Origin: Microvirga lenta
GTDB taxonomy: Bacteria; Pseudomonadota; Alphaproteobacteria; Rhizobiales; Beijerinckiaceae
DNA: 64,000 bases
Assembly: GCF_020532555.1 (NCBI RefSeq)
Contig: NZ_JAJBBR010000005.1
Coordinates: 1 to 64,000 of the forward strand
Reading direction: 5' to 3'
The notes below the pieces were generated by a model. It ran no database searches. It was not told the origin of the DNA and worked only from the letters and a program-made list of their open reading frames with translations. How positions within the stretch are numbered: position 1 is the stretch's first letter; every line of letters starts with the position of its first letter. The translations under genes and the position numbers were made by a program. Positions 1 through 64,000 of this stretch are shown here, piece by piece.

Positions 1-127
1 CCGCCGCTTGGCCAAGGATTGGGAGGGCCTGCCGGCTACCACCGAGACGTGGATCTACCTCGCCATGAGCCGCCTCATGACCAAAAGGTTAGCCCATGCA
101 GCAGCTTAATTTCCAGACACCCTCTAG
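1..127 (+). mobile_element. Right end of an IS5-family element (copy 1, cut by window edge)
   Basis: Bases 1-127 are identical to 9903-10029, the 3' end of the transposase gene plus the terminal sequence of the element. Both copies end in the same terminus and share a final CTAG, after which the sequences differ, so the true border lies within 123-127. The left part of this copy is outside the window. Both copies point the same way, so they form long direct repeats around the intervening genes. Confidence 0.85.
2..109 (+). CDS. IS5-family transposase, C-terminal fragment (partial at window edge)
   Basis: This is an open frame of 35 codons plus stop that continues from outside the window. It encodes the same C-terminus as the transposase at 9190-10011, including the RRLAKDWE segment that follows the catalytic Glu in the IS5 DDE domain. 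Only the tail is visible, so whether the full gene is intact cannot be judged. Confidence 0.8.
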   Translation, partial: RRLAKDWEGLPATTETWIYLAMSRLMTKRLAHAAA

Positions 128-317
128 CGTCCAGGCGCATCAATTGAGGCGAGCTTAGCGCATCTTGCTTCGAGTGGGCACTGAGACTTTGCCGACGCGA
201 CACCTTAGCTTCCGCCTCGTCCGTTTCATTCCTTGTTAGATAGGGCGTGAGCCGCCGGAGAGGAAAGGAACCTAGAGTATCAGGCGTGCCCCAAGTGGAA
301 CTCGCGCTTCCGACATT

Positions 318-1265
318 CTACGCTTTTTGTGCGACGACGACCCGGCTTCCTCCAATTGGCCATGACATCCCGCGTGCCGTCAGTCCGACCTCGGCGCGCA
401 GAACCATTGTCAGAATTCTGTTCAACATGGACGATATATCGAACTCCTGACGGACGCTCGCGCGCGCATCGGACTTCCCGGCATTCCTCCGCACCCTAAG
501 GCGACTGACAGCCATGAGCGGAAGAAGCAGCGCCGTGTAGCTTGTGCTGAAAACGACCCGGAATCCTGCCGCCTTTAGCTTGGCCTGAAGTTCGCCGCGC
601 TCATACCGCCTTTCATGGTAGGCTACTTCGTCCGCTACACTCCAAAGTGAGGGGTGTTGTGGAACCGTCGCTATGAAAGTTCCGCCCAGAGCCAACGCCC
701 TGTGAATTTCTGAGAGGACAAGTTGATCGTCTGCAATGTGCTCGAGAACGTCGAACGCGCCTATCAGATCGAAAGTGTCTGAGAATGGCAGTCGGCGTGC
801 GTCAACCTGGAGCAACTCGACGCTTGCTGGCAGGCGCGGCCTAGCATGGGCGAGGCCGCTAGGGTGGATTTCAGTGCCAACGATCCTATCCCACTCCCGC
901 TCACGGGCCATTGCATTGATGACATTGCCCGAACCGCACCCAATCTCGAGGAAGCTTTTCGCTCCTATTGCATATTTGTTTGCGAGATCGACGATCAGCT
1001 TGCGGCGTGCCGCAAACCAGAAGTGCTCGATTTCCGCGCAAGCGAGAAAGTCGAAATCCTTAGGATCGAAGCCCGAGATCGTATCCGCCAAATCAGGTGC
1101 CGTGAGCGTGATCCCGTCGCGGTGTGGCGCCTGATAGGAGCAGTCCGCGCAGGTCCAGTCTACAGGCCATATAGCCTCCCCCTTCGTGATTCGGGATGCG
1201 GAGCGGCAGTTCGGGCACAGACGTTCAGCTCCCATGATCATCTCTGCTCTGTGAATTGGCAACAT
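318..1265 (-). CDS. Zinc-ribbon class I SAM-dependent methyltransferase
   Basis: The 315-residue protein starts with a zinc-ribbon-like element (CPNC at 17-20, CADC at 39-42) followed by a Rossmann methyltransferase domain. Motif I is FLEIGCGSG at 105-113, and FDVLEHI lies at 171-177, as in Methyltransf_11/23 enzymes of sugar or lipid clusters. The start follows the stop of the upstream small transporter gene by 6 bases, so the two are probably co-transcribed; starts at Met9 or Met11 are also possible. The substrate is unknown. The context of glycosyltransferases suggests methylation of a sugar or of a polyprenyl-linked intermediate, which is inference. Confidence 0.8.
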   Translation of the reverse strand: MLPIHRAEMIMGAERLCPNCRSASRITKGEAIWPVDWTCADCSYQAPHRDGITLTAPDLADTISGFDPKDFDFLACAEIEHFWFAARRKLIVDLANKYAIGAKSFLEIGCGSGNVINAMAREREWDRIVGTEIHPSGLAHARPRLPASVELLQVDARRLPFSDTFDLIGAFDVLEHIADDQLVLSEIHRALALGGTFIATVPQHPSLWSVADEVAYHERRYERGELQAKLKAAGFRVVFSTSYTALLLPLMAVSRLRVRRNAGKSDARASVRQEFDISSMLNRILTMVLRAEVGLTARGMSWPIGGSRVVVAQKA

Positions 1266-1271
1266 CTCGAA

Positions 1272-1637
1272 TTACCTGGACAAGGCAGAGAGGGAGACCC
1301 CCAGAACGATGAGAAAGAGACCCGTGGCCTGCATAAGGGGTATCCGCCCCCCGAAAGCCAGCACGGCCGCGACAGGCACCAGAACGAACGATAGCGCCAT
1401 CAGGGGATAGGCATACGCCAAGGGAAGCTTCTGGAGAACGAGCATATAGGCTATGCTCGCTAGGAACGCTCCCGCAAGTCCGCTAAGCACCCATAGGTCG
1501 GTCAGCATCGCGAACACGAAGCCAAACCGCCCCTCCACATGAGAATTCGCCGTATGCCAATCGGCGCGCCACTTGGTCACGAGTTGGCCATAGATCGACA
1601 GGCCTAACGTTGCGGCAATCCAGAAAATGCGATCCAT
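1272..1637 (-). CDS. Small four-helix DMT/EmrE-like membrane transporter (ArnE-like)
   Basis: The product has 121 residues with four predicted hydrophobic segments and the layout of SMR/DMT half-transporters. The last two helices (AYPLMALSFVLVPVAAVLAF, then the segment ending in LSR) resemble ArnE/ArnF, which flip undecaprenyl-phosphate sugars across the inner membrane. It lies just upstream of the methyltransferase and near two ArnC/DPM1-like glycosyltransferases, which fits a lipid-linked sugar flippase. A drug-efflux SMR protein is the alternative. Such proteins work as dimers or heterodimers, but no partner is seen next to it. Confidence 0.7.
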   Translation of the reverse strand: MDRIFWIAATLGLSIYGQLVTKWRADWHTANSHVEGRFGFVFAMLTDLWVLSGLAGAFLASIAYMLVLQKLPLAYAYPLMALSFVLVPVAAVLAFGGRIPLMQATGLFLIVLGVSLSALSR

Positions 1638-2094
1638 AAAAGCCTTCTAGAAATCAACCTGTCATTAACTCGGCCTTCCGGTACCAGAGGAGACGCCGAG
1701 CAGCAAGAGTCGCGGAATAAGCGCCCTCATTTTCAATTGTCCCTTTGTTTAGGCAACATCCGACGGCCATGATGCTTTCTTGATCCCACGAATTCCGAGA
1801 AATCCAGCGCAGCTTAGCTCAACTGCCTCGCTCCTCCGTCCGGCGCCAGCACGTGCAATCCTGGTCTGCCCCATATTATTTGGAAGGAAAACTGGATCTG
1901 CGTACTTTGAGCCCTATCCGATACTCACTCGTTTGGCGAGCGCATCGTCAGGAGCGGACAACCGGATCTTTTTTGTTGGCGCGGAATTCCATTCTGCGCA
2001 ATGCGCTAGCGCCATTCCTCACGAGGATGGCATGGCTCCTGGTTGCGCCGAACTGATGATATAGAGAGCAGAGTAAGAACCACTAGCAAGCTCT
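1638..2094. other. Intergenic gap without recognised gene
   Basis: This 457-base stretch lies between the 5' end of the small transporter gene and the 3' end of the PhyH gene. Only short frames without recognisable motifs cross it. It probably contains the promoter of the leftward transporter-methyltransferase pair, but no convincing -35/-10 pair was found. Confidence 0.4.
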
Positions 2095-2913
2095 CTAGCC
2101 AACCTTTTTGTTACGAGACCTATAGTACTGTGCAAGATCTGTCGGAACCTGTACATCGTAGCCAAGAAGCTGGCGCACCTTTGGGTCAGCTGTGTAGTCG
2201 AGACCCAGCACGCTCGGAAGATCGATCTGTGGCTTGATCAGCGGAATAGTATAGACGTGGTTCACGCCGCGGCGCTCACGCCCGGTGCGATTGATACCTC
2301 CGGAGTGGAAGACCATGCAATCCAGGACGATGAAGCTGCCGGCTGGAGCCGGAGCTTGGACCTGGAGGGCTTCGACGACCTCATCGGACGGAAAGAGCTC
2401 CTCCTTGTGGCTGCCAGGAACCACGAAGGTAGCCCCGTTCTCGGCCGTGAACGGATCCAGGCAAAATAGGGCATTGATGGCGAGGGGCCGGGACGAGACG
2501 AAATGCTGGTACGGCAGGTCGCGGTGATAGGCGCCCTGGTTGTACCTTGCGGAGTTGCCAGGATTCACGATGCCGTTCTGCTGGTTCAGGATGACGTAGT
2601 CGCCGACCATCCGGCGGCATATATCGAGAATAATCGGGTTCGTGGCAAGATCGAGAAACAGCTTATCGTACAGCATCGGGACGCGCACTGTATTGTGCTC
2701 GTCGATCGCCTCCAGCGCCTCCCGTCCACCGAACTGCTTTTGCATTTCGGTGCGTGCGCCGTCGAAGGCAGCGCTGAACTTGGCGATCTCGTCCGGTGTA
2801 TACCCCCCATCGACCACGGCGTACCCTAGGAGCTTCAACTGTTCTATCGCCCTCTCGACCGCGGTGGTCGACCGGCGCTGCTCCTTGATGCCATACCGCA
2901 CGAATGTGGACAT
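2095..2913 (-). CDS. Phytanoyl-CoA dioxygenase (PhyH) family protein
   Basis: This 272-residue protein belongs to the Fe(II)/2-oxoglutarate dioxygenases. The iron-binding His-x-Asp is at H130/D132 (YHRDLPYQH). The distal His is H203 in VFHSGGINRTG, followed by Arg residues (R209, R212) that would bind 2-oxoglutarate. PhyH members hydroxylate small molecules, lipids or sugars. In this glycan cluster it could hydroxylate a sugar or acyl group, which is inference. It is divergent from the GT2 gene at 3052 with 138 bases between them, so the two may share a regulatory region. Confidence 0.82.
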   Translation of the reverse strand: MSTFVRYGIKEQRRSTTAVERAIEQLKLLGYAVVDGGYTPDEIAKFSAAFDGARTEMQKQFGGREALEAIDEHNTVRVPMLYDKLFLDLATNPIILDICRRMVGDYVILNQQNGIVNPGNSARYNQGAYHRDLPYQHFVSSRPLAINALFCLDPFTAENGATFVVPGSHKEELFPSDEVVEALQVQAPAPAGSFIVLDCMVFHSGGINRTGRERRGVNHVYTIPLIKPQIDLPSVLGLDYTADPKVRQLLGYDVQVPTDLAQYYRSRNKKVG

Positions 2914-3051
2914 CTAGTTCTCCCGCGGACCGAAAATTCATTTGCCCGGCGCCTCTATAGACACTAATCGGTTTGTCTGCAACTTGATGTCATCCGCCCC
3001 GGCCCCCTGCGGCAGTAGGCCGAGGCCCTGCCCAGAGTCCGGTCGAGCCTC

Positions 3052-3999
3052 ATGCCCGACGTGAAAATCATGATTGAACTGAGCATCGTCGTCCCAATCT
3101 ATCGCTGCAAGGCGAGCTTGCGAGAACTGCACCGACGTCTGACAGCCGTTCTTCCGAGCATCGTGACGAGCTACGAGATTGTTTTCGTAGACGATGCCTG
3201 CCCCGAGAAGTCGTGGCTAGAAATCACGGCGCTCGCGAAGGAAGACCCACATGTCGTAGGCGTCAGACTGACCCGCAACTTCGGCCAGCACCTCGCGATC
3301 ACGGCGGGCCTCAAGGAGGCGCGGGGAAACCATGTCGTCGTTATGGACGGCGATCTTCAGGACCCTCCCGAGGCAATCCCTGCCCTTTGGGAAGTAGGCA
3401 CAAGAGGCGTTCCTATCGTTTACGCCCGCCGACGCAGCCGGCACCAGTCCGCGACACGGATGTCTGCCGGACAACTCTATTTCAAATTTCTAAGATATAT
3501 TTCCAAGTGGAACATCGACCCGTCCTACGGCACCTTTACCTTACTGAACCGGCGGGTCGTCGACGCCTATCTTGAGTTCTCGGAACCACACCGGCATTAC
3601 CTGTTCATCCTGTACTGGCTTGGCTTTGAAGGGCGCGCTGTCGATATCGAGCGCGACACAAGAAAGGCCGGCACCTCGAGCTACCGGCTCTCGTCCTTGC
3701 TGAGGCATGCTTTCCAAGGAGTTCTCTTCTTCTCGAACTCCATGTTCATGCCGATCGCATGGGCTATCACGGCCATGCTTCTTATCAGCTTCGGAGCGAT
3801 GATCTTCAGCCTCTTCGACCTATCGATAACCGTGACAGGTCAGAAGATCCTAACATTCGGAGCCGGAATGTTCGGGGCTCTAGTTTCCGGTGTCTTCTTC
3901 ATTATGGGACTCTATCTGGCGGCCCTGTTTGTCGTACTGAAGCGCCGCCCTCTGTTCATCGTCGCCGAGCGTGTTGGCCAGCCTGAATCGAGTACATAG
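3052..3999 (+). CDS. GT2 polyprenyl-phosphate glycosyltransferase (DPM1/ArnC-like) with C-terminal membrane helices
   Basis: The 315-residue protein has an N-terminal GT-A domain with FVDD at 45-48, RNFGQH at 75-80 and the metal/nucleotide site DGDLQDPPE at 99-107. Two hydrophobic helices follow near 235-300, then a basic tail (KRRP). This is the layout of enzymes that transfer a sugar from a nucleotide donor to undecaprenyl phosphate at the cytoplasmic face. The start could also be Met7 (3070), which places the family's IELSIVVP stretch at the N-terminus. The nearby ArnE-like protein could flip its product. Confidence 0.85.
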   Translation: MPDVKIMIELSIVVPIYRCKASLRELHRRLTAVLPSIVTSYEIVFVDDACPEKSWLEITALAKEDPHVVGVRLTRNFGQHLAITAGLKEARGNHVVVMDGDLQDPPEAIPALWEVGTRGVPIVYARRRSRHQSATRMSAGQLYFKFLRYISKWNIDPSYGTFTLLNRRVVDAYLEFSEPHRHYLFILYWLGFEGRAVDIERDTRKAGTSSYRLSSLLRHAFQGVLFFSNSMFMPIAWAITAMLLISFGAMIFSLFDLSITVTGQKILTFGAGMFGALVSGVFFIMGLYLAALFVVLKRRPLFIVAERVGQPESST

Positions 4000-4249
4000 A
4001 GCACCCTTCAGCAAAGCGGATCTGGTTCGCCGCCAAGAGCGCGCCATGCCGCAGAAGAGTTTTGGCCGCACGCCAGTGAAGACAGTTCTTGTGCATCGTG
4101 CGGAGCCGAAAGTCCGCGTACGCGAAGAATGGACTTGCCTTGCTGGGATCAATCCGATGCTCCTTTCGAACAAGGAACGCATTGTGCGGAACTGTGTCGC
4201 ACTCCCCTCACTCGCCGCGTCACATAGTGCGCGGGAGTGTCGCAATCCC

Positions 4250-5428
4250 TCACCCGTCGCCGGAGATCAGATCATCCCAAGACACGACCAGGTTCCCGTC
4301 CCTCACGAGTCGGTCCCTTAACGTCTTTTGCAGGTCTGGCCGCACAGCGAGGAGCAACTTTCGGCTGCGAGCCTCCGGCGGAGCACTGTAGCGCCTGACC
4401 GGTTTGCCGTCGAACTCCCCATCCACGTCGGCGTAGATGCCCTGGACGTGGGACCAAGCCCGCGGCGCGTATGTTCTGAGAAGTTGCGCATTCTCTCCGA
4501 ATCCGAACGCGAAGACCCCATCCCCCCCCCGCAACCTAGGTTCTAGCGTACCGTCGAGGTGCTTCCACGATTCGAGGAATTCTGCGCGAGCCTCCGCCAG
4601 CATCTGGGCATCGAATGAACCGGGACAATCCCCCCCCTCCTCGGCGGCGAGCACGAATGAATGGAAGGGCCCGATCACGGCGGGCGCCGGCGTGTGGGAA
4701 AGGATCCGTAGCCCGGCCCTAGCCGCGATATGCCTCATTGCCGCATAGGTGATGCTGTGAATGTGGTCGTAGATCAGCAACTCTGTCGACGGCCGGTCAC
4801 CGTCGGGACATGCGATGAAGAGCCTGCCCCCGCTCTTGATGCCGGAGGCCGCCCTCCTTAAGAAAGCGACCGGGTCCGCAACGTGTTCGATGACGTTGAT
4901 GGAGATAATGAGATCTGCTTCTAGGCTGGACATGTCGTATTCGTCGAGGAAGGCGGTCTCAACGTCGTATCCGGCCGCACGACCCAACGCTGCCGCAGCG
5001 TCGACAGGGTCGATCCCTCTCAGACGCCAAACCGCACCTCCCTTGGCAAGTTGCGCCAGCAGGGAGGCGTTACCGGCTCCGATATCGAACGCCGACAATC
5101 TCTCCTCCCTCGGGAAGAACGAAAAAATCCAATCGGCGTAAAGGCGCTGTCTCCGGCTTAGGAACTCGTCGTCCAAGGGCAACGCCGCCAGCTTGTAGTC
5201 GCCGTCGTAAATCCTTTTAATCTCAAGCTCTTGTAATAACCTCTGGTGGCGGACTAAGCCGCATCCGGCACAGCTCGCCTTTGCAAGTCCTTCCGGGAAG
5301 AGACGGCCGTCCGACAGCATACTTCTCGGCTGAGCCGGCAGTTGCACCCAGTCCCGTCCGGCGCATGCCGGGCATGCGAGCCCGTCCGTTCCGTTCACAT
5401 CTACAGCCATGGTTCTGAGAACTTGCAC
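4250..5428 (-). CDS. Zinc-ribbon class I SAM-dependent methyltransferase
   Basis: The 392-residue protein has an N-terminal zinc-binding pair (CPAC at 19-22, CAGC at 53-56), then a SAM-binding fold with FDIGAGN at 114-120 and INVIEHV near 177-183, and a C-terminal extension of about 150 residues. This is the layout of sugar C-methyltransferase-like proteins of polysaccharide clusters. A start at Met7 (5410) is also possible. The coding strand carries two homopolymeric G tracts, nine G complementary to 4522-4530 and eight G complementary to 4630-4637. Substrate unknown. Confidence 0.78.
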   Translation of the reverse strand: MQVLRTMAVDVNGTDGLACPACAGRDWVQLPAQPRSMLSDGRLFPEGLAKASCAGCGLVRHQRLLQELEIKRIYDGDYKLAALPLDDEFLSRRQRLYADWIFSFFPREERLSAFDIGAGNASLLAQLAKGGAVWRLRGIDPVDAAAALGRAAGYDVETAFLDEYDMSSLEADLIISINVIEHVADPVAFLRRAASGIKSGGRLFIACPDGDRPSTELLIYDHIHSITYAAMRHIAARAGLRILSHTPAPAVIGPFHSFVLAAEEGGDCPGSFDAQMLAEARAEFLESWKHLDGTLEPRLRGGDGVFAFGFGENAQLLRTYAPRAWSHVQGIYADVDGEFDGKPVRRYSAPPEARSRKLLLAVRPDLQKTLRDRLVRDGNLVVSWDDLISGDG

Positions 5429-5741
5429 AATGACCCGATTTCCGACGTCACGCCAGAGCCGCCAGATGATTTCGTGCTGGCGCGTAATATTCCTGGCGAT
5501 GTCCGGCCGAGCGATATCCTTAATTTGACACGATCTAGACCAACCTCAATATATTGGCAATAACCGCTACTATATTTTGCTTCAACGGTTCGTCGGTGGA
5601 TGAAGGGTGCCCGCCCTGCCTCCCGCGTACGGGGAGCAGTTCACGTCACCTTCGAGGGCAGCGCTTAAGGGTAGACGGCCCTGAAAACGACTGATAGGGG
5701 CACAGGAAGACGGAATACCACCCAAGATAACCCCGCAAGGC
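5429..5741. other. AT-rich divergent intergenic region
   Basis: The 313 bases separate the leftward methyltransferase from the rightward WbqC-like gene. AT content is higher than in the flanks, and the region probably holds promoters for both directions. No coding sequence is supported here. Confidence 0.4.
5525..5555 (+). promoter_or_regulatory. Candidate sigma70-type promoter for the WbqC operon
   Basis: TTGACA at 5525-5530 is followed after 17 bases by AATATA, or after 19 bases by TATATT, within an AT-rich stretch. It points towards the four-gene rightward series beginning at 5742. It is a motif match only. Confidence 0.3.
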
Positions 5742-6617
5742 ATGGACAGGCGACTCATAGTGGATACGACGGCGCGCAATCAAGCACATCGTGCGAGCCT
5801 CCGGTTCGCACCCAGCGGTGTTCTCGCCCAAGGAGAAGCATCGGATGGTTCTCAAAAGTGCAAGTCTACTTTTGAATCTAGTGCTTTAGGCCGGAAGCCA
5901 GCTTCCGGCGAGAAGCGGATCGCCATTGTTCAATCGGCATACATCCCTTGGCGCGGCTTCTTCGACATGATTGGCCGATGCACGGAGTACGTGATCTTCG
6001 ACCAGGTGCAGTTCGCCAAGAGGCATTGGCACAACCGGAACTGCATCAAGACGGCTTCCGGGGTTCATTGGCTGACGATCCCAGTCCTGTCGAAGTCCCG
6101 ATTCGAGCAGCCCATCGATCAGGTCCAGATCGCCGAGCCCTGGGCGGAGAAGCACTGGCGCGGGATTGAGCTTGCCTATCGGCGCGCCCCGTATTTCGAG
6201 ACGACGAGTTCTTTCCTGCGACCTCTTTACGAGAGGGCCGCCACGGAGCGCCGCCTGACCGACGTCAACGAACTGTTCCTGTGTGCCCTATCGCAACGAC
6301 TCGGCCTGAAGACCAGCATCTCCCGCGACACGCAATACCCCGCGGTCGGAGCCAAGTCCGAACGGCTTCTGTCCATCTGTCTCGCCGCGGGAGCGACCCA
6401 TTATATCTCTGGCCCTTCGGCGAAGGACTATCTCCGGGAAGAGATGTTCGCCGAACATGGCATCGCGGTCGAATGGATGGATTATTCGGACTATCCGGCC
6501 TATTCGCAGCTGCACGGCCCCTTCGAGCCGTTTGTCAGTGTTATCGATCTTCTTTTCAATCTCGGTGAGGATACCCCCCGTTTTCTGGGAGTCTGGTCCG
6601 AATCGGTACAGGCATGA
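5742..6617 (+). CDS. WbqC family protein
   Basis: The conserved WbqC fold begins at residue 59 with KRIAIVQSAYIPWRGFFD and continues through FDQVQFAKRHWHNRN, the typical family signature. Family members usually start right at this point, so the first 58 residues are an unusual extension. No ATG, GTG or TTG occurs in frame close to 5916, so either the upstream ATG is used or the start has been altered. WbqC proteins occur in O-antigen and surface glycan clusters; their biochemical role is not firmly established. It overlaps the next gene by 4 bases (ATGA), which implies translational coupling. Confidence 0.82.
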   Translation: MDRRLIVDTTARNQAHRASLRFAPSGVLAQGEASDGSQKCKSTFESSALGRKPASGEKRIAIVQSAYIPWRGFFDMIGRCTEYVIFDQVQFAKRHWHNRNCIKTASGVHWLTIPVLSKSRFEQPIDQVQIAEPWAEKHWRGIELAYRRAPYFETTSSFLRPLYERAATERRLTDVNELFLCALSQRLGLKTSISRDTQYPAVGAKSERLLSICLAAGATHYISGPSAKDYLREEMFAEHGIAVEWMDYSDYPAYSQLHGPFEPFVSVIDLLFNLGEDTPRFLGVWSESVQA

Positions 6618-7546
6618 GGATATCATTCGTCACGACGATCTACAGGAGCGCAGGGGCGATCGCCGAGTTCAGGCGACGGGCGATCCTTGCCGCCCAGGCG
6701 ATCGGCTGTGATTACGAGGTCGTCCTCGTCAATGATGCGAGCCCCGACAACGGTCTAGAGATCGCCCGGGAGCTCGCCGAGGAGGATTCAAAGGTCTCTG
6801 TCATCGACCTGTCGAGGAATTTCGGTCAGCATCGCGCCCTGTGGACGGGCATGGCCCACGCAACGGGCGACCTCGTCATGATCCTGGACGGAGATCTTGA
6901 AGAGGACCCAATGTGGGCGGTTACGTTCCACGAGACGATGACCTCGAACCGGGCCGATGTCGTCTACGGCGTCCAGGAGAGTCCCAAAGGATCAAAGGTC
7001 TATCGTCTGGGGCGGAACACCTTCTACAGAATGCTCGACGCGCTGACGACGTTCAACTTTCCCAAGGATGTCACGACAGCGCGGCTCATGACACGCCGCT
7101 ATATCGATGCGATTAGGCTCTTCGAGGAACGGGAACTGTTTCTGGTTGGAATTATGCATGTCGCCGGGTTCTCGCAGATCGGCGTACCCGTGAAAAAGCT
7201 GAGCCTTTCGAAGACCACGTACAACTATAGAAAGCTGATCCCGCTCTTCCTCAGCAGCGTCACGTCCTTCTCCGTCTCGCCGCTGTTTCTCATTTTTATT
7301 TCGGGCGTCGTCATCTTCTTCACATCATTGCTATTCATTGCTCTTCTGGTAGCGGCGAAGCTTCTAGGGGGCATCGGCGTCGAAGGCTGGATTTCCGTCA
7401 TGGCTGTGGTCAGCCTGTCCCTGGGGCTCAACGTACTGGTCAACGGCATCATCGCAATTTATCTCGCCACCATATTCCTCGAAGTGAAGCGCCGCCCACT
7501 GACGATCGTTCGGGACGTATACCGTTCGGACAAGGAAGACACATGA
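6614..7546 (+). CDS. GT2 glycosyltransferase (DPM1/GtrB-like) with C-terminal membrane helices
   Basis: The 310-residue protein shows an N-terminal GT-A fold with VNDASPDN near 39-46, RNFGQHRALWTG at 68-79 and LDGDLEEDP at 91-99. Two strongly hydrophobic segments lie near 225-290, followed by a basic EVKRRP tail. It is related to the enzyme at 3052 but differs enough to imply a different sugar. It is coupled by ATGA overlaps to WbqC upstream and to the methyltransferase downstream. It probably loads a sugar onto polyprenyl phosphate at the inner membrane. Confidence 0.86.
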   Translation: MRISFVTTIYRSAGAIAEFRRRAILAAQAIGCDYEVVLVNDASPDNGLEIARELAEEDSKVSVIDLSRNFGQHRALWTGMAHATGDLVMILDGDLEEDPMWAVTFHETMTSNRADVVYGVQESPKGSKVYRLGRNTFYRMLDALTTFNFPKDVTTARLMTRRYIDAIRLFEERELFLVGIMHVAGFSQIGVPVKKLSLSKTTYNYRKLIPLFLSSVTSFSVSPLFLIFISGVVIFFTSLLFIALLVAAKLLGGIGVEGWISVMAVVSLSLGLNVLVNGIIAIYLATIFLEVKRRPLTIVRDVYRSDKEDT

Positions 7547-8181
7547 CGACGAACGCCCCTAGACTTCTCGCTCAGGTCGCCGAATATTACGACGATAAGG
7601 CACGCACCTATGGGGCGACCCCGAAGGGCGCGGACTGGCGCGACGCGGAAAGCCAGGAACTGAGGTTCCTCGAACTGGCCAAGGTGCTGCGCGGGGCGCG
7701 GACTGGCTCCATTGCCGAAGTCGGATGCGGTTGGGGAGCATTTCCGCTCTGGGCGCAGCGGCACAGCCTCGACCTCGATTACACCGGCTACGACATCTCG
7801 GAGGTGATGCTGCGGGAAGCTGAGTCCGTCTGCGGGGCCCTGCCCAATGTTCGCTTTGCGAAGGGAGACAGGCCGGATGCCATGGCGGATTACGTCGTTG
7901 CCAGCGGGATCTTCAACGTCCGCTTCGATGCCCCAAACGACAACTGGCTTGATCTCGTCCGCTCAACGATCGACAACATGTACGAGAAGGCCAGGATCGG
8001 TATCGCATTCAATTTCCTGACAGGCTTCTCCGACCGGGACCGTATGGAGGCACGGCTGTATTACGCCGATCCAGGGGCGATCCTGAACTACTGCATTGGC
8101 CGATTCGGGCGGCATGTCACCCTTAATCATGATTACGGCCTTTATGAATTTACCGTGCTCGTTTGGAAGGGGAATGCCTGA
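7543..8181 (+). CDS. Class I SAM-dependent methyltransferase
   Basis: The 212-residue protein carries motif I as EVGCGWG at 59-65, an acidic strand end in YTGYDIS and no membrane segment. Length and pattern fit small-molecule methyltransferases of the Methyltransf_25/23 type. Its start overlaps the GT2 stop (ATGA). Its place in the WbqC-GT2 series suggests that it modifies the same sugar or lipid-linked intermediate, which is inference. Confidence 0.78.
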   Translation: MTTNAPRLLAQVAEYYDDKARTYGATPKGADWRDAESQELRFLELAKVLRGARTGSIAEVGCGWGAFPLWAQRHSLDLDYTGYDISEVMLREAESVCGALPNVRFAKGDRPDAMADYVVASGIFNVRFDAPNDNWLDLVRSTIDNMYEKARIGIAFNFLTGFSDRDRMEARLYYADPGAILNYCIGRFGRHVTLNHDYGLYEFTVLVWKGNA

Positions 8182-8226
8182 GACCGGAGGCGGCGCTCGG
8201 ATGCCATCGATTCCATTCATCGCCTA

Positions 8227-9180
8227 ATGGGCATGATTGTCGGCAAGATGATACAGGAACGACCGCAGCTCTGGCGCCCTCTCGGACGCGTTTGGAAGCC
8301 GGCCCAACTTGCCGACTGGGGCGTGAGTCATGCGGCCTACCCGACCGCGCTGCCGCTGCCGGATGGAAGCGTGAGGGTCTATTTCTCGACACGTGACGTT
8401 GAGGGACGTTCTCATCTTGCTTCGATAGACATTGCTCTCGACGGCAGCAGGTTCGAGATCCTGAGCGCACCGTCCGGTCCCCTCCTCTCACCGGGCCCCC
8501 GGGGTTCCTTCGATGCAGATGGTGTGACCGTCACATCCCTCATCCGTCGCAAGGACAAGATTCTTGCCTATTACCTCGGATGGACAGTCGGCAAATCCGT
8601 GCCGTTCACCAACACGATCGGCTTGGCAATCGCCGACCAGGACGCCCCTGCATTCTCACGCCGGTTCAACATCCCGGTCGTCGGGCGAAGCGAGGCAAAT
8701 CCACTCACACTGGGCTACCCTTGGGTCACCGAGATAGATGACGGCTACCGGATGTGGTTCGGAAGCCATCTTTCCTGGGGTGAGGGTTGGATGGACATGA
8801 TTCATGTCGTGAAGTCGGCGATATCACGGGACGGCGAGGTCTGGGAGTCGGAGAGCGGAATTGTCATTCCCCTCGCGGGGGCGGCAGAGCCGCAGGAGTT
8901 CGCGGTCTCGCGGCCGGTCGTCCTCAGAGGCGGCGGCGGGTGGTCCATGTGGTACGCCCGCCGCTTCGCGCAGTACAAGCTCGGATATGCGTGGTCATCC
9001 GACGGCCGCAATTGGATCAGGCGCGACCACCTCGTCAGCTTTACGCGATCTCCCGAAGAGTGGGAGTCTGACGCCCGCACCTATCCATGCGTCTTCGAAC
9101 ACCGGGGGCGAATCTATATGCTCTACAACGGCAACGGCTATGGTCGGGAAGGCTTCGGCATCGCTCTTCTCAACGAATGA
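8227..9180 (+). CDS. Glycosidase-like five-bladed beta-propeller protein
   Basis: The 317-residue protein has the repeating blade pattern of GH43/GH32/GH130-like proteins: PLPDGSVRVYFSTRD at the start, SFDADGVT, MWFGSHLSWGEG in the middle, WSMWYARR, and a YNGNGYG end. No signal peptide is visible, so a cytoplasmic protein or one acting on nucleotide- or lipid-linked sugars is likely. It follows the methyltransferase by 45 bases in the same operon. Starts at Met3 or Met8 are possible. Its TGA lies in the same frame as the truncated transposase that follows. Confidence 0.7.
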   Translation: MGMIVGKMIQERPQLWRPLGRVWKPAQLADWGVSHAAYPTALPLPDGSVRVYFSTRDVEGRSHLASIDIALDGSRFEILSAPSGPLLSPGPRGSFDADGVTVTSLIRRKDKILAYYLGWTVGKSVPFTNTIGLAIADQDAPAFSRRFNIPVVGRSEANPLTLGYPWVTEIDDGYRMWFGSHLSWGEGWMDMIHVVKSAISRDGEVWESESGIVIPLAGAAEPQEFAVSRPVVLRGGGGWSMWYARRFAQYKLGYAWSSDGRNWIRRDHLVSFTRSPEEWESDARTYPCVFEHRGRIYMLYNGNGYGREGFGIALLNE

Positions 9181-9189
9181 CACGAGCTC

Positions 9190-10011
9190 AAATACCGGAC
9201 AGGAAAATGGACCTGCGATGCGGAGTGGGCGATCCTGGCGCCCCTCCTGGCCCCTACGACCCGCCGCGGGCGGCCCCGCAAGCATGACCTGCGGCTGGTA
9301 CTGAATGCCGTCCTCTATGTCCTGCGCGGTGGCGAGCCCTGGCGGCTGTTGCCACACGAGTATCCGCCTTGGCAGAGCGTGTATGATCACTTCCGGCGAT
9401 GGCGCCAGCGCGGCACGTGGCGGTCCATCAATGATGCCCTACGCACCCGGGCCCGGATGCTGGCCGGGCGCAGTCCAGAACCGCACGCTGCCATCATCGA
9501 CAGCCAGACCGCCCGCACCAGTGAAGCCGACGGTGAGCGCGGCTACGATGGGGGTAAGCGGATCTCCGGTCGCAAACGGCATCTGGTGGTCGACACGCAA
9601 GGCCTGATCCTGCACGTGCTCGTTCATCCGGCGGATCTGCATGATCGGAAGGCCGCTGAAGCCGTGCTGGACGATCTGAGAGGCCGTTATCCGGAGGTGG
9701 AATGCCTGTTTGCCGACATGGGCTACCAGGGTCTGGCCACCTGGTTGGAGAAAGAGCTCGGATGGACGCTGCTGATCGTGAAGCGCCCCCGTCGCTGGGT
9801 GCGGGTGCCAGCCGGTCAGCCTGCGCCCGAAATGCCGGCTGGATTTACGGTTCTGCCTCAGCGCTGGATTGTGGAGCGCACCTTTGCGTGGCTCGTGCGC
9901 AACCGCCGCTTGGCCAAGGATTGGGAGGGCCTGCCGGCTACCACCGAGACGTGGATCTACCTCGCCATGAGCCGCCTCATGACCAAAAGGTTAGCCCATG
10001 CAGCAGCTTAA
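9190..10011 (+). CDS. IS5-family DDE transposase lacking its start codon
   Basis: The frame is open from the glycosidase-like gene's TGA. Family-like sequence runs from KYRTGKWTC onward through GRPRKHDLR, YVLRGGEPWRLLPH, the first catalytic Asp in IIDSQTARTSE, the second in FADMGYQG and the catalytic Glu in RWIVERTFAWL. No ATG or GTG lies in frame upstream of the DDE core; the only start-like codon is TTG at 9349, which would remove about 50 residues. The catalytic core is intact, but the gene has probably lost its start together with the IS left end. Confidence 0.75.
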   Translation, partial: KYRTGKWTCDAEWAILAPLLAPTTRRGRPRKHDLRLVLNAVLYVLRGGEPWRLLPHEYPPWQSVYDHFRRWRQRGTWRSINDALRTRARMLAGRSPEPHAAIIDSQTARTSEADGERGYDGGKRISGRKRHLVVDTQGLILHVLVHPADLHDRKAAEAVLDDLRGRYPEVECLFADMGYQGLATWLEKELGWTLLIVKRPRRWVRVPAGQPAPEMPAGFTVLPQRWIVERTFAWLVRNRRLAKDWEGLPATTETWIYLAMSRLMTKRLAHAAA

Positions 10012-10025
10012 TTTCCAGACACCCT
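9190..10025 (+). mobile_element. IS5-family element (IS1031-like group), left end missing
   Basis: The right terminus is the same as in copy 1. At the left, recognisable transposase sequence begins at about 9190, only a few bases after the stop of the glycosidase-like gene. No copy of the expected left inverted repeat (complement of the right end, beginning AGGGTGTCTGG) is present there. The left end therefore appears deleted and the copy should be immobile in cis. The last shared bases CTAG (10026-10029) touch the stop codon of the transaminase gene. Confidence 0.8.
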
Positions 10026-11162
10026 CTAGGTCAGCACGGAGCGGATCGCCTCGATGACCCGGTCCTGAGTTGCGCGGTCGAGACGCGCATGCATGGGCAG
10101 GCGGACGAGCCGCGATGAGATGCTGTCGGTATGGGTCATATTGCTGCCGCAGCGACCATAGCGCAAGCCAGCCGGAGCCGAGTGCAGCGGCACATAGTGG
10201 ATGATAGCGTGAATGCCCGTTGATTGAAGCGTCTTCAGTACCTTGTCCCGCTGCTCGGCGTCCCTCATCGTCAGATAGAAGATGTGTCCATTGTGCGTGC
10301 AGGATTGGGGGACTACCGGCCGCTTAAGACTGCCTGTCTCCTCCATAGAGGCGAAGGCATCATAGTAGTAGTTCCAAGCCGCTACGCGTCGCTGGGTGAT
10401 CTCCGGTCCGTTCTCCAGTTGGGAATGGAGGAATGCGGCGATTAGCTCGCTCGGCAGAAAGGAGGAGCCTACATCGACCCAGGTGTAGCGTGCGATCTCG
10501 CCCCTCTGGAACTGTGCACGGTTGGTCCCCTTTTCCCAGACGATCTCGGCACGCTCGAATAGAGCCGGATCGTTGACAATCAATGCTCCGCCTTCGCCGG
10601 AGATGATGTTCTTGGTTTCATGGAAGCTGAATGCGGCCATCTGGCCGATGGAACCGAGGGGCCGGTCACGCCACGACCCGTAGATGCCCTGTGCCGCATC
10701 CTCGATAACGGTCAGGCCGTGCCTCTCGGCGATAGCCATGATCACATCCATCTCGGCCGCGACGCCAGCGTAATGGACGACGCAGATCGCCTTCGTCCGA
10801 GGCGTGATGGCTTGCTCGACCAACGTCTCGTCGAGGTTTAGTGTGTCGGGGCGAATATCGATGAAGACCGGAGTTGCGCCGCGTAGAACAAAAGCATTGG
10901 CTGTGCTCGTAAAGGTGTACGAAGGCATGATGACTTCGTCACCGGGCCCAATCTCCGCTAAGATCGCGGACATCTCGAGTGCGGCGGTGCAGGAATGGGT
11001 CAGCAGGACCTGTCCGCCCCCGAGATATCTTTCAAGGTATTCCTGGCAAAGCCTCGTGAAAGGCCCGTTTCCGGAGATATGGAACTTCTTCTCGAGAGCC
11101 TCTCGGATATTCTCGAGTTCCCGCCCCGCCAGTGCCGGAACATTAAAAGGGATTCGGTCCAT
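10026..11162 (-). CDS. wecE: WecE/RffA-type sugar-nucleotide transaminase (DegT/DnrJ/EryC1/StrS family)
   Basis: The 378-residue protein matches WecE closely in pattern: IPFNVPALAGRELE at the start, HSCTAALEM, GDEVIMPSYTF, DIRPDTLN, VHYAGVA, EDAAQG (D155 would contact the PLP ring nitrogen) and FSFHETKN, with K184 as the Schiff-base lysine. WecE converts dTDP-4-keto-6-deoxyglucose to dTDP-4-amino-4,6-dideoxygalactose with glutamate and PLP. The exact nucleotide here is not certain. It is the last gene of the leftward series from 14834, and its TAG stop lies in the CTAG at the IS junction, so the C-terminus may have been affected. Confidence 0.82.
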   Translation of the reverse strand: MDRIPFNVPALAGRELENIREALEKKFHISGNGPFTRLCQEYLERYLGGGQVLLTHSCTAALEMSAILAEIGPGDEVIMPSYTFTSTANAFVLRGATPVFIDIRPDTLNLDETLVEQAITPRTKAICVVHYAGVAAEMDVIMAIAERHGLTVIEDAAQGIYGSWRDRPLGSIGQMAAFSFHETKNIISGEGGALIVNDPALFERAEIVWEKGTNRAQFQRGEIARYTWVDVGSSFLPSELIAAFLHSQLENGPEITQRRVAAWNYYYDAFASMEETGSLKRPVVPQSCTHNGHIFYLTMRDAEQRDKVLKTLQSTGIHAIIHYVPLHSAPAGLRYGRCGSNMTHTDSISSRLVRLPMHARLDRATQDRVIEAIRSVLT

Positions 11163-11288
11163 TCAGTTGCAACCTTTTTTGAACTTTCTCAAGGGGGCGC
11201 CCTCCGGCTCACGGGCAATGGCGGCCAGCCGCCATCGAGAACTCCGGCCCGGCGTCTCCGCGTGAACGGTCGCCCCCGTTCAGTATCA

Positions 11289-11954
11289 CTAGATCCGCCG
11301 CAGCCGTGTGCTTGGCACGGCCGACCGCTCAGTTCCCCGAGGGGCGACGACGGTGAAGTCGGGCTGATCATCGAGGATCAGGGCCCCCGCACCTAGCACG
11401 CACTTCTCTCCAATGACGACATGGTCGCGCAATGTCACATTGACCCCAACAAAGCTTCCGGCGCCGATCCGAACGCCGCCGGAAACGACCACGTGCGAAG
11501 CGATGAAGACATCATTCCCGATGACGGAATGATGCCCGATATGATTTCCGCTCCAAAGAGTCACGTTTGCCCCAATCCGAGCAAACGGCTGAATCGTGTT
11601 GTCCTCCAGGATGAAACAGTTCTCCTGCAGTTCGAAACCGGGGAAGACTGTCGCCCTGCTACTCAGATAGGAAGCGATCGGATATTCCATGCGCCGCGCC
11701 GCCTCAACCTTGTCCGCCCGCAATGCATTGAGCTTGGCATAACTAATTGCGGCGAAGAAGCTGAAGCGATCCGGCGGGAAATCGGCAGCGATCCGCTCGA
11801 AGGGCACGACAGGACACCCGCAGAAGTTGTTCTCCTTGATATAAGGCTCGTCGACCGTGAAAGCGGCGACCTCATAATCGGAGTCGTGGCTGAAGTAAAA
11901 GTGGGCCAACTCGGCAATATCGCCGACACCAAAGATGATCAATTGACGCGGCAC
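11289..11954 (-). CDS. NeuD/PglD-type sugar O- or N-acyltransferase (left-handed beta helix)
   Basis: The 221-residue protein starts with a PglD-like nucleotide-sugar-binding domain (LIIFGVGDIAELAHFYF) and continues into hexapeptide repeats of the left-handed beta helix (NVTLWSGNHIGHHS, FIASHVVVSGGVRIG, SFVGVNVTLRD). NeuD/PglD proteins acetylate amino sugars with acetyl-CoA. It lies upstream of the WecE-type transaminase in the same orientation, so N-acetylation of the 4-amino sugar made by that enzyme is a reasonable inference. Confidence 0.8.
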   Translation of the reverse strand: MPRQLIIFGVGDIAELAHFYFSHDSDYEVAAFTVDEPYIKENNFCGCPVVPFERIAADFPPDRFSFFAAISYAKLNALRADKVEAARRMEYPIASYLSSRATVFPGFELQENCFILEDNTIQPFARIGANVTLWSGNHIGHHSVIGNDVFIASHVVVSGGVRIGAGSFVGVNVTLRDHVVIGEKCVLGAGALILDDQPDFTVVAPRGTERSAVPSTRLRRI

Positions 11955-12185
11955 GCAACTCCCCCCGCCAGCTTAGGCTCGACAATGCCCGAGTTCTTAA
12001 GAGCTCCAGAAGCCTTTGGCAACCCGGGATGCTATACGCTGAGAGTCGCTCCGGGTCAGGTGGGTTGATGGCTGGACCACGCCAATTCTCAACCCCTTCC
12101 GCGTCGCCGAAGGTCGCACGATACAAATCCTACGCCCATAGCTCACGCTTTACGACGTGAGGCAGCGGCGACACCGCAAAGGAGC

Positions 12186-13112
12186 TCACGGAGCCGCGGT
12201 ATAGCGCAAGCGTGCTTCGCCCAGCATACGAGGCAACAGAATATCGAATTTTGGCGCCGCTGGCGACAGCCCCAGCGCATCGAGCCGCTCCGTACTCCCG
12301 GTGAGAAGCGGCATATCGCCGGGCCTTAGCAGTGTCGGGTCGACCCTCACCTGAAGCTGTCGGCCGCTCGCTGCGATCATGGTCTCCAAGAGCGAGCCGA
12401 GCCGAAAGGCGCGTCCGCTGCACAGGTTCACCACCGGCCAGGGCCAGGCCGAGGCGCGGGCGAGACCGAGAAGAATGCGCGCGGCCTCGGCCACGTCGAT
12501 GAAGTCTCGGCGGGCATCAATGTCACCGACAGAGATTGCGCCACCGAGTTCCAGCGCCTCCGCGATGCGCCTTGCAAAGGACGGTAGGGCGAGGTTTGGC
12601 GGCATGCCCAGCCCAACTGGGTTAAACAGTCGAGCAACCATTACGGGAAGGCCGCGCTCGGCCGCCGATAGGGCGAGCAGCGTCTGGACGTACTTGGAGA
12701 TGCCGTACTCGCTTCGGGGTTGGCAAGGGTGATCCTCACGTACCGGCATGGCATCAGCACTCACGAAGCCATATTCGGCGGCCGATCCGACCAGCACAAC
12801 GCGAGGCGGTCGGGCCATACCCGACAGGGCGGCTAGTAGTCCCCCCGCTGGGACGGCATTCGCCTCGAAGAGCTGTCGGGCATCCCCGTGGGTCGTGCCG
12901 GCGCAGTGAATCACCACGTCAGGCCGCCCAACCGCGAGAGCGTGCTCGAACTCGGCTTTCCCCCAGGGTCCCGGCCCTAGAACGACGTCATGCCCCGGCC
13001 GTCCCTTTTCCGTGCGCATCGCACATACGAAATGTACCCCCGCAGCGGCTGGCGACGCCAGGAGGTGCCGCCCGAGAAAGCCGCCGGAGCCGGTCAGCAG
13101 GACCCGCATCAC
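12186..13112 (-). CDS. NAD(P)-dependent sugar-nucleotide reductase/epimerase (RMD-like SDR)
   Basis: The 308-residue extended SDR has the cofactor loop GSGGFLG at 8-14 and the catalytic Tyr and Lys in SEYGISK. Its C-terminal half (NLCSGRAF, then VDPTLLRPGDMPLL) resembles GDP-6-deoxy-4-ketohexose reductases (RMD) and the GDP-mannose dehydratase clade. It could reduce a 4-keto-6-deoxy nucleotide sugar. Its start overlaps the end of the nucleotidyltransferase gene by 4 bases. The GDP-type resemblance does not match the dTDP substrate usual for WecE, so two sugar routes may be mixed here. Confidence 0.72.
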   Translation of the reverse strand: MMRVLLTGSGGFLGRHLLASPAAAGVHFVCAMRTEKGRPGHDVVLGPGPWGKAEFEHALAVGRPDVVIHCAGTTHGDARQLFEANAVPAGGLLAALSGMARPPRVVLVGSAAEYGFVSADAMPVREDHPCQPRSEYGISKYVQTLLALSAAERGLPVMVARLFNPVGLGMPPNLALPSFARRIAEALELGGAISVGDIDARRDFIDVAEAARILLGLARASAWPWPVVNLCSGRAFRLGSLLETMIAASGRQLQVRVDPTLLRPGDMPLLTGSTERLDALGLSPAAPKFDILLPRMLGEARLRYTAAP

Positions 13113-13831
13113 ACGGTCGCGGGCGGAGAGAAGGCGTTCGGATCGCGCTCGACCATATTCTGTGCCAGCGCAAAGTCCTCCGGACGGCCGATATCAAGCC
13201 AGGTGCAGTCCTGCCGGTGGCATCGTACCAGCATGCCGGCCCCGGTCATCGCCTGCATCAGCGTCGGCATGTCGAGATATTCACCCGGAACCAGCCATCG
13301 CCGGACAGCATCGCGGTTGAGAACGTAAAGCCCCATGCTGACGAGGTGCTGATAGACCGGTTTCTCGCGATAGCCCACCATGCGCATGTTCTCGTCGACA
13401 TCAAGCAGGCCGAACTCCGACTTCAGCTCGCGGCGGTAGGTTCCGATGGTGGCGGCCGCACCACTCTGCATATGATCTGACACCATCCGACCCATGTCGA
13501 GATTCGTGAGCAGATCGCCGTTGGTGAGGATGAAATTCTCCTCCAGTCGGTCTAGGACTAGGCTCATAGGACCGGCGGTTCCGAGCGGCTTGTCCTCGAT
13601 ACTGTAAGTAATCGACAGGCCGAAGCGTGATCCGTCCCCGAAGAAGGCCTCGATCAGGTGCCGTAGGTGGTTCACCGCAATGATGACATCAGTTACGTTC
13701 GCAGCTCGAAGCTGACGTAGCAGGATCTCGAGGATTGGCTTGTCGCCGAGAGGCATGAGAGGCTTTGGAAACAAGGCCGAATAGGGATGCAGACGCGACC
13801 CCTTGCCACCGGCCATGACAATTGCCTGCAT
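13109..13831 (-). CDS. Sugar-1-phosphate nucleotidyltransferase
   Basis: The 240-residue protein has the signature AIVMAGGKGSRLHPYS and FPKPLMPLGDKP of NTP:sugar-phosphate transferases, GTAGP, TNGDLL with the metal-binding Asp, and EKP. It lacks a C-terminal hexapeptide domain, as in the HddC/PtmE-type catalytic domains. It activates a sugar-1-phosphate to NDP-sugar; the base (dTDP, GDP or CDP) cannot be read from these motifs. It lies between the dehydratase and reductase genes and overlaps the reductase start by 4 bases. Confidence 0.82.
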   Translation of the reverse strand: MQAIVMAGGKGSRLHPYSALFPKPLMPLGDKPILEILLRQLRAANVTDVIIAVNHLRHLIEAFFGDGSRFGLSITYSIEDKPLGTAGPMSLVLDRLEENFILTNGDLLTNLDMGRMVSDHMQSGAAATIGTYRRELKSEFGLLDVDENMRMVGYREKPVYQHLVSMGLYVLNRDAVRRWLVPGEYLDMPTLMQAMTGAGMLVRCHRQDCTWLDIGRPEDFALAQNMVERDPNAFSPPATV

Positions 13832-13844
13832 GATCTCTTCCGCC

Positions 13845-14834
13845 TTAGACCGAATAGGTTTGAGGGGCGTAGAGCCCGCGATTGGCAGATACGAAGTCGA
13901 TCGCTTGGCTTAAGCCGTCGTCAAGCGAGGTCTTCGGACGCCACCCGAGCAATCGGGCGGCCTTCGCATTGTCGGAAACGAGCTTCATGACTTCGCTCTT
14001 GCTCGGCCGGTCGCGTGCGGGGTCATGGACGATCGGCTTGTCGGCGCCCATGATTCGCAGGATGCGCTGTGCGAAATCGCCAATGCTGTAGGTTTCTCCC
14101 GTCCCCAGATTGATAGTCTCCCCCTCAATTCCTGGAACTGTCCCAGCAAGGATGAAGCCTTCGACCGTGTCGGCCACAAAGGTCATGTCGCGCTGCGGCG
14201 TCAGCGAGCCCAGATGAATCTCAGGCCGTTCCAGGGCTTGCGAGATGATAGTCGGGATGAAAGCCCTGGCGGACTGGCGAGGTCCGAACGTATTGAAGGG
14301 CCGAAGCACCACGACCGGCGTGTCGAAAGACAGATAATACGAATCGGCGACTTTATCTGCGCCAATCTTGCTGGCCGAATAGGGCGACTGGCCTTGTAGG
14401 GGATGGTCCTCGTCGATCGGCGCCCGCACTGCCGTTCCGTAAACCTCCGAAGTGCTGGTATGAACCACACGCTTCGTTCCCAACCGACGTGCGGCCTCTA
14501 GAACGTTCAGTGTTCCCTCGACATTTGTGCGTACATAGGAGCGGGGAGCGACGTAGGAATAGGGAATCGCGATAAGGGCGGCGAGATGGAGGACGATGTC
14601 CTGACCCTCGACGGCCCTGTAGACGAAGTCGCTATCCTCGATGTTGCCTGCGGCGACCTTGAGCCTGCTCCGCAAATCATCGGGCAGGAACTTGAGGTTC
14701 CCAATAGCCGAGGCCGAATTGTACCGGACCATGGCGGTGACGTTCGCACCGCGCTGGAGCAGCGCTTCGACAAGGTGGCTACCGATGAAGCCTCCTGCGC
14801 CTGTTACCAGGATGTTCTTGCCCGTAACCACCAA
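13845..14834 (-). CDS. LegB-like NAD-dependent sugar-nucleotide 4,6-dehydratase
   Basis: The 329-residue extended SDR has the cofactor loop GAGGFIGSH, then LAALIAIPYSY, HTSTSEVYGTA, the catalytic YSASKIGADK and RPFNTFGPRQSARA. This pattern is characteristic of the LegB group (NDP-GlcNAc 4,6-dehydratases of the legionaminic acid route). It is the first gene of the leftward series, 13 bases upstream of the nucleotidyltransferase. No NeuB/LegI synthase is present in the window, so a complete nonulosonic acid pathway is not indicated. Confidence 0.82.
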   Translation of the reverse strand: MVVTGKNILVTGAGGFIGSHLVEALLQRGANVTAMVRYNSASAIGNLKFLPDDLRSRLKVAAGNIEDSDFVYRAVEGQDIVLHLAALIAIPYSYVAPRSYVRTNVEGTLNVLEAARRLGTKRVVHTSTSEVYGTAVRAPIDEDHPLQGQSPYSASKIGADKVADSYYLSFDTPVVVLRPFNTFGPRQSARAFIPTIISQALERPEIHLGSLTPQRDMTFVADTVEGFILAGTVPGIEGETINLGTGETYSIGDFAQRILRIMGADKPIVHDPARDRPSKSEVMKLVSDNAKAARLLGWRPKTSLDDGLSQAIDFVSANRGLYAPQTYSV

Positions 14835-15053
14835 AGCCTCCTTTCAGATCTGTCGGGCTGCAATATATCGCTCACGGGACGATGTCGAGGAATGATCCTG
14901 TCGATGGCTGCGGCTCAACTCCCAGAGTTACCTCTCACAGGGGTGGAACCAGCTCCAGCCCCCTTCTTCAGCGAAATCTTGCACTGTGAGCAGGATCTCC
15001 CACGCGTCCGATTTTCTAAACGACCTCTTGTCCCGCTGAACGCCACTTGGCGT

Positions 15054-17945
15054 CTACCCCTCAGCGATCCGCGCCGCGGAATCTGCGGACGAGCCGCCCG
15101 CCCGTTGTCCGAACACGATATTGGACAGGATCTCCTCGTACTGTGCTAGCATGCTACGCGCATCGAACTTGCGTTCGGCCGAAGCCCTTGCCTGCTGCTT
15201 CATCCGCTGAACTTCGTCCGGACGCTTCGCGAGTTCGACGATGCCTTCCGCGAAGGCGTCGTAATCGCCAGGCTCGTAGAGGCGTCCGCTGTTGCCCTCC
15301 TCGATCAGCTCGGGCAATGCACCAACATTCGAGGCCAGGACGGGGACCCCGAGGGCAAGCGCCTCAAGCACGACGACTGGGCGTCCGTCGAGACGCGACG
15401 GCAGGCAGAGCAGATCATAGGATGCGATATAGGGCTTGACCTCGGGAACGGCTCCGAGAAGATGGAACCGGCCGGGCGGAAAACCTGCATCGGCAACGGC
15501 TGCCTCGATCTTTTTCTTCATAGGACCAGCCCCGGTCATGACGAAAGCGACCGACACGTCCGGCGGCACGCGCCTGGCGATCTCAACGAAGCCTAAAGGA
15601 TCTTTTTCCTGCGACCACCGGCCCGAGAACCCAATAAGGACGGTTCCCTCGGAGAGGCCCAGCCGTTCGAGTATTTCCTGGTCCTTCGCCTGCGGCGCGA
15701 AACCAACGAGATCGAGGCCGCTTTCGATCATGCGGATCCGGCTCTCCGTCTCACCATGTTCTATGAGCCAGCCCGCGACCTCGCGGTTCTCGACGATGTT
15801 GCAATCAATAAGGTGCGAATTCTTGCGGTTGTTGGCTGTATGACCGACGGCATTGAACAACAGGTCGACCACCCTCAGATCCGGATACAATGTCCTGATC
15901 TCCGAAAGCATATCGTAGAAGACAGCGCTGCCGGCAATCCAGAGCAGATCTACCTTCTTCGTTCGCAAGATATAATGGATGAAGTCACTCCAGCGCTCTT
16001 GCACCAGGAAGCGCGGGAGATGATAGATTTCCTTGGTAGCCTCCCGGAACCAATCTGTCGTGTCACCCAACTCCGGCCGAACCGGGACTGTGGTGACAAC
16101 GATGACCCGCCAGCCTTTTGCGCTAAGATGCGTCAGTATCGCGCTCAAAAGGCGCTCGGCGCCGCCGATTATAAGAAACGGCAAAGCGAGAAGCACTGTT
16201 GGGCGTGTATCTACGAGATCCCGGCCGAAGCGAGAGAGATTACGCAGCGGCTCCGGGTGGCGTCGGCTCTGATTTGCGAGTTCGCTCGAGCGTTCGACAA
16301 CTCCAGGTAGCAGCACATCAGCATTGAGTTCTCGAATGATCTCTCTCTGGTCTTCGATTGATAGGACGTCCTGGCCATTGCTCAGACTGGCACCATGGAT
16401 CCGATAGTGGAAGAGGCGTTCCCCGACTATATTCCAGAACCGCGCCCCGAGAGCGCCAAGCCGCACCCAGAACAGCCAATCCTCGTGAACATGCCCGGTA
16501 ACCCTGTCGGAATCGCGAAATCCTCCTGCCCTCTCCCAAAGTTCGCGCCTGAAGACGGCACAGGTTGGCACGTAGTTGGCCAGCAGCATGTCCTTCAGCA
16601 CGGGGCGCTCATTGCTACCGTAGCCACCAGAGCGGTTGCCGAAGAATGCAACTGCGGTCGAGATTACGTCATATCCATAGTGCTCCGCCAGGAATACGGC
16701 CTTCTCTATGAAGGTCGGTTCGATAATGTCATCCGCATCGAGGCAGCAGACATATTTGCCGCGAGCCTGGCTGATGCCGAAATTGCGATTTGCGCCAGCG
16801 CGATGGGCCTCGCTCTGAAGCAGAATGCGGGTCTTCGGCAGTTCCAGTTCGGCAAGCCTCTGTCGCGCATCGAGAGAGCTCGACCCGCCTTCGACAACAA
16901 GAACCTCTAAATCCGAAAACGTCTGCGCCAGAACCGACTCGACCGCCTCGTGAACGAAATGGCTGTAATTGAAACAGGGAATGACGACGCTGACCAAGGG
17001 GCGGTCCGCAGGCCAGGGGTCGGGATAGTCCGAAATAAGTCCTGGCTGAATACCAGTCGTGCTCAGTAGTTCGATTGGTTCGGGAAATGGCTTGGCTGCA
17101 GCCGGGTCGCCCGATTGTGCAGGCGTCTGACCATTCTTCTTTGAAACTGCCTTGGCTCCAACAGCCTTCGGTTTCGGGGCCCTTCCGGCACTGTCACTAA
17201 TACGCCCTGTTCGGACAAACCTGAGGACATAGCGCATCCCCAGGGCTCGCCAGACGAATCTCAGTGCCTGCCTCCCCGTACCAACCGATCCAGGAAAACG
17301 AGCTGCCAGGCGGCGAATTGGCAAGGTCAGCCGCCAACTAGTGCTGCTGAGAATGGCATCGATTTCACGCCGAACCGCTTTCCGTTCCTCGGCGAGGGCA
17401 GCTTCCATTTGATGTCGGGCTTTCTCCTGTTCCTTGGCAAGCTGTCGGACATGTTCCTGAAGGTCGCGATGGCGCGCCTTCAGCTTCTCTACATAGCTCA
17501 GCAGATCTCGATAACGGTCTTCCAGACCTTCCGGCACATTTGTCGCGGCACGGACGCGCTGCTCCGCAGCTACCATGGCTTTGACCATCTGCGTGACGTT
17601 GAGACGCCGATCATGCTCTGCTGCAGCGAGATCGGCCCTTAGCTTGAGGATCTCGCGGTCGCGTCGAGCCAGCTCCGCCTGCAAGTCGCCAAGGTATTGG
17701 TCCGACCGCGACTGGGTCTCCGAGAGTTCATGCCGCAGTCGCGCCGTTTCTGTCTGAGCGCACTGAAGGGCAGCGGCAGCCTCAGCTAGCACAATATCCG
17801 GTGCCGGACCGAGGCCTTCAGGGAAAGCCGAGATCGGCGACACGGACCCAGGATCGGTATCGTTGTTCCCGTGCCCGCCTCCGTTGCTGGCTTTGGTCAA
17901 GCCCGAATGGTCCGTCATTCTATGCCCCGCCCATGTATCACGCAT
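15054..17945 (-). CDS. Large modular glycosyltransferase: coiled coil, GT2 and GT4 domains
   Basis: The protein has 963 residues from the first start, or 954 from Met10 at 17918. Residues about 50-200 form a long heptad-rich coiled coil. It ends in SSTSWRLTLPIRRLA (200-214), the linker motif often found before GT modules of rhamnan and O-antigen enzymes. A GT2 domain follows at about 317-560 (VSVVIPCFNYSHFV, CLDADD at 401-406) and a GT4 domain at about 585-930 (FLIIGGAERLL, GFSGRWSQEKDP, PSRLDGRPVVVLEALALG). It probably adds two residues during polysaccharide chain assembly; the coiled coil may set oligomer or chain length. Confidence 0.85.
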   Translation of the reverse strand: MRDTWAGHRMTDHSGLTKASNGGGHGNNDTDPGSVSPISAFPEGLGPAPDIVLAEAAAALQCAQTETARLRHELSETQSRSDQYLGDLQAELARRDREILKLRADLAAAEHDRRLNVTQMVKAMVAAEQRVRAATNVPEGLEDRYRDLLSYVEKLKARHRDLQEHVRQLAKEQEKARHQMEAALAEERKAVRREIDAILSSTSWRLTLPIRRLAARFPGSVGTGRQALRFVWRALGMRYVLRFVRTGRISDSAGRAPKPKAVGAKAVSKKNGQTPAQSGDPAAAKPFPEPIELLSTTGIQPGLISDYPDPWPADRPLVSVVIPCFNYSHFVHEAVESVLAQTFSDLEVLVVEGGSSSLDARQRLAELELPKTRILLQSEAHRAGANRNFGISQARGKYVCCLDADDIIEPTFIEKAVFLAEHYGYDVISTAVAFFGNRSGGYGSNERPVLKDMLLANYVPTCAVFRRELWERAGGFRDSDRVTGHVHEDWLFWVRLGALGARFWNIVGERLFHYRIHGASLSNGQDVLSIEDQREIIRELNADVLLPGVVERSSELANQSRRHPEPLRNLSRFGRDLVDTRPTVLLALPFLIIGGAERLLSAILTHLSAKGWRVIVVTTVPVRPELGDTTDWFREATKEIYHLPRFLVQERWSDFIHYILRTKKVDLLWIAGSAVFYDMLSEIRTLYPDLRVVDLLFNAVGHTANNRKNSHLIDCNIVENREVAGWLIEHGETESRIRMIESGLDLVGFAPQAKDQEILERLGLSEGTVLIGFSGRWSQEKDPLGFVEIARRVPPDVSVAFVMTGAGPMKKKIEAAVADAGFPPGRFHLLGAVPEVKPYIASYDLLCLPSRLDGRPVVVLEALALGVPVLASNVGALPELIEEGNSGRLYEPGDYDAFAEGIVELAKRPDEVQRMKQQARASAERKFDARSMLAQYEEILSNIVFGQRAGGSSADSAARIAEG

Positions 17946-18332
17946 CCGCTCCTCCGGCTGCTACTTCTATGACCCGCTTGAGCCAGGGCAGCCGACGCAG
18001 TTTGGCCAGTTTTCATGACCCTCCCCCACAGGGCTCGTCAAGAGCCTAGGGTTGAAGTAAGCCCGCTATGGCCAACTCACTCTTGTGTTTTCCCGGGCAA
18101 CCTGCATCGATCCAAGCCGACCGGCGTCGATACTATATATCTCCACTAGCAAGGACAGTGGCGAGACGACGCACGGCAGGAAGAACTCGGGCGAGTTTAG
18201 AAGAACTGCCTTCTCCTGAGCCTCTAAAGCTTGACCAACGGATCAGAAAACGAGCTTCTAGGCGTGGGTCCGCTGAGCAATATTGCCAGAGCAAGTCAGT
18301 TAGGTGGCGAGCCTATTTATATCTGGGAAAGC
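17946..18332. other. Intergenic gap upstream of the modular glycosyltransferase
   Basis: The 387 bases between the 5' end of the large glycosyltransferase gene and the tRNA-Gln gene show no coding sequence that can be supported. Frames crossing the tRNA are artefacts. Confidence 0.4.
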
Positions 18333-18407
<75 letters not shown>

Positions 18408-18567
18408 ATCTGATGTGGCGTGTACATAATGGCCTGAACCGTCGCTGGCAACCTCGTTTTGTGCATCCCGCTGGAGAGAGGAAATATCAGCGCTGGGCCT
18501 CAAATACCCTCTTGCAGCGTCAGGATCATGCGTCTATAAGACCGGCCTTCCCGATGTAAATCGGTGT

Positions 18568-18644
18568 CGGAGTGTAGCGCAGTCTGGTAGCGCACCACGT
18601 TCGGGACGTGGGGGTCGCAGGTTCAAATCCTGCCACTCCGACCA
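18568..18644 (+). tRNA. tRNA-Pro (anticodon CGG)
   Basis: The acceptor arm CGGAGTG (18568-18574) pairs with CACTCCG (18634-18640). The anticodon stem-loop CCACGTTCGGGACGTGG carries CGG. The T loop GGTTCAAATCC is canonical and the 3' CCA is encoded (18642-18644). The low-GC glycan gene cluster starts about 400 bases after its 3' end. Confidence 0.95.
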
Positions 18645-19047
18645 TTAATGGGCAAAAAATTGGAAGCCCTTCGCAAGTAATTGCTCGGCAGGATAACTCT
18701 CCGTTCCTGCTCTTTATGCCTTCAGGCCTTATCCACATCAGCGGCAGTGGATGCGATCTGGTTTGATTCATCTTCAGAAGTTGCAGGGCAATCTAGGGCG
18801 TGTGAGATGAGTCGCCTACTGCTGCACTCGAAATGCCCTCCCGACCGGTATCACATAAGGCATGTTCTGATCTTGGAGCATCGGCTTCGATCGCGACGCA
18901 CGCCCTACTCCATCCATGTCGTTGGCAGCGTGCCCACTCGTTTTCGCCCATGAAGCTTCGTGCAACCGGACCGGCGGGAATCACAATCCATTTGTATATT
19001 GTGGCAGTTGAGCCAAATAGGAAAGGTCGATAACAAGGGCTCATACA
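18645..19047. other. Intergenic gap after tRNA-Pro
   Basis: This 403-base region between tRNA-Pro and the FdtB-like gene shows no supported gene. A repeated tRNA 3' end that would mark an attachment site was not found downstream by eye. The promoter of the rightward sugar operon should lie here. Confidence 0.4.
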
Positions 19048-19062
19048 TTGTGGGGGGCCCCT

Positions 19063-20160
19063 ATGACAAGCCAGATTCTAATAAATGACTTACGTCGCCA
19101 TTTCGAGTCGACCTCTGCGGTGGTTCAGGAGGCGGTCGAACGCGTTCTGAAAAGCGGATGGTACGTCCTAGGCAAAGAGAACGAGGAATTCGAAAAGGAA
19201 TTCGCCCAATTCTGCGGAGTCCAGCACTGTGTTGGAGTGGCGAATGGTACTGACGCAATCGAGCTTGGACTTAGAGCACTTTCTGTAGGCAAAGAAAGTC
19301 GCGTAGCCACTGTGGCGAATGCAGGATACTATACAACGACAGCCCTTACCTTGATTGGGGCCATTCCGGTCTATGTCGATGTTGATCCGCAGACGCAACT
19401 CATGGACTTAACCCATTTAGGGCGCCTTGTTGCTCGAGGTGGAGTCGATGCCGTGGTTGTCACCCATCTTTTCGGCCTGCTTCATGATATGGAATCCATT
19501 CTGCGGATCACCCAACCTGCAGGCATTCCGGTTTTTGAGGACTGTGCCCAAGCCCATGGAGCACTCCGCGAGAAGCGCCCAGCAGGCAGCTTCGGGGCAG
19601 CTTCCAGCTTCAGTTTTTATCCTACTAAGAACCTGGGAGCACTTGGAGATGGAGGGGCCGTCGTTACTCAGGATACAGCCGTCGCGGCACGACTCCGAGA
19701 ACTGCGGCAGTATGGATGGGAATCCAAATACAGAGTTTCTGCAGAGAACGCGCGCAACAGTCGCCTCGACGAAATCCAGGCAGCGATCTTACGAGCCAAG
19801 CTACCATTCCTCGACGCATGGAACAGACGCCGCCGCGAGATTGCAACTCTATATTCGACCGCCATCAAACACCCTCGAATAAGCTGCCCTCCTGTTTATG
19901 GGGAGGAGTACGTTGGGCATCTCTATGTTGTCACCTGCGACGATCGCCAGAGCCTGCAACAACATTTAGCATCGGCAGGGATAATCACCGACATTCATTA
20001 TCCGGTCCCTGATCATATGCAGCCTACCCGGAAAGGCTCAAACGATGTCAGATTGCCGGTTACGGAAGAACTGGCGGACAAGATACTGACTCTTCCTTGC
20101 TATCCAGAGCTGAGAGACGAGGAATTCGGTCATATCATTACAACGATCAATCGGTGGTAA
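19063..20160 (+). CDS. FdtB/QdtB-like sugar-nucleotide 3-aminotransferase (DegT family)
   Basis: The protein has 365 residues from the ATG at 19063, which has a G-rich stretch just upstream; an ATG 15 bases earlier (19048) is in frame. Motifs are GVANGTDAIELGLRAL, VATVANAGYYTTTAL, EDCAQAHGA (PLP-contacting Asp) and SFYPTKNLGALGDGG with the Schiff-base Lys. The pattern fits transaminases that make dTDP-3-amino-3,6-dideoxyhexoses (FdtB, QdtB, WxcK). The WxcM-like fusion two genes downstream supplies the preceding isomerisation and the following acetylation, which supports the assignment. Confidence 0.83.
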   Translation: MTSQILINDLRRHFESTSAVVQEAVERVLKSGWYVLGKENEEFEKEFAQFCGVQHCVGVANGTDAIELGLRALSVGKESRVATVANAGYYTTTALTLIGAIPVYVDVDPQTQLMDLTHLGRLVARGGVDAVVVTHLFGLLHDMESILRITQPAGIPVFEDCAQAHGALREKRPAGSFGAASSFSFYPTKNLGALGDGGAVVTQDTAVAARLRELRQYGWESKYRVSAENARNSRLDEIQAAILRAKLPFLDAWNRRRREIATLYSTAIKHPRISCPPVYGEEYVGHLYVVTCDDRQSLQQHLASAGIITDIHYPVPDHMQPTRKGSNDVRLPVTEELADKILTLPCYPELRDEEFGHIITTINRW

Positions 20161-20164
20161 GTGA

Positions 20165-21145
20165 ATGTATTCGGTTATCATTCCTGTTTACCGCAACGAG
20201 GAATTCATACCCAAGCTTATTGGTGAATTCTCTCGGATTTCAGAAATCGTCTTGGAGCGATTTGGACTCGAGAGTGAATTTGTATTCGTCGTAGACGCAA
20301 GCCCTGATAACAGCTTTTCTCTCCTAGAAGAAAGCTTGGCTCAAGCTCCTTTCCGCTCTCAGCTTATACTTCACGCCCGCAATTTCGGCTCTTTCGCCGC
20401 GATTCGAACAGGGTTACGTGCAGCCAAAGGAGAGTACTTTTCGGTTATCGCCGCCGATCTTCAGGAACCTCCTGATCTTCTCGTTGCATTTCTGGAAAAG
20501 CTTCATGCAGACACTGCAGATATCGTCGTTGGTGTCCGTGAAGGGCGCGATGATCCAGCGGCCTCGCGTCTGGCGGCCAACATCTTCTGGGGTTTCTACC
20601 GACGCCTCATCGTGCGTGATATCCCGTCCGGGGGCGTTGACGTTTTCGGCTGCAATCGCCGGATCCGAGATGAGTTATTGACGCTTGACGAAGCGAACAG
20701 CTCTCTTGTTGGCTTAGTATACTGGCTAGGATTCCGGCGCAGTGAAGTGCGCTATCGCCGAAGAACACGAGAGTTTGGCAGGAGCGCCTGGACCTTCAGT
20801 AAAAAACTTACCTATTTGCTTGACAGCGTTTTTGCTTTCACTGACCTGCCTATCCGCATTCTAACTTTCCTAGGTGTTGTTGGAATCATAGTAGCTATCG
20901 TCCTTGCACTAGGAGTTATTGCGCTACGCATCATTGGCGAGATCGAAGTTGCAGGCTATACAGCAACAATAGTTGTCATCACCTTCTTTGGCGCGCTCAA
21001 TACCTTAGGAATTGGCCTAATCGGGGCTTATGCTTGGCGAGCATATGAGAACACCAAAAGGCGCCCGCTCGCGTTGGTACAGACAAGCCGCTCCTTCGAC
21101 GGCAATAACACTACCCATATCTCGACGAGGAATTTCCGCCCATGA
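20165..21145 (+). CDS. GT2 polyprenyl-phosphate glycosyltransferase (GtrB/DPM1-like)
   Basis: The 326-residue protein has an N-terminal GT-A domain ([21 protein letters not shown] at 42-50, [13 protein letters not shown] at 71-83, AADLQEPPD at 96-104). Two C-terminal hydrophobic helices lie at about 235-300, and the ending is KRRPLALV. The gene starts 4 bases after the transaminase stop and overlaps the next start by 4 bases, so it belongs to the same transcript. With GtrA downstream it may act as the GtrB component that loads sugar on undecaprenyl phosphate. Its donor could also be the dTDP-amino sugar of this operon. Confidence 0.85.
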
Positions 21146-22083
21146 GTTTAGTGTTCATACATCCGCATGCAATCTGTGAAAGTAAAGCTGTTGGCGCTGG
21201 AACACGCATATGGGCATTTGCACATGTCTTGCCAAACGCTCGCATTGGTTCAGATTGCAATATCTGCGATGGCGTCTTCATCGAGAACGACGTGATCATA
21301 GGAGATCGTGTCACCATAAAGTGCGGCGTTCAAATCTGGGATGGCATCTCTATCGAGAATGACGTCTTCATCGGCCCCAACGCAACTTTTACGAACGATC
21401 CCTTCCCTCGCAGTAAAGCATACCCAGAAGCGTTCTCCCGCACTGTCATCCGTCAAGGATCATCTATTGGGGGCAATGCAACAATTCTTCCGGGAATCGA
21501 AATTGGCATGGGAGCTATGGTAGGAGCCGGGGCGGTCGTCACACGATCGGTTCCTCCGAACGCTATTGTGGTCGGCAATCCAGCGCGCATCAAAGGTTAT
21601 GTAACGGACCTCCCTGCTCGCAGTACTACGATTGTGAATAACGGGCTTGGGCCAACCCCAGACGTTACACCGCTTAATGTCGGGCGTGCGAGCCTTCACA
21701 AACTTAAAATTGCCAAGGATATGCGGGGAGAGCTGTCTGTAGGAGAATTTGGACCCGATATTCCGTTCAAGCCCGAGCGCTACTTTCTTGTATACAACGT
21801 ACCCAGTCGCGAAGCACGTGGCGAGCATGCTCACAAGGAATGTGAACAGTTCCTAATCTGTGTCCGAGGCTCTTGCGGCGTCCTGCTGGACGATGGTCAA
21901 AGCCGGGTCGAAATCACCCTTGATCGACCAGAGGTCGGTTTGTATATGCCCCCTATGATCTGGGGAACGCAGTACCGCTACTCTCCTGACGCGATGCTGT
22001 TGGTCTTCGCGTCCCATAGTTACGATCCGGATGACTATATTCGCTCATACGATCAGTTCCGCTCGGCTGTAGCCCAACGATAA
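21142..22083 (+). CDS. Bifunctional WxcM/FdtD-like acetyltransferase and 3,4-ketoisomerase
   Basis: The 313-residue protein joins two enzymes. Residues about 1-155 form a left-handed beta-helix N-acetyltransferase (hexapeptide repeats, [40 protein letters not shown]). Residues about 170-310 form a QdtA/FdtA-type cupin ketoisomerase ([64 protein letters not shown]). WxcM and FdtD fuse the same activities, converting dTDP-4-keto-6-deoxyglucose to the 3-keto isomer and acetylating the 3-amino product. RmlA/RmlB-type enzymes for the first steps are not adjacent. Confidence 0.87.
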
Positions 22084-22084
22084 G

Positions 22085-22459
22085 TTGTTTGCCGTGCAAC
22101 AGTCCTGGCCGCAATTCGCTCGCTTCCTTATAGGAGGCGGGCTGAACACCGCTTTCACCTATGCAGCTTTTCTGTTGCTCAATCTTTTTATTGAGGCAGT
22201 CGCTGCGTACACGATCGTATATATACTTGGAATAGCTATTTCTTATTTATTGAATACTTATTTTGTGTTTAAGGCGAGAAGCACCCTCTCCAAAGCGTTG
22301 AGATTTCCCGTAGTCTACATAATCCAGTACATTCTCGGCGTTGCGATATTGTCCATCCTACTAGAATACGGCTTTGACAGTCACGTCGCCATGCTCGGAG
22401 TGATATTTGTCAGCGTGCCCGTAACCTTTTTAATCTCCCGCGCTATACTCAAAAACTAG
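22085..22459 (+). CDS. GtrA-family membrane protein (putative lipid-linked sugar flippase)
   Basis: The 124-residue protein has four hydrophobic helices and the family signature QFARFLIGGGLNTAFTYAAF at the N-terminus, then YLLNTYFVFKA in the middle. GtrA proteins are thought to flip undecaprenyl-phosphate-linked glucose in serotype-conversion systems. It starts at TTG 2 bases after the WxcM-like stop, so it is co-transcribed. A GtrII-like glycosyltransferase lies convergent just downstream, and the GT2 two genes upstream could supply the GtrB role. Confidence 0.85.
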   Translation: MFAVQQSWPQFARFLIGGGLNTAFTYAAFLLLNLFIEAVAAYTIVYILGIAISYLLNTYFVFKARSTLSKALRFPVVYIIQYILGVAILSILLEYGFDSHVAMLGVIFVSVPVTFLISRAILKN

Positions 22460-22768
22460 CCATTCTACAGCAGGTCGCCCTTTAGGCAATTCGCACCAAC
22501 TAATCCGAGAGTTCCACCAGACCGGGCCTCCGTACACCTGCGACAGCTCAATGCCCGGTCCTGCTCAAAGGTTGAGATTGGCGGCAGCCCCATGGGCTCG
22601 CTAAACCATGCCCTTCGTCGGCAATCTGTTCAGGATCTTGTGTCAAGCCACTCGCGCCCTGAGCGTGAAGCATAATCTCACAACACCTGTTTGCTGATGA
22701 CCAACTGCTCAAGTCCGGTCCCGCTGCACAAGATCCCATAGCTGCGACTTGGGAAGACCGCTTCCGTG
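22460..22768. other. Convergent intergenic gap
   Basis: The 309 bases lie between the ends of the GtrA-family and GtrII-like genes. No gene and no convincing terminator hairpin with a T tract was found. Confidence 0.35.
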
Positions 22769-24301
22769 TTACGACTTTGGTGTCGTGAGACAGACAACAC
22801 CAAGCTTATCAATAATGGTGACGGACTCCGAGGCCGGCCACGAGGGCGACGATGCGCAATAGACTTGCGCCTTGTCTAATTCTGCAGGGGTGGGCTCAGC
22901 AAAATGATATCCCGTTGCCTGCTCCAACAATCCAATTTTCGCCCAACTCACCGCCAACGCCGACACATTCATATCGCCAATTGCCGTTGAGAGCCTGGAG
23001 CTTCTCGCCCAGTGCCCTCCTACGACAGCTACGGAAGACATCTGCGTGAACTGAGGTAGCATTTCTAGACGCGCAATGATCCGGTTCGCCTGCTGGGCAT
23101 CCCATAAATTGAGCCGGCGCTGATCAAAGAGAATTCTGTTGGAGGCACCGATATAGCTAACGCAGATGACGCATACAGAGACTCCGATCATCATGCGCGT
23201 TGGCTTTGAGGAGCTATGCCAAGCAAGGAGGACTGCACCTGCGATGAAAACTGATATGGGAGAAATCACCCGAGGCACGAGCCAAATGACACCACTCATC
23301 ACTGATGCCCCTGCTGACCAAGCAAGTGCTAGGCTCAACAAAATTGCGGACCCTATAGCTAAGACATAGCGCCGCGTACGAAGGCCCTGCCAGACAATTT
23401 TACAGAAACAAAAGCTCAAGACCGCAATAAGCAAAACTGCGATAGATCGCGGGACCAAGCCTGGGCTAGGCCACAAAGCCATACCAACTGCCGTGCCGAG
23501 AGCTTGCACTTTCACTCTTACATCAAGAAGCTTTGATAGATCAGCCCGACCATCCAATGGAATGTCTACAACAAATCTGATGAGCACGAGACTAACTGCA
23601 AGTATGGCCAAACAGATCGCTATGATCAGAAGCACCTGTAGGGGTCTTTCAAGACGGTATTTAAGCGCAGCTGCACCGCTTCTATTTTCGATGAGCCTCG
23701 CAGCTGTCGCCAACAGCCAAACAGTACCAATATGCGCCGCTGCAAGCTGATAAATACCCAATGAGGCAACAATCAAAGGCACGGAGACAAATGCCGCCAG
23801 CTGTACGGAGGATATATAAAAAGCAGCGGCCATACCTAAGGCAGATAAAAGAATCGCGAAGGTTATGTCGCTAGTAACATTAGAGAAGTGAAAGAATTCG
23901 GTATTGAACGGATGCAGCGTAAATATTGCGGCAAAGAGAAACGCTTCCGCAGGCGTCGGCTCCTTAAGAATCGCCACTGCAAACAAGAAGCCTGTTACAG
24001 CCAACATAACTACAGATAGAATCATTCCTGCAGATGTAACTTCAACACCGTGCACGCCTATGGTGTCACGGAGCCACCACAGTATTGCCCATCCGTACCG
24101 CCCCTGTGACAGGAGAAAATCGTAACTAGCCGCCGCCTCTTTGACGTATGCAGCGTGGTAAGTATCGATCGAGTAAAGCGGCGCTAAGATAGCCTGCCCA
24201 CGCGCAATGAATCCTAATATAATTACCCCCAGCAACGGTCGGTAATATCGCTGCCACATCAGATGCGAGGCGAGGCTTACTTTTTCAGCGCTAAGAATCA
24301 T
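22769..24301 (-). CDS. Polytopic membrane glycosyltransferase, GtrII-like
   Basis: The protein has 510 residues from the ATG at 24301; a TTG 54 bases upstream is the other option. About 10-12 hydrophobic helices are spread over residues 20-400, with a soluble C-terminal part. Near the N-terminus, YSIDTYHAAYVKEAAASYDF and QGRYGWAILWWL are followed by TLHPFNTEFFHFSN, a pattern typical of Glucos_trans_II (GtrII) proteins. These use undecaprenyl-phosphate-glucose to decorate O-antigen at the periplasmic face. With GtrA and a GT2 nearby it would complete a three-part Gtr set. Family assignment is by pattern only. Confidence 0.65.
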   Translation of the reverse strand: MILSAEKVSLASHLMWQRYYRPLLGVIILGFIARGQAILAPLYSIDTYHAAYVKEAAASYDFLLSQGRYGWAILWWLRDTIGVHGVEVTSAGMILSVVMLAVTGFLFAVAILKEPTPAEAFLFAAIFTLHPFNTEFFHFSNVTSDITFAILLSALGMAAAFYISSVQLAAFVSVPLIVASLGIYQLAAAHIGTVWLLATAARLIENRSGAAALKYRLERPLQVLLIIAICLAILAVSLVLIRFVVDIPLDGRADLSKLLDVRVKVQALGTAVGMALWPSPGLVPRSIAVLLIAVLSFCFCKIVWQGLRTRRYVLAIGSAILLSLALAWSAGASVMSGVIWLVPRVISPISVFIAGAVLLAWHSSSKPTRMMIGVSVCVICVSYIGASNRILFDQRRLNLWDAQQANRIIARLEMLPQFTQMSSVAVVGGHWARSSRLSTAIGDMNVSALAVSWAKIGLLEQATGYHFAEPTPAELDKAQVYCASSPSWPASESVTIIDKLGVVCLTTPKS

Positions 24302-24664
24302 GGGTTGGTATCTTTTGTGGAGGCGTAAGAGAATGCAACCAGTTCCATTGCCCAATCACGCTCGACTTTTCGGAGGGAACGCACAATTTTCCATGTGCCT
24401 TGAGGGATTGCAGCGCACCTGTCAACCGGAATTTGAGGACCGTTAACAGGACGAATACCCAGCATCCTCAAGACTATTCTAAGGACTAATTGCAATAACG
24501 AATGCCATTTACCACAACCATTACATCAAGTATTCTAATTACGAATGCACCTACTTTGAAATTTGGCCTACTATTTGAGATGTGGCACTCGCCACCAATC
24601 TTCGTCCTACGTAGCTGCGGGAGTTAATTAGCTCCGCAGAAGAGCCTCCGGCGATGGATCAACC
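24302..24664. other. Intergenic gap between GtrII-like and NUDIX genes
   Basis: This AT-rich 363-base region contains the upstream region of the GtrII-like gene and follows the end of the NUDIX gene. No gene is supported. Confidence 0.35.
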
Positions 24665-25243
24665 CTAGAGGTCGAGTACCTGCTTAAGCTTACCAGCAGC
24701 GCTGAGTCCGAGGTGAATGGACGCCACATCGTGAGTTTGCACGATCGCACCTGAGGCGCACATTCGAATTGCCTCCTCACAATCTACGAGATCGACCAGA
24801 ATGGCTTCAGCTGGATCCAAATGTTTAGGGAGGAGCGGTTCGGCATCTCGGGCGAGCACAACATAGAAATAGTTGGTTCGACTTGCGGCGCCAGGCGACA
24901 GCCGCGCGACCAAGCTCAGGTTGGTAGAAACATACCCTGTCTCCTCGGCAAGCTCCCGAGCCGCGGCCTCCAAAGGATTTTTATCTTCTTTATCAATGAT
25001 ACCCCCCGGCAACTCGGTCGTAATGAGGCCGAGGCCGTGCCTGTATTGCCGCACAAGAATGAGTTTATCTTCAGCAGTCAGGCCCAGAACAATCACGACA
25101 TCCGGATATTCCAGGACGTAATAGGGAGAAACCTCGACGCCGTCAGCAGTGACGCAGTCGTCAGCACGCAGGCGGATCCAACGATCCCGATGAATGTATC
25201 GAGAGCCGGTGACCTGCCAAGGAGGAAGTAGGTTGTCGCTCAT
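24665..25243 (-). CDS. NUDIX hydrolase (ADP-ribose pyrophosphatase-like)
   Basis: The protein has 192 residues from the ATG at 25243, where similarity to the family begins (LPPWQVTGSRYIHRDRWI); the open frame extends upstream without family features. The Nudix box runs from GGIIDKED through PLEAAARELAEETGY, with the metal-binding REL and EE. YYVLEYPDVVIVLGL and LVRQYRHG place it near ADP-ribose/nucleoside-diphosphate-sugar pyrophosphatases. It could hydrolyse NDP-sugars of the neighbouring cluster, or may serve unrelated housecleaning. Confidence 0.85.
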   Translation of the reverse strand: MSDNLLPPWQVTGSRYIHRDRWIRLRADDCVTADGVEVSPYYVLEYPDVVIVLGLTAEDKLILVRQYRHGLGLITTELPGGIIDKEDKNPLEAAARELAEETGYVSTNLSLVARLSPGAASRTNYFYVVLARDAEPLLPKHLDPAEAILVDLVDCEEAIRMCASGAIVQTHDVASIHLGLSAAGKLKQVLDL

Positions 25244-25788
25244 GCGAGCGGTATAATCAAACTTGTTCGAGAGACAAGCGGCGATGGGCGATTGCAAGAC
25301 ATCCTGGGCGCAAGATCTAGAAACGATCTTCGGAAGTGATTCTTGGCTTTCTCCCTGAGAATGCGGGAGAGCGCTTAGCATCACAAGACCAGCCTGAGCC
25401 GACCCGGCAACCTTCCCAATTCGGTCTGGAGTGGCGCTTGAAACCAATCCTTTCTCCGCGAGCTGAGAGCCCTAGCATTTGCCCACCAGAGATCGTTCGG
25501 ATGCCGCCCGCACGCCATTGCACGTACCCCTTCTGGCTAAGGAACTAAAATCGCACGAGGATCTTAAATGGGCTTCTGAGTACAACGAATATCAAAAACA
25601 CTTCAAATATGAAGCCGCCTCGACAAATATCCTAAGGATATAGCGGGCGTCTTGCACTAGGAAAATTCGCAGTAGCAAGTACGAGCATTCAATACACTTG
25701 GTGCGAAAGGCGCAAGTAGTTCCGCAAAAATACCACTCAATACTCAATTACAGAATGCCTTCTGCACCCGAACAATAGGGATGAAGCG
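25244..25788. other. Divergent AT-rich intergenic region
   Basis: These 545 bases separate the leftward NUDIX gene from the rightward RTX gene and must contain both promoters. No gene, repeat or clear operator was recognised. Confidence 0.35.
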
Positions 25789-26697
25789 ATGGCTATTATC
25801 AACGGCGGAACCGGTGACAACAACCTCATCGGAACAAATGAAAACGATATCATCAACGGCTTTGCTGGAGAGGACATCATTCTCGGCCTGTCGGGAGATG
25901 ATCAAATCCTTGGCGGAATCAATTTTGACCGCATCGACGGCCAAGGCGGGAACGACAGCATCTATGGCGGAGGCGGGATCGATTTCATTGCTGGTGGACC
26001 GGACAACGATTTGATCTTTGGCGGCTCTGGCGATGATCAGCTGATTGGCAATTTCGGAGCCGATCAAATCTATGGGAATGTCGGAAACGACTATGCCGCG
26101 GGAAACGAAGGGAATGACACGCTCTATGGTGGCTCTGGCAACGACTTCTTCGTCGGCGAGGCTGGGATCGATCTGATCTACGGCCAGAACAACGACGACT
26201 TCCTGGCGGGCGGCTTGGACAACGATACTGTATCGGGAGGAAGTGGCAGAGATCTCGTTGAAGGCAACGAGGGTGACGATGTGGTGTCCGGCGGATCCGG
26301 CAACGACGTCTTGCGTGGCGGAATGGGAAACGACAGGCTCTGGGGTGGATCGGGCCGCGATGTATTGCTTGGCGGAGAGGGCCTCGACGCTTTCGTGTTC
26401 AATACCACCCTTAATGCGTCAACGAATGTAGATAGGATTCGGGATTTCAGCGTTGCTGAGGATGTTATCTTCCTCAGTCGCAATATCTTTACCGAAGCCG
26501 GAATTGCTGGAGTTCTTTCGTCGGACGCATTCCAGATCGGGACGGCCGCCACGGATGCCGCGGACCGTATCCTCTATAACCAAGCCACCGGCGCTCTTTA
26601 CTACGACCCAGACGGCAATGGCTCTGCCAACCAGGTCCAGTTTGCTCGTCTGTCAGCTGGTCTCGCTTTGACTAACGAGGATTTTGTCATCATCTGA
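25789..26697 (+). CDS. RTX (hemolysin-type calcium-binding repeat) protein
   Basis: Nearly all of residues 5-195 of this 302-residue protein consist of GGxGxDxxx-type nonapeptide repeats (GGSGDDQLIG, GGSGNDFFVG, GGAG-like variants), which form a calcium-binding beta roll. The last 100 residues (DAFVFNTTLN, VDRIRDFSVAEDVIFLS, ending in an aliphatic stretch) look like the peptidase-M10-type serralysin C-terminal module with an uncleaved type I secretion signal. There is no N-terminal signal peptide and no enzymatic domain. It is probably exported by a TolC-type ABC exporter encoded elsewhere. Confidence 0.88.
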   Translation: MAIINGGTGDNNLIGTNENDIINGFAGEDIILGLSGDDQILGGINFDRIDGQGGNDSIYGGGGIDFIAGGPDNDLIFGGSGDDQLIGNFGADQIYGNVGNDYAAGNEGNDTLYGGSGNDFFVGEAGIDLIYGQNNDDFLAGGLDNDTVSGGSGRDLVEGNEGDDVVSGGSGNDVLRGGMGNDRLWGGSGRDVLLGGEGLDAFVFNTTLNASTNVDRIRDFSVAEDVIFLSRNIFTEAGIAGVLSSDAFQIGTAATDAADRILYNQATGALYYDPDGNGSANQVQFARLSAGLALTNEDFVII

Positions 26698-26725
26698 CAA
26701 AGGCGGCGAGAACTGAGCGCTGAAA

Positions 26726-26752
26726 GGAGGGTCATTGCCGCAATGACCCTCC
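26726..26752 (+). terminator. Strong hairpin after the RTX gene
   Basis: A 12-bp perfect stem (GGAGGGTCATTG with CAATGACCCTCC) closes over a 3-base loop 29 bases after the RTX stop. A T tract is absent, so this may be a terminator that depends on other factors or an mRNA-stabilising hairpin. Confidence 0.65.
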
Positions 26753-26990
26753 GCAGAAGCTATACCGTTCGGTGCACTCTCTCTCATTTCCTCGAAATTA
26801 TCAGCTGCGTGTCTCGTTCAGGCGCTGGAGCACTCGACTGCCTGGATCTGAGACATGCGGACGACCATGTCTCCGTCGTAGCTGAGACATGGCTGCAGTT
26901 GATGCAGACATATCCGCCCATCCCAGACTCACCTACATCCTCTCTTAATCCCTCCCTGCGACTATCCCCCTCCGCAGGGAGAGGGCTGTC

Positions 26991-27362
26991 GTGAAGAAAT
27001 GTATAATCGTCGTCGGTGTGGCGCTGGCCGCTGCGGGGTGCACGCCGACCATTCATGAGACGGTGGCCGTCTCGTGCTCCGACTATATCGGCCGCCCGAT
27101 TTCCGAGCGCATCGCGGCCCTGGGGCCGCCGCAGGCCGTCTATCGAATCAGCCCGACCGAGGTCGGATACGTCTTCGAAACCAAGGAAACGACCCTGGTC
27201 GGGGGGCAGACCTACTACACGGTCAACTACATGGTCGGGGTCGACCGGCACCGCACGCCGATCTACCCCGTCACCACCAAATGCCGGGGCTTCGTCGTCA
27301 GCACCCCCTCCCCGGCCACGCCGGTCTCCCAGCGCATCATCGTGGACGTGCTGCAACCGTGA
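26991..27362 (+). CDS. Small hypothetical lipoprotein
   Basis: The 123-residue protein starts at GTG (KKCIIVVGVALAAAGC). The hydrophobic N-terminus ends in a lipobox with the likely lipidated Cys at residue 17. The mature part has no recognised domain but contains GRPISERIAALGPPQAVYRI, a pattern seen in short outer-membrane lipoproteins with an SmpA-like fold. A purine-rich Shine-Dalgarno sequence (AGGGAGAGGG) lies upstream, partly inside a dyad (26952-26959 with 26974-26981). Function unknown. Confidence 0.72.
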   Translation: MKKCIIVVGVALAAAGCTPTIHETVAVSCSDYIGRPISERIAALGPPQAVYRISPTEVGYVFETKETTLVGGQTYYTVNYMVGVDRHRTPIYPVTTKCRGFVVSTPSPATPVSQRIIVDVLQP

Positions 27363-27401
27363 TCCTGCCGCCGCGGGTCTCGCCGCGCCGCGAAGGCGCG
27401 C

Positions 27402-27662
27402 TCACCACAACGTCTCGGTGACGAGCCACGCCGCAAGGCTGAGGACCGACAGGACGGCCATCGACAGCCCCGCCTTCATCAGGAAGCCGACCCGGTGCTC
27501 CCACAGATGGGTCAGGCGCTCCACTTCATCCGTCAAGGGAGCCTTCAGCAGCGCCCTGAACTTTTCCTTGGCGTACCACGCGCCGCCGAGGGCGGCGACC
27601 GACAGCCAGCCCAGCAGGAGAGAGAGGGTCCACAGCACGTCTCGGAAGCTTTCAAAGGTCAC
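27402..27662 (-). CDS. Small hypothetical membrane protein
   Basis: The 86-residue protein begins at GTG and has a hydrophobic segment at about 10-28 and another at 62-84, separated by a charged loop (EVERLTHLWEHRVGF). No family is recognised. It is convergent with the preceding lipoprotein gene, with 39 bases between them. Confidence 0.55.
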   Translation of the reverse strand: MTFESFRDVLWTLSLLLGWLSVAALGGAWYAKEKFRALLKAPLTDEVERLTHLWEHRVGFLMKAGLSMAVLSVLSLAAWLVTETLW

Positions 27663-28025
27663 GGATCACCCTTCCTGTTTCGTCCGAACCCGTTCGATCA
27701 TAAGGCCTCGCAGCCCGATCCGAAACGCGACGCATGATCGAAAGGGGCCATCATCCCTCGCCCTGCTCCACCTGCGGCGAGAGGTCGAGGATCATGCCGT
27801 TTCCGGCCTTCCGGTCCCAAAACTGTCATGATGGCGGCCGTATCCTGCCGCGGGAGAATGCCCCGGCTCAACGAAAGACCGCCCTCCGCTCGGCCTTGGT
27901 AAGCAAGTCGTGACCGGACGAAAGCCTTCGCGGGGTGGAAAGGCGGAAGCTGGGCCTTTAACGGGTTCGGTGCCGGTGCGGATGGAAGAACCAGCCCCCG
28001 GATCCCTTCTACGGAGAAGAAACTC
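27663..28025. other. Intergenic gap upstream of doxX-like gene
   Basis: The 363 bases show no supported gene. They contain the upstream regions of two divergent genes; GAAGAAACTC just before the DoxX start is a plausible ribosome-binding region. Confidence 0.35.
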
Positions 28026-28433
28026 ATGAACACCGCTCACCTCGAACAGGTCTGGGCCCCTCGCCTCCTCGGCATCCTGCGCATCGTTGCCGCCCTGATC
28101 TTCATGGAACACGGCACGCAGAAGCTGTTCGGCTTTCCCGCCTCGTCCAATCCGACACCAGCCCTGTTCAGCCTGATGGGGTTCGCGGGCGTGCTCGAAG
28201 TGGTGGGCGGCGCGCTTCTGCTCATCGGCCTGTTCACCCGCCCCGTCGCCTTCGTCCTGTCGGGCATGATGGCTGTGGCCTACTGGATGGCCCATGCGCC
28301 GCGCAGCATTTATCCGGTTCTGAACGGCGGCGATGCGGCCATTCTCTACTGCTTCGTGTTCCTGTTCATGGCCGCCGCCGGGGGTGGCGCCTGGGCGCTC
28401 GACAATCTCCGCACCGGCCGCCGGCCGGCCTAG
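28026..28433 (+). CDS. DoxX family membrane protein
   Basis: The 135-residue protein has four hydrophobic helices. LRIVAALIFMEHGTQKLFGF is the DoxX signature, followed by FAGVLEVVGGALLLIGLFTR and MAVAYWMAHAP. DoxX proteins are inner-membrane proteins associated with quinone or redox functions, and the exact reaction of this subgroup is unknown. It stands alone between divergent and convergent neighbours. Confidence 0.88.
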   Translation: MNTAHLEQVWAPRLLGILRIVAALIFMEHGTQKLFGFPASSNPTPALFSLMGFAGVLEVVGGALLLIGLFTRPVAFVLSGMMAVAYWMAHAPRSIYPVLNGGDAAILYCFVFLFMAAAGGGAWALDNLRTGRRPA

Positions 28434-28461
28434 CCCGGCGGACTCAGGCGACCGGCCGCCG

Positions 28462-29151
28462 TCAGCGCCGGTCGCCGTCCGTGATCCGGCGCAGGCGCTC
28501 GTCCTCCACCTCCACGTCGGTGCTGTCCCGGTCGTCATCCAGCGGATTCGGCATCAGGTCCGTCGTCAGGCCGGTGGTGGTCGAGGCGGCGGCGCCGATG
28601 GGCGGCGCGGGCCTTTCGTCCTCGTCCCGGCGCCATGTCCGCTCGCGCTCGCCGACATCGACCGAGCCCTCGTCGTCCAGGATATCGACAACCCGGCCGA
28701 CCTCCGACTCCTCGACCCGCACCGTCACCAGCACGCCGCCCCGGCGGACCCCTTCCGCATAGCGGTGAGCCTCCTCCTCGCTCACGCCCGCATCAACGAG
28801 AGCCCCGACCAAGCCGCCGACGGCCGCACCCGCCCCGGCTCCGACCAGGGTCGAGACCAGCCACCCGGCGGCGACCACCGGGCCAAGTCCCGGAACGGCC
28901 AGCATGCCCAAGCCTGCCAGGAGACCGGCCCCGCCGCCCGCCAGCGTGCCCACCGTCGCCCCGGTGCCGGCCCCCTCGCCCGCGTCGTCCTGCGCATCGG
29001 GGCGCGACGCATGGCGCGTGTGGATCCCGTCCAGGTTGCTGGCGACCAGGCTCATGTCGAGGTTGGGGATGCCCGCCATCTCCAGCCGGCGCACGGCCTT
29101 GGCGGCATCGTCGTAATTGTCGAAGAAGGCATTGATGGTTCGAAAGGCCAT
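28462..29151 (-). CDS. General-stress-type protein with Gly/Ala-rich membrane-like core
   Basis: The first 45 residues of this 229-residue protein (AFFDNYDDAAKAVRRLEMAG) match the YflT/Gsp17M heat-induced stress fold. A long Gly/Ala-rich hydrophobic stretch follows (about 75-140, glycine-zipper-like), then a second ferredoxin-like half (VSEEEAHRYAEGVRRGGVLV) and a charged tail. Proteins of this layout occur in stress regulons of Hyphomicrobiales; the mechanism is unknown. Confidence 0.72.
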   Translation of the reverse strand: MAFRTINAFFDNYDDAAKAVRRLEMAGIPNLDMSLVASNLDGIHTRHASRPDAQDDAGEGAGTGATVGTLAGGGAGLLAGLGMLAVPGLGPVVAAGWLVSTLVGAGAGAAVGGLVGALVDAGVSEEEAHRYAEGVRRGGVLVTVRVEESEVGRVVDILDDEGSVDVGERERTWRRDEDERPAPPIGAAASTTTGLTTDLMPNPLDDDRDSTDVEVEDERLRRITDGDRR

Positions 29152-29183
29152 GGCTGATGTCTCTCGTGAAGCTGTTGGCGGGT

Positions 29184-29507
29184 CTATTGCGAGGCCACGG
29201 TGCCGCGAAAATCGAGCATGACGTTCACGCTACGGCCGTTTTGCATAGCGCGTCCGCGCCAGATTCCTCGATCGTCCTTGCGAAGGTCCGTGACGTTGGC
29301 GAAGCCCTGCGCCTCGATGCGCGAGCGGGCCTGCCCTTCCGTGAAGCTGTTGGCGCCGGGCCGGATCGCGCCGGTGCTTTCTGGGCTTCCCTCCGGCCTC
29401 ACCGTCACGGCCGGATTGGCGGCGCGACCGGCTCCGGGATCGGGGACCTGCGCCAGGGCGCAGGTGCTCAGCATGGCAGCCGCCGCGGCGGCAAGGATGG
29501 GACGCAT
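29184..29507 (-). CDS. Small hypothetical exported protein
   Basis: The 107-residue protein has a clear signal peptide (MRPILAAAAAAMLSTCALAQ, cleavage near ALA-Q). The mature part has a C-terminal PepSY-like half (ARSRIEAQGFANVTDLRKDD, then GIWRGRAMQNGRSVNVMLDF). A strong Shine-Dalgarno sequence (AGGGGAGGAG) lies just before the ATG. It is probably periplasmic. It lies 32 bases upstream of the stress-type gene in the same direction, so the two may be co-transcribed. Confidence 0.72.
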   Translation of the reverse strand: MRPILAAAAAAMLSTCALAQVPDPGAGRAANPAVTVRPEGSPESTGAIRPGANSFTEGQARSRIEAQGFANVTDLRKDDRGIWRGRAMQNGRSVNVMLDFRGTVASQ

Positions 29508-29724
29508 GAACTCCTCCCCTCCTCCAAGGGTCTTACAAGGGTCTCACAGGGCTAATGAGCGACCATCCCGGGGGTTCCTCGACCGTCTCAAGGCAGGCAT
29601 GGCAGGAGGACGAAGGGGGAGAGCGCATGCGCCTAAGCGCCACCTTCTTCGCGGTGCGCGGATCGTCTATTCTCCCCCGCAAGGACGCCGAACAACGGCG
29701 ACTGTCACTTGGGGGCCAATCATC

Positions 29725-30009
29725 ATGCGCCACATTCATCTCGACGAAGGCCTGCGGCTGCGTTTTCCCGGCCGCAGCGAGGAATTCGACCAGGGGGTCG
29801 AGATCGGCATGCTCGCGGTTCTGATGGACCAGGGCAGCCTCGAATTCACCCGCTGGATCTCGCGCGCCAACCTGGATCAGGCGCGCGCCATCGCCAAGCA
29901 GCTCGGCTACCATGTGGTCGAAGGCAACGGCGACGGGGAATGGATCAACCTGACCTTCCGCCAGGGCCATGCCAAGCCGGTGCTCCGGCTGGTTCATTCG
30001 GCAGGCTGA
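29725..30009 (+). CDS. Small hypothetical protein
   Basis: This 94-residue protein starts at the ATG at 29725; the frame is open further upstream, but the coding pattern begins here (RHIHLDEGLRLRFPGRSEEF). It is soluble and mixed alpha/beta, with no recognised motif. A terminator-like hairpin follows. Confidence 0.6.
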   Translation: MRHIHLDEGLRLRFPGRSEEFDQGVEIGMLAVLMDQGSLEFTRWISRANLDQARAIAKQLGYHVVEGNGDGEWINLTFRQGHAKPVLRLVHSAG

Positions 30010-30030
30010 TACGGCCCTTCCGAAAATGAA

Positions 30031-30053
30031 GAAGCCGCCCGTGGGGCGGCTTC
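30031..30053. terminator. Bidirectional terminator-like hairpin
   Basis: A perfect 10-bp inverted repeat (GAAGCCGCCC with GGGCGGCTTC) with a 3-base loop lies between two convergent genes. A-rich sequence precedes it, which would give a U-rich end on the leftward transcript of the bioY gene. Confidence 0.75.
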
Positions 30054-30077
30054 ATCGGCATCGAAGCTGAACGGCTC

Positions 30078-30686
30078 TTAGCGGGCTTCGCCTCGGCGGG
30101 TCACGCTCCAGGCTGCCTGCATCAGCGCCACGGCGAGCGCGGTCTTCACGACGGTGGCGGCCACGAAGGGCGCCGCACCCACGGTCCAGGCCTTCGCGAA
30201 GGGCATGACCAGCGAGAGCTGGGCGAGGCCGAACACGAAGATCAGCGCGTGGCCGATGCTCATCATGACGATGACGCGCAGGAGCGAGCGATCCCAGCCG
30301 CGCTCGGCCATGAAGCCCATGACCACCGCCGCGGCCACGAAGCCGAACAGGAAGCCGCCCGTGGGGCCCATCAGGTAGCCGAATCCGGCGGTCGGGCCTG
30401 CGAAGACGGGCATGCCCAGGGCGCCCTGCATCAGGTAGAGAGCGACGGTCGCGCCGCCGAGACGCCAGCCATAGGATGCGCCGATGAGCAGGACCACCAG
30501 GGTCTGCAGGGTCATCGGAACGTAGGGCAGCGGCACCTGGACCTTGGCGGACAGGGTGAGGAGGGCCGAGCCGACGACCATCAGGACGATGGCGCGGAGA
30601 GCGGCGAATCGGGCGTCGTCGCGGGACGGCCAGAGAAGGCCGACGAGGGTGGACGGTGTGGCAAGGGCGTTGGCGCCAGTGGACAT
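30078..30686 (-). CDS. bioY: BioY biotin transporter S component
   Basis: The protein has 202 residues from the ATG at 30686 (STGANALATPSTLV); an ATG 30 bases upstream is also in frame. Six hydrophobic helices and the BioY pattern are clear: KVQVPLPYVPMTLQTLVVLL, GPTAGFGYLMGPTGGFLFGF. BioY binds biotin in the membrane and works alone or with an ECF module (BioMN). No bioM/bioN is adjacent. Confidence 0.93.
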   Translation of the reverse strand: MSTGANALATPSTLVGLLWPSRDDARFAALRAIVLMVVGSALLTLSAKVQVPLPYVPMTLQTLVVLLIGASYGWRLGGATVALYLMQGALGMPVFAGPTAGFGYLMGPTGGFLFGFVAAAVVMGFMAERGWDRSLLRVIVMMSIGHALIFVFGLAQLSLVMPFAKAWTVGAAPFVAATVVKTALAVALMQAAWSVTRRGEAR

Positions 30687-30821
30687 CAGCAGAAGCTCCA
30701 GATCTCGTTCCGCCATTCGCAGGCGGCTGATGAGGCCTTATAGGAGGCTTGAACGGGCGCCTCAAGCCGCAGCGGAAGCGCTCCCCATCGATGCCCAGAT
30801 TATTTCCCAGGACCCGTCCTC

Positions 30822-31733
30822 ATGGCCGACGACCTCACCTTCGACACCCATCCTCCCGCGAAAGCCGGCGAATGCGTGCGCGTCAGCCCCCTCGTCCGGC
30901 GGATCGTCGCCGACAACCCGGGGCCGATCACCTTCACGGGCACCTGCAGCTACATCGTGGGCACGGGCCGAGTCGCGATCGTCGATCCGGGGCCCGACCT
31001 GCCGGAGCACATCGAAGCCCTGCTCCAGGCGGTGCGGAACGAGACGGTGACCCACATCCTCGTCACCCACACCCACAAGGACCACTCGCCCGCCGCGCGC
31101 GCCGTCAAGGCGGCGACCGGCGCGCAGCTCGTCGGCTGCTCGCCCCACCGCAGCGCGCGCCCGCTCTTCGAGGGCGAGGTCAACCTGCTGGAAACGAGCT
31201 CGGACCGGGACTACGCCCCCGACCGGGAGCTCACCGAGGGCGACCGGATCGAGGGGCCGGGATGGAGCCTGACGGCCCTGGCGACGCCGGGGCACATGGC
31301 GAACCATCTCGCCTTCGCCCTCCCGGAGGAGAAGGCGCTCTTCTCGGGCGACCACGTCATGGCCTGGTCGACCACCGTGGTGGCCCCGCCCGACGGATCG
31401 ATGGGGGAATTCATGGCATCCCTCGACAAGCTCAAGGGGCGCGACGAGAGCGTCTACTGGCCCGGCCATGGCGGGCCGGTGCGGGATCCGAGGCGTTTCG
31501 TGCGGGCGCTCATCCATCACCGGCGCCAGCGGGAGGTGTCGATCCTCAACCGGCTCGCCGCCGGCGACCGCACCATCCCGGCCATCGTGGCGGCGATCTA
31601 CCAGGGCCTGAAGCCGGCGCTCGTCGGGGCCGCTGGCCTCTCGGTCTTCGCCCACCTGGAGGACCTCGTCGCCAAGGGACTGGTCCGGACGGACGGCACC
31701 CCCTCTCTCGACGGCGAATACCGGCTGGCGTGA
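30822..31733 (+). CDS. Metallo-beta-lactamase-fold hydrolase, LACTB2-like
   Basis: The 303-residue protein has the zinc-binding THTHKDH at 82-88 (H83, H85, D87, H88), later GHMANHL and SGDHVM with further ligands, and a C-terminal winged-helix-like part (ILNRLAAGDRTIPAIVAAIY) typical of LACTB2/RNase-type or glyoxalase-II-like hydrolases. Bacterial members are hydrolases of uncertain substrate; human LACTB2 is an endoribonuclease. Confidence 0.88.
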   Translation: MADDLTFDTHPPAKAGECVRVSPLVRRIVADNPGPITFTGTCSYIVGTGRVAIVDPGPDLPEHIEALLQAVRNETVTHILVTHTHKDHSPAARAVKAATGAQLVGCSPHRSARPLFEGEVNLLETSSDRDYAPDRELTEGDRIEGPGWSLTALATPGHMANHLAFALPEEKALFSGDHVMAWSTTVVAPPDGSMGEFMASLDKLKGRDESVYWPGHGGPVRDPRRFVRALIHHRRQREVSILNRLAAGDRTIPAIVAAIYQGLKPALVGAAGLSVFAHLEDLVAKGLVRTDGTPSLDGEYRLA

Positions 31734-31736
31734 CCG

Positions 31737-32516
31737 TCAGTTCACCGCCAGCGCCAGGTTGGAGGCCTCCTCGAGAAAGGCGCGGATGCGCTGGGCATTG
31801 GTGCCGAGATCGTGCGTGCCCATGCGGGAGGCGGAACGGATGTCGATGCGGGTGCCGTCGGCCCGGGGCCGGATCCGCACCGTGACGTCGTCCGGCAGCC
31901 TCAGGATAAGGGTCCGGTCGATCGCCTCCAAACGGCCCGCACCCATGCGGCCGCCGGGCGGCACCGTCTCGATGATCTGCCAACCGAGGTTCGCGGCGGC
32001 CTTCTGCACGAGTTCGAAAGCCTCGTCCGGCGGAAGGTCCAGGGTCAGGGGAGCGATCTGCACATAGGCCTCGCGCTGCGCCTCGCGGGCTTCGGGCGGA
32101 ACGTCGGGAGGCACCCGGCCGCCACGGGCGTCGAGCGCCACACGCGAGCGCGAGAAGCTGGGAGGGTCGTCCGTATCGGTGGCGATGTCGTTGATCGGCG
32201 GCAGGGTGACCGCCCTGAAGCCCAACCACGCGGGATAGGCCAGCACCAGGGAGGCGATCACCAGTCCCTTGATGGCGCTGCCCAGGCCGCGACGGCCCTC
32301 CTGCCAGATGCGCACGAAGGCGACGAGGGACATGCCCACCGCGACGACCGCGATGGCGAGGCCCGTTCCCAGGGCGACGAACCCGGATTGATAGTCGATC
32401 CGGCCGAAGCGGATCAGCAGAACCGCCATGACGGTCACTGCGAGGGCGAACCATGCGAGCATGGGCGACCACTTCGCAGGCCGGGAGAACGGTTCCTCGA
32501 GAATGAGATGGCGCAT
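31737..32516 (-). CDS. DUF1499 membrane-anchored protein
   Basis: The first 125 residues of this 259-residue protein contain three hydrophobic helices. The remainder is a DUF1499 domain (PPINDIATDTDDPPSF, WQIIETVPPGGRMGAGRLEA, DDVTVRIRP, DLGTNAQRIRAFLEE). The function of DUF1499 is unknown. Its ATG overlaps the TGA of the M48 peptidase remnant upstream (TGATG), which suggests it was once translationally coupled to that gene. Confidence 0.85.
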   Translation of the reverse strand: MRHLILEEPFSRPAKWSPMLAWFALAVTVMAVLLIRFGRIDYQSGFVALGTGLAIAVVAVGMSLVAFVRIWQEGRRGLGSAIKGLVIASLVLAYPAWLGFRAVTLPPINDIATDTDDPPSFSRSRVALDARGGRVPPDVPPEAREAQREAYVQIAPLTLDLPPDEAFELVQKAAANLGWQIIETVPPGGRMGAGRLEAIDRTLILRLPDDVTVRIRPRADGTRIDIRSASRMGTHDLGTNAQRIRAFLEEASNLALAVN

Positions 32517-32713
32517 CAGGACGTCTTACAAATCTCTTTGAGCGCGCGCCACTCCTCATCTGCAGGAAGCGGCTCGCCGGTGTGGACCGGTACCTGCTGC
32601 TCAAGGATATTGAGACGTCGATCGGTCACCGGGTGGGTGGACAGAAAAGCCGGAGCTTTGCTTTCGTTCCCATCGACGCGCTTCAGAAGCCGCTCCAAAA
32701 GGGCGGGTGACGA
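32516..32713 (-). pseudogene. C-terminal remnant of an M48-family metallopeptidase
   Basis: About 60 codons remain in frame, with AFLSTHPVTDRRLNILE, the conserved end of M48 (HtpX/Ste24-like) peptidases. An in-frame TGA lies just upstream at the complement of 32711-32713, and no catalytic HExxH part is present; unrelated sequence and the MarR gene follow. The 5' part of the gene has been lost by deletion. A TTG at 32698 could still serve as a start and keep coupling to DUF1499. Confidence 0.7.
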
Positions 32714-32763
32714 TCAGGAACGTTCCGATGTAAACTATCCCCGTCCTTCGAGGAGCCCTGTCG

Positions 32764-33258
32764 TTGTTGCCGTCATCCTCTTCCACCCCTGCCGCGAGCG
32801 AGACAACCGATCCGCTCCGGGTCTGGTTCCGCATCATCCGCCTCCACCGCCGGGCCCTGAACACGATCGCCGCCGAACTGAAGGCCCTCGGGCTGTCCGT
32901 TCCGCAGTTCGACCTGCTCTCGACCCTTACCGAACGGGAGGGGATGAGCCAGCAGGAGCTGGCGGAGCGCCTCTACGTGACGAAGGGCAACGTCTCCGGC
33001 CTCCTCGACCGCATGGTGGAGGCCGGCCTCGTGGAGCGCCGCGCCATTCCGGGCGACCGCCGTTCCAATGCACTCTATCTCACGCCGAAGGGCCGCGACC
33101 TCGCCGAGCGGGGCATCGCCACCCAACGATCCTACGTCCATGGAACCCTCGGGGCGCTTCCGCCGCAGGACCTGGCGGATCTGGAGCGCATCATTCTGGC
33201 CTGGCGCGACCTGGCCCGGAATGCCGAGGACGAGACCTTCGCCAAGCTCCAGGGATAA
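32764..33258 (+). CDS. MarR family transcriptional regulator
   Basis: The 164-residue protein starts at TTG. The winged helix-turn-helix is clear: LSVPQFDLLSTLTEREGMSQQELAERLYVTKGNVSGLLDRM (continuous family pattern), then the wing with ERRAIPGDRRSNALYLTPKG. It would bind DNA as a dimer. It ends 6 bases before the patatin gene in the same direction and may control it. Confidence 0.9.
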   Translation: MLPSSSSTPAASETTDPLRVWFRIIRLHRRALNTIAAELKALGLSVPQFDLLSTLTEREGMSQQELAERLYVTKGNVSGLLDRMVEAGLVERRAIPGDRRSNALYLTPKGRDLAERGIATQRSYVHGTLGALPPQDLADLERIILAWRDLARNAEDETFAKLQG

Positions 33259-33264
33259 GGCAGG

Positions 33265-34110
33265 ATGTTCGATGCCGTCGCCTTCGCGGGCGGAGGAAAC
33301 CGCTGCTATTGGCAGGGTGGCTTCTGGGAAGCCGCCGCGCCGCTTCTCGACCTCGAGCCCCGCACCGTCGTGGGAGTGAGCGCCGGCGCCTGGTCGGCCT
33401 GCTACAGCCTTCTCGGCCTCGGACGGCGGGTGAACGAGATGGTGGCGGAGGGCTGCAGCACCGGCCGGCGCAATTTCGAATGGCGCGCTTGGCGCAGCGA
33501 AGGATCGCCCTGGCCCGTCTCCCGAATGTACCGCTCCCTCATCGAAGCCGTCATCGACGAGGAGGCGCTTGAGCGCCTGAAGCGGGGTCCCGACGTGCTG
33601 ATCGGGCTCGCCCGCAAGCCGAACCGCCTGCCCCTGGCCCTGGCGATTCCGCTCGGCATCGCGACCTATCAGATCGAGAAGAAATGGCGCTCGCCGGTTC
33701 ATCCGCGGGGCGGCCGCGTGATCGGCTTTCGCCCCGAATTCGTGCGCGTGCAGGACCTCTCCTCGCCGGAGGACCTGTCGGCCGCCCTCATGGCCAGCGC
33801 CAGCGTCCCGCCTTTCATGCCCGTGGGCCGGATCGGCGGCATGGCGGCTCTCGACGGAGGGCTCGTCGACAACGTGCCCGCGGAGCCGCTGCAGGCGGTG
33901 GAGGAGCAAGGGGGCAAGACCCTGGTCATCCTCTCCCGCCTCTACCGTGCCTTCCCGCACATCCCGGGCCGCACCTACATCCAGCCCACCGAGCCGGTGC
34001 CCATCGGGCAGTTCGACATCACGAACCCGGCAGGCATCCGGAAAGCCTACGAGATGGGCCTTCGGGACGGCGAGGCCTTCGCCCGCCGCGAACGGGCCAA
34101 GGCACCCTAG
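33265..34110 (+). CDS. Patatin-like phospholipase/acylhydrolase
   Basis: The 281-residue protein has the oxyanion motif AFAGGGNRC at 6-14, the nucleophile elbow GVSAG with S39, and the dyad Asp in ALDGGLVDN (D197). It has no signal peptide, so it is probably cytoplasmic and hydrolyses acyl esters of membrane lipids. It is likely co-transcribed with the MarR gene just upstream. Confidence 0.9.
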   Translation: MFDAVAFAGGGNRCYWQGGFWEAAAPLLDLEPRTVVGVSAGAWSACYSLLGLGRRVNEMVAEGCSTGRRNFEWRAWRSEGSPWPVSRMYRSLIEAVIDEEALERLKRGPDVLIGLARKPNRLPLALAIPLGIATYQIEKKWRSPVHPRGGRVIGFRPEFVRVQDLSSPEDLSAALMASASVPPFMPVGRIGGMAALDGGLVDNVPAEPLQAVEEQGGKTLVILSRLYRAFPHIPGRTYIQPTEPVPIGQFDITNPAGIRKAYEMGLRDGEAFARRERAKAP

Positions 34111-34158
34111 GCCGTTCTGAATATTGTAACGCCGTTAAGCAGCGGTTAAGCTTGCCGG

Positions 34159-34188
34159 GATCATTTGCAGCAAAGCCAGCAAATGATC
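34159..34188. repeat. Inverted repeat downstream of the patatin gene
   Basis: Perfect 10-bp arms GATCATTTGC (34159-34168) and GCAAATGATC (34179-34188) are separated by 10 bases. They could form a terminator stem for the patatin transcript or an operator for the small gene at 34272. Confidence 0.5.
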
Positions 34189-34271
34189 ATGGGTCCGCCC
34201 AGAAGCGGTCACGACCGTCGGGATGATACCGGGAGCCATGACCCATGGCGCTTAAGACCTAGGGAAGAAAC

Positions 34272-34463
34272 ATGACCCAAGACTCCTCGGATCGCACGGC
34301 GCAGCCTCAGCCTGAGGCAGCCCGCCTTCAACAGATTCCGGCCTTCAAGCCTGTCGCCCTGCCCGCCCTTGCCGCCGCGGTGCATGCGGTCCGGCAGCAG
34401 CCGCGCCATCCCAAGAGCCAGGCTCTTCCGGCGATCCTGCGCAAGGAATCCGCCCTCGGCTGA
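34272..34463 (+). CDS. Small hypothetical protein
   Basis: The 63-residue protein is Pro/Ala/Gln-rich (AFKPVALPALAAAVHAVRQQ) and is preceded by GGGAAGAAAC, a reasonable ribosome-binding site. It has no hydrophobic segment or recognised motif. It is convergent with the L,D-transpeptidase gene 13 bases further on. Confidence 0.5.
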   Translation: MTQDSSDRTAQPQPEAARLQQIPAFKPVALPALAAAVHAVRQQPRHPKSQALPAILRKESALG

Positions 34464-34476
34464 CGCTGAGACGGGA

Positions 34477-35064
34477 CTAGCGGACGATGACCTTCGTCTC
34501 CAGCGCGGTCCGGTTGTAGAGGTCGATCACGTCGATGTTGCGCATCCGGATGCAGCCCGACGAGACGGCGAGACCGATCTTCTCGGGCTCATTGGTGCCA
34601 TGGATGCGGTAGAGCGTGTCCCTGTTGCCGTCATAGAGGTAAAGCGCCCGGGCACCCAGGGGGTTCTCGGGCCCGCCCTTGGTATACTGCACATGCGGCC
34701 ACCGCGCCTTCATCTCGGCCGGCGGTGTCCAGTTCGGCCATTCGGCCTTGCGCGCGACCCGGGCCGTGCCCGTCCAGCCATACGCCTCGTCGCCCACGGT
34801 CACCCCGTAGCGAATGGCCTTTCGGCCATCCAGCACGTAGTAGAGGAAGCGCTCCTTGGTATCGACCACGATGGTGCCGGGAGCCTCGCCGGTCGGGTCG
34901 TCCATCAGGTAGCGCCCGTAGCGGAGATCCTCCTGCGCCTTCGGCACCTGTTCCATCCACTCGGCATCCCTTGCGGAGACCTGCGGATCGGGAACGCCCT
35001 TGAAGTTGCACCCGGCCAAGGCGGTCATCATGGCCAGGAGGAGGGTCAGGCTGAAAAGGCGCAT
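34477..35064 (-). CDS. L,D-transpeptidase (YkuD family) lipoprotein
   Basis: The protein has 195 residues from the ATG at 35064. The N-terminus (RLFSLTLLLAMMTALAGC) is a lipoprotein signal with the lipobox Cys near residue 19. The YkuD domain has ERFLYYVLDG, IHGTNEPEKIG and the catalytic SSGCIRM. Such enzymes form 3-3 crosslinks in peptidoglycan or attach proteins to it. A start 21 bases upstream is possible but would lengthen the signal peptide. Confidence 0.9.
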   Translation of the reverse strand: MRLFSLTLLLAMMTALAGCNFKGVPDPQVSARDAEWMEQVPKAQEDLRYGRYLMDDPTGEAPGTIVVDTKERFLYYVLDGRKAIRYGVTVGDEAYGWTGTARVARKAEWPNWTPPAEMKARWPHVQYTKGGPENPLGARALYLYDGNRDTLYRIHGTNEPEKIGLAVSSGCIRMRNIDVIDLYNRTALETKVIVR

Positions 35065-35276
35065 GTGGGAGGAGCTCTGTTGCACAGCGTCAAGCTGCGT
35101 CCGATGGGTATCGCTACCTAGTTTCGATTCGGCTTCCGAGGAAGAGGATCATTGAAGGCGGACACCCCGGCACGCCACTCCGGCCGAGAGTGTTGCACCG
35201 CAACAACATGGACAGCCGCCCGCGACGCTGCGACATTGGCACCGACCTCTCGCTCGGAAGCCCCCCAAGAACCTTC

Positions 35277-36218
35277 ATGACCACGCTCTACATCTGCCAT
35301 CAGGCCGCCCTCCTGCATCAGACCCCGACAGGCCATCCGGAACGCCCCGACCGCATCCGCGCCATCGAACGTGTGCTGGAGAAGGAGCGCTTCTCCGCCC
35401 TCGTCCGCGAGACGGCTCCCATGGCGGAGATGGAGAGCCTCACCCTCGCCCATCCGGAGCCCTACGTGGTCTCCCTCAGGGACATCAGCCCGCGGGAGGG
35501 CCTCGTGCGGGTGGACGACGACACGGTCATGTCCCCCGGCACCTACGAGGCGGCGCTGCGCGGCGCCGGGGGCGCCGTGATGGCGGTCGACGAGGTGATG
35601 ACCGGCCAGGTGACCAATGCCTTCGTGGCCATGCGTCCGCCCGGACACCATGCCGAGCGCACGAGGGCCATGGGCTTCTGCTTCTTCAACAATGCCGCGA
35701 TCGCCGCCCGCCATGCCCAGACCCGGCACGGTGCGGAACGGGTCGCGATTCTCGACTGGGACGTCCACCACGGCAACGGCACGCAGGACATCTTCTGGAG
35801 CGACGCGAGCGTGATGTATTGCTCGACCCACGAGGCGCCGCTCTATCCCGGGACCGGCGCCCTGTCCGAGAAGGGCGAACACGGCACCATCGTCAATGCG
35901 CCCCTAAGGGCGGGCGACGGCAGCGAGGCGTTCCGGGAGGCGATGGAGTCCGCGGTCCTGCCGCGCATCGATGCCTTCGGGCCGGATCTGATCGTGATCT
36001 CGGCCGGGTTCGATGCCCATTGGCGCGACCCGCTCGCCAGCCTCAACCTCACCGAAACCGATTTCGCGTGGGCCACCATGAGGCTCATGGACCTTGCCGA
36101 GCGCCATTGCGGCCGGCGGGTCGTCTCGCTCCTCGAGGGGGGCTACGACCTGGAGGGGCTTTCGAAATCGGCGGCCGCCCATGTCGATGCCCTCATGGGA
36201 CGCGACGTCAGGACTTGA
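35277..36218 (+). CDS. Histone-deacetylase-family (acetylpolyamine amidohydrolase-like) protein
   Basis: The protein has 313 residues from the ATG at 35277 (TTLYICHQAALLHQTPTGHPERPDR). The catalytic His pair is in RPPGHHAE (H124, H125), and the zinc ligands are D162 and H164 in DWDVHHGNGTQ and D246 in SAGFDAH. Bacterial members deacetylate small acetylated amines such as polyamines. Its end overlaps the convergent flippase gene by 11 bases. Confidence 0.92.
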   Translation: MTTLYICHQAALLHQTPTGHPERPDRIRAIERVLEKERFSALVRETAPMAEMESLTLAHPEPYVVSLRDISPREGLVRVDDDTVMSPGTYEAALRGAGGAVMAVDEVMTGQVTNAFVAMRPPGHHAERTRAMGFCFFNNAAIAARHAQTRHGAERVAILDWDVHHGNGTQDIFWSDASVMYCSTHEAPLYPGTGALSEKGEHGTIVNAPLRAGDGSEAFREAMESAVLPRIDAFGPDLIVISAGFDAHWRDPLASLNLTETDFAWATMRLMDLAERHCGRRVVSLLEGGYDLEGLSKSAAAHVDALMGRDVRT

Positions 36219-37608
36219 GCGCACGGACGAAGCTCTCCCGGCTCAGGCTCGACAGCCTGCGCAGAAGCTCGCCGAGCGCGAAGGCCCGGAAGGCGGACGC
36301 CGCCACGAGAGCCACGAGGACGCCTTCCGGCGAGATGCGCAGGGCGAGAAACGCCGCGAACAGGCCCGCGAAGAGGGACAGCGCCTGGATCATGACCAGC
36401 CGCCTCTGCTGCGGATAGAGGGCGCACGAATCGTTGAGGGGCGCCGCCAGCGCGACGAAGAGCTGGAACATCGCCACCATGGGAATGGCCTCGGCCAGGC
36501 CGGCCAGTTCGGATCCCTCGAGCCAGGGATCGGCGAGCAGGAGAAGCCCGGCCATGACCGCGTAGGCCGCTCCGAGCAGGACCATGAGCCCCAGCATCAT
36601 GTGACGGCCGAAGATCGGCGCGGCCCGCTCCTCGGAAGGCTTCAGCCGGTTGAGGAAGATCGGCGTAGAGGCGGCCGTGATGATCTGGGTGGGCACGTCG
36701 AAGATGCGATAGGCCAGCGCCACGTGGCCGGAGAAGACCGCATCGGCCACCATCGGCATGATGAGGAGCGGCGACATCACGAAGGCGCGGGAGAAGGAGG
36801 AACTCGGCAGGTTGTAGAGCGGCAGGCTCTTCCAGTATTTCGCCGTTCGCACGAGAGCCGGGACGGACCAGCTCTGCCACAGGGGCTGGAAACGGTCCTT
36901 GCGGCGCCAGGCCAGATAGGACACGGCGCTGAGATGCCCGAGGATGTCCGCGATGGCGAAACAGAGGGTGTCGTCGAGCGAGGTCAGGACCAGAGCCAGG
37001 AGCGTTCCCGGCTGAACGATGGCCTGGGCCAGCGAGGCGCGCCCGATCCCCTTGAAGTCGCCTTCCCGGACCGCGGTGGCGAAGGACAGGCTGAGCATTC
37101 CGCGAGCGAGGATCGAGAGGGGCAGCAGCAGGGCGAGATGCATCCGCATCAGCCCGGCCCCGCCGGCGATCAGAGAGGCTGCGGCGAAGACGCCCCAGAG
37201 GATGGTCCCGATGAAGATGCTGAGGCGCAGGGCGTCTCCCGCCTCCGCCTCCGTGCGGGCCGCCACGATGGCCGCATCGTAGCGCAGGAACAGTGCAATC
37301 AGCGCCAGAGCCGCGAGCGTCTGATAAACGCCGAACGCCGCGAAGGCCTCGATGTCCACCAGCCAGGCCGCGACGATCAGGGTCAGGAGCGACATGACCC
37401 TGGCCGCCACGAGACGCCCTCCCAGCACCACCGCATCCCGCAGGGGCCGGCCCTTGAGAACCTGCGTCGCGAACAGGCGCAGGGCCGCGGCCACGCTCCA
37501 GGAGGATCCTGACGTGGCCTCCGGCGCCGGGCGCAGCGGTGGTTCCTGGGCGGGGCGTCGCGCCCGTTCGGCACGCTGAGGCCCGGCTCCTTCGGGGAGT
37601 GGGATCAA
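36208..37608 (-). CDS. Polysaccharide flippase/exporter (Wzx-like, MOP superfamily)
   Basis: The protein has 466 residues from a TTG start; a GTG at 37494 would drop a Pro/Arg-rich leader of 38 residues. About 12 hydrophobic helices begin near residue 57 (DAVVLGGRLVAARVMSLLTL). RIFDVPTQIITAASTPIFLN and SCALYPQQRRLVMI resemble O-antigen and teichoic acid flippases. It may export lipid-linked oligosaccharides, but it lies outside the glycan cluster among core genes. Confidence 0.8.
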   Translation of the reverse strand: MIPLPEGAGPQRAERARRPAQEPPLRPAPEATSGSSWSVAAALRLFATQVLKGRPLRDAVVLGGRLVAARVMSLLTLIVAAWLVDIEAFAAFGVYQTLAALALIALFLRYDAAIVAARTEAEAGDALRLSIFIGTILWGVFAAASLIAGGAGLMRMHLALLLPLSILARGMLSLSFATAVREGDFKGIGRASLAQAIVQPGTLLALVLTSLDDTLCFAIADILGHLSAVSYLAWRRKDRFQPLWQSWSVPALVRTAKYWKSLPLYNLPSSSFSRAFVMSPLLIMPMVADAVFSGHVALAYRIFDVPTQIITAASTPIFLNRLKPSEERAAPIFGRHMMLGLMVLLGAAYAVMAGLLLLADPWLEGSELAGLAEAIPMVAMFQLFVALAAPLNDSCALYPQQRRLVMIQALSLFAGLFAAFLALRISPEGVLVALVAASAFRAFALGELLRRLSSLSRESFVRALKS

Positions 37609-37680
37609 AGGGTGAGGTCTGCGTGAGGCGAAGGCCCTTGCGAGGCTTCGATCGTGGTTGGACGGACGGGTGCGGGCGGC

Positions 37681-38766
37681 TCAGCTCTCGATGGGTTCGT
37701 TGCCGAGGAGTTCGATGCCGAAGCCGCTTAACCCTACGTAAGAACGGGTGGATGTGGCAAGATTGCGGATGGAGACGACGCCGAGATCCCGCAGGATCTG
37801 CGCGCCCAGGCCGATCTCGCGCCACTGGGTCGTGCGCATCGCCTCCGAGGCCGTGGCCTCGCTCTCGGAGAAGTTGGTCGTGGGCACGCCCGCGGTGCCG
37901 TCGCGCAGGTAGACGAGGACGCCCCGGCCCTCCTTCGCGAAACGCTGGAGCGCCGCCTTCACGGTCTTGCCGCCCTCGAACACGTCCGTGAGCGCGTTGG
38001 CGCGGTGCAGGCGCACGGGCAGGTTCGTGCCGTCGCCGATGCGCCCGTAGACGAGCGCCATGTGCTGCACGCTCTCGAACGGCGTCGAATAGGCGTAGCC
38101 CGTGAACTGGCCCCACTCGGTGTCCACCGGGAAGGTGGCGATGCGCTCGACGAGCTTTTCGCGCGCCTGGCGGTAGGCGATGAGCTCGGCGACGGAGATG
38201 CGCTTCAGCCGGTGCGTCTCCGCGAAGGCGTCGATCTGCTCGCCCTTCATCACGGTGCCGTCGTCGTTGGCGAGTTCGCAGATCACGCCCACTGGCGGCA
38301 GGCCCGCGAGCTTGCACAGATCGACCGCCGCTTCCGTATGGCCGGAGCGCATCAGCACGCCGCCGTCCTTGGCGATCAGCGGGAAGATGTGGCCGGGGCG
38401 CACGAAATCCGCCGCGCCCATGTTGTTGTTGGCGAGCGCCCGCACCGTGTTCGAGCGCTGCTCGGCCGAGATGCCGGTGGTGAGCCCGTGCTTGACGTCC
38501 ACCGTCACCGTGAAGGCGGTGCCCAGCGGCGCGTCGTTCGAGGCCACCATCGGATCGAGACGCAGGCGCCGCGCCTCGGATGCGGTCAGAGGCGCGCAGA
38601 CGATGCCGCAGGTGTTGCGGATGATGAAGGCCATCTTCTCCGGCGTGCAGAGGGAGGCGGCGACGATGAGGTCGCCCTCGTTCTCGCGGTCGTCGTCGTC
38701 CGTGACGATGACGATCTCGCCCTGCGCAAAGGCCTCGATGGCTTCGGTGACGCTGTGGATCGTCAT
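37681..38766 (-). CDS. ribB: 3,4-dihydroxy-2-butanone 4-phosphate synthase with decayed GTP cyclohydrolase II domain
   Basis: Residues 1-205 of this 361-residue protein form the RibB domain (IVTDDDDRENEGDLIVAA, RPGHIFPL, GHTEAAVDL, TVMKGEQI), which makes 3,4-dihydroxy-2-butanone 4-phosphate from ribulose 5-phosphate for riboflavin synthesis. Residues about 210-350 have the RibA fold, but the usual zinc-binding Cys cluster is replaced by LHRANALTDVFEGG and the rest is diverged, so GTP cyclohydrolase II activity is unlikely. It follows aroC by 37 bases and is probably in the same transcript. No FMN riboswitch was recognised upstream. Confidence 0.92.
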   Translation of the reverse strand: MTIHSVTEAIEAFAQGEIVIVTDDDDRENEGDLIVAASLCTPEKMAFIIRNTCGIVCAPLTASEARRLRLDPMVASNDAPLGTAFTVTVDVKHGLTTGISAEQRSNTVRALANNNMGAADFVRPGHIFPLIAKDGGVLMRSGHTEAAVDLCKLAGLPPVGVICELANDDGTVMKGEQIDAFAETHRLKRISVAELIAYRQAREKLVERIATFPVDTEWGQFTGYAYSTPFESVQHMALVYGRIGDGTNLPVRLHRANALTDVFEGGKTVKAALQRFAKEGRGVLVYLRDGTAGVPTTNFSESEATASEAMRTTQWREIGLGAQILRDLGVVSIRNLATSTRSYVGLSGFGIELLGNEPIES

Positions 38767-38803
38767 CTGGTGTCGTCCTTCAACTCGGTTGTTCCGGAAT
38801 GCT

Positions 38804-39916
38804 CTACTTGAACGGCCATTCGACGGCAGCCCCGACCTGCCCGCGATGGCGCAGGACGTGGTCCGCCAGCACGCAGGCCACCATCGCCTCGCCCACCGGC
38901 ACGGCGCGGATGCCCACGCAGGGATCGTGACGCCCCTTGGTCATGACCTCGGCCTCGGCGCCGGAGCGCGTCACGCTGGCGCGCGGCGTCAGGATCGACG
39001 AGGTCGGCTTCACGGCGAAGCGGCACACCACCGGCTGCCCGGTGGAGATGCCGCCGAGGACGCCGCCCGCATGGTTCGACAGGAAGGTCGGAGCGCCCGC
39101 ATTGCCGGGGCGCATCTCGTCCGCGTTCTCCTCGCCGCGAAGGGCCGCGGCCGCGAAGCCGTCGCCGATCTCCACGCCCTTCACGGCGTTGATCGACATC
39201 AGCGCCGCCGCCAGATCGGAATCGAGCTTGCCGTAGATGGGGGCCCCGAGCCCCGGCGGCACGCCCTCGGCCACGATCTCCAGCACGGCCCCGATGGAGG
39301 AGCCCTCCTTGCGCAGGCCGTCGAGATAATCCTCGTAGAAGGCAGCGGCCTCGGCGTCCGGGCAGAAGAACGGATTGCGCGCGACCTCGTCCCAATCCCA
39401 CCGGCTGCGGTCGATGGCGTGCGGCCCCATCTGCACCAGGGCGCCGCGGATGGTCACGCCGCCGAGCACCTTGCGGGCCACCGCGCCGGCCGCCACGCGG
39501 GCCGCCGTCTCGCGGGCGGAGGAGCGTCCGCCGCCGCGATAGTCGCGGATGCCGTATTTCACGTCGTAGGTGTAGTCGGCATGGCCCGGCCGGTAGGATT
39601 CCTTGATCTCGGAATAATCCTTCGAGCGCTGGTCCACGTTCTCGATCATCAGCGCGATGGGCGTGCCGGTGGTGACCTGCCGGCCGGTGCGCTCGTCGGT
39701 GAACACGCCGGAGAGGATCCTCACCTCGTCGGGCTCGCGGCGCTGGGTGGTGAACCGCGACTGGCCCGGACGGCGGCGGTCGAGCTCGGCCTGAATGTCG
39801 GCCGCCTCCAGCGGAATGCGCGGCGGGCAGCCGTCGATGACGCAGCCCAGGGCCGGTCCGTGGCTCTCGCCGAAGGTGGTGACGCGGAAAAGGTGACCGA
39901 AGGTGTTGTGGGACAT
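38804..39916 (-). CDS. aroC: Chorismate synthase
   Basis: The protein has 370 residues from the ATG at 39916 ([19 protein letters not shown]). Signatures [50 protein letters not shown] and the C-terminal [16 protein letters not shown] are all present. It catalyses the FMN-dependent last step of the shikimate pathway. It is first in an aroC-ribB pair, an apt neighbour because its cofactor is reduced FMN. A frame upstream extends 12 codons more but lacks family sequence. Confidence 0.96.
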
Positions 39917-39929
39917 GGCGCTAACTGAA

Positions 39930-40383
39930 GTTCCAGCGCGTCTTAGAGCCAAAGCGCCCGGGTGTCACGTTCGCGATTGCACCTTGGAGAAGGTCTAAAT
40001 CGGACAAGGCTTCCCTGCCCTGCGGCGGCGCACGGCCGGGGATGCGCCAAGGCGCGCGTAATCGGGCTCCGGGCGTGCTGCGCGGAACCGTGCGGGATCG
40101 AGGGGGCGCGAGGAGCGAACCGGCTCGAAGGGTGGTGGTGGAGAGGGAAGAGCCGGATGGCCCCTCGCGCACGGTTCTTTTCAGGCGAACAGGCGGCGCT
40201 GGTCCGTGAACGGCCGCAGGCGGACGCCGCACGCCTGGTGCGGCCGGGCCTGCGACCCGCTCCGGCCCCAGGGCTTGTGCCTGGGCCTCCTGCCGCACGG
40301 GGTAGCGTCGCCCCGTGCGCAGGACCGTGTCCGGTCCCACAATCACGACGCCTCGCGAGCGCGCCCCTCGGTGGACCGGACAC
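39930..40383 (-). ncRNA. Structured leader or candidate ncRNA upstream of aroC-ribB
   Basis: About 450 bases of highly structured GC-rich sequence follow a strong leftward promoter. The predicted 5' end forms a perfect 11-bp stem (GTGTCCGGTCC from 40373-40383 with its complement from 40327-40337). A second hairpin has CACGGGG/CCCCGTG arms, and a third has GGCCCAGG/CCTGGGGCC arms. No known riboswitch, RNase P, 6S or tmRNA signature was found. It may be an attenuator-type leader or an independent RNA. Confidence 0.4.
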
Positions 40384-40387
40384 GAAC

Positions 40388-40416
40388 GATATAGCTTAGC
40401 TTGGCACGAGTGTCAA
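40388..40416 (-). promoter_or_regulatory. Strong sigma70-type promoter reading towards aroC-ribB
   Basis: On the minus strand TTGACA (complement of 40411-40416) and TATATC (complement of 40388-40393) are separated by exactly 17 bases. The predicted start near 40381 coincides with the 5' arm of the first leader hairpin. Confidence 0.65.
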
Positions 40417-40487
40417 GAACAAAGTAGGAACGTTTCTGCCAATGCTGCGGTGTCTCCCTGGCGCATGAAGGCGCGTGCCACTCACCT

Positions 40488-40629
40488 GTCATTCCGGGGC
40501 CGCGCAGCGGAGCCCGGAACCCATAGCCGCTGACGGTGCAGAACGAGGCGAAGCGCTGACAGTCCTTTCTTGAACCCGTTGGTGTTTATGGGTTCCGGGC
40601 TCGGCTCTAGCGAGCCGCCCCGGAATGAC
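40488..40629. repeat. Inverted pair of palindromic intergenic repeats
   Basis: Unit 40488-40525 (beginning GTCATTCCGGGGCCGCGCAG) and unit 40587-40629 (ending GCCCCGGAATGAC) are inverted relatives with inner GGGTTCCGGGCT/AGCCCGGAACCC parts. They resemble the mobile palindromic intergenic units common in Hyphomicrobiales. Confidence 0.65.
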
Positions 40630-40770
40630 GGGTGTGTGGTGCACCCCAACGCTGCTTGAAGGCGTGGAGGCCGGGACTGGCCCGGCCATGACGGGAGTGG
40701 TGCCGACCGGCTCTCCTCCCCCACGAGTTCGTCCGGCTCGAAGGCTCACGCGGGTGGCGCCGACCTGCTC

Positions 40771-40876
40771 TCCTCCCCCTTGTGGGGAGGAGGTGGAGGT
40801 GGGGGTGTGGGCGCCATCCTGGTTCCAGTCCGGCGCCGGCACCCCCACCCTGGCCCTCCCCACAAGGGGGAGGGAA
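40771..40876. repeat. GC-rich palindromic repeat, family A, copy 1
   Basis: Inverted ends (CTCCCCCTTGTGGGGAGG at the left, CCTCCCCACAAGGGGGAG in near-complement at the right) enclose GTGGGGGTG and its complement CACCCCCAC and a variable centre. The same arrangement recurs at 62610-62702. Confidence 0.7.
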
Positions 40877-41065
40877 TGAGGTCGCGCTGTACGCAGCCAC
40901 ATCCACGACGGTCGCAACCAAACTCCACCCTCATCCTGAGGAGCCGCGACAGCGGCGTCTCGAAGGAGGGTCGAGCGCATTCCGGAAGCGGCGCGGCAGG
41001 GCGGCCGGCTTCGGGCCTGCCCTGCCCGGGCGGTGCGGCCCGGTTCGGGTCTTTCCGTCCGCGCC

Positions 41066-42301
<1,236 letters not shown>

Positions 42302-42628
42302 GGGGCGGAATCCGGGTGGGAGGAGAGACGGGGGAGTTTTAGCGGGGGATGGGGGTAGTGGGAATGGGGCGCTTATGCGGGATGCCCTTATCAGCCTCCT
42401 GCGTCATCCCCGGCGACCGCGCAGCGGTCGGGAAGGGGATCCAGCCTCAGGCTCCGCGCTCCTGGATTCCCTTCCCCTCCGGCGGCTTTCGCCACCTCCG
42501 GCCGGGAATGACAAGAAGGAAGATTAAGGCCAATTTCAACTATATGTGGAAAAAAGCCCATTCCACCTTCAAATTCCTACCATTGGTTGCAATAATGGAA
42601 TTATGTTTCGCCCACCTAGGAGACATCT
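42302..42628. other. Intergenic repeat and left edge of a low-GC islet
   Basis: The first part contains a palindromic element at about 42400-42520 (GCGTCATCCCCGGCGACC at the left, GGCCGGGAATGAC at the right). From 42535 on the sequence becomes AT-rich, marking the start of the islet that carries the next three genes. No gene is supported. Confidence 0.5.
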
Positions 42629-42913
42629 ATGACAAACAGGCTTCAGATACGGTGCATCAATAAGGACGACCGGAAAAGCGCTCATGAGCGTATCACCCAC
42701 GTAGGTGGTTATGGTCCTGGCCCCTGGAAATACTCGGTTCCCGACGTCATCAGATTTATCGAAAACGGACAAGCAAGCTTCTATGTAAGCCGGCCTCAGG
42801 GCGACACGGTTAATGTCATAGTGGCGGTGAGTAGGCTCGGAAACAAATACATAAAGACTACGGCTGACGGAGATGAGCCTAACAATCTTCTAAGCCTTCC
42901 CGAATGCCTCTGA
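42629..42913 (+). CDS. DUF3892 domain protein
   Basis: The 94-residue protein is almost entirely a DUF3892 domain: ERITHVGGYGPGPWKYSVPD, then GNKYIKTTADGDEPNNLLSL and a final PEC. DUF3892 proteins are small and of unknown function, often found in accessory regions. Base composition is well below the chromosomal flank. The BRCT gene follows after 22 bases. Confidence 0.82.
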   Translation: MTNRLQIRCINKDDRKSAHERITHVGGYGPGPWKYSVPDVIRFIENGQASFYVSRPQGDTVNVIVAVSRLGNKYIKTTADGDEPNNLLSLPECL

Positions 42914-42935
42914 AGGCAAGGGGCAGTGGATTCGA

Positions 42936-43547
42936 ATGTCTGAAACAAAGCTGCACATGCTGTTTAATCGCGCGAGAGCGGATGATCGTCAGATCAATGA
43001 GTTGATCGGGCTCGCTCATGGAATTATCGCCGATGGCATCGTCAATCAGGCTGAGGCTGAGTATCTATTCAAATGGATCGCAGCCAACGCACCTTTGACC
43101 GAGAACCCAGTTATCAATCTACTCTACAGGAGAGTTGATAAGATCCTGAACGATGGCAAGCTGGATGCGGAAGAAGCCGCGGACCTCCTGGAAACGCTAA
43201 CGCGCTTTTCTTCCGGAGATTTCGAGATTGGAGAGGCTCTCAAAGCGACATCTCTGCCACTGTGCGATCCAGCTCCCACAATAAGATTTATCGGATCAAG
43301 CTTTTGCTTCACGGGCACGTTCGCATTTGGAAGCCGGAAGGATTGCGAGACGGCCATCGCCAAGCTTGGAGGGAACTTCGGCTCACTGACACAAAAAACA
43401 ACGTATCTCGTTATAGGAGCCTATGCGACTGACAGTTGGGCTCACTCGGCTTTCGGACGAAAAATTGAGAAGGCAGTCGGGATGCGAGCTGGCGGAGTTC
43501 CTATTTCAATTGTCGGCGAAAGTCATTGGGTTGAGCAGATGAGATAG
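42936..43547 (+). CDS. BRCT-domain protein with N-terminal TerB-like helical region
   Basis: Residues about 1-95 of this 203-residue protein are helical with acidic turns (GIIADGIVNQAEAEYLFKWI, ILNDGKLDAEEAADLLETL), which resemble TerB/EF-like repeats. Residues about 113-200 form a BRCT domain (IGSSFCFTGTFAFGSRKDCE, LGGNFGSLTQKTTYLVIG). BRCT domains of this type occur in NAD-dependent ligases and exonucleases and bind DNA ends or phosphopeptides. No ligase domain is present. Low GC suggests acquisition by transfer. Confidence 0.8.
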   Translation: MSETKLHMLFNRARADDRQINELIGLAHGIIADGIVNQAEAEYLFKWIAANAPLTENPVINLLYRRVDKILNDGKLDAEEAADLLETLTRFSSGDFEIGEALKATSLPLCDPAPTIRFIGSSFCFTGTFAFGSRKDCETAIAKLGGNFGSLTQKTTYLVIGAYATDSWAHSAFGRKIEKAVGMRAGGVPISIVGESHWVEQMR

Positions 43548-43605
43548 TAGGCAGCATGGGCAGCGTTTTCGTTCATTGACTGCCACATACATAGCCCTAA
43601 TAAAG

Positions 43606-44985
43606 CTATAATTTCCGCGCCAATAATCTTTGTACCCTATCTTCAATTACTTTAACTGGATAACGGAACCCATCGAATACAGTAAATAGCTCCTGCGTTG
43701 CATGGTCGACATAAGGCGCAATTGCGCTTAGAGGTGTTGTGGCTGGAATCTCAACATATGCCTCGACGACGTCGTCATATGCCTCGCGGCCATCCGAAAT
43801 AAATACCGCTCGGTTAGCCCACGACTCCAACGTTCGACCCTTGAGTCCAGTCCACTTGAAAAGAAAGCCAAGTGTTGCATCTTCGTGATACTTAAGTGCT
43901 TTTGCGAAGCTGAGACCAACCGCGATTGTCTCGATAATTCTATATAGCATCAACGCAGGATCTAAAGCGGTCCGCGGCTCTACCTTCTCTGTCATATCAT
44001 CTTGCAGCGCCCTCCAGAGATAGAAAACTCCCTTTGGATCCATTCGGTAGTAATCAAAATGTGAGCTGAAGCCTCTCCCAGGATTTGCAATCAGTGCTTC
44101 CCAAGCCTGCTTCTTCCTGCGAGGGCGAGAACTCTTTTCCGTAAACCCCCGCGAGTCGAGCCAAACTGGCCAACCCGTGTATTGAGGGTTCGCAGTTGCA
44201 ATAGTGTTGAGGAAGTCTGCATCCGTCCCTCGCGGTTCACGAGGAGGTGTCATAACGAGTAAAACACTCCATGATCCAAGTTCATGAACTTTTTTGTCTA
44301 ATCCAGCCTCTTTCAGAGCCTCATCGCGATGTTGCTCGACTTCAGAGAGTAGTTGACGTGCTCTCTCTTCCAACGTGGTAGGCCCCGGTTGAATAGCTGA
44401 GATCATACCGCTCAGAGCAGTTTCTCCTCCAAGGTGTCTACGCAGGAAGCGGCCAATGTCTGCTTCACGATTCTCAAAGCATATCTCGATGATGTCGCGC
44501 CAGTCCGACGCCTTTGCCAAAGAGGAGCTTGGAGTCCCGTTTGATCGCAAAGTCCTAAAATAGATGCCGTCCTCCCGAAGAAGCAGCTTACCGTTGGTGT
44601 CCTTTAGGTCCTTTTTGCATGCCACTGGGACAGTCGTGCCTGTCGGGACTACAATAACAGGAAATTCCTGTTCGGCGCGGACTGCAAACGCGACCTGCAC
44701 CTCAAAGGGTATAGAAGCGTACTTCGATATAATCCCTTGGATTACGTCAACATGAAAAGTTCTTCTCACGTCCGAGGGAGAATTTCGTTGATCGGGGAGC
44801 AAAGTGTCGTCATCAAACCCGACGACGAAATATCCGCCATTTCTATTCCTAAGTGCAATGGCACCTTTGGCGATTTTCGCGATCCCCTCTGAGCTAGTAG
44901 GATCAATCCACCTCTTGATCTCAACATTGAGCCCCTCTGAAGGATGGGCGACCAGATTGTTTACAAGATCCTGAGAGATGTTCAT
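43606..44985 (-). CDS. AlbA_2 (Schlafen-type ATP-binding) domain protein
   Basis: The N-terminal third of this 459-residue protein (EGLNVEIKRWIDP, AKIAKGAIALRNRNGGYFVV, then VGFDDD) matches the Schlafen AlbA_2 domain, including the E-x-K and Gly-rich loop. The remaining 300 residues are predicted mixed helical with no recognised domain. Bacterial AlbA_2 proteins are often regulators or RNA-processing proteins in defence or mobile loci. It is convergent with the BRCT gene and has equally low GC. Confidence 0.72.
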   Translation of the reverse strand: MNISQDLVNNLVAHPSEGLNVEIKRWIDPTSSEGIAKIAKGAIALRNRNGGYFVVGFDDDTLLPDQRNSPSDVRRTFHVDVIQGIISKYASIPFEVQVAFAVRAEQEFPVIVVPTGTTVPVACKKDLKDTNGKLLLREDGIYFRTLRSNGTPSSSLAKASDWRDIIEICFENREADIGRFLRRHLGGETALSGMISAIQPGPTTLEERARQLLSEVEQHRDEALKEAGLDKKVHELGSWSVLLVMTPPREPRGTDADFLNTIATANPQYTGWPVWLDSRGFTEKSSRPRRKKQAWEALIANPGRGFSSHFDYYRMDPKGVFYLWRALQDDMTEKVEPRTALDPALMLYRIIETIAVGLSFAKALKYHEDATLGFLFKWTGLKGRTLESWANRAVFISDGREAYDDVVEAYVEIPATTPLSAIAPYVDHATQELFTVFDGFRYPVKVIEDRVQRLLARKL

Positions 44986-45393
44986 TTTATTTGCAGTCTA
45001 GTGTTTGGAATTCAGCGTTACGGTGCCTGCCGGATCATACACATTCCTGATGCGCTCGATAGATTGCTGCCTCTTCTATTTTCTGACTTGTATTCTTGGA
45101 TAGCGACGCCTGCCTGCCTCTATCTTACACCACCCATTGACCCCCTGCCCTCTCCCCGTGTTATCTCGTTCGTGAAGCCGGGCGCACCCGGCTTTGGGGT
45201 CTAGTAAGCCCCGTCCGCTAGCGGTCGGCATCGACCGCAAACGATGCCTCCTTGCCCTATGGCCGGGAGGTGTTGGCGCATGTCCAAGGCGCAAGCCCAA
45301 AGGCCAATGCGGGCCGTCTAGCGGCGGTCTTACTACTCCCGGCCACCAGGACGTTCCTGGTGGCAACCTCACCTGCGAGAGAGGGAGTTGCCG
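44986..45393. other. Intergenic gap at right edge of the low-GC islet
   Basis: The first 150 bases are AT-rich like the islet; from about 45180 the sequence returns to high GC. A hairpin at 45175-45194 marks the transition. The stretch 45200-45370 contains several short palindromes (CCGCTAGCGG, CCACCAGGACGTTCCTGGTGG) but no supported gene. Confidence 0.45.
45175..45194 (+). terminator. Terminator-like hairpin
   Basis: An 8-bp stem AAGCCGGG/CCCGGCTT with a CGCA loop is followed by a T and G run. It lies at the composition step at the islet's right edge. Confidence 0.45.
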
Positions 45394-45714
45394 ATGGAGC
45401 CGCAGGATTACAGCGCGTTTGCCGATCTCTTGAACAAGTTCCACACCGCGATTCCGCCGATCCAGGCGCTCTGGCTCGTCGCCGGGGCGGCGACCGTGCT
45501 GGGTGTCGCGTGGCTGCTGACGCGGACCTTGCGCGAGATCATGGCTCCGGCCGCACGTCCGCCGCGCCCCGAGGCGGGAGACCTGCTGGTCTACGGCGTC
45601 GTGCAGGACGAGCACGGCCAGTGGCACGTGATCCGCCACGGCCACGCGCCGCAGCCCGTGGACTGGACGAACCCGCCGCGCGAGCTGCTGGGGCATGGGT
45701 TCCGGGCGGAGTGA
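45394..45714 (+). CDS. Small hypothetical membrane-anchored protein
   Basis: This 106-residue protein starts at the ATG at 45394, preceded by GAGAGAGGGAG. One hydrophobic helix lies at about 20-45 (ALWLVAGAATVLGVAWLLT). The soluble tail contains LLVYGVVQDEHGQWHVIRHG. It is not assigned to a family. Confidence 0.6.
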   Translation: MEPQDYSAFADLLNKFHTAIPPIQALWLVAGAATVLGVAWLLTRTLREIMAPAARPPRPEAGDLLVYGVVQDEHGQWHVIRHGHAPQPVDWTNPPRELLGHGFRAE

Positions 45715-45813
45715 GAAGGCCCCCGCATCGCCTCCGGCAGCCCGCAGGACCGGGAGGCCGGTCCCCCGCCGGGCCTGCGCCCGCCGCGAATGTCCCGCCC
45801 TCGCGGGACGGCC

Positions 45814-46431
45814 TCACAGATCCGTTTCGACATCGTCGCGGAGCCTCTCCCGCTGGCGGCGGGACCGGATCTGCTGCGTGCCGACCGTGTGGCCCCTCAG
45901 GAGCAGCCGGCCCTCCTGCCGGATCAGGTCGAACCGGCGGATCGCCCCCGCGAGGAGATCCTCGGAGCCGTGGACCGCAATCACCTTGATCTCGACCGCG
46001 GCGGGACCGTCCAGGCCATCCGCCGCGACGGCGCCCCGCGGACCCGCGCCCGGTCGCAACACGGGCTCGATCAGGCTCCGGAACGATCCGATATCCACGA
46101 ACTGCCCCGCCTGCACCGGCCCCTGCCGGGTCGCCAGTTCGAGGTCCGAGCGGCCTTCCTGCAGCTCGGTGACCGGGCAGCTCCAGCGTCCCTCCTTCGT
46201 CTCGACGGTCGCGATGAGGCTTTCGATGTAGATGGCCTCGGCGCTCATGTTGCTGATCAGGCACCGGGCCTCGAGCCCGGACCCCGCGCCGCGGTTGATC
46301 ATGATGCTCGACCTCTTCTGCCGGCGGTAGCTGCTGACGAACACCTGCAGATAGGCGATCCAGACGAACAGCATCGCGATGTTCGCCAGCGCGCCGATGA
46401 CTTGGTGGTTGTTCGCAATCCAGTTCCACAT
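45814..46431 (-). CDS. Hypothetical single-pass membrane protein
   Basis: The 205-residue protein has an N-terminal hydrophobic helix (about 10-33, VIGALANIAMLFVWIAYLQV). A soluble part follows with a beta-rich pattern (EARCLISNMSAEAIYIESLI, RSDLELATRQGPVQAGQFVD) and a basic C-terminus (RSRRQRERLRDD). No family is recognised, and it has no partner in operon distance. Confidence 0.6.
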   Translation of the reverse strand: MWNWIANNHQVIGALANIAMLFVWIAYLQVFVSSYRRQKRSSIMINRGAGSGLEARCLISNMSAEAIYIESLIATVETKEGRWSCPVTELQEGRSDLELATRQGPVQAGQFVDIGSFRSLIEPVLRPGAGPRGAVAADGLDGPAAVEIKVIAVHGSEDLLAGAIRRFDLIRQEGRLLLRGHTVGTQQIRSRRQRERLRDDVETDL

Positions 46432-46921
46432 GATCGTCCGCTCGCGGATGCCCTGCCCGGATGTCAGCCGCGGGCCTTCCCGGCCGCGGTTTCGCGCGGG
46501 GCGTTCGCCCCGGCCTGTTCGTGGCGGCAGAGCATCGGCTCGTCCGAAGGCGGCGATGGCGGCCCGAGACCGGCGGAGACGCCGAAAACGCTCCGCCGGA
46601 CGCGCGGAAACACGCCGAAGCGCTCGATCCGGATTTTCTCAGCCATCGTGTTCCTTCACGTCGTGGGCGGTCGATGGCGCCCGGCATGACGGAACCGGGC
46701 GGATCCGTTTCGGCAGCCGCTGCTCCCTGCAACAACCCGGAGCCCCTGACTGCGTTCCTGAATCGAACCGGCGCGCTCGGGCGCATCCCTGGCGGCCGCC
46801 GCAAGGGCGCATCCCGGAATCGCGGCCTTCGCCGAAAAGGCGACTGCCGTCCGGCCGTCCGGTCTGGTATAGGGAGGCCGTTCCCCGGCCTGCGTCGAGC
46901 GGCCTGATTCACGAGGCCGCC
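46432..46921. other. Intergenic region with one doubtful short frame
   Basis: The 490 bases separate the membrane protein gene from the oxidoreductase gene. A leftward 60-codon frame at 46464-46646 begins MAEKIRIERFGVF after a GAAGGAACACG ribosome-binding-like sequence, but it has no recognisable feature and cannot be confirmed. The rest shows no gene. Confidence 0.4.
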
Positions 46922-48289
46922 ATGTCCCCAGCGTCATCGAAAGTCGTCATCTGCGGCGCCGGCATCGCCGGCATCGCGGCGGCCTACCAGCTCGCCGTCG
47001 AACACGGTCTCGACCACGTCACGCTGGTCGACGAGGGCAACCCGCTCTCGCTCACCTCGGACAAGTCCACGGAAGCCTACCGCAACTGGTGGCCCGGACC
47101 CGACTGGGCCATGACCGCCTTCATGAACCGCAGCATCGATCTCATCGAGGAGATCGCGCGGGCGACCGACAACCGCATCAACCTCAACCGCCGCGGCTAC
47201 GTGTTCGCGACCTCGGATGCGGGCAAGATCCCCTTTCTCGAAACCATGGCGAAGGCGGCCGAGGAGAATGGCGGGGGAGCCGCGCGGTTTCACGACACGG
47301 CGCAGAGCGCCTACACGCCCTCGCCCGAGCGCGGGTTCGACAGCGCGCTGTCGGGCGCGGACGTCATCACCGATGCGAGCCTGATCCGCCGCCACTTTCC
47401 CTTTCTGGCGCCCGAGACGGTGGCGCTGGTCCATGCGCGGCGCGCCGGCTGGCTCAGCGCCCAGCAGCTCGGCATGGTGATGCTGGAAGCGGCGCGCGCG
47501 CACGGCGTGCAGATCCTGAAGGGCCGCGTCGTCGGCATCGACACGGCCGGCGGCCGGGTTCGCGGCGTGCATGTCGAGCAGCAGGGCGAGCGCCGCACGC
47601 TCGACGCGACGCATGTGGTGCTGGCCGCCGGGCCGATGCAGGCCGAGATGGCGCGCATGATCGGCGTCGACCTGCCGATCAGGGCCGAGCGCCACTTCAA
47701 GGTCAGCTTCCCGGATGCGCTCGGGGGCATGCCGCGCAACGCCCCGATGCTGATCTGGCTCGACGAGCAGCAACTGCCCTGGAGCGACGAGGAGCGCGCC
47801 GCGCTCGCGGCCGACGAGGAGGCGCAATGGCTCCTCGGGACATTTCCGGCAGGCGTCCACGGGCGGCCCGACGGGGCATCGGCGACGCTCATTCTGTTCA
47901 ACCACCATGGCGACGCGGTCGACCCCGTCTTCCCGCTGCCGGAGCCGGAATACTACCCCGAGATCGCGCTTCGCGGCATGTCCACCATGGTGCCGGGGCT
48001 CAAGGCCTATAACGGGAAGACGCCGCGGCCCTACATCGACGGCGGCTACTACATGCGCACGCAGGAGAACCGGCCGCTCATCGGGCCCGCCCCGGTCGAA
48101 GGCGCGTACATCTCGTGCGCCTATTCCGGCTTCGGCGTGATGGCGTCCTGCGCGGGCGGAGAGCTCATCGCCCGCTACATCACCGAGACCGAGCTGCCCG
48201 ATTACGCGCCGGCCTTTCTGCTGTCGCGCTATGAGGACGCCGCCTACAACGCCCTGCTCGAACGTTGGGGCGACGGCGGCCAGCTCTGA
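46922..48289 (+). CDS. FAD-dependent oxidoreductase (DAO family)
   Basis: This 455-residue protein starts at the ATG at 46922, where the FAD-binding signature begins (VVICGAGIAGIAAAYQLA). It has the DAO-type layout with STEAYRNWWPGPDWAM, GYVFATSD, ARRAGWLSAQQLG, VLAAGPMQ and a final RPLIGPAPVEGAYISCAYSG. Family members oxidise amino acids or N-methylated amines (sarcosine, dimethylglycine). No transporter or transferase partner lies next to it, so the substrate is open. Confidence 0.88.
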   Translation: MSPASSKVVICGAGIAGIAAAYQLAVEHGLDHVTLVDEGNPLSLTSDKSTEAYRNWWPGPDWAMTAFMNRSIDLIEEIARATDNRINLNRRGYVFATSDAGKIPFLETMAKAAEENGGGAARFHDTAQSAYTPSPERGFDSALSGADVITDASLIRRHFPFLAPETVALVHARRAGWLSAQQLGMVMLEAARAHGVQILKGRVVGIDTAGGRVRGVHVEQQGERRTLDATHVVLAAGPMQAEMARMIGVDLPIRAERHFKVSFPDALGGMPRNAPMLIWLDEQQLPWSDEERAALAADEEAQWLLGTFPAGVHGRPDGASATLILFNHHGDAVDPVFPLPEPEYYPEIALRGMSTMVPGLKAYNGKTPRPYIDGGYYMRTQENRPLIGPAPVEGAYISCAYSGFGVMASCAGGELIARYITETELPDYAPAFLLSRYEDAAYNALLERWGDGGQL

Positions 48290-48294
48290 CCGGA

Positions 48295-49101
48295 TCAGAC
48301 GGCGGGCACCGTTCCGCCGTCGATCGCGTATTCGGCACCGTGGATCGACGCCGCCCGATCCGAGAGAAGAAAGGCCGCCAGTTCCGCGACCTCCTCAGGG
48401 CGACCGGGCCTGCCGATGGGAATGCCTCCGAGGGATCGCATCAGCCCCTCGCGGGCGCCGTGCTCGTCCGTGCCCTGCTGCTCGGCCAGCCGCCGGATCA
48501 GCGCGGTCGCGGCCGTGGTCTCGATGAAGCCGGGCGAGATCGTGTTCACGCGGACGCCCTTGGGGCCGACCTCTTTCGACAGACCCTTGCTGTAGGTCGT
48601 CAGGGCGGCTTTGGCGGCCGCGTAGGCCAGCGTCGCCTCGGGCAGCGGCAGGCGCCGCTGGATCGACGAGACGTGAATGACGACGCCGTATCCCTGCCGG
48701 ATCATGCCGGGCAGGAGCGCCCGGTCGAGCCGAACCGCGGGATAGAGGTTCATGTCGAACTCCGCCTGCCATTCGCGATCGGTCAGCGCCGCAAAACCGC
48801 CGCCCGGCGCGCTCGAGCCGCCGACCACGTTCACGAGGAGGTCGACGCCGCCCATCTGCGTCATGACCTCGGCGACGACCGCATCGACGCCGCCGGCCGT
48901 CGCGATGTCGGCTTGGACGAACAGGTCGGGCCGCTGGCCCTCCGGCAGCGGCGAGCGGGCCGTTGTGGCGACCGTGGCGCCGCCGGCGGCAAGCCGCCGG
49001 ACGATGGCCTCGCCCATGCCCTTGGTGCCGCCCGTCACCAGGGCGCGCTTGCCGGCGAATTCCCGGGGATCGACGGCGAACGAGGATGCCGCGCTCATCA
49101 T
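48295..49101 (-). CDS. Short-chain dehydrogenase/reductase
   Basis: The 268-residue protein has the cofactor loop TGGTKGMGEA near 23-32, NVVGG at the end of strand 4, catalytic Ser in HVSSIQRR, Tyr and Lys in YAAAKAA, and a C-terminal SIHGAEYAIDGG. It is an NAD(P)-dependent classical SDR of unknown substrate. It overlaps the NTF2-like gene by 4 bases, and both face away from the HxlR regulator, which probably controls them. Confidence 0.9.
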   Translation of the reverse strand: MMSAASSFAVDPREFAGKRALVTGGTKGMGEAIVRRLAAGGATVATTARSPLPEGQRPDLFVQADIATAGGVDAVVAEVMTQMGGVDLLVNVVGGSSAPGGGFAALTDREWQAEFDMNLYPAVRLDRALLPGMIRQGYGVVIHVSSIQRRLPLPEATLAYAAAKAALTTYSKGLSKEVGPKGVRVNTISPGFIETTAATALIRRLAEQQGTDEHGAREGLMRSLGGIPIGRPGRPEEVAELAAFLLSDRAASIHGAEYAIDGGTVPAV

Positions 49102-49424
49102 GCGATCTCCAGACGTGCGATCTTCGGGCCGGAAAGGGTGAAGGCGAAGCGCAGCATCGCAGGACTGCCGGGAAAGTCGCCGGACACCAGTCCCGAGACG
49201 AGCATCCGGTCGTCGACCGTTTCGACCTGCCTGACGTCGACGGTGACGCGGTACTTGCGGGTCGTGTGCTTCATCCAGGAGCGGATATCCGCCCGGCCGC
49301 GATGCTCACGGCCTTCGTCCTTCACCACGGCATCCTCGGCAAAGGGCGCCAGCATGGCGTCGATGTCGTGCCGGTTCTTCGCCTCGTAATAGGCAGCCAA
49401 CGGGGGAGGAAGTCGTTTGCTCAT
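49098..49424 (-). CDS. SnoaL/NTF2-like small protein
   Basis: This 108-residue protein starts at the ATG at 49424, the first position with family-like sequence (LPPPLAAYYEAKNRHDID). AMLAPFAEDAVVKDEG, RADIRSWMKHTTRKY and an FTLSG end give a typical SnoaL_2 fold. Such proteins are ligand-binding or isomerase-like. It is the first gene of the SDR pair and is divergent from the HxlR gene with 119 bases between them. Confidence 0.85.
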   Translation of the reverse strand: MSKRLPPPLAAYYEAKNRHDIDAMLAPFAEDAVVKDEGREHRGRADIRSWMKHTTRKYRVTVDVRQVETVDDRMLVSGLVSGDFPGSPAMLRFAFTLSGPKIARLEIA

Positions 49425-49534
49425 GCGGGTTCTCCAAGAGGAGCCAGGCCGCCCGAAATGTGTCCGGCTCCGTAGCGGTGGGAGGAACTTGGAGGTATGC
49501 TGACGGAAAGACAAGAACGCACGAAAAAGTAAGG

Positions 49535-49550
49535 TACTCACCTATGAGTA
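49535..49550. promoter_or_regulatory. Candidate operator for the HxlR-type regulator
   Basis: The perfect inverted repeat TACTCA-CCTA-TGAGTA overlaps the regulator's own ATG at 49544. A further AGTA half-site lies just upstream. It resembles the TACT/AGTA boxes described for DUF24/HxlR repressors such as YodB, so autoregulation and control of the divergent SDR pair are plausible. Confidence 0.45.
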
Positions 49551-49921
49551 AGGAAGAAGCCCTGACTCCCAGCTCCGCCGCCGACCGGGTGGAACAGGCG
49601 CTCAAGTTCCTCGAAGGCCGCTGGAAGCTGGTGATCCTGTTCCGGCTGTTCGGCGGCAAGGTGCTGCGCTTCTCGGAGCTGGAGAAGGCGATCCCGGCCA
49701 TCTCGCAGAAGATGCTCATCCAGCAGCTTCGCCAGATGGAGGCGGACGGAATCGTTCGCCGGATCGTGCATCACCAGGTGCCGCCGAAGGTGGAATATTG
49801 CCTCACGGATTGGGGCCAGGCCCTGTGCCCGGCGCTCGACGCATTGCTGCAATGGGCCGCCGCCCGCGAGCGACCCGGCGAAACGGATGCCCGGGCGCAA
49901 TCCGCGCGCTCGGCATCCTGA
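49544..49921 (+). CDS. HxlR (DUF24) family transcriptional regulator
   Basis: The protein has 125 residues from the ATG at 49544. The winged-helix pattern is clear: VEQALKFLEGRWKLVILFRL, LRFSELEKAIPAISQKMLIQ, RQMEADGIVRRIVHHQVPPK, then VEYCLTDWGQAL. HxlR regulators respond to electrophiles or quinones, often through a Cys, but the conserved N-terminal Cys of that type is not present here. It probably represses the divergent NTF2-like/SDR pair. Confidence 0.9.
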   Translation: MSKEEALTPSSAADRVEQALKFLEGRWKLVILFRLFGGKVLRFSELEKAIPAISQKMLIQQLRQMEADGIVRRIVHHQVPPKVEYCLTDWGQALCPALDALLQWAAARERPGETDARAQSARSAS

Positions 49922-50093
49922 GGGCCCCGACCGGGGCGCCGCAATGCCCCGGAGAGAGGCGGCGCCCCCACAGCAATCACATTGTCAACACAATGGCGGG
50001 CCAAGCGCAGCCGTGCATTCCGAAGATTAACGAGAGCGATTCATCTCTACGGAATGTAAGCCTAGCAAGTTTATTCAAGGGGCATTTGCAAGA

Positions 50094-50996
50094 ATGACTA
50101 CGCCAACCAATTTAGAAACTCTCTTTTTGCAGCTCATCAACGAAGCCCGCGCCGGTGCCGGGGTCAGGCCGCTCACGTTCGACGGCGAACTTCTGGATTC
50201 GTCCGATGCCCACAGCGCCTGGATGGATCAGACCGACACCTTCTCCCACACGGGCGTGAACGGCTCCAGCGCGGGCGCCCGCATGACGGCGGCCGGCTAC
50301 GGCTGGCAGGGCTGGGGCGAGAACATCGCGTATGTGAGCGGCGGAATGACGGAGGCGACCGTCCGTCAGCTGCACGCCAACCTGATGAAGTCGCCCGGCC
50401 ACTACGCCAACATCGTCAACGGCTCCTTCGAGGAGATCGGGATCGGCCTGAAGGAAGGCACGATCAACGGCTACAACGTGGTCTTCGTCACCCAGAACTT
50501 CGGCACGCCGAATGCCACGGAGCGGGCCGAGGCGAACGATGTCGGCACCACGACCACGACCTCTCCGACGACCCCGAGCACGACCGCGGGCCAGTCCATC
50601 GTCGGCAACAGCTACAACAACACGCTGTATGGCACGTCCGGCAACGACACCCTCAACGGCAACGGCGGCAGGGACGTCCTGTGGGGCCGCTCGGGCAGCG
50701 ACACCTTCGTGTTCGACACCGCGTCGGAAGCCAACGGCGACACCATCGGCGACTTCGTCCGCGGCGCCGACAAGATCAACCTGTCGGGCATCGATGCCAA
50801 TACCCGCTCGTATGGAAACCAGGCGTTCAAGTTCATCGGCGCACAGGGCTTCCACAAGGTGGCAGGCGAGCTGAAGGCGTACCAGTCGAGCGGCAACACG
50901 TATCTCGCCGGAGACGTCAACGGCGACGGCTATGCCGACTTCACGATCAAGGCCGTCGGCCTGCACGCCTTCGCAAACGCCGACTTCGTGCTCTGA
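50094..50996 (+). CDS. Secreted CAP/SCP-domain protein with RTX C-terminus
   Basis: Residues 1-140 of this 300-residue protein form a CAP (SCP-like) domain: [69 protein letters not shown] Thr/Ser-rich linker (about 150-170) leads to RTX repeats ([29 protein letters not shown]) and a C-terminal beta module with [10 protein letters not shown]. There is no N-terminal signal peptide, so type I secretion is indicated. CAP proteins bind lipids or act extracellularly, but bacterial roles are poorly known. The RTX end resembles that of the 25789 protein only in type. Confidence 0.88.
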
Positions 50997-51625
50997 CGAC
51001 GATTGCGGGCTCCCGCGAAGCCGGGAGCCCCTTCGTCGGGGCCGCTTCGTCTGGCGGCGGCCCCACCACTCCCGGGCGCCTGAAAGGGGCCCGGAGCGCC
51101 GGGGGGGGGCGGCGGGGTGGGCGGGGCGGTGGTGGGGGGGGGGGTGGCGCGGGGGGCGCCCGGGGTGACGCCGTTCGAGGCGGCGATGTCGGTGCGGGTG
51201 ACATTGGCGTCGTTCACCTTCACCCCGTTGCCGGTCGCGCTCACGGTCAGCGCCTTCCCGTTCACGGTCTTGGCCTGCTGGAGCTTGGCGACCTCGGACG
51301 CCGTCACGCGTCCGGGGACGACGTGATAGGTCAGGATCGCCGTCAGCCGGTCCTTGTTCTCGGGCTTGAGCAGGTTCTCGACCGTTCCGGCCGGCAGCTT
51401 GGCGAAGGCCGCGTCGGTGGGAGCGAAGACCGTGAACGGCCCCTCACCCTTGAGGGTGCTGACGAGACCGGCTTCGCCTAAAGCAGCCGCCAGGGTCTTG
51501 AACTGGCCGGCCGCGACGGCCGTCTCGACGATGTCCTGGTCGGCTGCCCGCGCAGCCGTTCCGCCGAGCGTCACGCCGAGGGCGACCGTTGCGGCCACGG
51601 CCAGATTCGCAAAATGGAATTTCAT
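50930..51625 (-). CDS. Fasciclin (FAS1) domain exported protein with abnormal 3' end
   Basis: The N-terminal 28 residues form a signal peptide ([18 protein letters not shown]). A FAS1 domain follows ([58 protein letters not shown]). FAS1 domains normally finish with a short IHVID-type strand, but here the frame leaves the family after ASNGV, near 51170, and runs through a G/C homopolymer-rich tract (Pro-rich in translation). It then crosses the terminator and the end of the CAP-RTX gene. The real gene probably ended near 51130; the present frame is likely a truncation or an assembly fault. Confidence 0.6.
51007..51030 (+). terminator. Hairpin terminator after the CAP-RTX gene
   Basis: A perfect 9-bp stem GGGCTCCCG/CGGGAGCCC with a 6-base loop is followed by CTT. 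It lies 10 bases past the stop codon. Confidence 0.7.
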
Positions 51626-51694
51626 CGTTCTAGCTCCATGAACGTGGATGCGGACGGCCCCTTTCGGCGACCGTTGAGACCACCACGCTGGTTC

Positions 51695-51714
51695 TCACCA
51701 TTTGCATATGGTGA
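51695..51714. promoter_or_regulatory. Candidate operator between fasciclin and XRE-cupin genes
   Basis: A perfect 7-bp dyad TCACCAT-N6-ATGGTGA lies in the divergent region between the two genes. It may be the binding site of the XRE-cupin regulator or of another dimeric regulator. Confidence 0.4.
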
Positions 51715-51786
51715 AAACTTATTTTCTCTGTACTCACTTTATCGTGACGTGAACATGGTTTATCATGCGATGAAAATCGGTGCGTC

Positions 51787-52404
51787 GTGAGTTTCTTCAA
51801 GGGAAAAAGGAGCGGCGAGATGCTGTCGGAAACCCTGGCCGCCGGCCTGGAGCAGTACAAGATCGGAGCCAAGATCCGGACGCTCCGCCTGAAGAAGAAG
51901 CTCGGGCTCGCGCAGCTGGGCGAGCATACCGGCCTCTCGCCCGCCATGCTCTCGAAGATCGAGCGCGGGCAGCTCTTCCCGACGCTGCCGACCCTGCTGC
52001 GGATCGCCCTGGTGTTCGGGGTCGGGCTCGAGCATTTCTTCGTCGAGGGATCGGACCGGCCCACCATCGCGGTGGTCCGGAAGGAGGATCGGCTGCGCCT
52101 GCCGGACCGTCCGGGGGATGCGCCGTCCTATTTTTTCGAGAGCCTCGACTTCCCCGTGACGAACCGCAGGCTGCAGGCCTACTACGCCGAGTTCCCGGCC
52201 GGTTCGCAGGCGTCGGAGTCCCACCAGCACGACGGCGCGGAACTCGTCTACGTGCTCAGGGGCAGGCTCGCCATAAGCATCGCGGGCGACGAGATCGTTC
52301 TGGAGGAAGGGGACGCCATGTATTTCGACTCCGGCGCGGCGCACAGCTACCGGCAGGAAGGCCCGTCGGCGTGCTCGGCGATGGTCGTCACGGCGCCCGA
52401 ATAG
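51787..52404 (+). CDS. XRE-family regulator with C-terminal cupin sensor domain
   Basis: The 205-residue protein starts at GTG. It has an HTH_3 domain at about 24-80 (IGAKIRTLRLKKKLGLAQLG, GLSPAMLSKIERGQLFPTLP) and a cupin domain at about 110-200 (SHQHDGAELVYVLRGRLAIS, LEEGDAMYFDSGAAHSY). Proteins of this PuuR/SutR type sense a small molecule with the cupin. It is divergent from the fasciclin gene, with a dyad between them. Confidence 0.92.
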   Translation: MSFFKGKRSGEMLSETLAAGLEQYKIGAKIRTLRLKKKLGLAQLGEHTGLSPAMLSKIERGQLFPTLPTLLRIALVFGVGLEHFFVEGSDRPTIAVVRKEDRLRLPDRPGDAPSYFFESLDFPVTNRRLQAYYAEFPAGSQASESHQHDGAELVYVLRGRLAISIAGDEIVLEEGDAMYFDSGAAHSYRQEGPSACSAMVVTAPE

Positions 52405-52423
52405 CGCCGGATCCGGAGAGGCC

Positions 52424-53017
52424 TCACACCCAGCGGTGCTTGCGGCCTTCGATGACCAGCACCCGGCCCTGCCAGATGTCCATGCTGGCGGCCTGACGCT
52501 GGGAAATCCCGCAGGTCACGGCCAGGAAGGCGCGGGCGACGCCGCCATGGGCCACCAGCACCGTATCGCGGGTCAGGTCGTCGAGGACGGGGCGGATGCG
52601 GTCGGTGAGCATGGCGTAGCTCTCGCCGCCGCCGGGCGGAACGTAGTTCCACTTGTCGCGCTCGCGCATGGCCGCGGCCTGGGGCTCCGCCTTGCGCACT
52701 TCCTTCCAGGTCATGCCCTCCCAGTCGCCGAAGGTCAGCTCGACCAGGCGGTCGTCCAGGCGGTAGCTTTCGGGATGCAGGCCGATGGCCTTGCGCAGCC
52801 GCTCCATGGTCTCGCGGGTGCGGGCCATGGGGCTCGACACATAGGCGAGGTCCTCGACATTGGGCACGAGGGTGCGCAGCCGCCGCCCCGCCTCCTCGGC
52901 CTGGACTTGGCCGAGCTCGTTGAGCGGAATGTCCTTCTGCCCCTGGAGCCGCCCTTCGAGATTCCAGTCCGTCTCGCCGTGGCGAATGAAGTAGATCGTT
53001 GGGCGGGGCTGGCTCAC
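52424..53017 (-). CDS. Histidine phosphatase family protein (phosphoglycerate-mutase-like)
   Basis: The 197-residue protein has the catalytic IYFIRHGETDWNLEGRLQGQ, the second-site DDRLVELTFGDWEG and VAHGGVARA with the second His. It has the 2H phosphatase layout of cofactor-independent small-molecule phosphatases (GpmB/CobC-like). It follows fabI by 2 bases and is probably co-transcribed; the substrate is unknown. Confidence 0.92.
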   Translation of the reverse strand: MSQPRPTIYFIRHGETDWNLEGRLQGQKDIPLNELGQVQAEEAGRRLRTLVPNVEDLAYVSSPMARTRETMERLRKAIGLHPESYRLDDRLVELTFGDWEGMTWKEVRKAEPQAAAMRERDKWNYVPPGGGESYAMLTDRIRPVLDDLTRDTVLVAHGGVARAFLAVTCGISQRQAASMDIWQGRVLVIEGRKHRWV

Positions 53018-53019
53018 GG

Positions 53020-53844
53020 CTAGTCTTTGTCGAGGGAGAGGTCGGGCGCTTCCGGGTTCTTCATGCCGACCACGTGGTAGCCGGCATCCACGTGGAGGAT
53101 CTCGCCGGTCATGCCGCGGGACATGTCGGAGACCAGGTAGGCGGCGGTCTCGCCGACCTCCTCGGTGGTGACCGTGCGGCGCAGGGGCGAGTTATACTCG
53201 TTCCACTTCAGGATGTAGCGGAAATCGCCGATGCCCGAGGCCGCGAGGGTCTTGATCGGGCCCGCCGAGATGGCGTTGACGCGGATGTTCTTGGGGCCGA
53301 GATCGGCCGCGAGATAGCGCACCGAGGCCTCGAGCGCCGCCTTGGCCACGCCCATGACGTTGTAGTGGGGCATCCACTTCTCGGCGCCGTAATAGGTCAG
53401 CGTCAGGAGCGAGCCGCCGTCGTTCATCAGCTTCTCCGCCCGCTGGGCGACCGCCGTGAAGGAATAGCAGGAGATGAGCAGCGACTTGGTGAAGTTGCCC
53501 TCGGAGGTCTCCACGTAGCGGCCCGTGAGCTCGTCCTTGTCCGAGAAGGCGATGCAGTGGACCACGAAGTCGATGGAGCCCCAGAGCTTCTTCACCTCGT
53601 CGAACACCGCGTCGATGGTCGCGCCGTCCGTGACGTCGCAATGGCCGACGACGACGCCGTCGAGCTCCTTCGCCAGGGGCTCGACGCGCTTCTTCAGGGC
53701 CTCGCCCTGGTACGTGAAGGCGAGTTCCGCCCCGTGCTTGCGGGCCGCCTGCGCGATTCCCCAGGCGATGGAGCGATTGTTCGCCACACCCATGATCAAG
53801 CCGCGCTTGCCGGCCAGGATGCCGGGCGCCGTTGTCTCCGCCAT
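53020..53844 (-). CDS. fabI: Enoyl-[acyl-carrier-protein] reductase (NADH)
   Basis: The 274-residue protein has the FabI cofactor start GLIMGVANNRSIAWGIAQA, CDVTDG, HCIAFSDK, TLTYYGAEKWMPHYNVMGVAKAAL (active-site Tyr-x6-Tyr-x6-Lys region) and RVNAISAGPIKTLAASGI. It performs the last reduction of the fatty-acid elongation cycle. It precedes the phosphatase gene and follows the DnaJ-like gene on the same strand. Confidence 0.95.
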   Translation of the reverse strand: MAETTAPGILAGKRGLIMGVANNRSIAWGIAQAARKHGAELAFTYQGEALKKRVEPLAKELDGVVVGHCDVTDGATIDAVFDEVKKLWGSIDFVVHCIAFSDKDELTGRYVETSEGNFTKSLLISCYSFTAVAQRAEKLMNDGGSLLTLTYYGAEKWMPHYNVMGVAKAALEASVRYLAADLGPKNIRVNAISAGPIKTLAASGIGDFRYILKWNEYNSPLRRTVTTEEVGETAAYLVSDMSRGMTGEILHVDAGYHVVGMKNPEAPDLSLDKD

Positions 53845-53966
53845 GATTCACCTAAATCGTCGCTGGACACGTCAGAAAGAGCGGCCTCTTTAACCGACAC
53901 AGCGACAGGGGGGAAGTCCTCTCGGCCTCCCACCCGTGAATCAGGGCTTCATAAGGGCGAAGATTC

Positions 53967-54908
53967 CTATTCCGCCTTGGCCGAGCGGCGCTTGCGGGCA
54001 TAGTCCAGCAGGTCCTCGTCCACCACCTCGGGCAGCTTGATCTCCATGGTCACCAGGAGGTCGCCCGGCCCCGCCTTGCCCGGCAGGCCCTTGCCGCGCA
54101 GGCGGAAGGTGCGGCCCGAATTGGTCATGGGCGGGATGTTCATCTCCACCGCGCCGGTCAGGGTCGGAATGCGGATCGTGCCGCCGAGGACGGCCTCCTC
54201 GATCTCGATGGGCAGGCGCAGGCGCAGGTTGGAGCCCTCGGGCGTGAACCGCTCGTGGGGGGCGATCTTGATGGTCAGGAGCGCATCGCCCGGATCGATG
54301 CCGGGAGCCCCCGCGCCCAGGCCGCGCAGGCGGATGACCTGCCCGTCGGTGACGCCCTTGGGGATCACCACGTCCACGTCCCGGCCCGTGGGGAGCCGCA
54401 GGCGCTTCTTGGCCTCGTTCGCCACCTCTTCCAGGGTGACCGTGAGGGTCGCCGACACGTCCTCGCCCTTCTGCTGGGGGCGGCTGCGGCCCTGCCGCAT
54501 CCCGTCGCCGCCGGCGGAGCGGAACGCCTCGCCGAAGATCTGCGAGAAGAAGTCCTCGCCCGGATCGGCATTGAAGCCCCAGCTGTTCCGGCGCCCGCCG
54601 AAGGGGCCGCCGCCGCCGAAGCCCGAGAAATCCTCGCCCCGGGCGCCGCGCCCGCCGCCGAACCCTTCGAAGCCCGTAAAGCGCGGCTTGCCCTCCGCGT
54701 CGATCTCGCCCCGGTCGAACTGGGCGCGTTTCTGCGCATCGCCGAGGATCTCGTAGGCGGAGTTCACCTCCGCGAACTTGTCCTTGGCCTTCGGATCGTT
54801 CGCATTGCGATCCGGGTGATAGGTCTTTGCGAGTTTGCGGAATGCCTTCTTGATCTCCGCTTCGTCTGCGGAGCGGGGCACGCCGAGAACGTCGTAAGGG
54901 TTGCGCAT
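53967..54908 (-). CDS. DnaJ/CbpA-like co-chaperone without zinc finger
   Basis: The protein has 313 residues from the ATG at 54908 (RNPYDVLGVPRSADEAEIKK). The J domain has the HPD motif in YHPDRNAND, then a Gly/Phe-rich linker (GFGGGRGARGEDFSGFGG). A two-lobed C-terminal substrate-binding region follows (RLPTGRDVDVVIPKGVTDGQ, LLTIKIAPHERFTPEGSNL). It lacks the CxxCxGxG zinc repeats, so it is a type II (CbpA-like) J protein working with DnaK. Another ATG 12 bases upstream is possible. Confidence 0.92.
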   Translation of the reverse strand: MRNPYDVLGVPRSADEAEIKKAFRKLAKTYHPDRNANDPKAKDKFAEVNSAYEILGDAQKRAQFDRGEIDAEGKPRFTGFEGFGGGRGARGEDFSGFGGGGPFGGRRNSWGFNADPGEDFFSQIFGEAFRSAGGDGMRQGRSRPQQKGEDVSATLTVTLEEVANEAKKRLRLPTGRDVDVVIPKGVTDGQVIRLRGLGAGAPGIDPGDALLTIKIAPHERFTPEGSNLRLRLPIEIEEAVLGGTIRIPTLTGAVEMNIPPMTNSGRTFRLRGKGLPGKAGPGDLLVTMEIKLPEVVDEDLLDYARKRRSAKAE

Positions 54909-55163
54909 CTTGGAATCCATCAGCCGTCGGGATTGGGCTCGTGAGCCCTTCGGGCTGACGACCATATGGGAAAAGTGTTGCGCGCTTGCAACGCCTGTTT
55001 TCACGAAAAGCTTGGCACGGGACGGACGTCACGTGCTCGCGCGAGCCAGCTCTCCTTCCATCGCTCCGGGATTCCCGTTTTCGCCTCCACGGCGGCGGTC
55101 AGTTTCCGCAGCAGGGAGGCGAGCGCGTCGCGATCCGTCCGGTCCGGCCCGCCGAGCGGCGCC

Positions 55164-55592
55164 TCAAACCTTGGCGGTTCCCTTCACCGGCTTGACCTCC
55201 TTGATGGCCCATTCGCCGCCGGAGGGGCGGCAGGCCATGCCCTGGAGGGAGGCCGGGGATGCGCCGCTGATGAGGGCGGTGAACGTCCGGCAGATCTGGT
55301 CGTCCTTCACGAAGGGGGCGCTCGCGGGCGTGAAGGTGCCCTTGCGGTCCGAGGCGGGGTTGTCCCAGGAGACCTGCGTGCCGGGCCCCTGCGGGTCGAG
55401 CGCCACCGCGAGCGCGGCGCGGGCCCGGCGCCAGTCCTCCTCGTCGAGATCGGCGGACAGGATGGTGGGCTTGGGCGCGATGGCGCCGGTGACCTGGGGC
55501 TCGGCCGCCATCTCGTCCAGCCCCACGACCCCGAAGGAGAAGCTGCAGGCGCCGGCCGACAGGGCGATCAGGCCCGCGGCGAGCACTTTCAT
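55164..55592 (-). CDS. 17-kDa surface-antigen-like (RT0821/Lpp0805 family) lipoprotein
   Basis: This protein has 142 residues from the ATG at 55592; an ATG at 55640 would add 16 residues. The lipoprotein signal KVLAAGLIALSAGACSF places the lipidated Cys at about residue 16. The mature part includes LDEEDWRRARAALAVALDPQ, then WDNPASDRKGTFTPA and CRTFTALI, as in the family known from rickettsial 17-kDa-type proteins. It is an outer-membrane or periplasmic protein of unknown function. It is divergent from pdxH with a very short gap, so promoters overlap. Confidence 0.78.
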   Translation of the reverse strand: MKVLAAGLIALSAGACSFSFGVVGLDEMAAEPQVTGAIAPKPTILSADLDEEDWRRARAALAVALDPQGPGTQVSWDNPASDRKGTFTPASAPFVKDDQICRTFTALISGASPASLQGMACRPSGGEWAIKEVKPVKGTAKV

Positions 55593-55641
55593 GGCTTCGC
55601 GCAGGGTGGCGTCTGATCTATAACGGCGCGCATTGCTCATC

Positions 55642-56301
55642 ATGACGCGTCGGCTCTCCGAGAACGCAAAAGTCACATCTCAGGATAAGACCTTGAACTC
55701 GTTAACAACTGGTGACTTCACCGAAGCCAATGAACCCTTCGCCCTGTTTCAGTCCTGGATGGAGGAGGCCAAGGCCTCGGAACCCAACGACCCCAACGCC
55801 ATGGCGCTCGCCACCGTGGACGCGGACGGCCTGCCCAATGTCCGCATGGTCCTGCTCAAGAGCGCGGACGAGAACGGCTTCGTGTTCTACACCAACACGG
55901 AATCGAACAAGGGCCGGGAGCTCCTCGGCCAGAAGAAGGCCGCCCTCGTCATCCACTGGAAGAGCCTGCGCCGGCAGATCCGGGCCCGGGGCCATGTGAG
56001 CCTGGTGAGCGACGCGGAGGCCGACGCCTATTTCCAGAGCCGCCCCCGGGACAGCCGCATCGGCGCCTGGGCGAGCCAGCAGTCGCGCCCGCTGGAGAGC
56101 CGCTTCGCCCTGGAGAAGGCGGTCGCCCTCAACACGGCGAAATACGCCATCGGCGAGGTGCCGCGCCCGCCCCACTGGACGGGCTTCCGCATCGCCCCGG
56201 TCTATATCGAGTTCTGGCAGGACCGTCCCTTCCGCCTCCACGACCGCATCGCCTTCACCCGCGAGGGCGAGGGTTGGTTGAAGAACAGGCTTTATCCTTA
56301 A
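55642..56301 (+). CDS. pdxH: Pyridoxamine 5'-phosphate oxidase
   Basis: The protein has 219 residues from the ATG at 55642; TTG at 55633 is also in frame. Family pattern: [40 protein letters not shown], then [16 protein letters not shown] (FMN and substrate contacts), PHWTGFRI and the C-terminal RLYP. It oxidises PNP/PMP to PLP with FMN. Confidence 0.95.
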
Positions 56302-56375
56302 ACCCATGCATTCCGAGCTGTAGACCCTGACCCTGCGAGGGGCTAGGGTCCCGCGCCCATCCACACAGGTCCACC

Positions 56376-57131
56376 ATGTCCTCCTCAAGCAACACCTCCC
56401 GCCGCATCATGCTGCTCACCGGCGCCAGCCGCGGGATCGGGCATGCCACGGTCAAGCGCTTCTCGGCCGCCGGCTGGCGGGTCATCACCTGCTCGCGCCA
56501 CGCATTCCCCGAGAACTGCCCCTGGGAGATGGGTCCCGAGGACCATCTCCAGGTCGACCTGGCGGATGCGGAGGATACCCGCCGCGCCATCGCCGACGTG
56601 AAGGAGCGGCTGACCGCCGAGGGCGGCGTGCTGCACGCCCTGGTCAACAATGCGGGCATCTCGCCGAAGGCGCCCGGCGGCGCGCGGCTCGGCGCCCTCG
56701 CGACCCGCTACGAGGACTGGATCCACGTGTTCCAGGTGAACTTCTTCGCCTCGATCATGCTGGCCCGCGGCCTGCAGGACGAGCTGACGAAGGCCAAGGG
56801 CTCCGTGGTGAACGTGACCTCCATCGCGGGCTCCCGGGTCCACCCCTTCGCGGGCGCGGCCTATGCCACCTCCAAGGCGGCGCTGGCCTCCCTCACCCGC
56901 GAGATGGCCGCCGATTTCGGACCGCTGGGCGTGCGCGTGAACGCCATCTCCCCGGGCGAGATCGACACCTCCATCCTCTCGCCCGGCACCGAGAAGATCG
57001 TCGAGCAGCTTCCCATGCGCCGGCTCGGCACCCCGGACGAGGTGGCGAAGGCGATCTACTTCCTGTGCACCGACGCCAGCTCCTACGTCACCGGCGCGGA
57101 GCTGCACATCAACGGCGGCCAGCACGTCTAG
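56376..57131 (+). CDS. Short-chain dehydrogenase/reductase
   Basis: The 251-residue protein has LLTGASRGIGHATV near the N-terminus, NNAGIS, catalytic Ser in NVTSIAG, Tyr and Lys in YATSKAALASL, RVNAISPGEIDTSIL and a final HINGG. It is a classical NAD(P)-dependent SDR of unknown substrate. It follows pdxH by 74 bases and may share its transcript. It is convergent with the protease gene, with 9 bases between the ends. Confidence 0.92.
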   Translation: MSSSSNTSRRIMLLTGASRGIGHATVKRFSAAGWRVITCSRHAFPENCPWEMGPEDHLQVDLADAEDTRRAIADVKERLTAEGGVLHALVNNAGISPKAPGGARLGALATRYEDWIHVFQVNFFASIMLARGLQDELTKAKGSVVNVTSIAGSRVHPFAGAAYATSKAALASLTREMAADFGPLGVRVNAISPGEIDTSILSPGTEKIVEQLPMRRLGTPDEVAKAIYFLCTDASSYVTGAELHINGGQHV

Positions 57132-57140
57132 GAACGACCT

Positions 57141-59195
57141 TCAGCCCTCCTGAATCCCCCGCGGCATCCGCACCGGCGGCAGAACGATTCTTCCCGCCCC
57201 GCCGCGTTCAGGCGGCGGCTTCGGCGGATCGAGCTGCGCCTCATGGGCGGTCGCGAGCTGCTCGACCGCATCGCGGTCCCCGGGCCGTCCGGCTGCGAGC
57301 TCGCAGGCGATCCAGCGCGTGATCCGAGGCGCGGCGACGCTCGTCCCGTTCATGACGACGACCGAACCGCTGCGCGTGCCGGCGCCGAGCACGCCCGGAT
57401 GGGCGGCGGAATCGTCGCTCACCGTCAGCGCATCGGGGCCGTCCCGGTGGACCTGCGTGGCGCCGACCGGCACCGTGACGGGGCCGCCGGCCGAGTACGG
57501 CACGGGCCGCAGCTCCTTGCGATAGACGCCGCCGACGATGATCGTCTCATGGCCCGTGGCGATGGCGTTGATCGAGCCGTAACGCCGCACGATGCAGGAG
57601 ATGTCGTCCTCCTCGATCGGCCTGCCCGCATGGTCGTAGCGCCGGTAGCAGGGATGGTCGAAATACGACTGGCGCCCGCGGGTCGGATAACCGATGGGCG
57701 CGTCGTCCCGCTGCACCCAGGCCTCGACCATCTCGCCCGGCTGCAATCCCCGGTTCTTGAGGCGCAGGCGCCAGATCCCGGACTCGGCCGCCGGGCGGGG
57801 TGGCGGCGCCCGGCCCGGCCGCACCGTGGGCTTGAGCGCGACGAACAACATGCCGCGATCCGTCGGCGCCGGGGCGCGGTGGTAGCGCGCCTCGCACAGC
57901 ACCGAGCCGCCGACCACGTAGCGCAGCGTATGCAGCTGGCCCTCCTTCACCTCCCGCGGCGCGCTGTCATCTCCGGACGGCGTCTCGATCGTCAGCGCGA
58001 TCCGCTCCGCCCCGTCGGGGCCGGGCGGCAGCCAGATTTCGACGAAGCTCGGCGTCAGGTCGTCGGGCTGCACCCGCCAGGGCAGCTCCACCACCTCGTC
58101 CAGCGTGTCGAACGACACCCGCGTGTGCAGGCGCGCCAGGTGGCTGTTGCCGGACGGGATCACCACCCGCATCGGCCGGTTCCCCGCGACGGCGTTGTGG
58201 TCCCGCACGATCTCGTCGATGGCCGTCTCGATCTCGTGCGTGCCGTCGTGCGGACCGGCGGTGAGCCCGTAGCTGAAATTGATCGCGACCGGCGGGGGCC
58301 GTCCTCCTCCGGCCATGGCCAGCGCCACGTCGCGGATGTGCTTGACCGCGTCGATCACATAGGGGGCGAGGCTCGCGCCGGAGGAATCCGCCGTGGTGGC
58401 GGTCGGCAGCTGAACGCCAACGATGCGCCAGTCGGGCGTGTCGCCTGGGTCGAAGCCGCAGGCGAGATCCATCACGTGAGCGCCGTGCGAGGCATGCCTC
58501 GCCACGGGCTTGCGGCCGGGCCGCGCGAAATCTGCGACGCCCGCCCGGCGGTAGAACTCGTCCTCGTCCCAGTCCTGCTGCTCGGCCGCAGCGAGCAGGG
58601 CATCGATCTCGGCCTTCGTGATCATGCAGCCGTAGCCGTAGCCGCTGCGGCCGTCGTCCTCGCCGTCCTGGATCCAGACCGACTCGATCCGGGTGGTTCC
58701 GTCGGCCCGCCGGAAACGCTCGTGGCCGAAGGCGAGCCCGTCGTCGATGATGCCGACGATCACCGTGCCCGCCGTGAGCGGGCCGCTGGTCGAGGCGGGC
58801 CTGGGGCGAAAGGGGGCGTTCCTCGGCGTCACCGAGGCTTCGGGCAGCGGCGGGCCGGGCGTGGCCCACTCCGCCTCCCTCATGAACGGCCGGAACTCCC
58901 TTTCGGCGAACAGCCGCCGGACCTCCCGAAAGGTCAGGAAATGCGTCTCGAAGCGCTCGCTTCCCGGCGGCGAGCGCCCGGCCCACTCCGCCTCGCCGGT
59001 CAGACGCCGCCAGAGATCCCGGATCCTCGCCTCGTTCTTCTTCTCGCGCCAGCGCACGAGCAGCGGGACCCGCTGGCCGCCGGTTCGCGGCAGCAGGAAG
59101 TCCTCCCGCCCCGGACCCAGCGACCAGCGCAGATAGGGATCGAGATTCGCGAGCCCGAGGGGGTCGCTCCAGGGATCGTCATATTCCCACGGCAT
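57141..59195 (-). CDS. Subtilisin-like (S8) serine protease, no signal peptide
   Basis: The protein has 684 residues from the ATG at 59195 (PWEYDDPWSDPLGLANLDPY). The triad is complete: D151 in VGIIDDGLAFGHERF, H237 in ASHGAHVMDLACG and S619 in NGTSVAAPR. The first 140 residues form an unassigned N-domain, and a large insert separates His and Ser. No signal peptide or lipobox is visible, so it may act in the cytoplasm or leave by another route. It is the third gene of a leftward operon, 17 bases after the haloperoxidase-like gene, whose product or a partner could be its target. Confidence 0.88.
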   Translation of the reverse strand: MPWEYDDPWSDPLGLANLDPYLRWSLGPGREDFLLPRTGGQRVPLLVRWREKKNEARIRDLWRRLTGEAEWAGRSPPGSERFETHFLTFREVRRLFAEREFRPFMREAEWATPGPPLPEASVTPRNAPFRPRPASTSGPLTAGTVIVGIIDDGLAFGHERFRRADGTTRIESVWIQDGEDDGRSGYGYGCMITKAEIDALLAAAEQQDWDEDEFYRRAGVADFARPGRKPVARHASHGAHVMDLACGFDPGDTPDWRIVGVQLPTATTADSSGASLAPYVIDAVKHIRDVALAMAGGGRPPPVAINFSYGLTAGPHDGTHEIETAIDEIVRDHNAVAGNRPMRVVIPSGNSHLARLHTRVSFDTLDEVVELPWRVQPDDLTPSFVEIWLPPGPDGAERIALTIETPSGDDSAPREVKEGQLHTLRYVVGGSVLCEARYHRAPAPTDRGMLFVALKPTVRPGRAPPPRPAAESGIWRLRLKNRGLQPGEMVEAWVQRDDAPIGYPTRGRQSYFDHPCYRRYDHAGRPIEEDDISCIVRRYGSINAIATGHETIIVGGVYRKELRPVPYSAGGPVTVPVGATQVHRDGPDALTVSDDSAAHPGVLGAGTRSGSVVVMNGTSVAAPRITRWIACELAAGRPGDRDAVEQLATAHEAQLDPPKPPPERGGAGRIVLPPVRMPRGIQEG

Positions 59196-59212
59196 GGCAC
59201 GCCCTCCCTGTC

Positions 59213-60409
59213 TCAGCTCCACTCGGCCCTGGCTTTGTTCCAGAGCCAGGTGAGCAGTTCGGACTGCCGGGTCGGGTCGAGGGCCTGGTCGGCATTTCCG
59301 CGGATCAGGAAGTTCTTCTCCTCCAGCCGCTGGTTGTCCGGATCGTAGAGGTCGCGCCAGACAAAATCCTGGCCGGGTGGCCAGGCGCTCCCGTCGAAGG
59401 TCCAGTCCCGGTAAGTCGCGGCGCCGGAGCAGCGGTCGACGAAATAGCGCCCGAGGGTCAACCCCAGCACCGCGCCGGCCGCGCTGTCGACGGGAAAATG
59501 GACGCCCGCGACGGTGCGGTTGATGGCGATCCGGGCGGCGAGGCGCAAGAGCTGGATGCGCCATTCCGCGTCTGTATAGACGGCCTGTCCGGAGTTCTCC
59601 AACAGCTCCCAGAGCACGAGCGCCGCCGCGAAGGCCTCGGTGGCGTGCCCGCTGGGCAGCGAGCCGTGCGCGGGCGTGAGGATGAGCGGCTGGACCTGCG
59701 GCGAGTATTCGACCGGGCGCCGGCAGGCGAGACCCTGCTTGAGGCGCAGATGCACCACGATGGCGAGCCGCAGAACGGCGGCGAGCAGTTCCAGCGTATA
59801 GGGCGTCCGGTCCGGGTGCAGGTAGGAAACCGACGACAGGAAGGCGAGCCCGCCGCCCATCTGGGTCAGGATCTCCGATTGCCGGTCGGGACGCAGATCC
59901 GCGTAGCTTGCGAGAAAGTGGAGCTGCGCCTCGAAGATCGCCTGCGACGGGCGCGCCATGGCGACGAGCCTGCGGTATTCCGGCACCGGAGGGTTGCCGC
60001 CGACCGGGGCCGGAACCTCGAGATGCCACACGAAGAGGCGCGGGTTCGCGCCGCCCGCCTCCGCCGTGACGGCGAGGCGCGACACCATCTCCAGGTCGAT
60101 CGCGCCGGCCCGGACCCAGGGCGACCAGCGCTCCATGACGTCCGGATCGTCGAAGGCCAGCGGGCCGGGCGGCTGAATGGTCTGCCACGGCCCGACGATG
60201 CCGTCGCGGCTGCGGATCAGCGCGTCGGTCGTGAGCGGCGAGTCGAACCCGATGCCGCCGACGCCGCCGACTCCCCCCACGCCTCCGACGCCGCCTACTC
60301 CGCCGACACCTCCAACCCCGCCGACACCGCCGACGCCCCCTACGCCTCCGACACCGCCCACGCCGCCAACGCCGCCGAGCGGCCCGATTCCTGCCCAAAC
60401 CGTACTCAC
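59213..60409 (-). CDS. PAP2-superfamily/vanadium-haloperoxidase-like protein with (GGV)n leader
   Basis: The 398-residue protein begins with 13 GGV triplets and one GGI (residues 12-53), then a helical core with all three PAP2 signature motifs: K224-x6-R231-P232, PSGH at 252-255 and R298-x5-H304-x3-D308. Spacing and length resemble bacterial vanadium-dependent haloperoxidase-like proteins rather than membrane PAP2 phosphatases, because no transmembrane helices are evident. These proteins bind vanadate or phosphate; activity could be halogenation or phosphatase. It lies between the cyclase and protease genes in one operon. Confidence 0.8.
   Translation of the reverse strand: MSTVWAGIGPLGGVGGVGGVGGVGGVGGVGGVGGVGGVGGVGGVGGVGGVGGIGFDSPLTTDALIRSRDGIVGPWQTIQPPGPLAFDDPDVMERWSPWVRAGAIDLEMVSRLAVTAEAGGANPRLFVWHLEVPAPVGGNPPVPEYRRLVAMARPSQAIFEAQLHFLASYADLRPDRQSEILTQMGGGLAFLSSVSYLHPDRTPYTLELLAAVLRLAIVVHLRLKQGLACRRPVEYSPQVQPLILTPAHGSLPSGHATEAFAAALVLWELLENSGQAVYTDAEWRIQLLRLAARIAINRTVAGVHFPVDSAAGAVLGLTLGRYFVDRCSGAATYRDWTFDGSAWPPGQDFVWRDLYDPDNQRLEEKNFLIRGNADQALDPTRQSELLTWLWNKARAEWS
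60251..60376 (-). repeat. Tandem 9-nt repeat encoding (GGV)13-GGI
   Basis: Fourteen consecutive nonamers on the coding strand each encode Gly-Gly-Val (the last Gly-Gly-Ile). Third positions vary between units, which suggests the amino-acid pattern, not just slippage, has been retained. The array lies in the 5' end of the haloperoxidase-like gene. Confidence 0.9.
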
Positions 60410-60448
60410 GTTGGTCCTCCCTCGTTCTCGGCCCCGCGGCCGTCGACG

Positions 60449-62257
60449 TCACTCAGGGACGCCGGCATTCCGCAGAGTGGCCGCCCATTCGTCCCCGATC
60501 CTGTAGCCGGCGCTGGGCGAGCGCTCGCGCCAGCGGCGGATGGTGAGCTGGGGCTCCATCTGCAGGAGCTTTCTCACGGTCCGCCGCGCGTCCTCGTGCC
60601 GGCCGAGATGCCATTGCGCGATCGCCATGGCCCGCAGGGTTGAGGTGTGCGTGCAGTTGGCCCGCAGCGAACGCTGGGCGAGCTTCAGGGCGCGCTCGTA
60701 CTGGTGCGCTGCCAGATGAGCGGTCGCAGAGAGGGAGTCGTAGAAGTAGCGGTGAGGGTCGAGGGGCGAGAGCCTCAGGGCGCGCTGGGTGCAGCTCACC
60801 GCGGGCGTTCCCTCGCCCTTGAACGCGTGGAGCGTTCCCAGGAGCAGCCAGGCGAGGGAGTCGTTCGGATTGGTCAGGAGGGCGAGGTCGTACCGCGCCT
60901 TGGCGGTGTCGAGTTCCTTCAGGAGATTCGTGTGCACGAAGCCGTCGACGGAAAGCGCGAGCGAGCAATGCGGGTCGATGTCGAGCGCCTGCTTCGTGCA
61001 TTGCAGGGCGTAACGGGCATCCTGCTGCGGGTCCTCCGACCAGCCCTGCTGCACGCGCAGCACATGCCATTTCGCGAGCCACGCCCTCGGGACGGCCTGA
61101 CGCGGCGCCCGCTCGATCAGCGTTTCGAGGAGTCTCCTCGCCTGGTCGAAGTCGATGGACGACAGGCGGTGCATGAGCGCGACGGCGGCGATGAGCAGCG
61201 TGTAGCTCTTCAGGGTCGGCAGGGCCTGCGACTGCGCGCGCTGCAGCTCGCTCACCATCACGGCCGCGCTCACGTTGATGGCGATCTCGTCGATGAGCTC
61301 GCGCTTGCCGGAGAGAACGGCTGCGATCTGGCCCTTGCAGCGGCCCGCCCACGCGGTCTGCCCCGATTTGGCCTCCATGAGTTCGGCTTCGATGGCGACG
61401 AAACGATCCGTCACGCGGTATTCGCCCGACAGCACGTAGTCGGCGTTGAGATTGGCGCTGATCTGCGCCAGCGGTGTATCGCGCCCGCGAAACACGGTGG
61501 TGGACAGGCGCGAGATCACGTGCAGCTCCGGCGAGCGTGACAGGTCCTGGATCAGCTCCTCCGCCAGAACCTCGCCCAGCACGTGATGCTCGTCGCCAGC
61601 ATCGTCCGTGGTGAAGGGCACGACCGCCAGCGTCGGGCGCAGGTCGTCGACGAAAACGCCGGGCTCGATCACCGGGCGCGGGCCGGGCGGGCCGATCCGG
61701 TAGGTGCGGACAGGCTGCGGCACGTGCTTGAGATAGCACTCGCCGAGATCCTCGATATCCGCATCGAGATCGGCGGTGAGCTGGTCGCGCAGATTGGCCG
61801 AGATCACGATCTCGCCGGGACCCGCCAGGGTCAGGAGCCGCGCGGCGCGGCTGACGCCGCGTCCGTACAGATCCGCGTGATCGACGATGACGTCGCTGAT
61901 CTCGACGCCCATGCGCAGCATCACCTGCTGCGCGGGCGGAAGACCCGCATTCCCGCGATGGCTCGCCTGCTGGATCGCGAAGGCCGCCGAAACCGCCGAG
62001 CGCGCGTCGTCGAAATCCAGCAGCATCCCGTCGCCGAGGCCCTTGGTGAAATGGCCGTTGAATTCCGGAAGGATCTCGGTCCTGACATGCTCCACGAAGG
62101 CGAGCCAGCGGGACACGAAAGCGGTCTCGTCCTGCTCCACGTGGCGCACGGATTCCACGACGTCGAGGATCAGCACGGCTCGGTTGGCCCGCACTGCAGC
62201 GGAATAAGGCTCGTCGGGTTGCTGACCGATCTGAGCCAAAGCATCCTCCGGCGACAC
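60449..62257 (-). CDS. Class III adenylate/guanylate cyclase with TolB-like and TPR regions
   Basis: The 602-residue protein begins with a class III cyclase domain at about 22-195, with the metal Asp residues D32 (ILDVVESVR) and D76 (KGLGDGMLLDF), then GVEISDVIVDHADLYGRGVS and AARLLTLAGPGEIVIS. A TolB/FlgO-like nucleotide-binding-type segment follows (about 208-330, PTLAVVPFTTDDAGDE, RLSTTVFRGRDTP), then TPR-like repeats to about 590. No transmembrane helix is visible. It is the first gene of the leftward operon with the haloperoxidase-like and S8 genes (39-base gap), so cyclic-nucleotide signalling may control or accompany them. Confidence 0.88.
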   Translation of the reverse strand: MSPEDALAQIGQQPDEPYSAAVRANRAVLILDVVESVRHVEQDETAFVSRWLAFVEHVRTEILPEFNGHFTKGLGDGMLLDFDDARSAVSAAFAIQQASHRGNAGLPPAQQVMLRMGVEISDVIVDHADLYGRGVSRAARLLTLAGPGEIVISANLRDQLTADLDADIEDLGECYLKHVPQPVRTYRIGPPGPRPVIEPGVFVDDLRPTLAVVPFTTDDAGDEHHVLGEVLAEELIQDLSRSPELHVISRLSTTVFRGRDTPLAQISANLNADYVLSGEYRVTDRFVAIEAELMEAKSGQTAWAGRCKGQIAAVLSGKRELIDEIAINVSAAVMVSELQRAQSQALPTLKSYTLLIAAVALMHRLSSIDFDQARRLLETLIERAPRQAVPRAWLAKWHVLRVQQGWSEDPQQDARYALQCTKQALDIDPHCSLALSVDGFVHTNLLKELDTAKARYDLALLTNPNDSLAWLLLGTLHAFKGEGTPAVSCTQRALRLSPLDPHRYFYDSLSATAHLAAHQYERALKLAQRSLRANCTHTSTLRAMAIAQWHLGRHEDARRTVRKLLQMEPQLTIRRWRERSPSAGYRIGDEWAATLRNAGVPE

Positions 62258-62475
62258 GGTTGCGCACCGGCAAAGAGGCCCTGCCGGAAAAAGGCGGACG
62301 ACAGCGAATAGTCAGTATTACGTATGGTAATGCCGACAGAGGCGTGTTTTCAAGCGTGCGGTGGGTACTCCCCTTTGGTCGCTGCATTGCGCCAGAGGAA
62401 TTCTTGCATCGGGACAGGCTCTGCTCCCCCGGGTCCGGGGGCCTGATCGAAGCTCGCGGAGAGCGCCCCCGTGGC

Positions 62476-62564
62476 TCTCCTCCCCACGGACCTCGGGCTT
62501 GCCAGTCGACATCTCGCACCGATGGCGCAACCGGACTCTCCTCCCCACGGACCTCGGGCTTGCC
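62476..62564. repeat. 28-bp direct repeat, two copies
   Basis: Identical units start at 62476 and 62537 (TCTCCTCCCCACGGACCTCG then GGCTTGCC), 61 bases apart. Only two copies exist and there is no cas gene, so this is part of the intergenic repeat landscape rather than a CRISPR. Confidence 0.75.
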
Positions 62565-62609
62565 CGAGATCCGCATCCTCTTGCGCAAGTCGGGAACACC
62601 CGACTTGCG

Positions 62610-62702
62610 GTGGGGAGGAGGTGGAGGTGGGGGTGTGAGCGATAGCCTATGAAGGTCCGGCGCCGGCACCCCCACCCTGGCCCTCCCCACAAGGGGGAGG
62701 GA
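62610..62702. repeat. GC-rich palindromic repeat, family A, copy 2
   Basis: GTGGGGAGGAGGTGGAGGTG at 62610 and CCTCCCCACAAGGGGGAGGG near 62682 match the arms of copy 1 at 40771-40876, including the shared GTCCGGCGCCGGCACCCCCA core. The centre differs in sequence and length. Confidence 0.7.
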
Positions 62703-62800
62703 AGGAGCTCGCGCCAGACAGCGCCGCATCGACGACGGCTTTTCGCTATGCCGTCCCGAGGAGCCGCGACGAACCAGGCTCGACGACGGCGGCGGAGTGT

Positions 62801-63871
62801 CTACGCCGCCTGCGCCGGCCACGGCCCCACATAATCCGACCGGGGCCGGATGATCCTTCCCGTCTTCACCTGCTCCACCGCGTGAGCGACCCAGCCTGCC
62901 GTGCGGCCCGCGCCGAAGAGCGGGGTGAAGCCCGCGCGGGGAATGCCCAGCGCCTCCAGCAGCAGGGCGGTGTAGAACTCCACGTTGGTGTCGAGCCTGC
63001 GACCGGGCTTGCGGCGCTCCAGCACCGCGAGCGCCGCCGCCTCCACGGCCTCCGCGAAGGCGATGCGGTTGTCGCGGCCCTTCAGCCGCCCGGCGGCGGC
63101 TTTCAGCACGTCGGCGCGCGGATCGCGCACCCGGTAGATGCGGTGGCCGAAGCCCATGAGGCGCTCGCCGCGGCCGATGGCGTCGTCGAGCCAGCCTTCC
63201 GCATTCTCGACGGTTCCGATGGCGTCGAGCATGTCGAGCACCGGTCCCGGCGCGCCGCCATGGAGCGGACCTTTGAGGGCGCACAATCCCGCCACGACGG
63301 ACGAGAGGATGCCGGCCTCCGTGGAGGCCACCACGCGGGCCGTGAAGGTCGAAGCGTTGAGCCCGTGGTCCATAATGGTGACGAGATAGGTGTCGAGCCC
63401 GGCCGCCTCCCCCGCGTCGGCGGGCGTACCGCGCAACATGCGCAGGAGGTCGGCGGCATGGGCCGCGGACGGGTCGGGCTCGATGGGACCGTTACCCCCT
63501 GCGCCGCGCACCGCCATGGCGGCCGCGACCCCTGCCCCGCCGATCGCGAGGAAGGCCGGATCCTCGTCCGCATCCGGCAGGGCCGCGAGCAGGAGGCGCA
63601 TGCCCTCCACCGGGGTCAGGCCCGCAAGGCGGGGAGCGAGCGGCGCCAGATGGCCGAAGGCCCGCGCCCGCGCCGCGCCGATCCTGCCGGCGAGATCCTC
63701 GGCCCCTTCGGTCACGAGCCCCTCCCAGAGAATTGCCACGGCGCGCTCGAAGGACATGCGGCCCGCCAGCTCCTCGAGGTCGTGGCCGCGGACGATCAGG
63801 CGTCCGGCCTCGCCGTCCACGTGGCTGAGGATGGTTTGTGCGGCGATGACGTCGTCGAGACCGAGCTTCAT
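62801..63871 (-). CDS. Short citrate synthase/methylcitrate synthase-like protein
   Basis: The protein has 356 residues from the ATG at 63871 (KLGLDDVIAAQTILSHVDGE). Active-site His residues lie in MDHGLNAST (H169) and FGHRIYRVRDPR (H243), with the GPLHGGAPG loop at 201-209. In the usual NVDFY motif the catalytic Asp is replaced by Glu (NVEFY, E298). At about 356 residues it is shorter than the main citrate synthase (about 430), as in citrate/2-methylcitrate synthase paralogues. It condenses an acyl-CoA with oxaloacetate if active. Confidence 0.88.
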   Translation of the reverse strand: MKLGLDDVIAAQTILSHVDGEAGRLIVRGHDLEELAGRMSFERAVAILWEGLVTEGAEDLAGRIGAARARAFGHLAPLAPRLAGLTPVEGMRLLLAALPDADEDPAFLAIGGAGVAAAMAVRGAGGNGPIEPDPSAAHAADLLRMLRGTPADAGEAAGLDTYLVTIMDHGLNASTFTARVVASTEAGILSSVVAGLCALKGPLHGGAPGPVLDMLDAIGTVENAEGWLDDAIGRGERLMGFGHRIYRVRDPRADVLKAAAGRLKGRDNRIAFAEAVEAAALAVLERRKPGRRLDTNVEFYTALLLEALGIPRAGFTPLFGAGRTAGWVAHAVEQVKTGRIIRPRSDYVGPWPAQAA

Positions 63872-63950
63872 GAGGCTTCTCCTTCTTTGTCGGGGATCAG
63901 CTTCCCGCCGGGATTGCCTGACCGTCAATCTTGAATCAACATATCAACCT

Positions 63951-64000
63951 ATGAGAGCCCATTCCCTCGAACTCACCACGGCCGAAGCCGCCTCGGGCCG
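63951..64000 (+). CDS. Start of a divergent gene, cut by window edge
   Basis: From the ATG at 63951 the frame stays open for 16 complete codons to the window end (RAHSLELTTAEAASG). It is divergent from the citrate synthase gene with 79 bases between starts. Too little is visible to assign a family. Confidence 0.35.
   Translation, partial: MRAHSLELTTAEAASG

Follow-up and report, generated by a model that had tools for sequence, protein, structure and literature searches.

A stretch of 64,000 nucleotides from Microvirga lenta (contig NZ_JAJBBR010000005.1, positions 1 to 64,000; hereafter, the window) contains three adjacent genes, for a regulator, a PAP2-fold enzyme and a subtilase, and raises the question of what these proteins do together. 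A second question comes from the short tandem repeat with which the enzyme starts: what holds the units identical in the protein while the synonymous sites are scrambled, yet lets whole arrays differ between close relatives? Public annotation hides the unit under the names "phosphatase PAP2 family protein" and "S8 family serine peptidase".

A conserved and mobile three-gene cassette

The three genes are all located on the minus strand. Gene 1, the regulator (602 aa, GTG start), occupies 60449..62257 and was delineated by its ORF and by residue and domain searches; gene 2, the PAP2-fold enzyme (398 aa, GTG start), lies at 59213..60409 (ORF, domain search and structure model), and gene 3, a Csp-like subtilase (684 aa, ATG start), at 57141..59195 (ORF, domain search and alignment). 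A preliminary description of this DNA had reported three genes running in one direction with gaps of 39 and 17 bases, and its positions, direction and gaps all proved correct. One promoter-like site, a consensus match only, was seen between 57000 and 62900, upstream of gene 1 at 62324..62353 (minus strand), and none was seen between the genes.

A search for the protease (E up to 0.001) gave matches in 12 of 149 genomes of the family and 27 of 347 genomes of the order, the own genome being included in both. In the 35 stretches examined from these searches, 28 PAP2 genes were found, that of the window among them. Stretches not counted as members were L058, L059, L060 and L084, which have a weak or no S8 match and no PAP2, L061, the region of a gene-1 paralogue, and L075 and L082, which end at contig ends ahead of any PAP2. 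The protease is located downstream of PAP2 on the same strand in 27 of the 28 cases and is convergent in one (L080); the regulator is located upstream on the same strand in 21 and divergently in 5, and in the other 2 (L076 and L079) none was recognised. When named genomes were scanned with the PAP2 alignment, 489 relatives were obtained, which makes the operon a widespread one, and the best-scoring 80, near duplicates included, were examined using scripted gene calls based on open frames and base composition. The co-occurrence and order of the three families, put forward earlier as a check on the unit, are those of a conserved cassette: a regulator lies upstream at 79 of these 80 loci (74 on the same strand, 5 divergent), L142 being a locus that begins at the edge of its contig, and all 80 have a protease call downstream, that of L132, near a contig end, being under the score limit. 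Gaps of at most 60 bases separate regulator and PAP2 in 69/74 and PAP2 and protease in 76/80 of these loci. Chance proximity of the three genes is ruled out by this linkage across related loci.

Most hosts belong to the Alphaproteobacteria (Microvirga, Rhizobium, Bradyrhizobium, Tardiphaga and roseobacters) and Burkholderiales (Paraburkholderia and Caballeronia). An Anaerolineae MAG (L112) shares its sample label with a Geminicoccaceae MAG of the set (L119) and may be misbinned. In wider samples, matches were obtained in 9 of 289 genomes of the class and 32 of 378 of the phylum, from which 8 and 20 stretches, respectively, were examined; the distant PAP2s found there also bear arrays and have a regulator, while the third gene differs.

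The cassette is horizontally exchanged and its distribution is patchy. In the window it forms an insertion of about 5.7 kb (57128..62804) with an SDR gene on one side and a citrate synthase gene on the other, as judged from alignment to three congeners that lack it at this site; the edges come from these alignments and are uncertain by some bases. The aligned flanks abut in two of the empty sites and are separated by 91 bases in the third, and in other congeners kilobases separate the SDR gene from the citrate synthase gene. Strong PAP2 matches (E 1.6e-80 or better) were found in 13 of 41 genomes of the genus, the own one included, and weak matches in 4 more; the 12 other strong matches are on a different contig from the SDR gene of the same genome. 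PAP2 matches also occur in 46 plasmid records, of which 29 match over 80% or more of the query; Phaeobacter accounts for 21, and plasmids predicted to be conjugative for 16. A phage origin was rejected, as the 13 virus contigs recovered carry distant PAP2s only (best E 1e-10).

The PAP2 enzyme and its repeat array

Gene 2 matches Pfam PAP2 with 53.7 bits, and its fold is of the PhoN type; of the earlier label "PAP2/vanadium-haloperoxidase-like", the first half stands, and for the second the fold is nearer to PhoN phosphatases than to vanadium haloperoxidases. K224, R231, H255, R298, H304 and D308 are invariant in alignments of 28 and 65 rows, and the catalytic Lys, Arg, His, Arg, His and Asp are so in a 10-row alignment as well; P232 is invariant in the 28 rows and not in the 65. 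Invariance of the active-site residues in 65 rows indicates that PAP2 catalysis is under selection. In the AlphaFold model, the core is confident from about residue 75 and the array is disordered. By eye, no signal peptide was seen in the PAP2 members. Five outgroup PAP2s (L253, L255, L256, L257 and L263) have N-termini that look signal-like by eye and lack an array, and no regulator or protease adjoining them was recognised with our own profiles; a further one, L254, was ambiguous.

The N-terminal leader, previously called low-complexity, does exist and is more exactly a perfect tandem short repeat: in the window, (GGV)13.7, spanning residues 12-52 of gene 2 (60254..60376, minus strand) and perfect in the protein. 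In the first set, each of the 28 PAP2 proteins opens with some 6 to 16 perfect tandem copies of a short unit, the period being 3 in 26 proteins and 4 in 2. Among the best 80 of the 489 relatives, at least three perfect copies are present in 78 and at least five in 72; the exceptions are L142, cut by the contig, and L120, with an irregular, AAF-like array. Such an array occurs in 3 of 884 other gene calls at the same 80 loci. One of these three calls is a frame of the protease of L163; the (GS)n array of L135 lies near a second protease and regulator match and may belong to a second member. A total of 41 distinct units was counted among 106 arrays, and Gly, Ala, Ser or Asn occurs at least once in every unit.

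Codon usage revealed that the arrays are kept uniform at the protein level. In the GGV array of the window, 17 of 39 codons depart synonymously from the commonest codon, and in 100 distinct period-3 arrays (2910 codons), 1339 departures are synonymous and 34 nonsynonymous. The resulting omega-like ratio is about 0.01 (the neutral expectation being 2.49 nonsynonymous changes per synonymous one) and is biased downwards, as the arrays were picked by a perfect core; this bias cannot account for the near-universal presence of arrays in PAP2s that were selected by catalytic domain. Adjacent DNA units were identical in 51 of 868 cases, with 46.7 expected after shuffling, and since they are no more identical than shuffled ones, the arrays are not fresh products of slippage. 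Six of seven Phaeobacter plasmid arrays are (NSF)x6 and that of P. piscinae is (NSF)x5, all other differences between them being synonymous.

The unit itself is free to differ between species while the uniformity of the array is strictly kept. In a quick tree built from 79 PAP2 domains with the arrays left out, the unit changes at least 39 times, and near neighbours may differ over the entire array, as do L118 and L122 (SGF x11 and SGL x11) and L089 and L091 (GGV x12 and GGI x12). Synonymous homology between the arrays of relatives was detected in 6 of 31 pairs at p<0.05, uncorrected (L088/L090, L089/L090, L089/L088, L118/L125, L121/L155 and L113/L110); pairs with unlike units mostly lack it, L118/L125, in which the units differ, being an exception. 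Co-resident cassettes with unlike units (L071/L072 and L103/L121) are expected by chance. A search of the own genome for a partner with the same repeat, made with a pattern of three consecutive GGV units, gave no match outside the array.

Interchangeable regulator heads and proteases

Gene 1 consists of a cyclase-like head, an FlgO/TolB-N-like domain (residues 209-300) and TPRs (residues ~389-570). In Pfam, the cyclase domain reaches 18.6 to 20.3 bits, below the cut-off of 21.9 bits; the metal-binding Asp pair (D32 and D76) and Arg140 of the catalytic motif are kept, and Ser136 (codon 61850..61852, minus strand) takes the place of Asn, at the position that we take to be that of the transition-state Asn of class III cyclases. 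Every residue named in the preliminary description was located in the three proteins; its statement that all catalytic residues are readable is right for PAP2, the protease and D32/D76 and fails for the transition-state Asn. Most cyclase-type relatives have that Asn: in 54 heads typed as cyclase with our own profile, Asn was seen in 38 and Ser in 7, the latter being the nearest Microvirga loci, and the motif pattern was unmatched in 9. The replacement makes cyclase activity of gene 1 uncertain; it lowers the case for an active cyclase and leaves that for a cyclase-like domain standing.

The head of gene 1 swaps between cyclase and winged helix within one cassette family. Pfam assigned Guanylate_cyc to 47 and Trans_reg_C to 25 of 80 heads, the window included, and typing of 79 heads with our own profiles gave 54 cyclases, 18 winged helices, 6 resembling the divergent regulators and 1 without a type. 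Head type switches 6 times on the PAP2 tree, one of these switches being the untyped row. A CRP-like neighbour accompanies 6 of the 54 loci with a cyclase-type head, two of the six being near duplicates, and 1 of 25 others, which is suggestive only.

Gene 3 matches Peptidase_S8 with 25 bits and has the Csp architecture. Its Asp-His-Ser triad (D151, H237 and S619) and the oxyanion Asn, N350, are invariant in alignments of 28 and 64 rows. While the usual protease of the cassette is such a Csp-like subtilase, distant members have another subtilase or an unrelated Peptidase_A4, so that the protease has undergone non-homologous replacement within the cassette family. Peptidase_A4 adjoins GNT, NTS and GNA arrays in L208, L210, L211, L212 and L246; another S8 protease was found beside a GGNWF array in L247 and beside an NK dipeptide array in L251 (in L252 by eye only), and in L209 it lies divergently upstream of a PAP2 with a DAR array. 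No protease was recognised in L249, a distant relative with an irregular GLGLGN array. The mean association of array chemistry with alignment columns was 0.144 for the protease, 0.136 for PAP2 and 0.157 for gene 1, i.e., no excess for the protease columns, in an analysis with four chemistry classes that ignores kinship. This absence of detectable co-variation between tag and protease weighs against sequence-specific recognition.

Possible function and relation to known systems

The system and its tag are well supported, and from them we infer a mechanism. The reading that we tentatively favour is that of a self-regulated mobile cassette in which the protease would target an intracellular phosphatase that bears the repeat tag, and would thereby set free its activity or end it. 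Gene 1 would sense a state and control the operon; the effector would be a cytoplasmic phosphatase with a class A acid-phosphatase fold and an N-terminal array of identical repeats. The array would most likely serve as a flexible multivalent tag through which copies of the enzyme hold each other in an assembly by self-similarity, and the neighbouring protease would most likely trim the tag to release the enzyme or degrade the enzyme to end its action. A functional tie between tag and proteolysis is suggested by what stays constant, namely a repeat-tagged PAP2 with an intact site, a protease of varying lineage and a modular regulator. Since the tag varies in its letters and yet stays uniform, and the search for a partner bearing it found none, self-similarity is the simplest selected property. 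The range of unit chemistry, from GGF to GES, GAR and NK, counts against one assembly mode or one cleavage specificity and is hard to fit. The lack of an excess for protease columns, the disorder of the modelled array, L249 without a recognised protease, and L076 and L079 without a recognised regulator also count against this favoured explanation.

A bolder version, possible and rather doubtful, is that repetition itself is the signal: a disordered tag of identical short units, private in its letters to a lineage and unlike over its entire length in close relatives, would drive a cytoplasmic PAP2 to assemble only with its own kind, and whichever protease is available (Csp-like, another subtilase or an A4 peptidase) would cut the tag. 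The freed enzyme would attack nucleotides or lipid phosphates, with a TPR sensor of the cyclase or DNA-binding type in control. If true, this would be a new kind of bacterial effector system. The array might instead be a peptide on which the protease docks or by which it is inhibited, quieting the protease as a multivalent substrate or a decoy; the protease would then be the true effector, and PAP2 would have a separate job. That a protease adjoins even when its lineage changes, and that the Csp-like one keeps its triad, would agree with this; the invariant active site of PAP2 in 65 rows speaks against it, as does the finding that array class is associated no more with protease columns than with those of the other two genes, and we hold it to be unlikely. 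We consider it improbable, too, that the cassette acts in anti-phage defence or abortive infection, with gene 1 sensing infection, the protease freeing PAP2, and hydrolysis of phosphate esters such as nucleotides halting growth. The patchy, mobile distribution and the weak resemblance between the gene-1 head and Pycsar cyclases would suit such a role, which on these grounds may be possible; against it, the neighbours in the window look housekeeping by eye, virus contigs yield distant PAP2s only (best E 1e-10), and PADLOC gave no match for genes 2 and 3. Membership of a known defence family, Pycsar included, was rejected, as only weak PycC matches (E 0.0086 at best in the window) and no strong PADLOC match were obtained. 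The earlier interpretation of the unit as a regulated maturation or stress/defence device is supported in part.

Scavenging of phosphate or peptides, with the enzymes leaving the cell without Sec (e.g., by lysis or in vesicles) and the array being an export or surface-binding tag, is quite unlikely. Most PhoN phosphatases, subtilases and A4 peptidases work outside the cytoplasm, and the array-less outgroup PAP2s have the signal-like N-termini described above, which speak for it; the regulator looks cytoplasmic, and no secretion gene recurs as a cassette part among the clustered neighbours. It is very unlikely that PAP2 is a vanadium haloperoxidase with reactive halogen species as the output. 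Least likely is that the array is a neutral flexible linker, re-born by slippage, in an ordinary operon. Tandem repeats do arise easily, and copy number varies by whole units among relatives; the omega-like ratio of ~0.01, the shuffled-like identity of adjacent DNA units and the seven Phaeobacter arrays, which differ synonymously and by one unit only, disfavour it.

Parts of the cassette resemble known systems. In the NTP-dependent conflict systems, cyclase and peptidase parts displace each other in modular operons, a likeness to the cassette (PMC7159879); in the main text of that paper, PAP2 has 0 occurrences, and no description of the cassette was found in it or in PMC12419801. No description of the cassette, its tag or its part-swapping was found in the literature searched, the scope of which left out bioRxiv and most subscription papers. 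As in HilA-type and cyclase-TPR regulators, gene 1 puts a head on an FlgO/TolB-like and TPR body; unlike in these, cyclase and winged-helix heads replace one another within a single cassette family. Class A acid phosphatases (PhoN and PhoC) share catalytic residues and the PhoN-type fold with the cassette PAP2, which differs in that no signal peptide is visible, an additional N-terminal segment and a tandem array are present, and the gene sits in a regulator-protease cassette. In contrast to the Csp germination proteases (CspB, CspA and CspC), the cassette protease is found in proteobacteria beside a PAP2 enzyme, and the activation of pro-SleC by CspB is a role without counterpart in the cassette. 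His-Xaa-Ser and glycine-rich-repeat modification systems are likewise small gene clusters with short tandem repeats; in the cassette, the unit varies freely, the repeat is fused to an enzyme, and no modification enzyme recurs among the clustered neighbours. The logic may resemble that of bacterial gasdermin cassettes, in which one effector lies beside proteases of differing families that release it; the putative effector of the present cassette is a PAP2 enzyme and not a pore former, and its tag is an N-terminal repeat array. Each of the three proteins belongs to a known family; to our knowledge, no other system combines a perfect repeat tag that is private to a lineage with an enzyme that stays constant and proteases that can be exchanged.

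Repeats and cyclase domains in the own genome

Within the inserted stretch, upstream of gene 1, which encodes the cassette's regulator, a 29-base direct repeat occurs in three copies (window 62419-62564), two of them identical and the third 69 % alike. A domain search of the Microvirga lenta genome itself returned 12 Guanylate_cyc matches, the weakest of which is that of the cassette (E 6.5e-4).

Neighbours of gene 1 in related loci

Nine loci, mostly from roseobacters (L120, L121, L123, L135, L141, L143, L151, L155, and L158), encode an uncharacterised protein of ~215-270 aa upstream of gene 1 and in the same orientation; it is a possible fourth member of the cassette. In Burkholderiales loci (L127, L129, L136, L146, L147, L148, L157, L160, L161, and L163), a related gene is located upstream of gene 1, its product resembling a response regulator by eye. 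CRP-like regulators were observed near cyclase-type cassettes (L092, L100, L110, L113, L128, and L164; L179).

A distant PAP2 and a second array

The distant PAP2 of locus L249, from the wider sample (L249:6279-7727), starts with a long irregular GLGLGN stretch and has a regulator upstream. No protease was recognised at this locus, and the 983-aa neighbour matched no Pfam family. At locus L135, a (GS)20 array was found in a reading frame at L135:9529-10707, close to an additional regulator and an additional protease match. L135 is perhaps a single locus carrying two cassettes.
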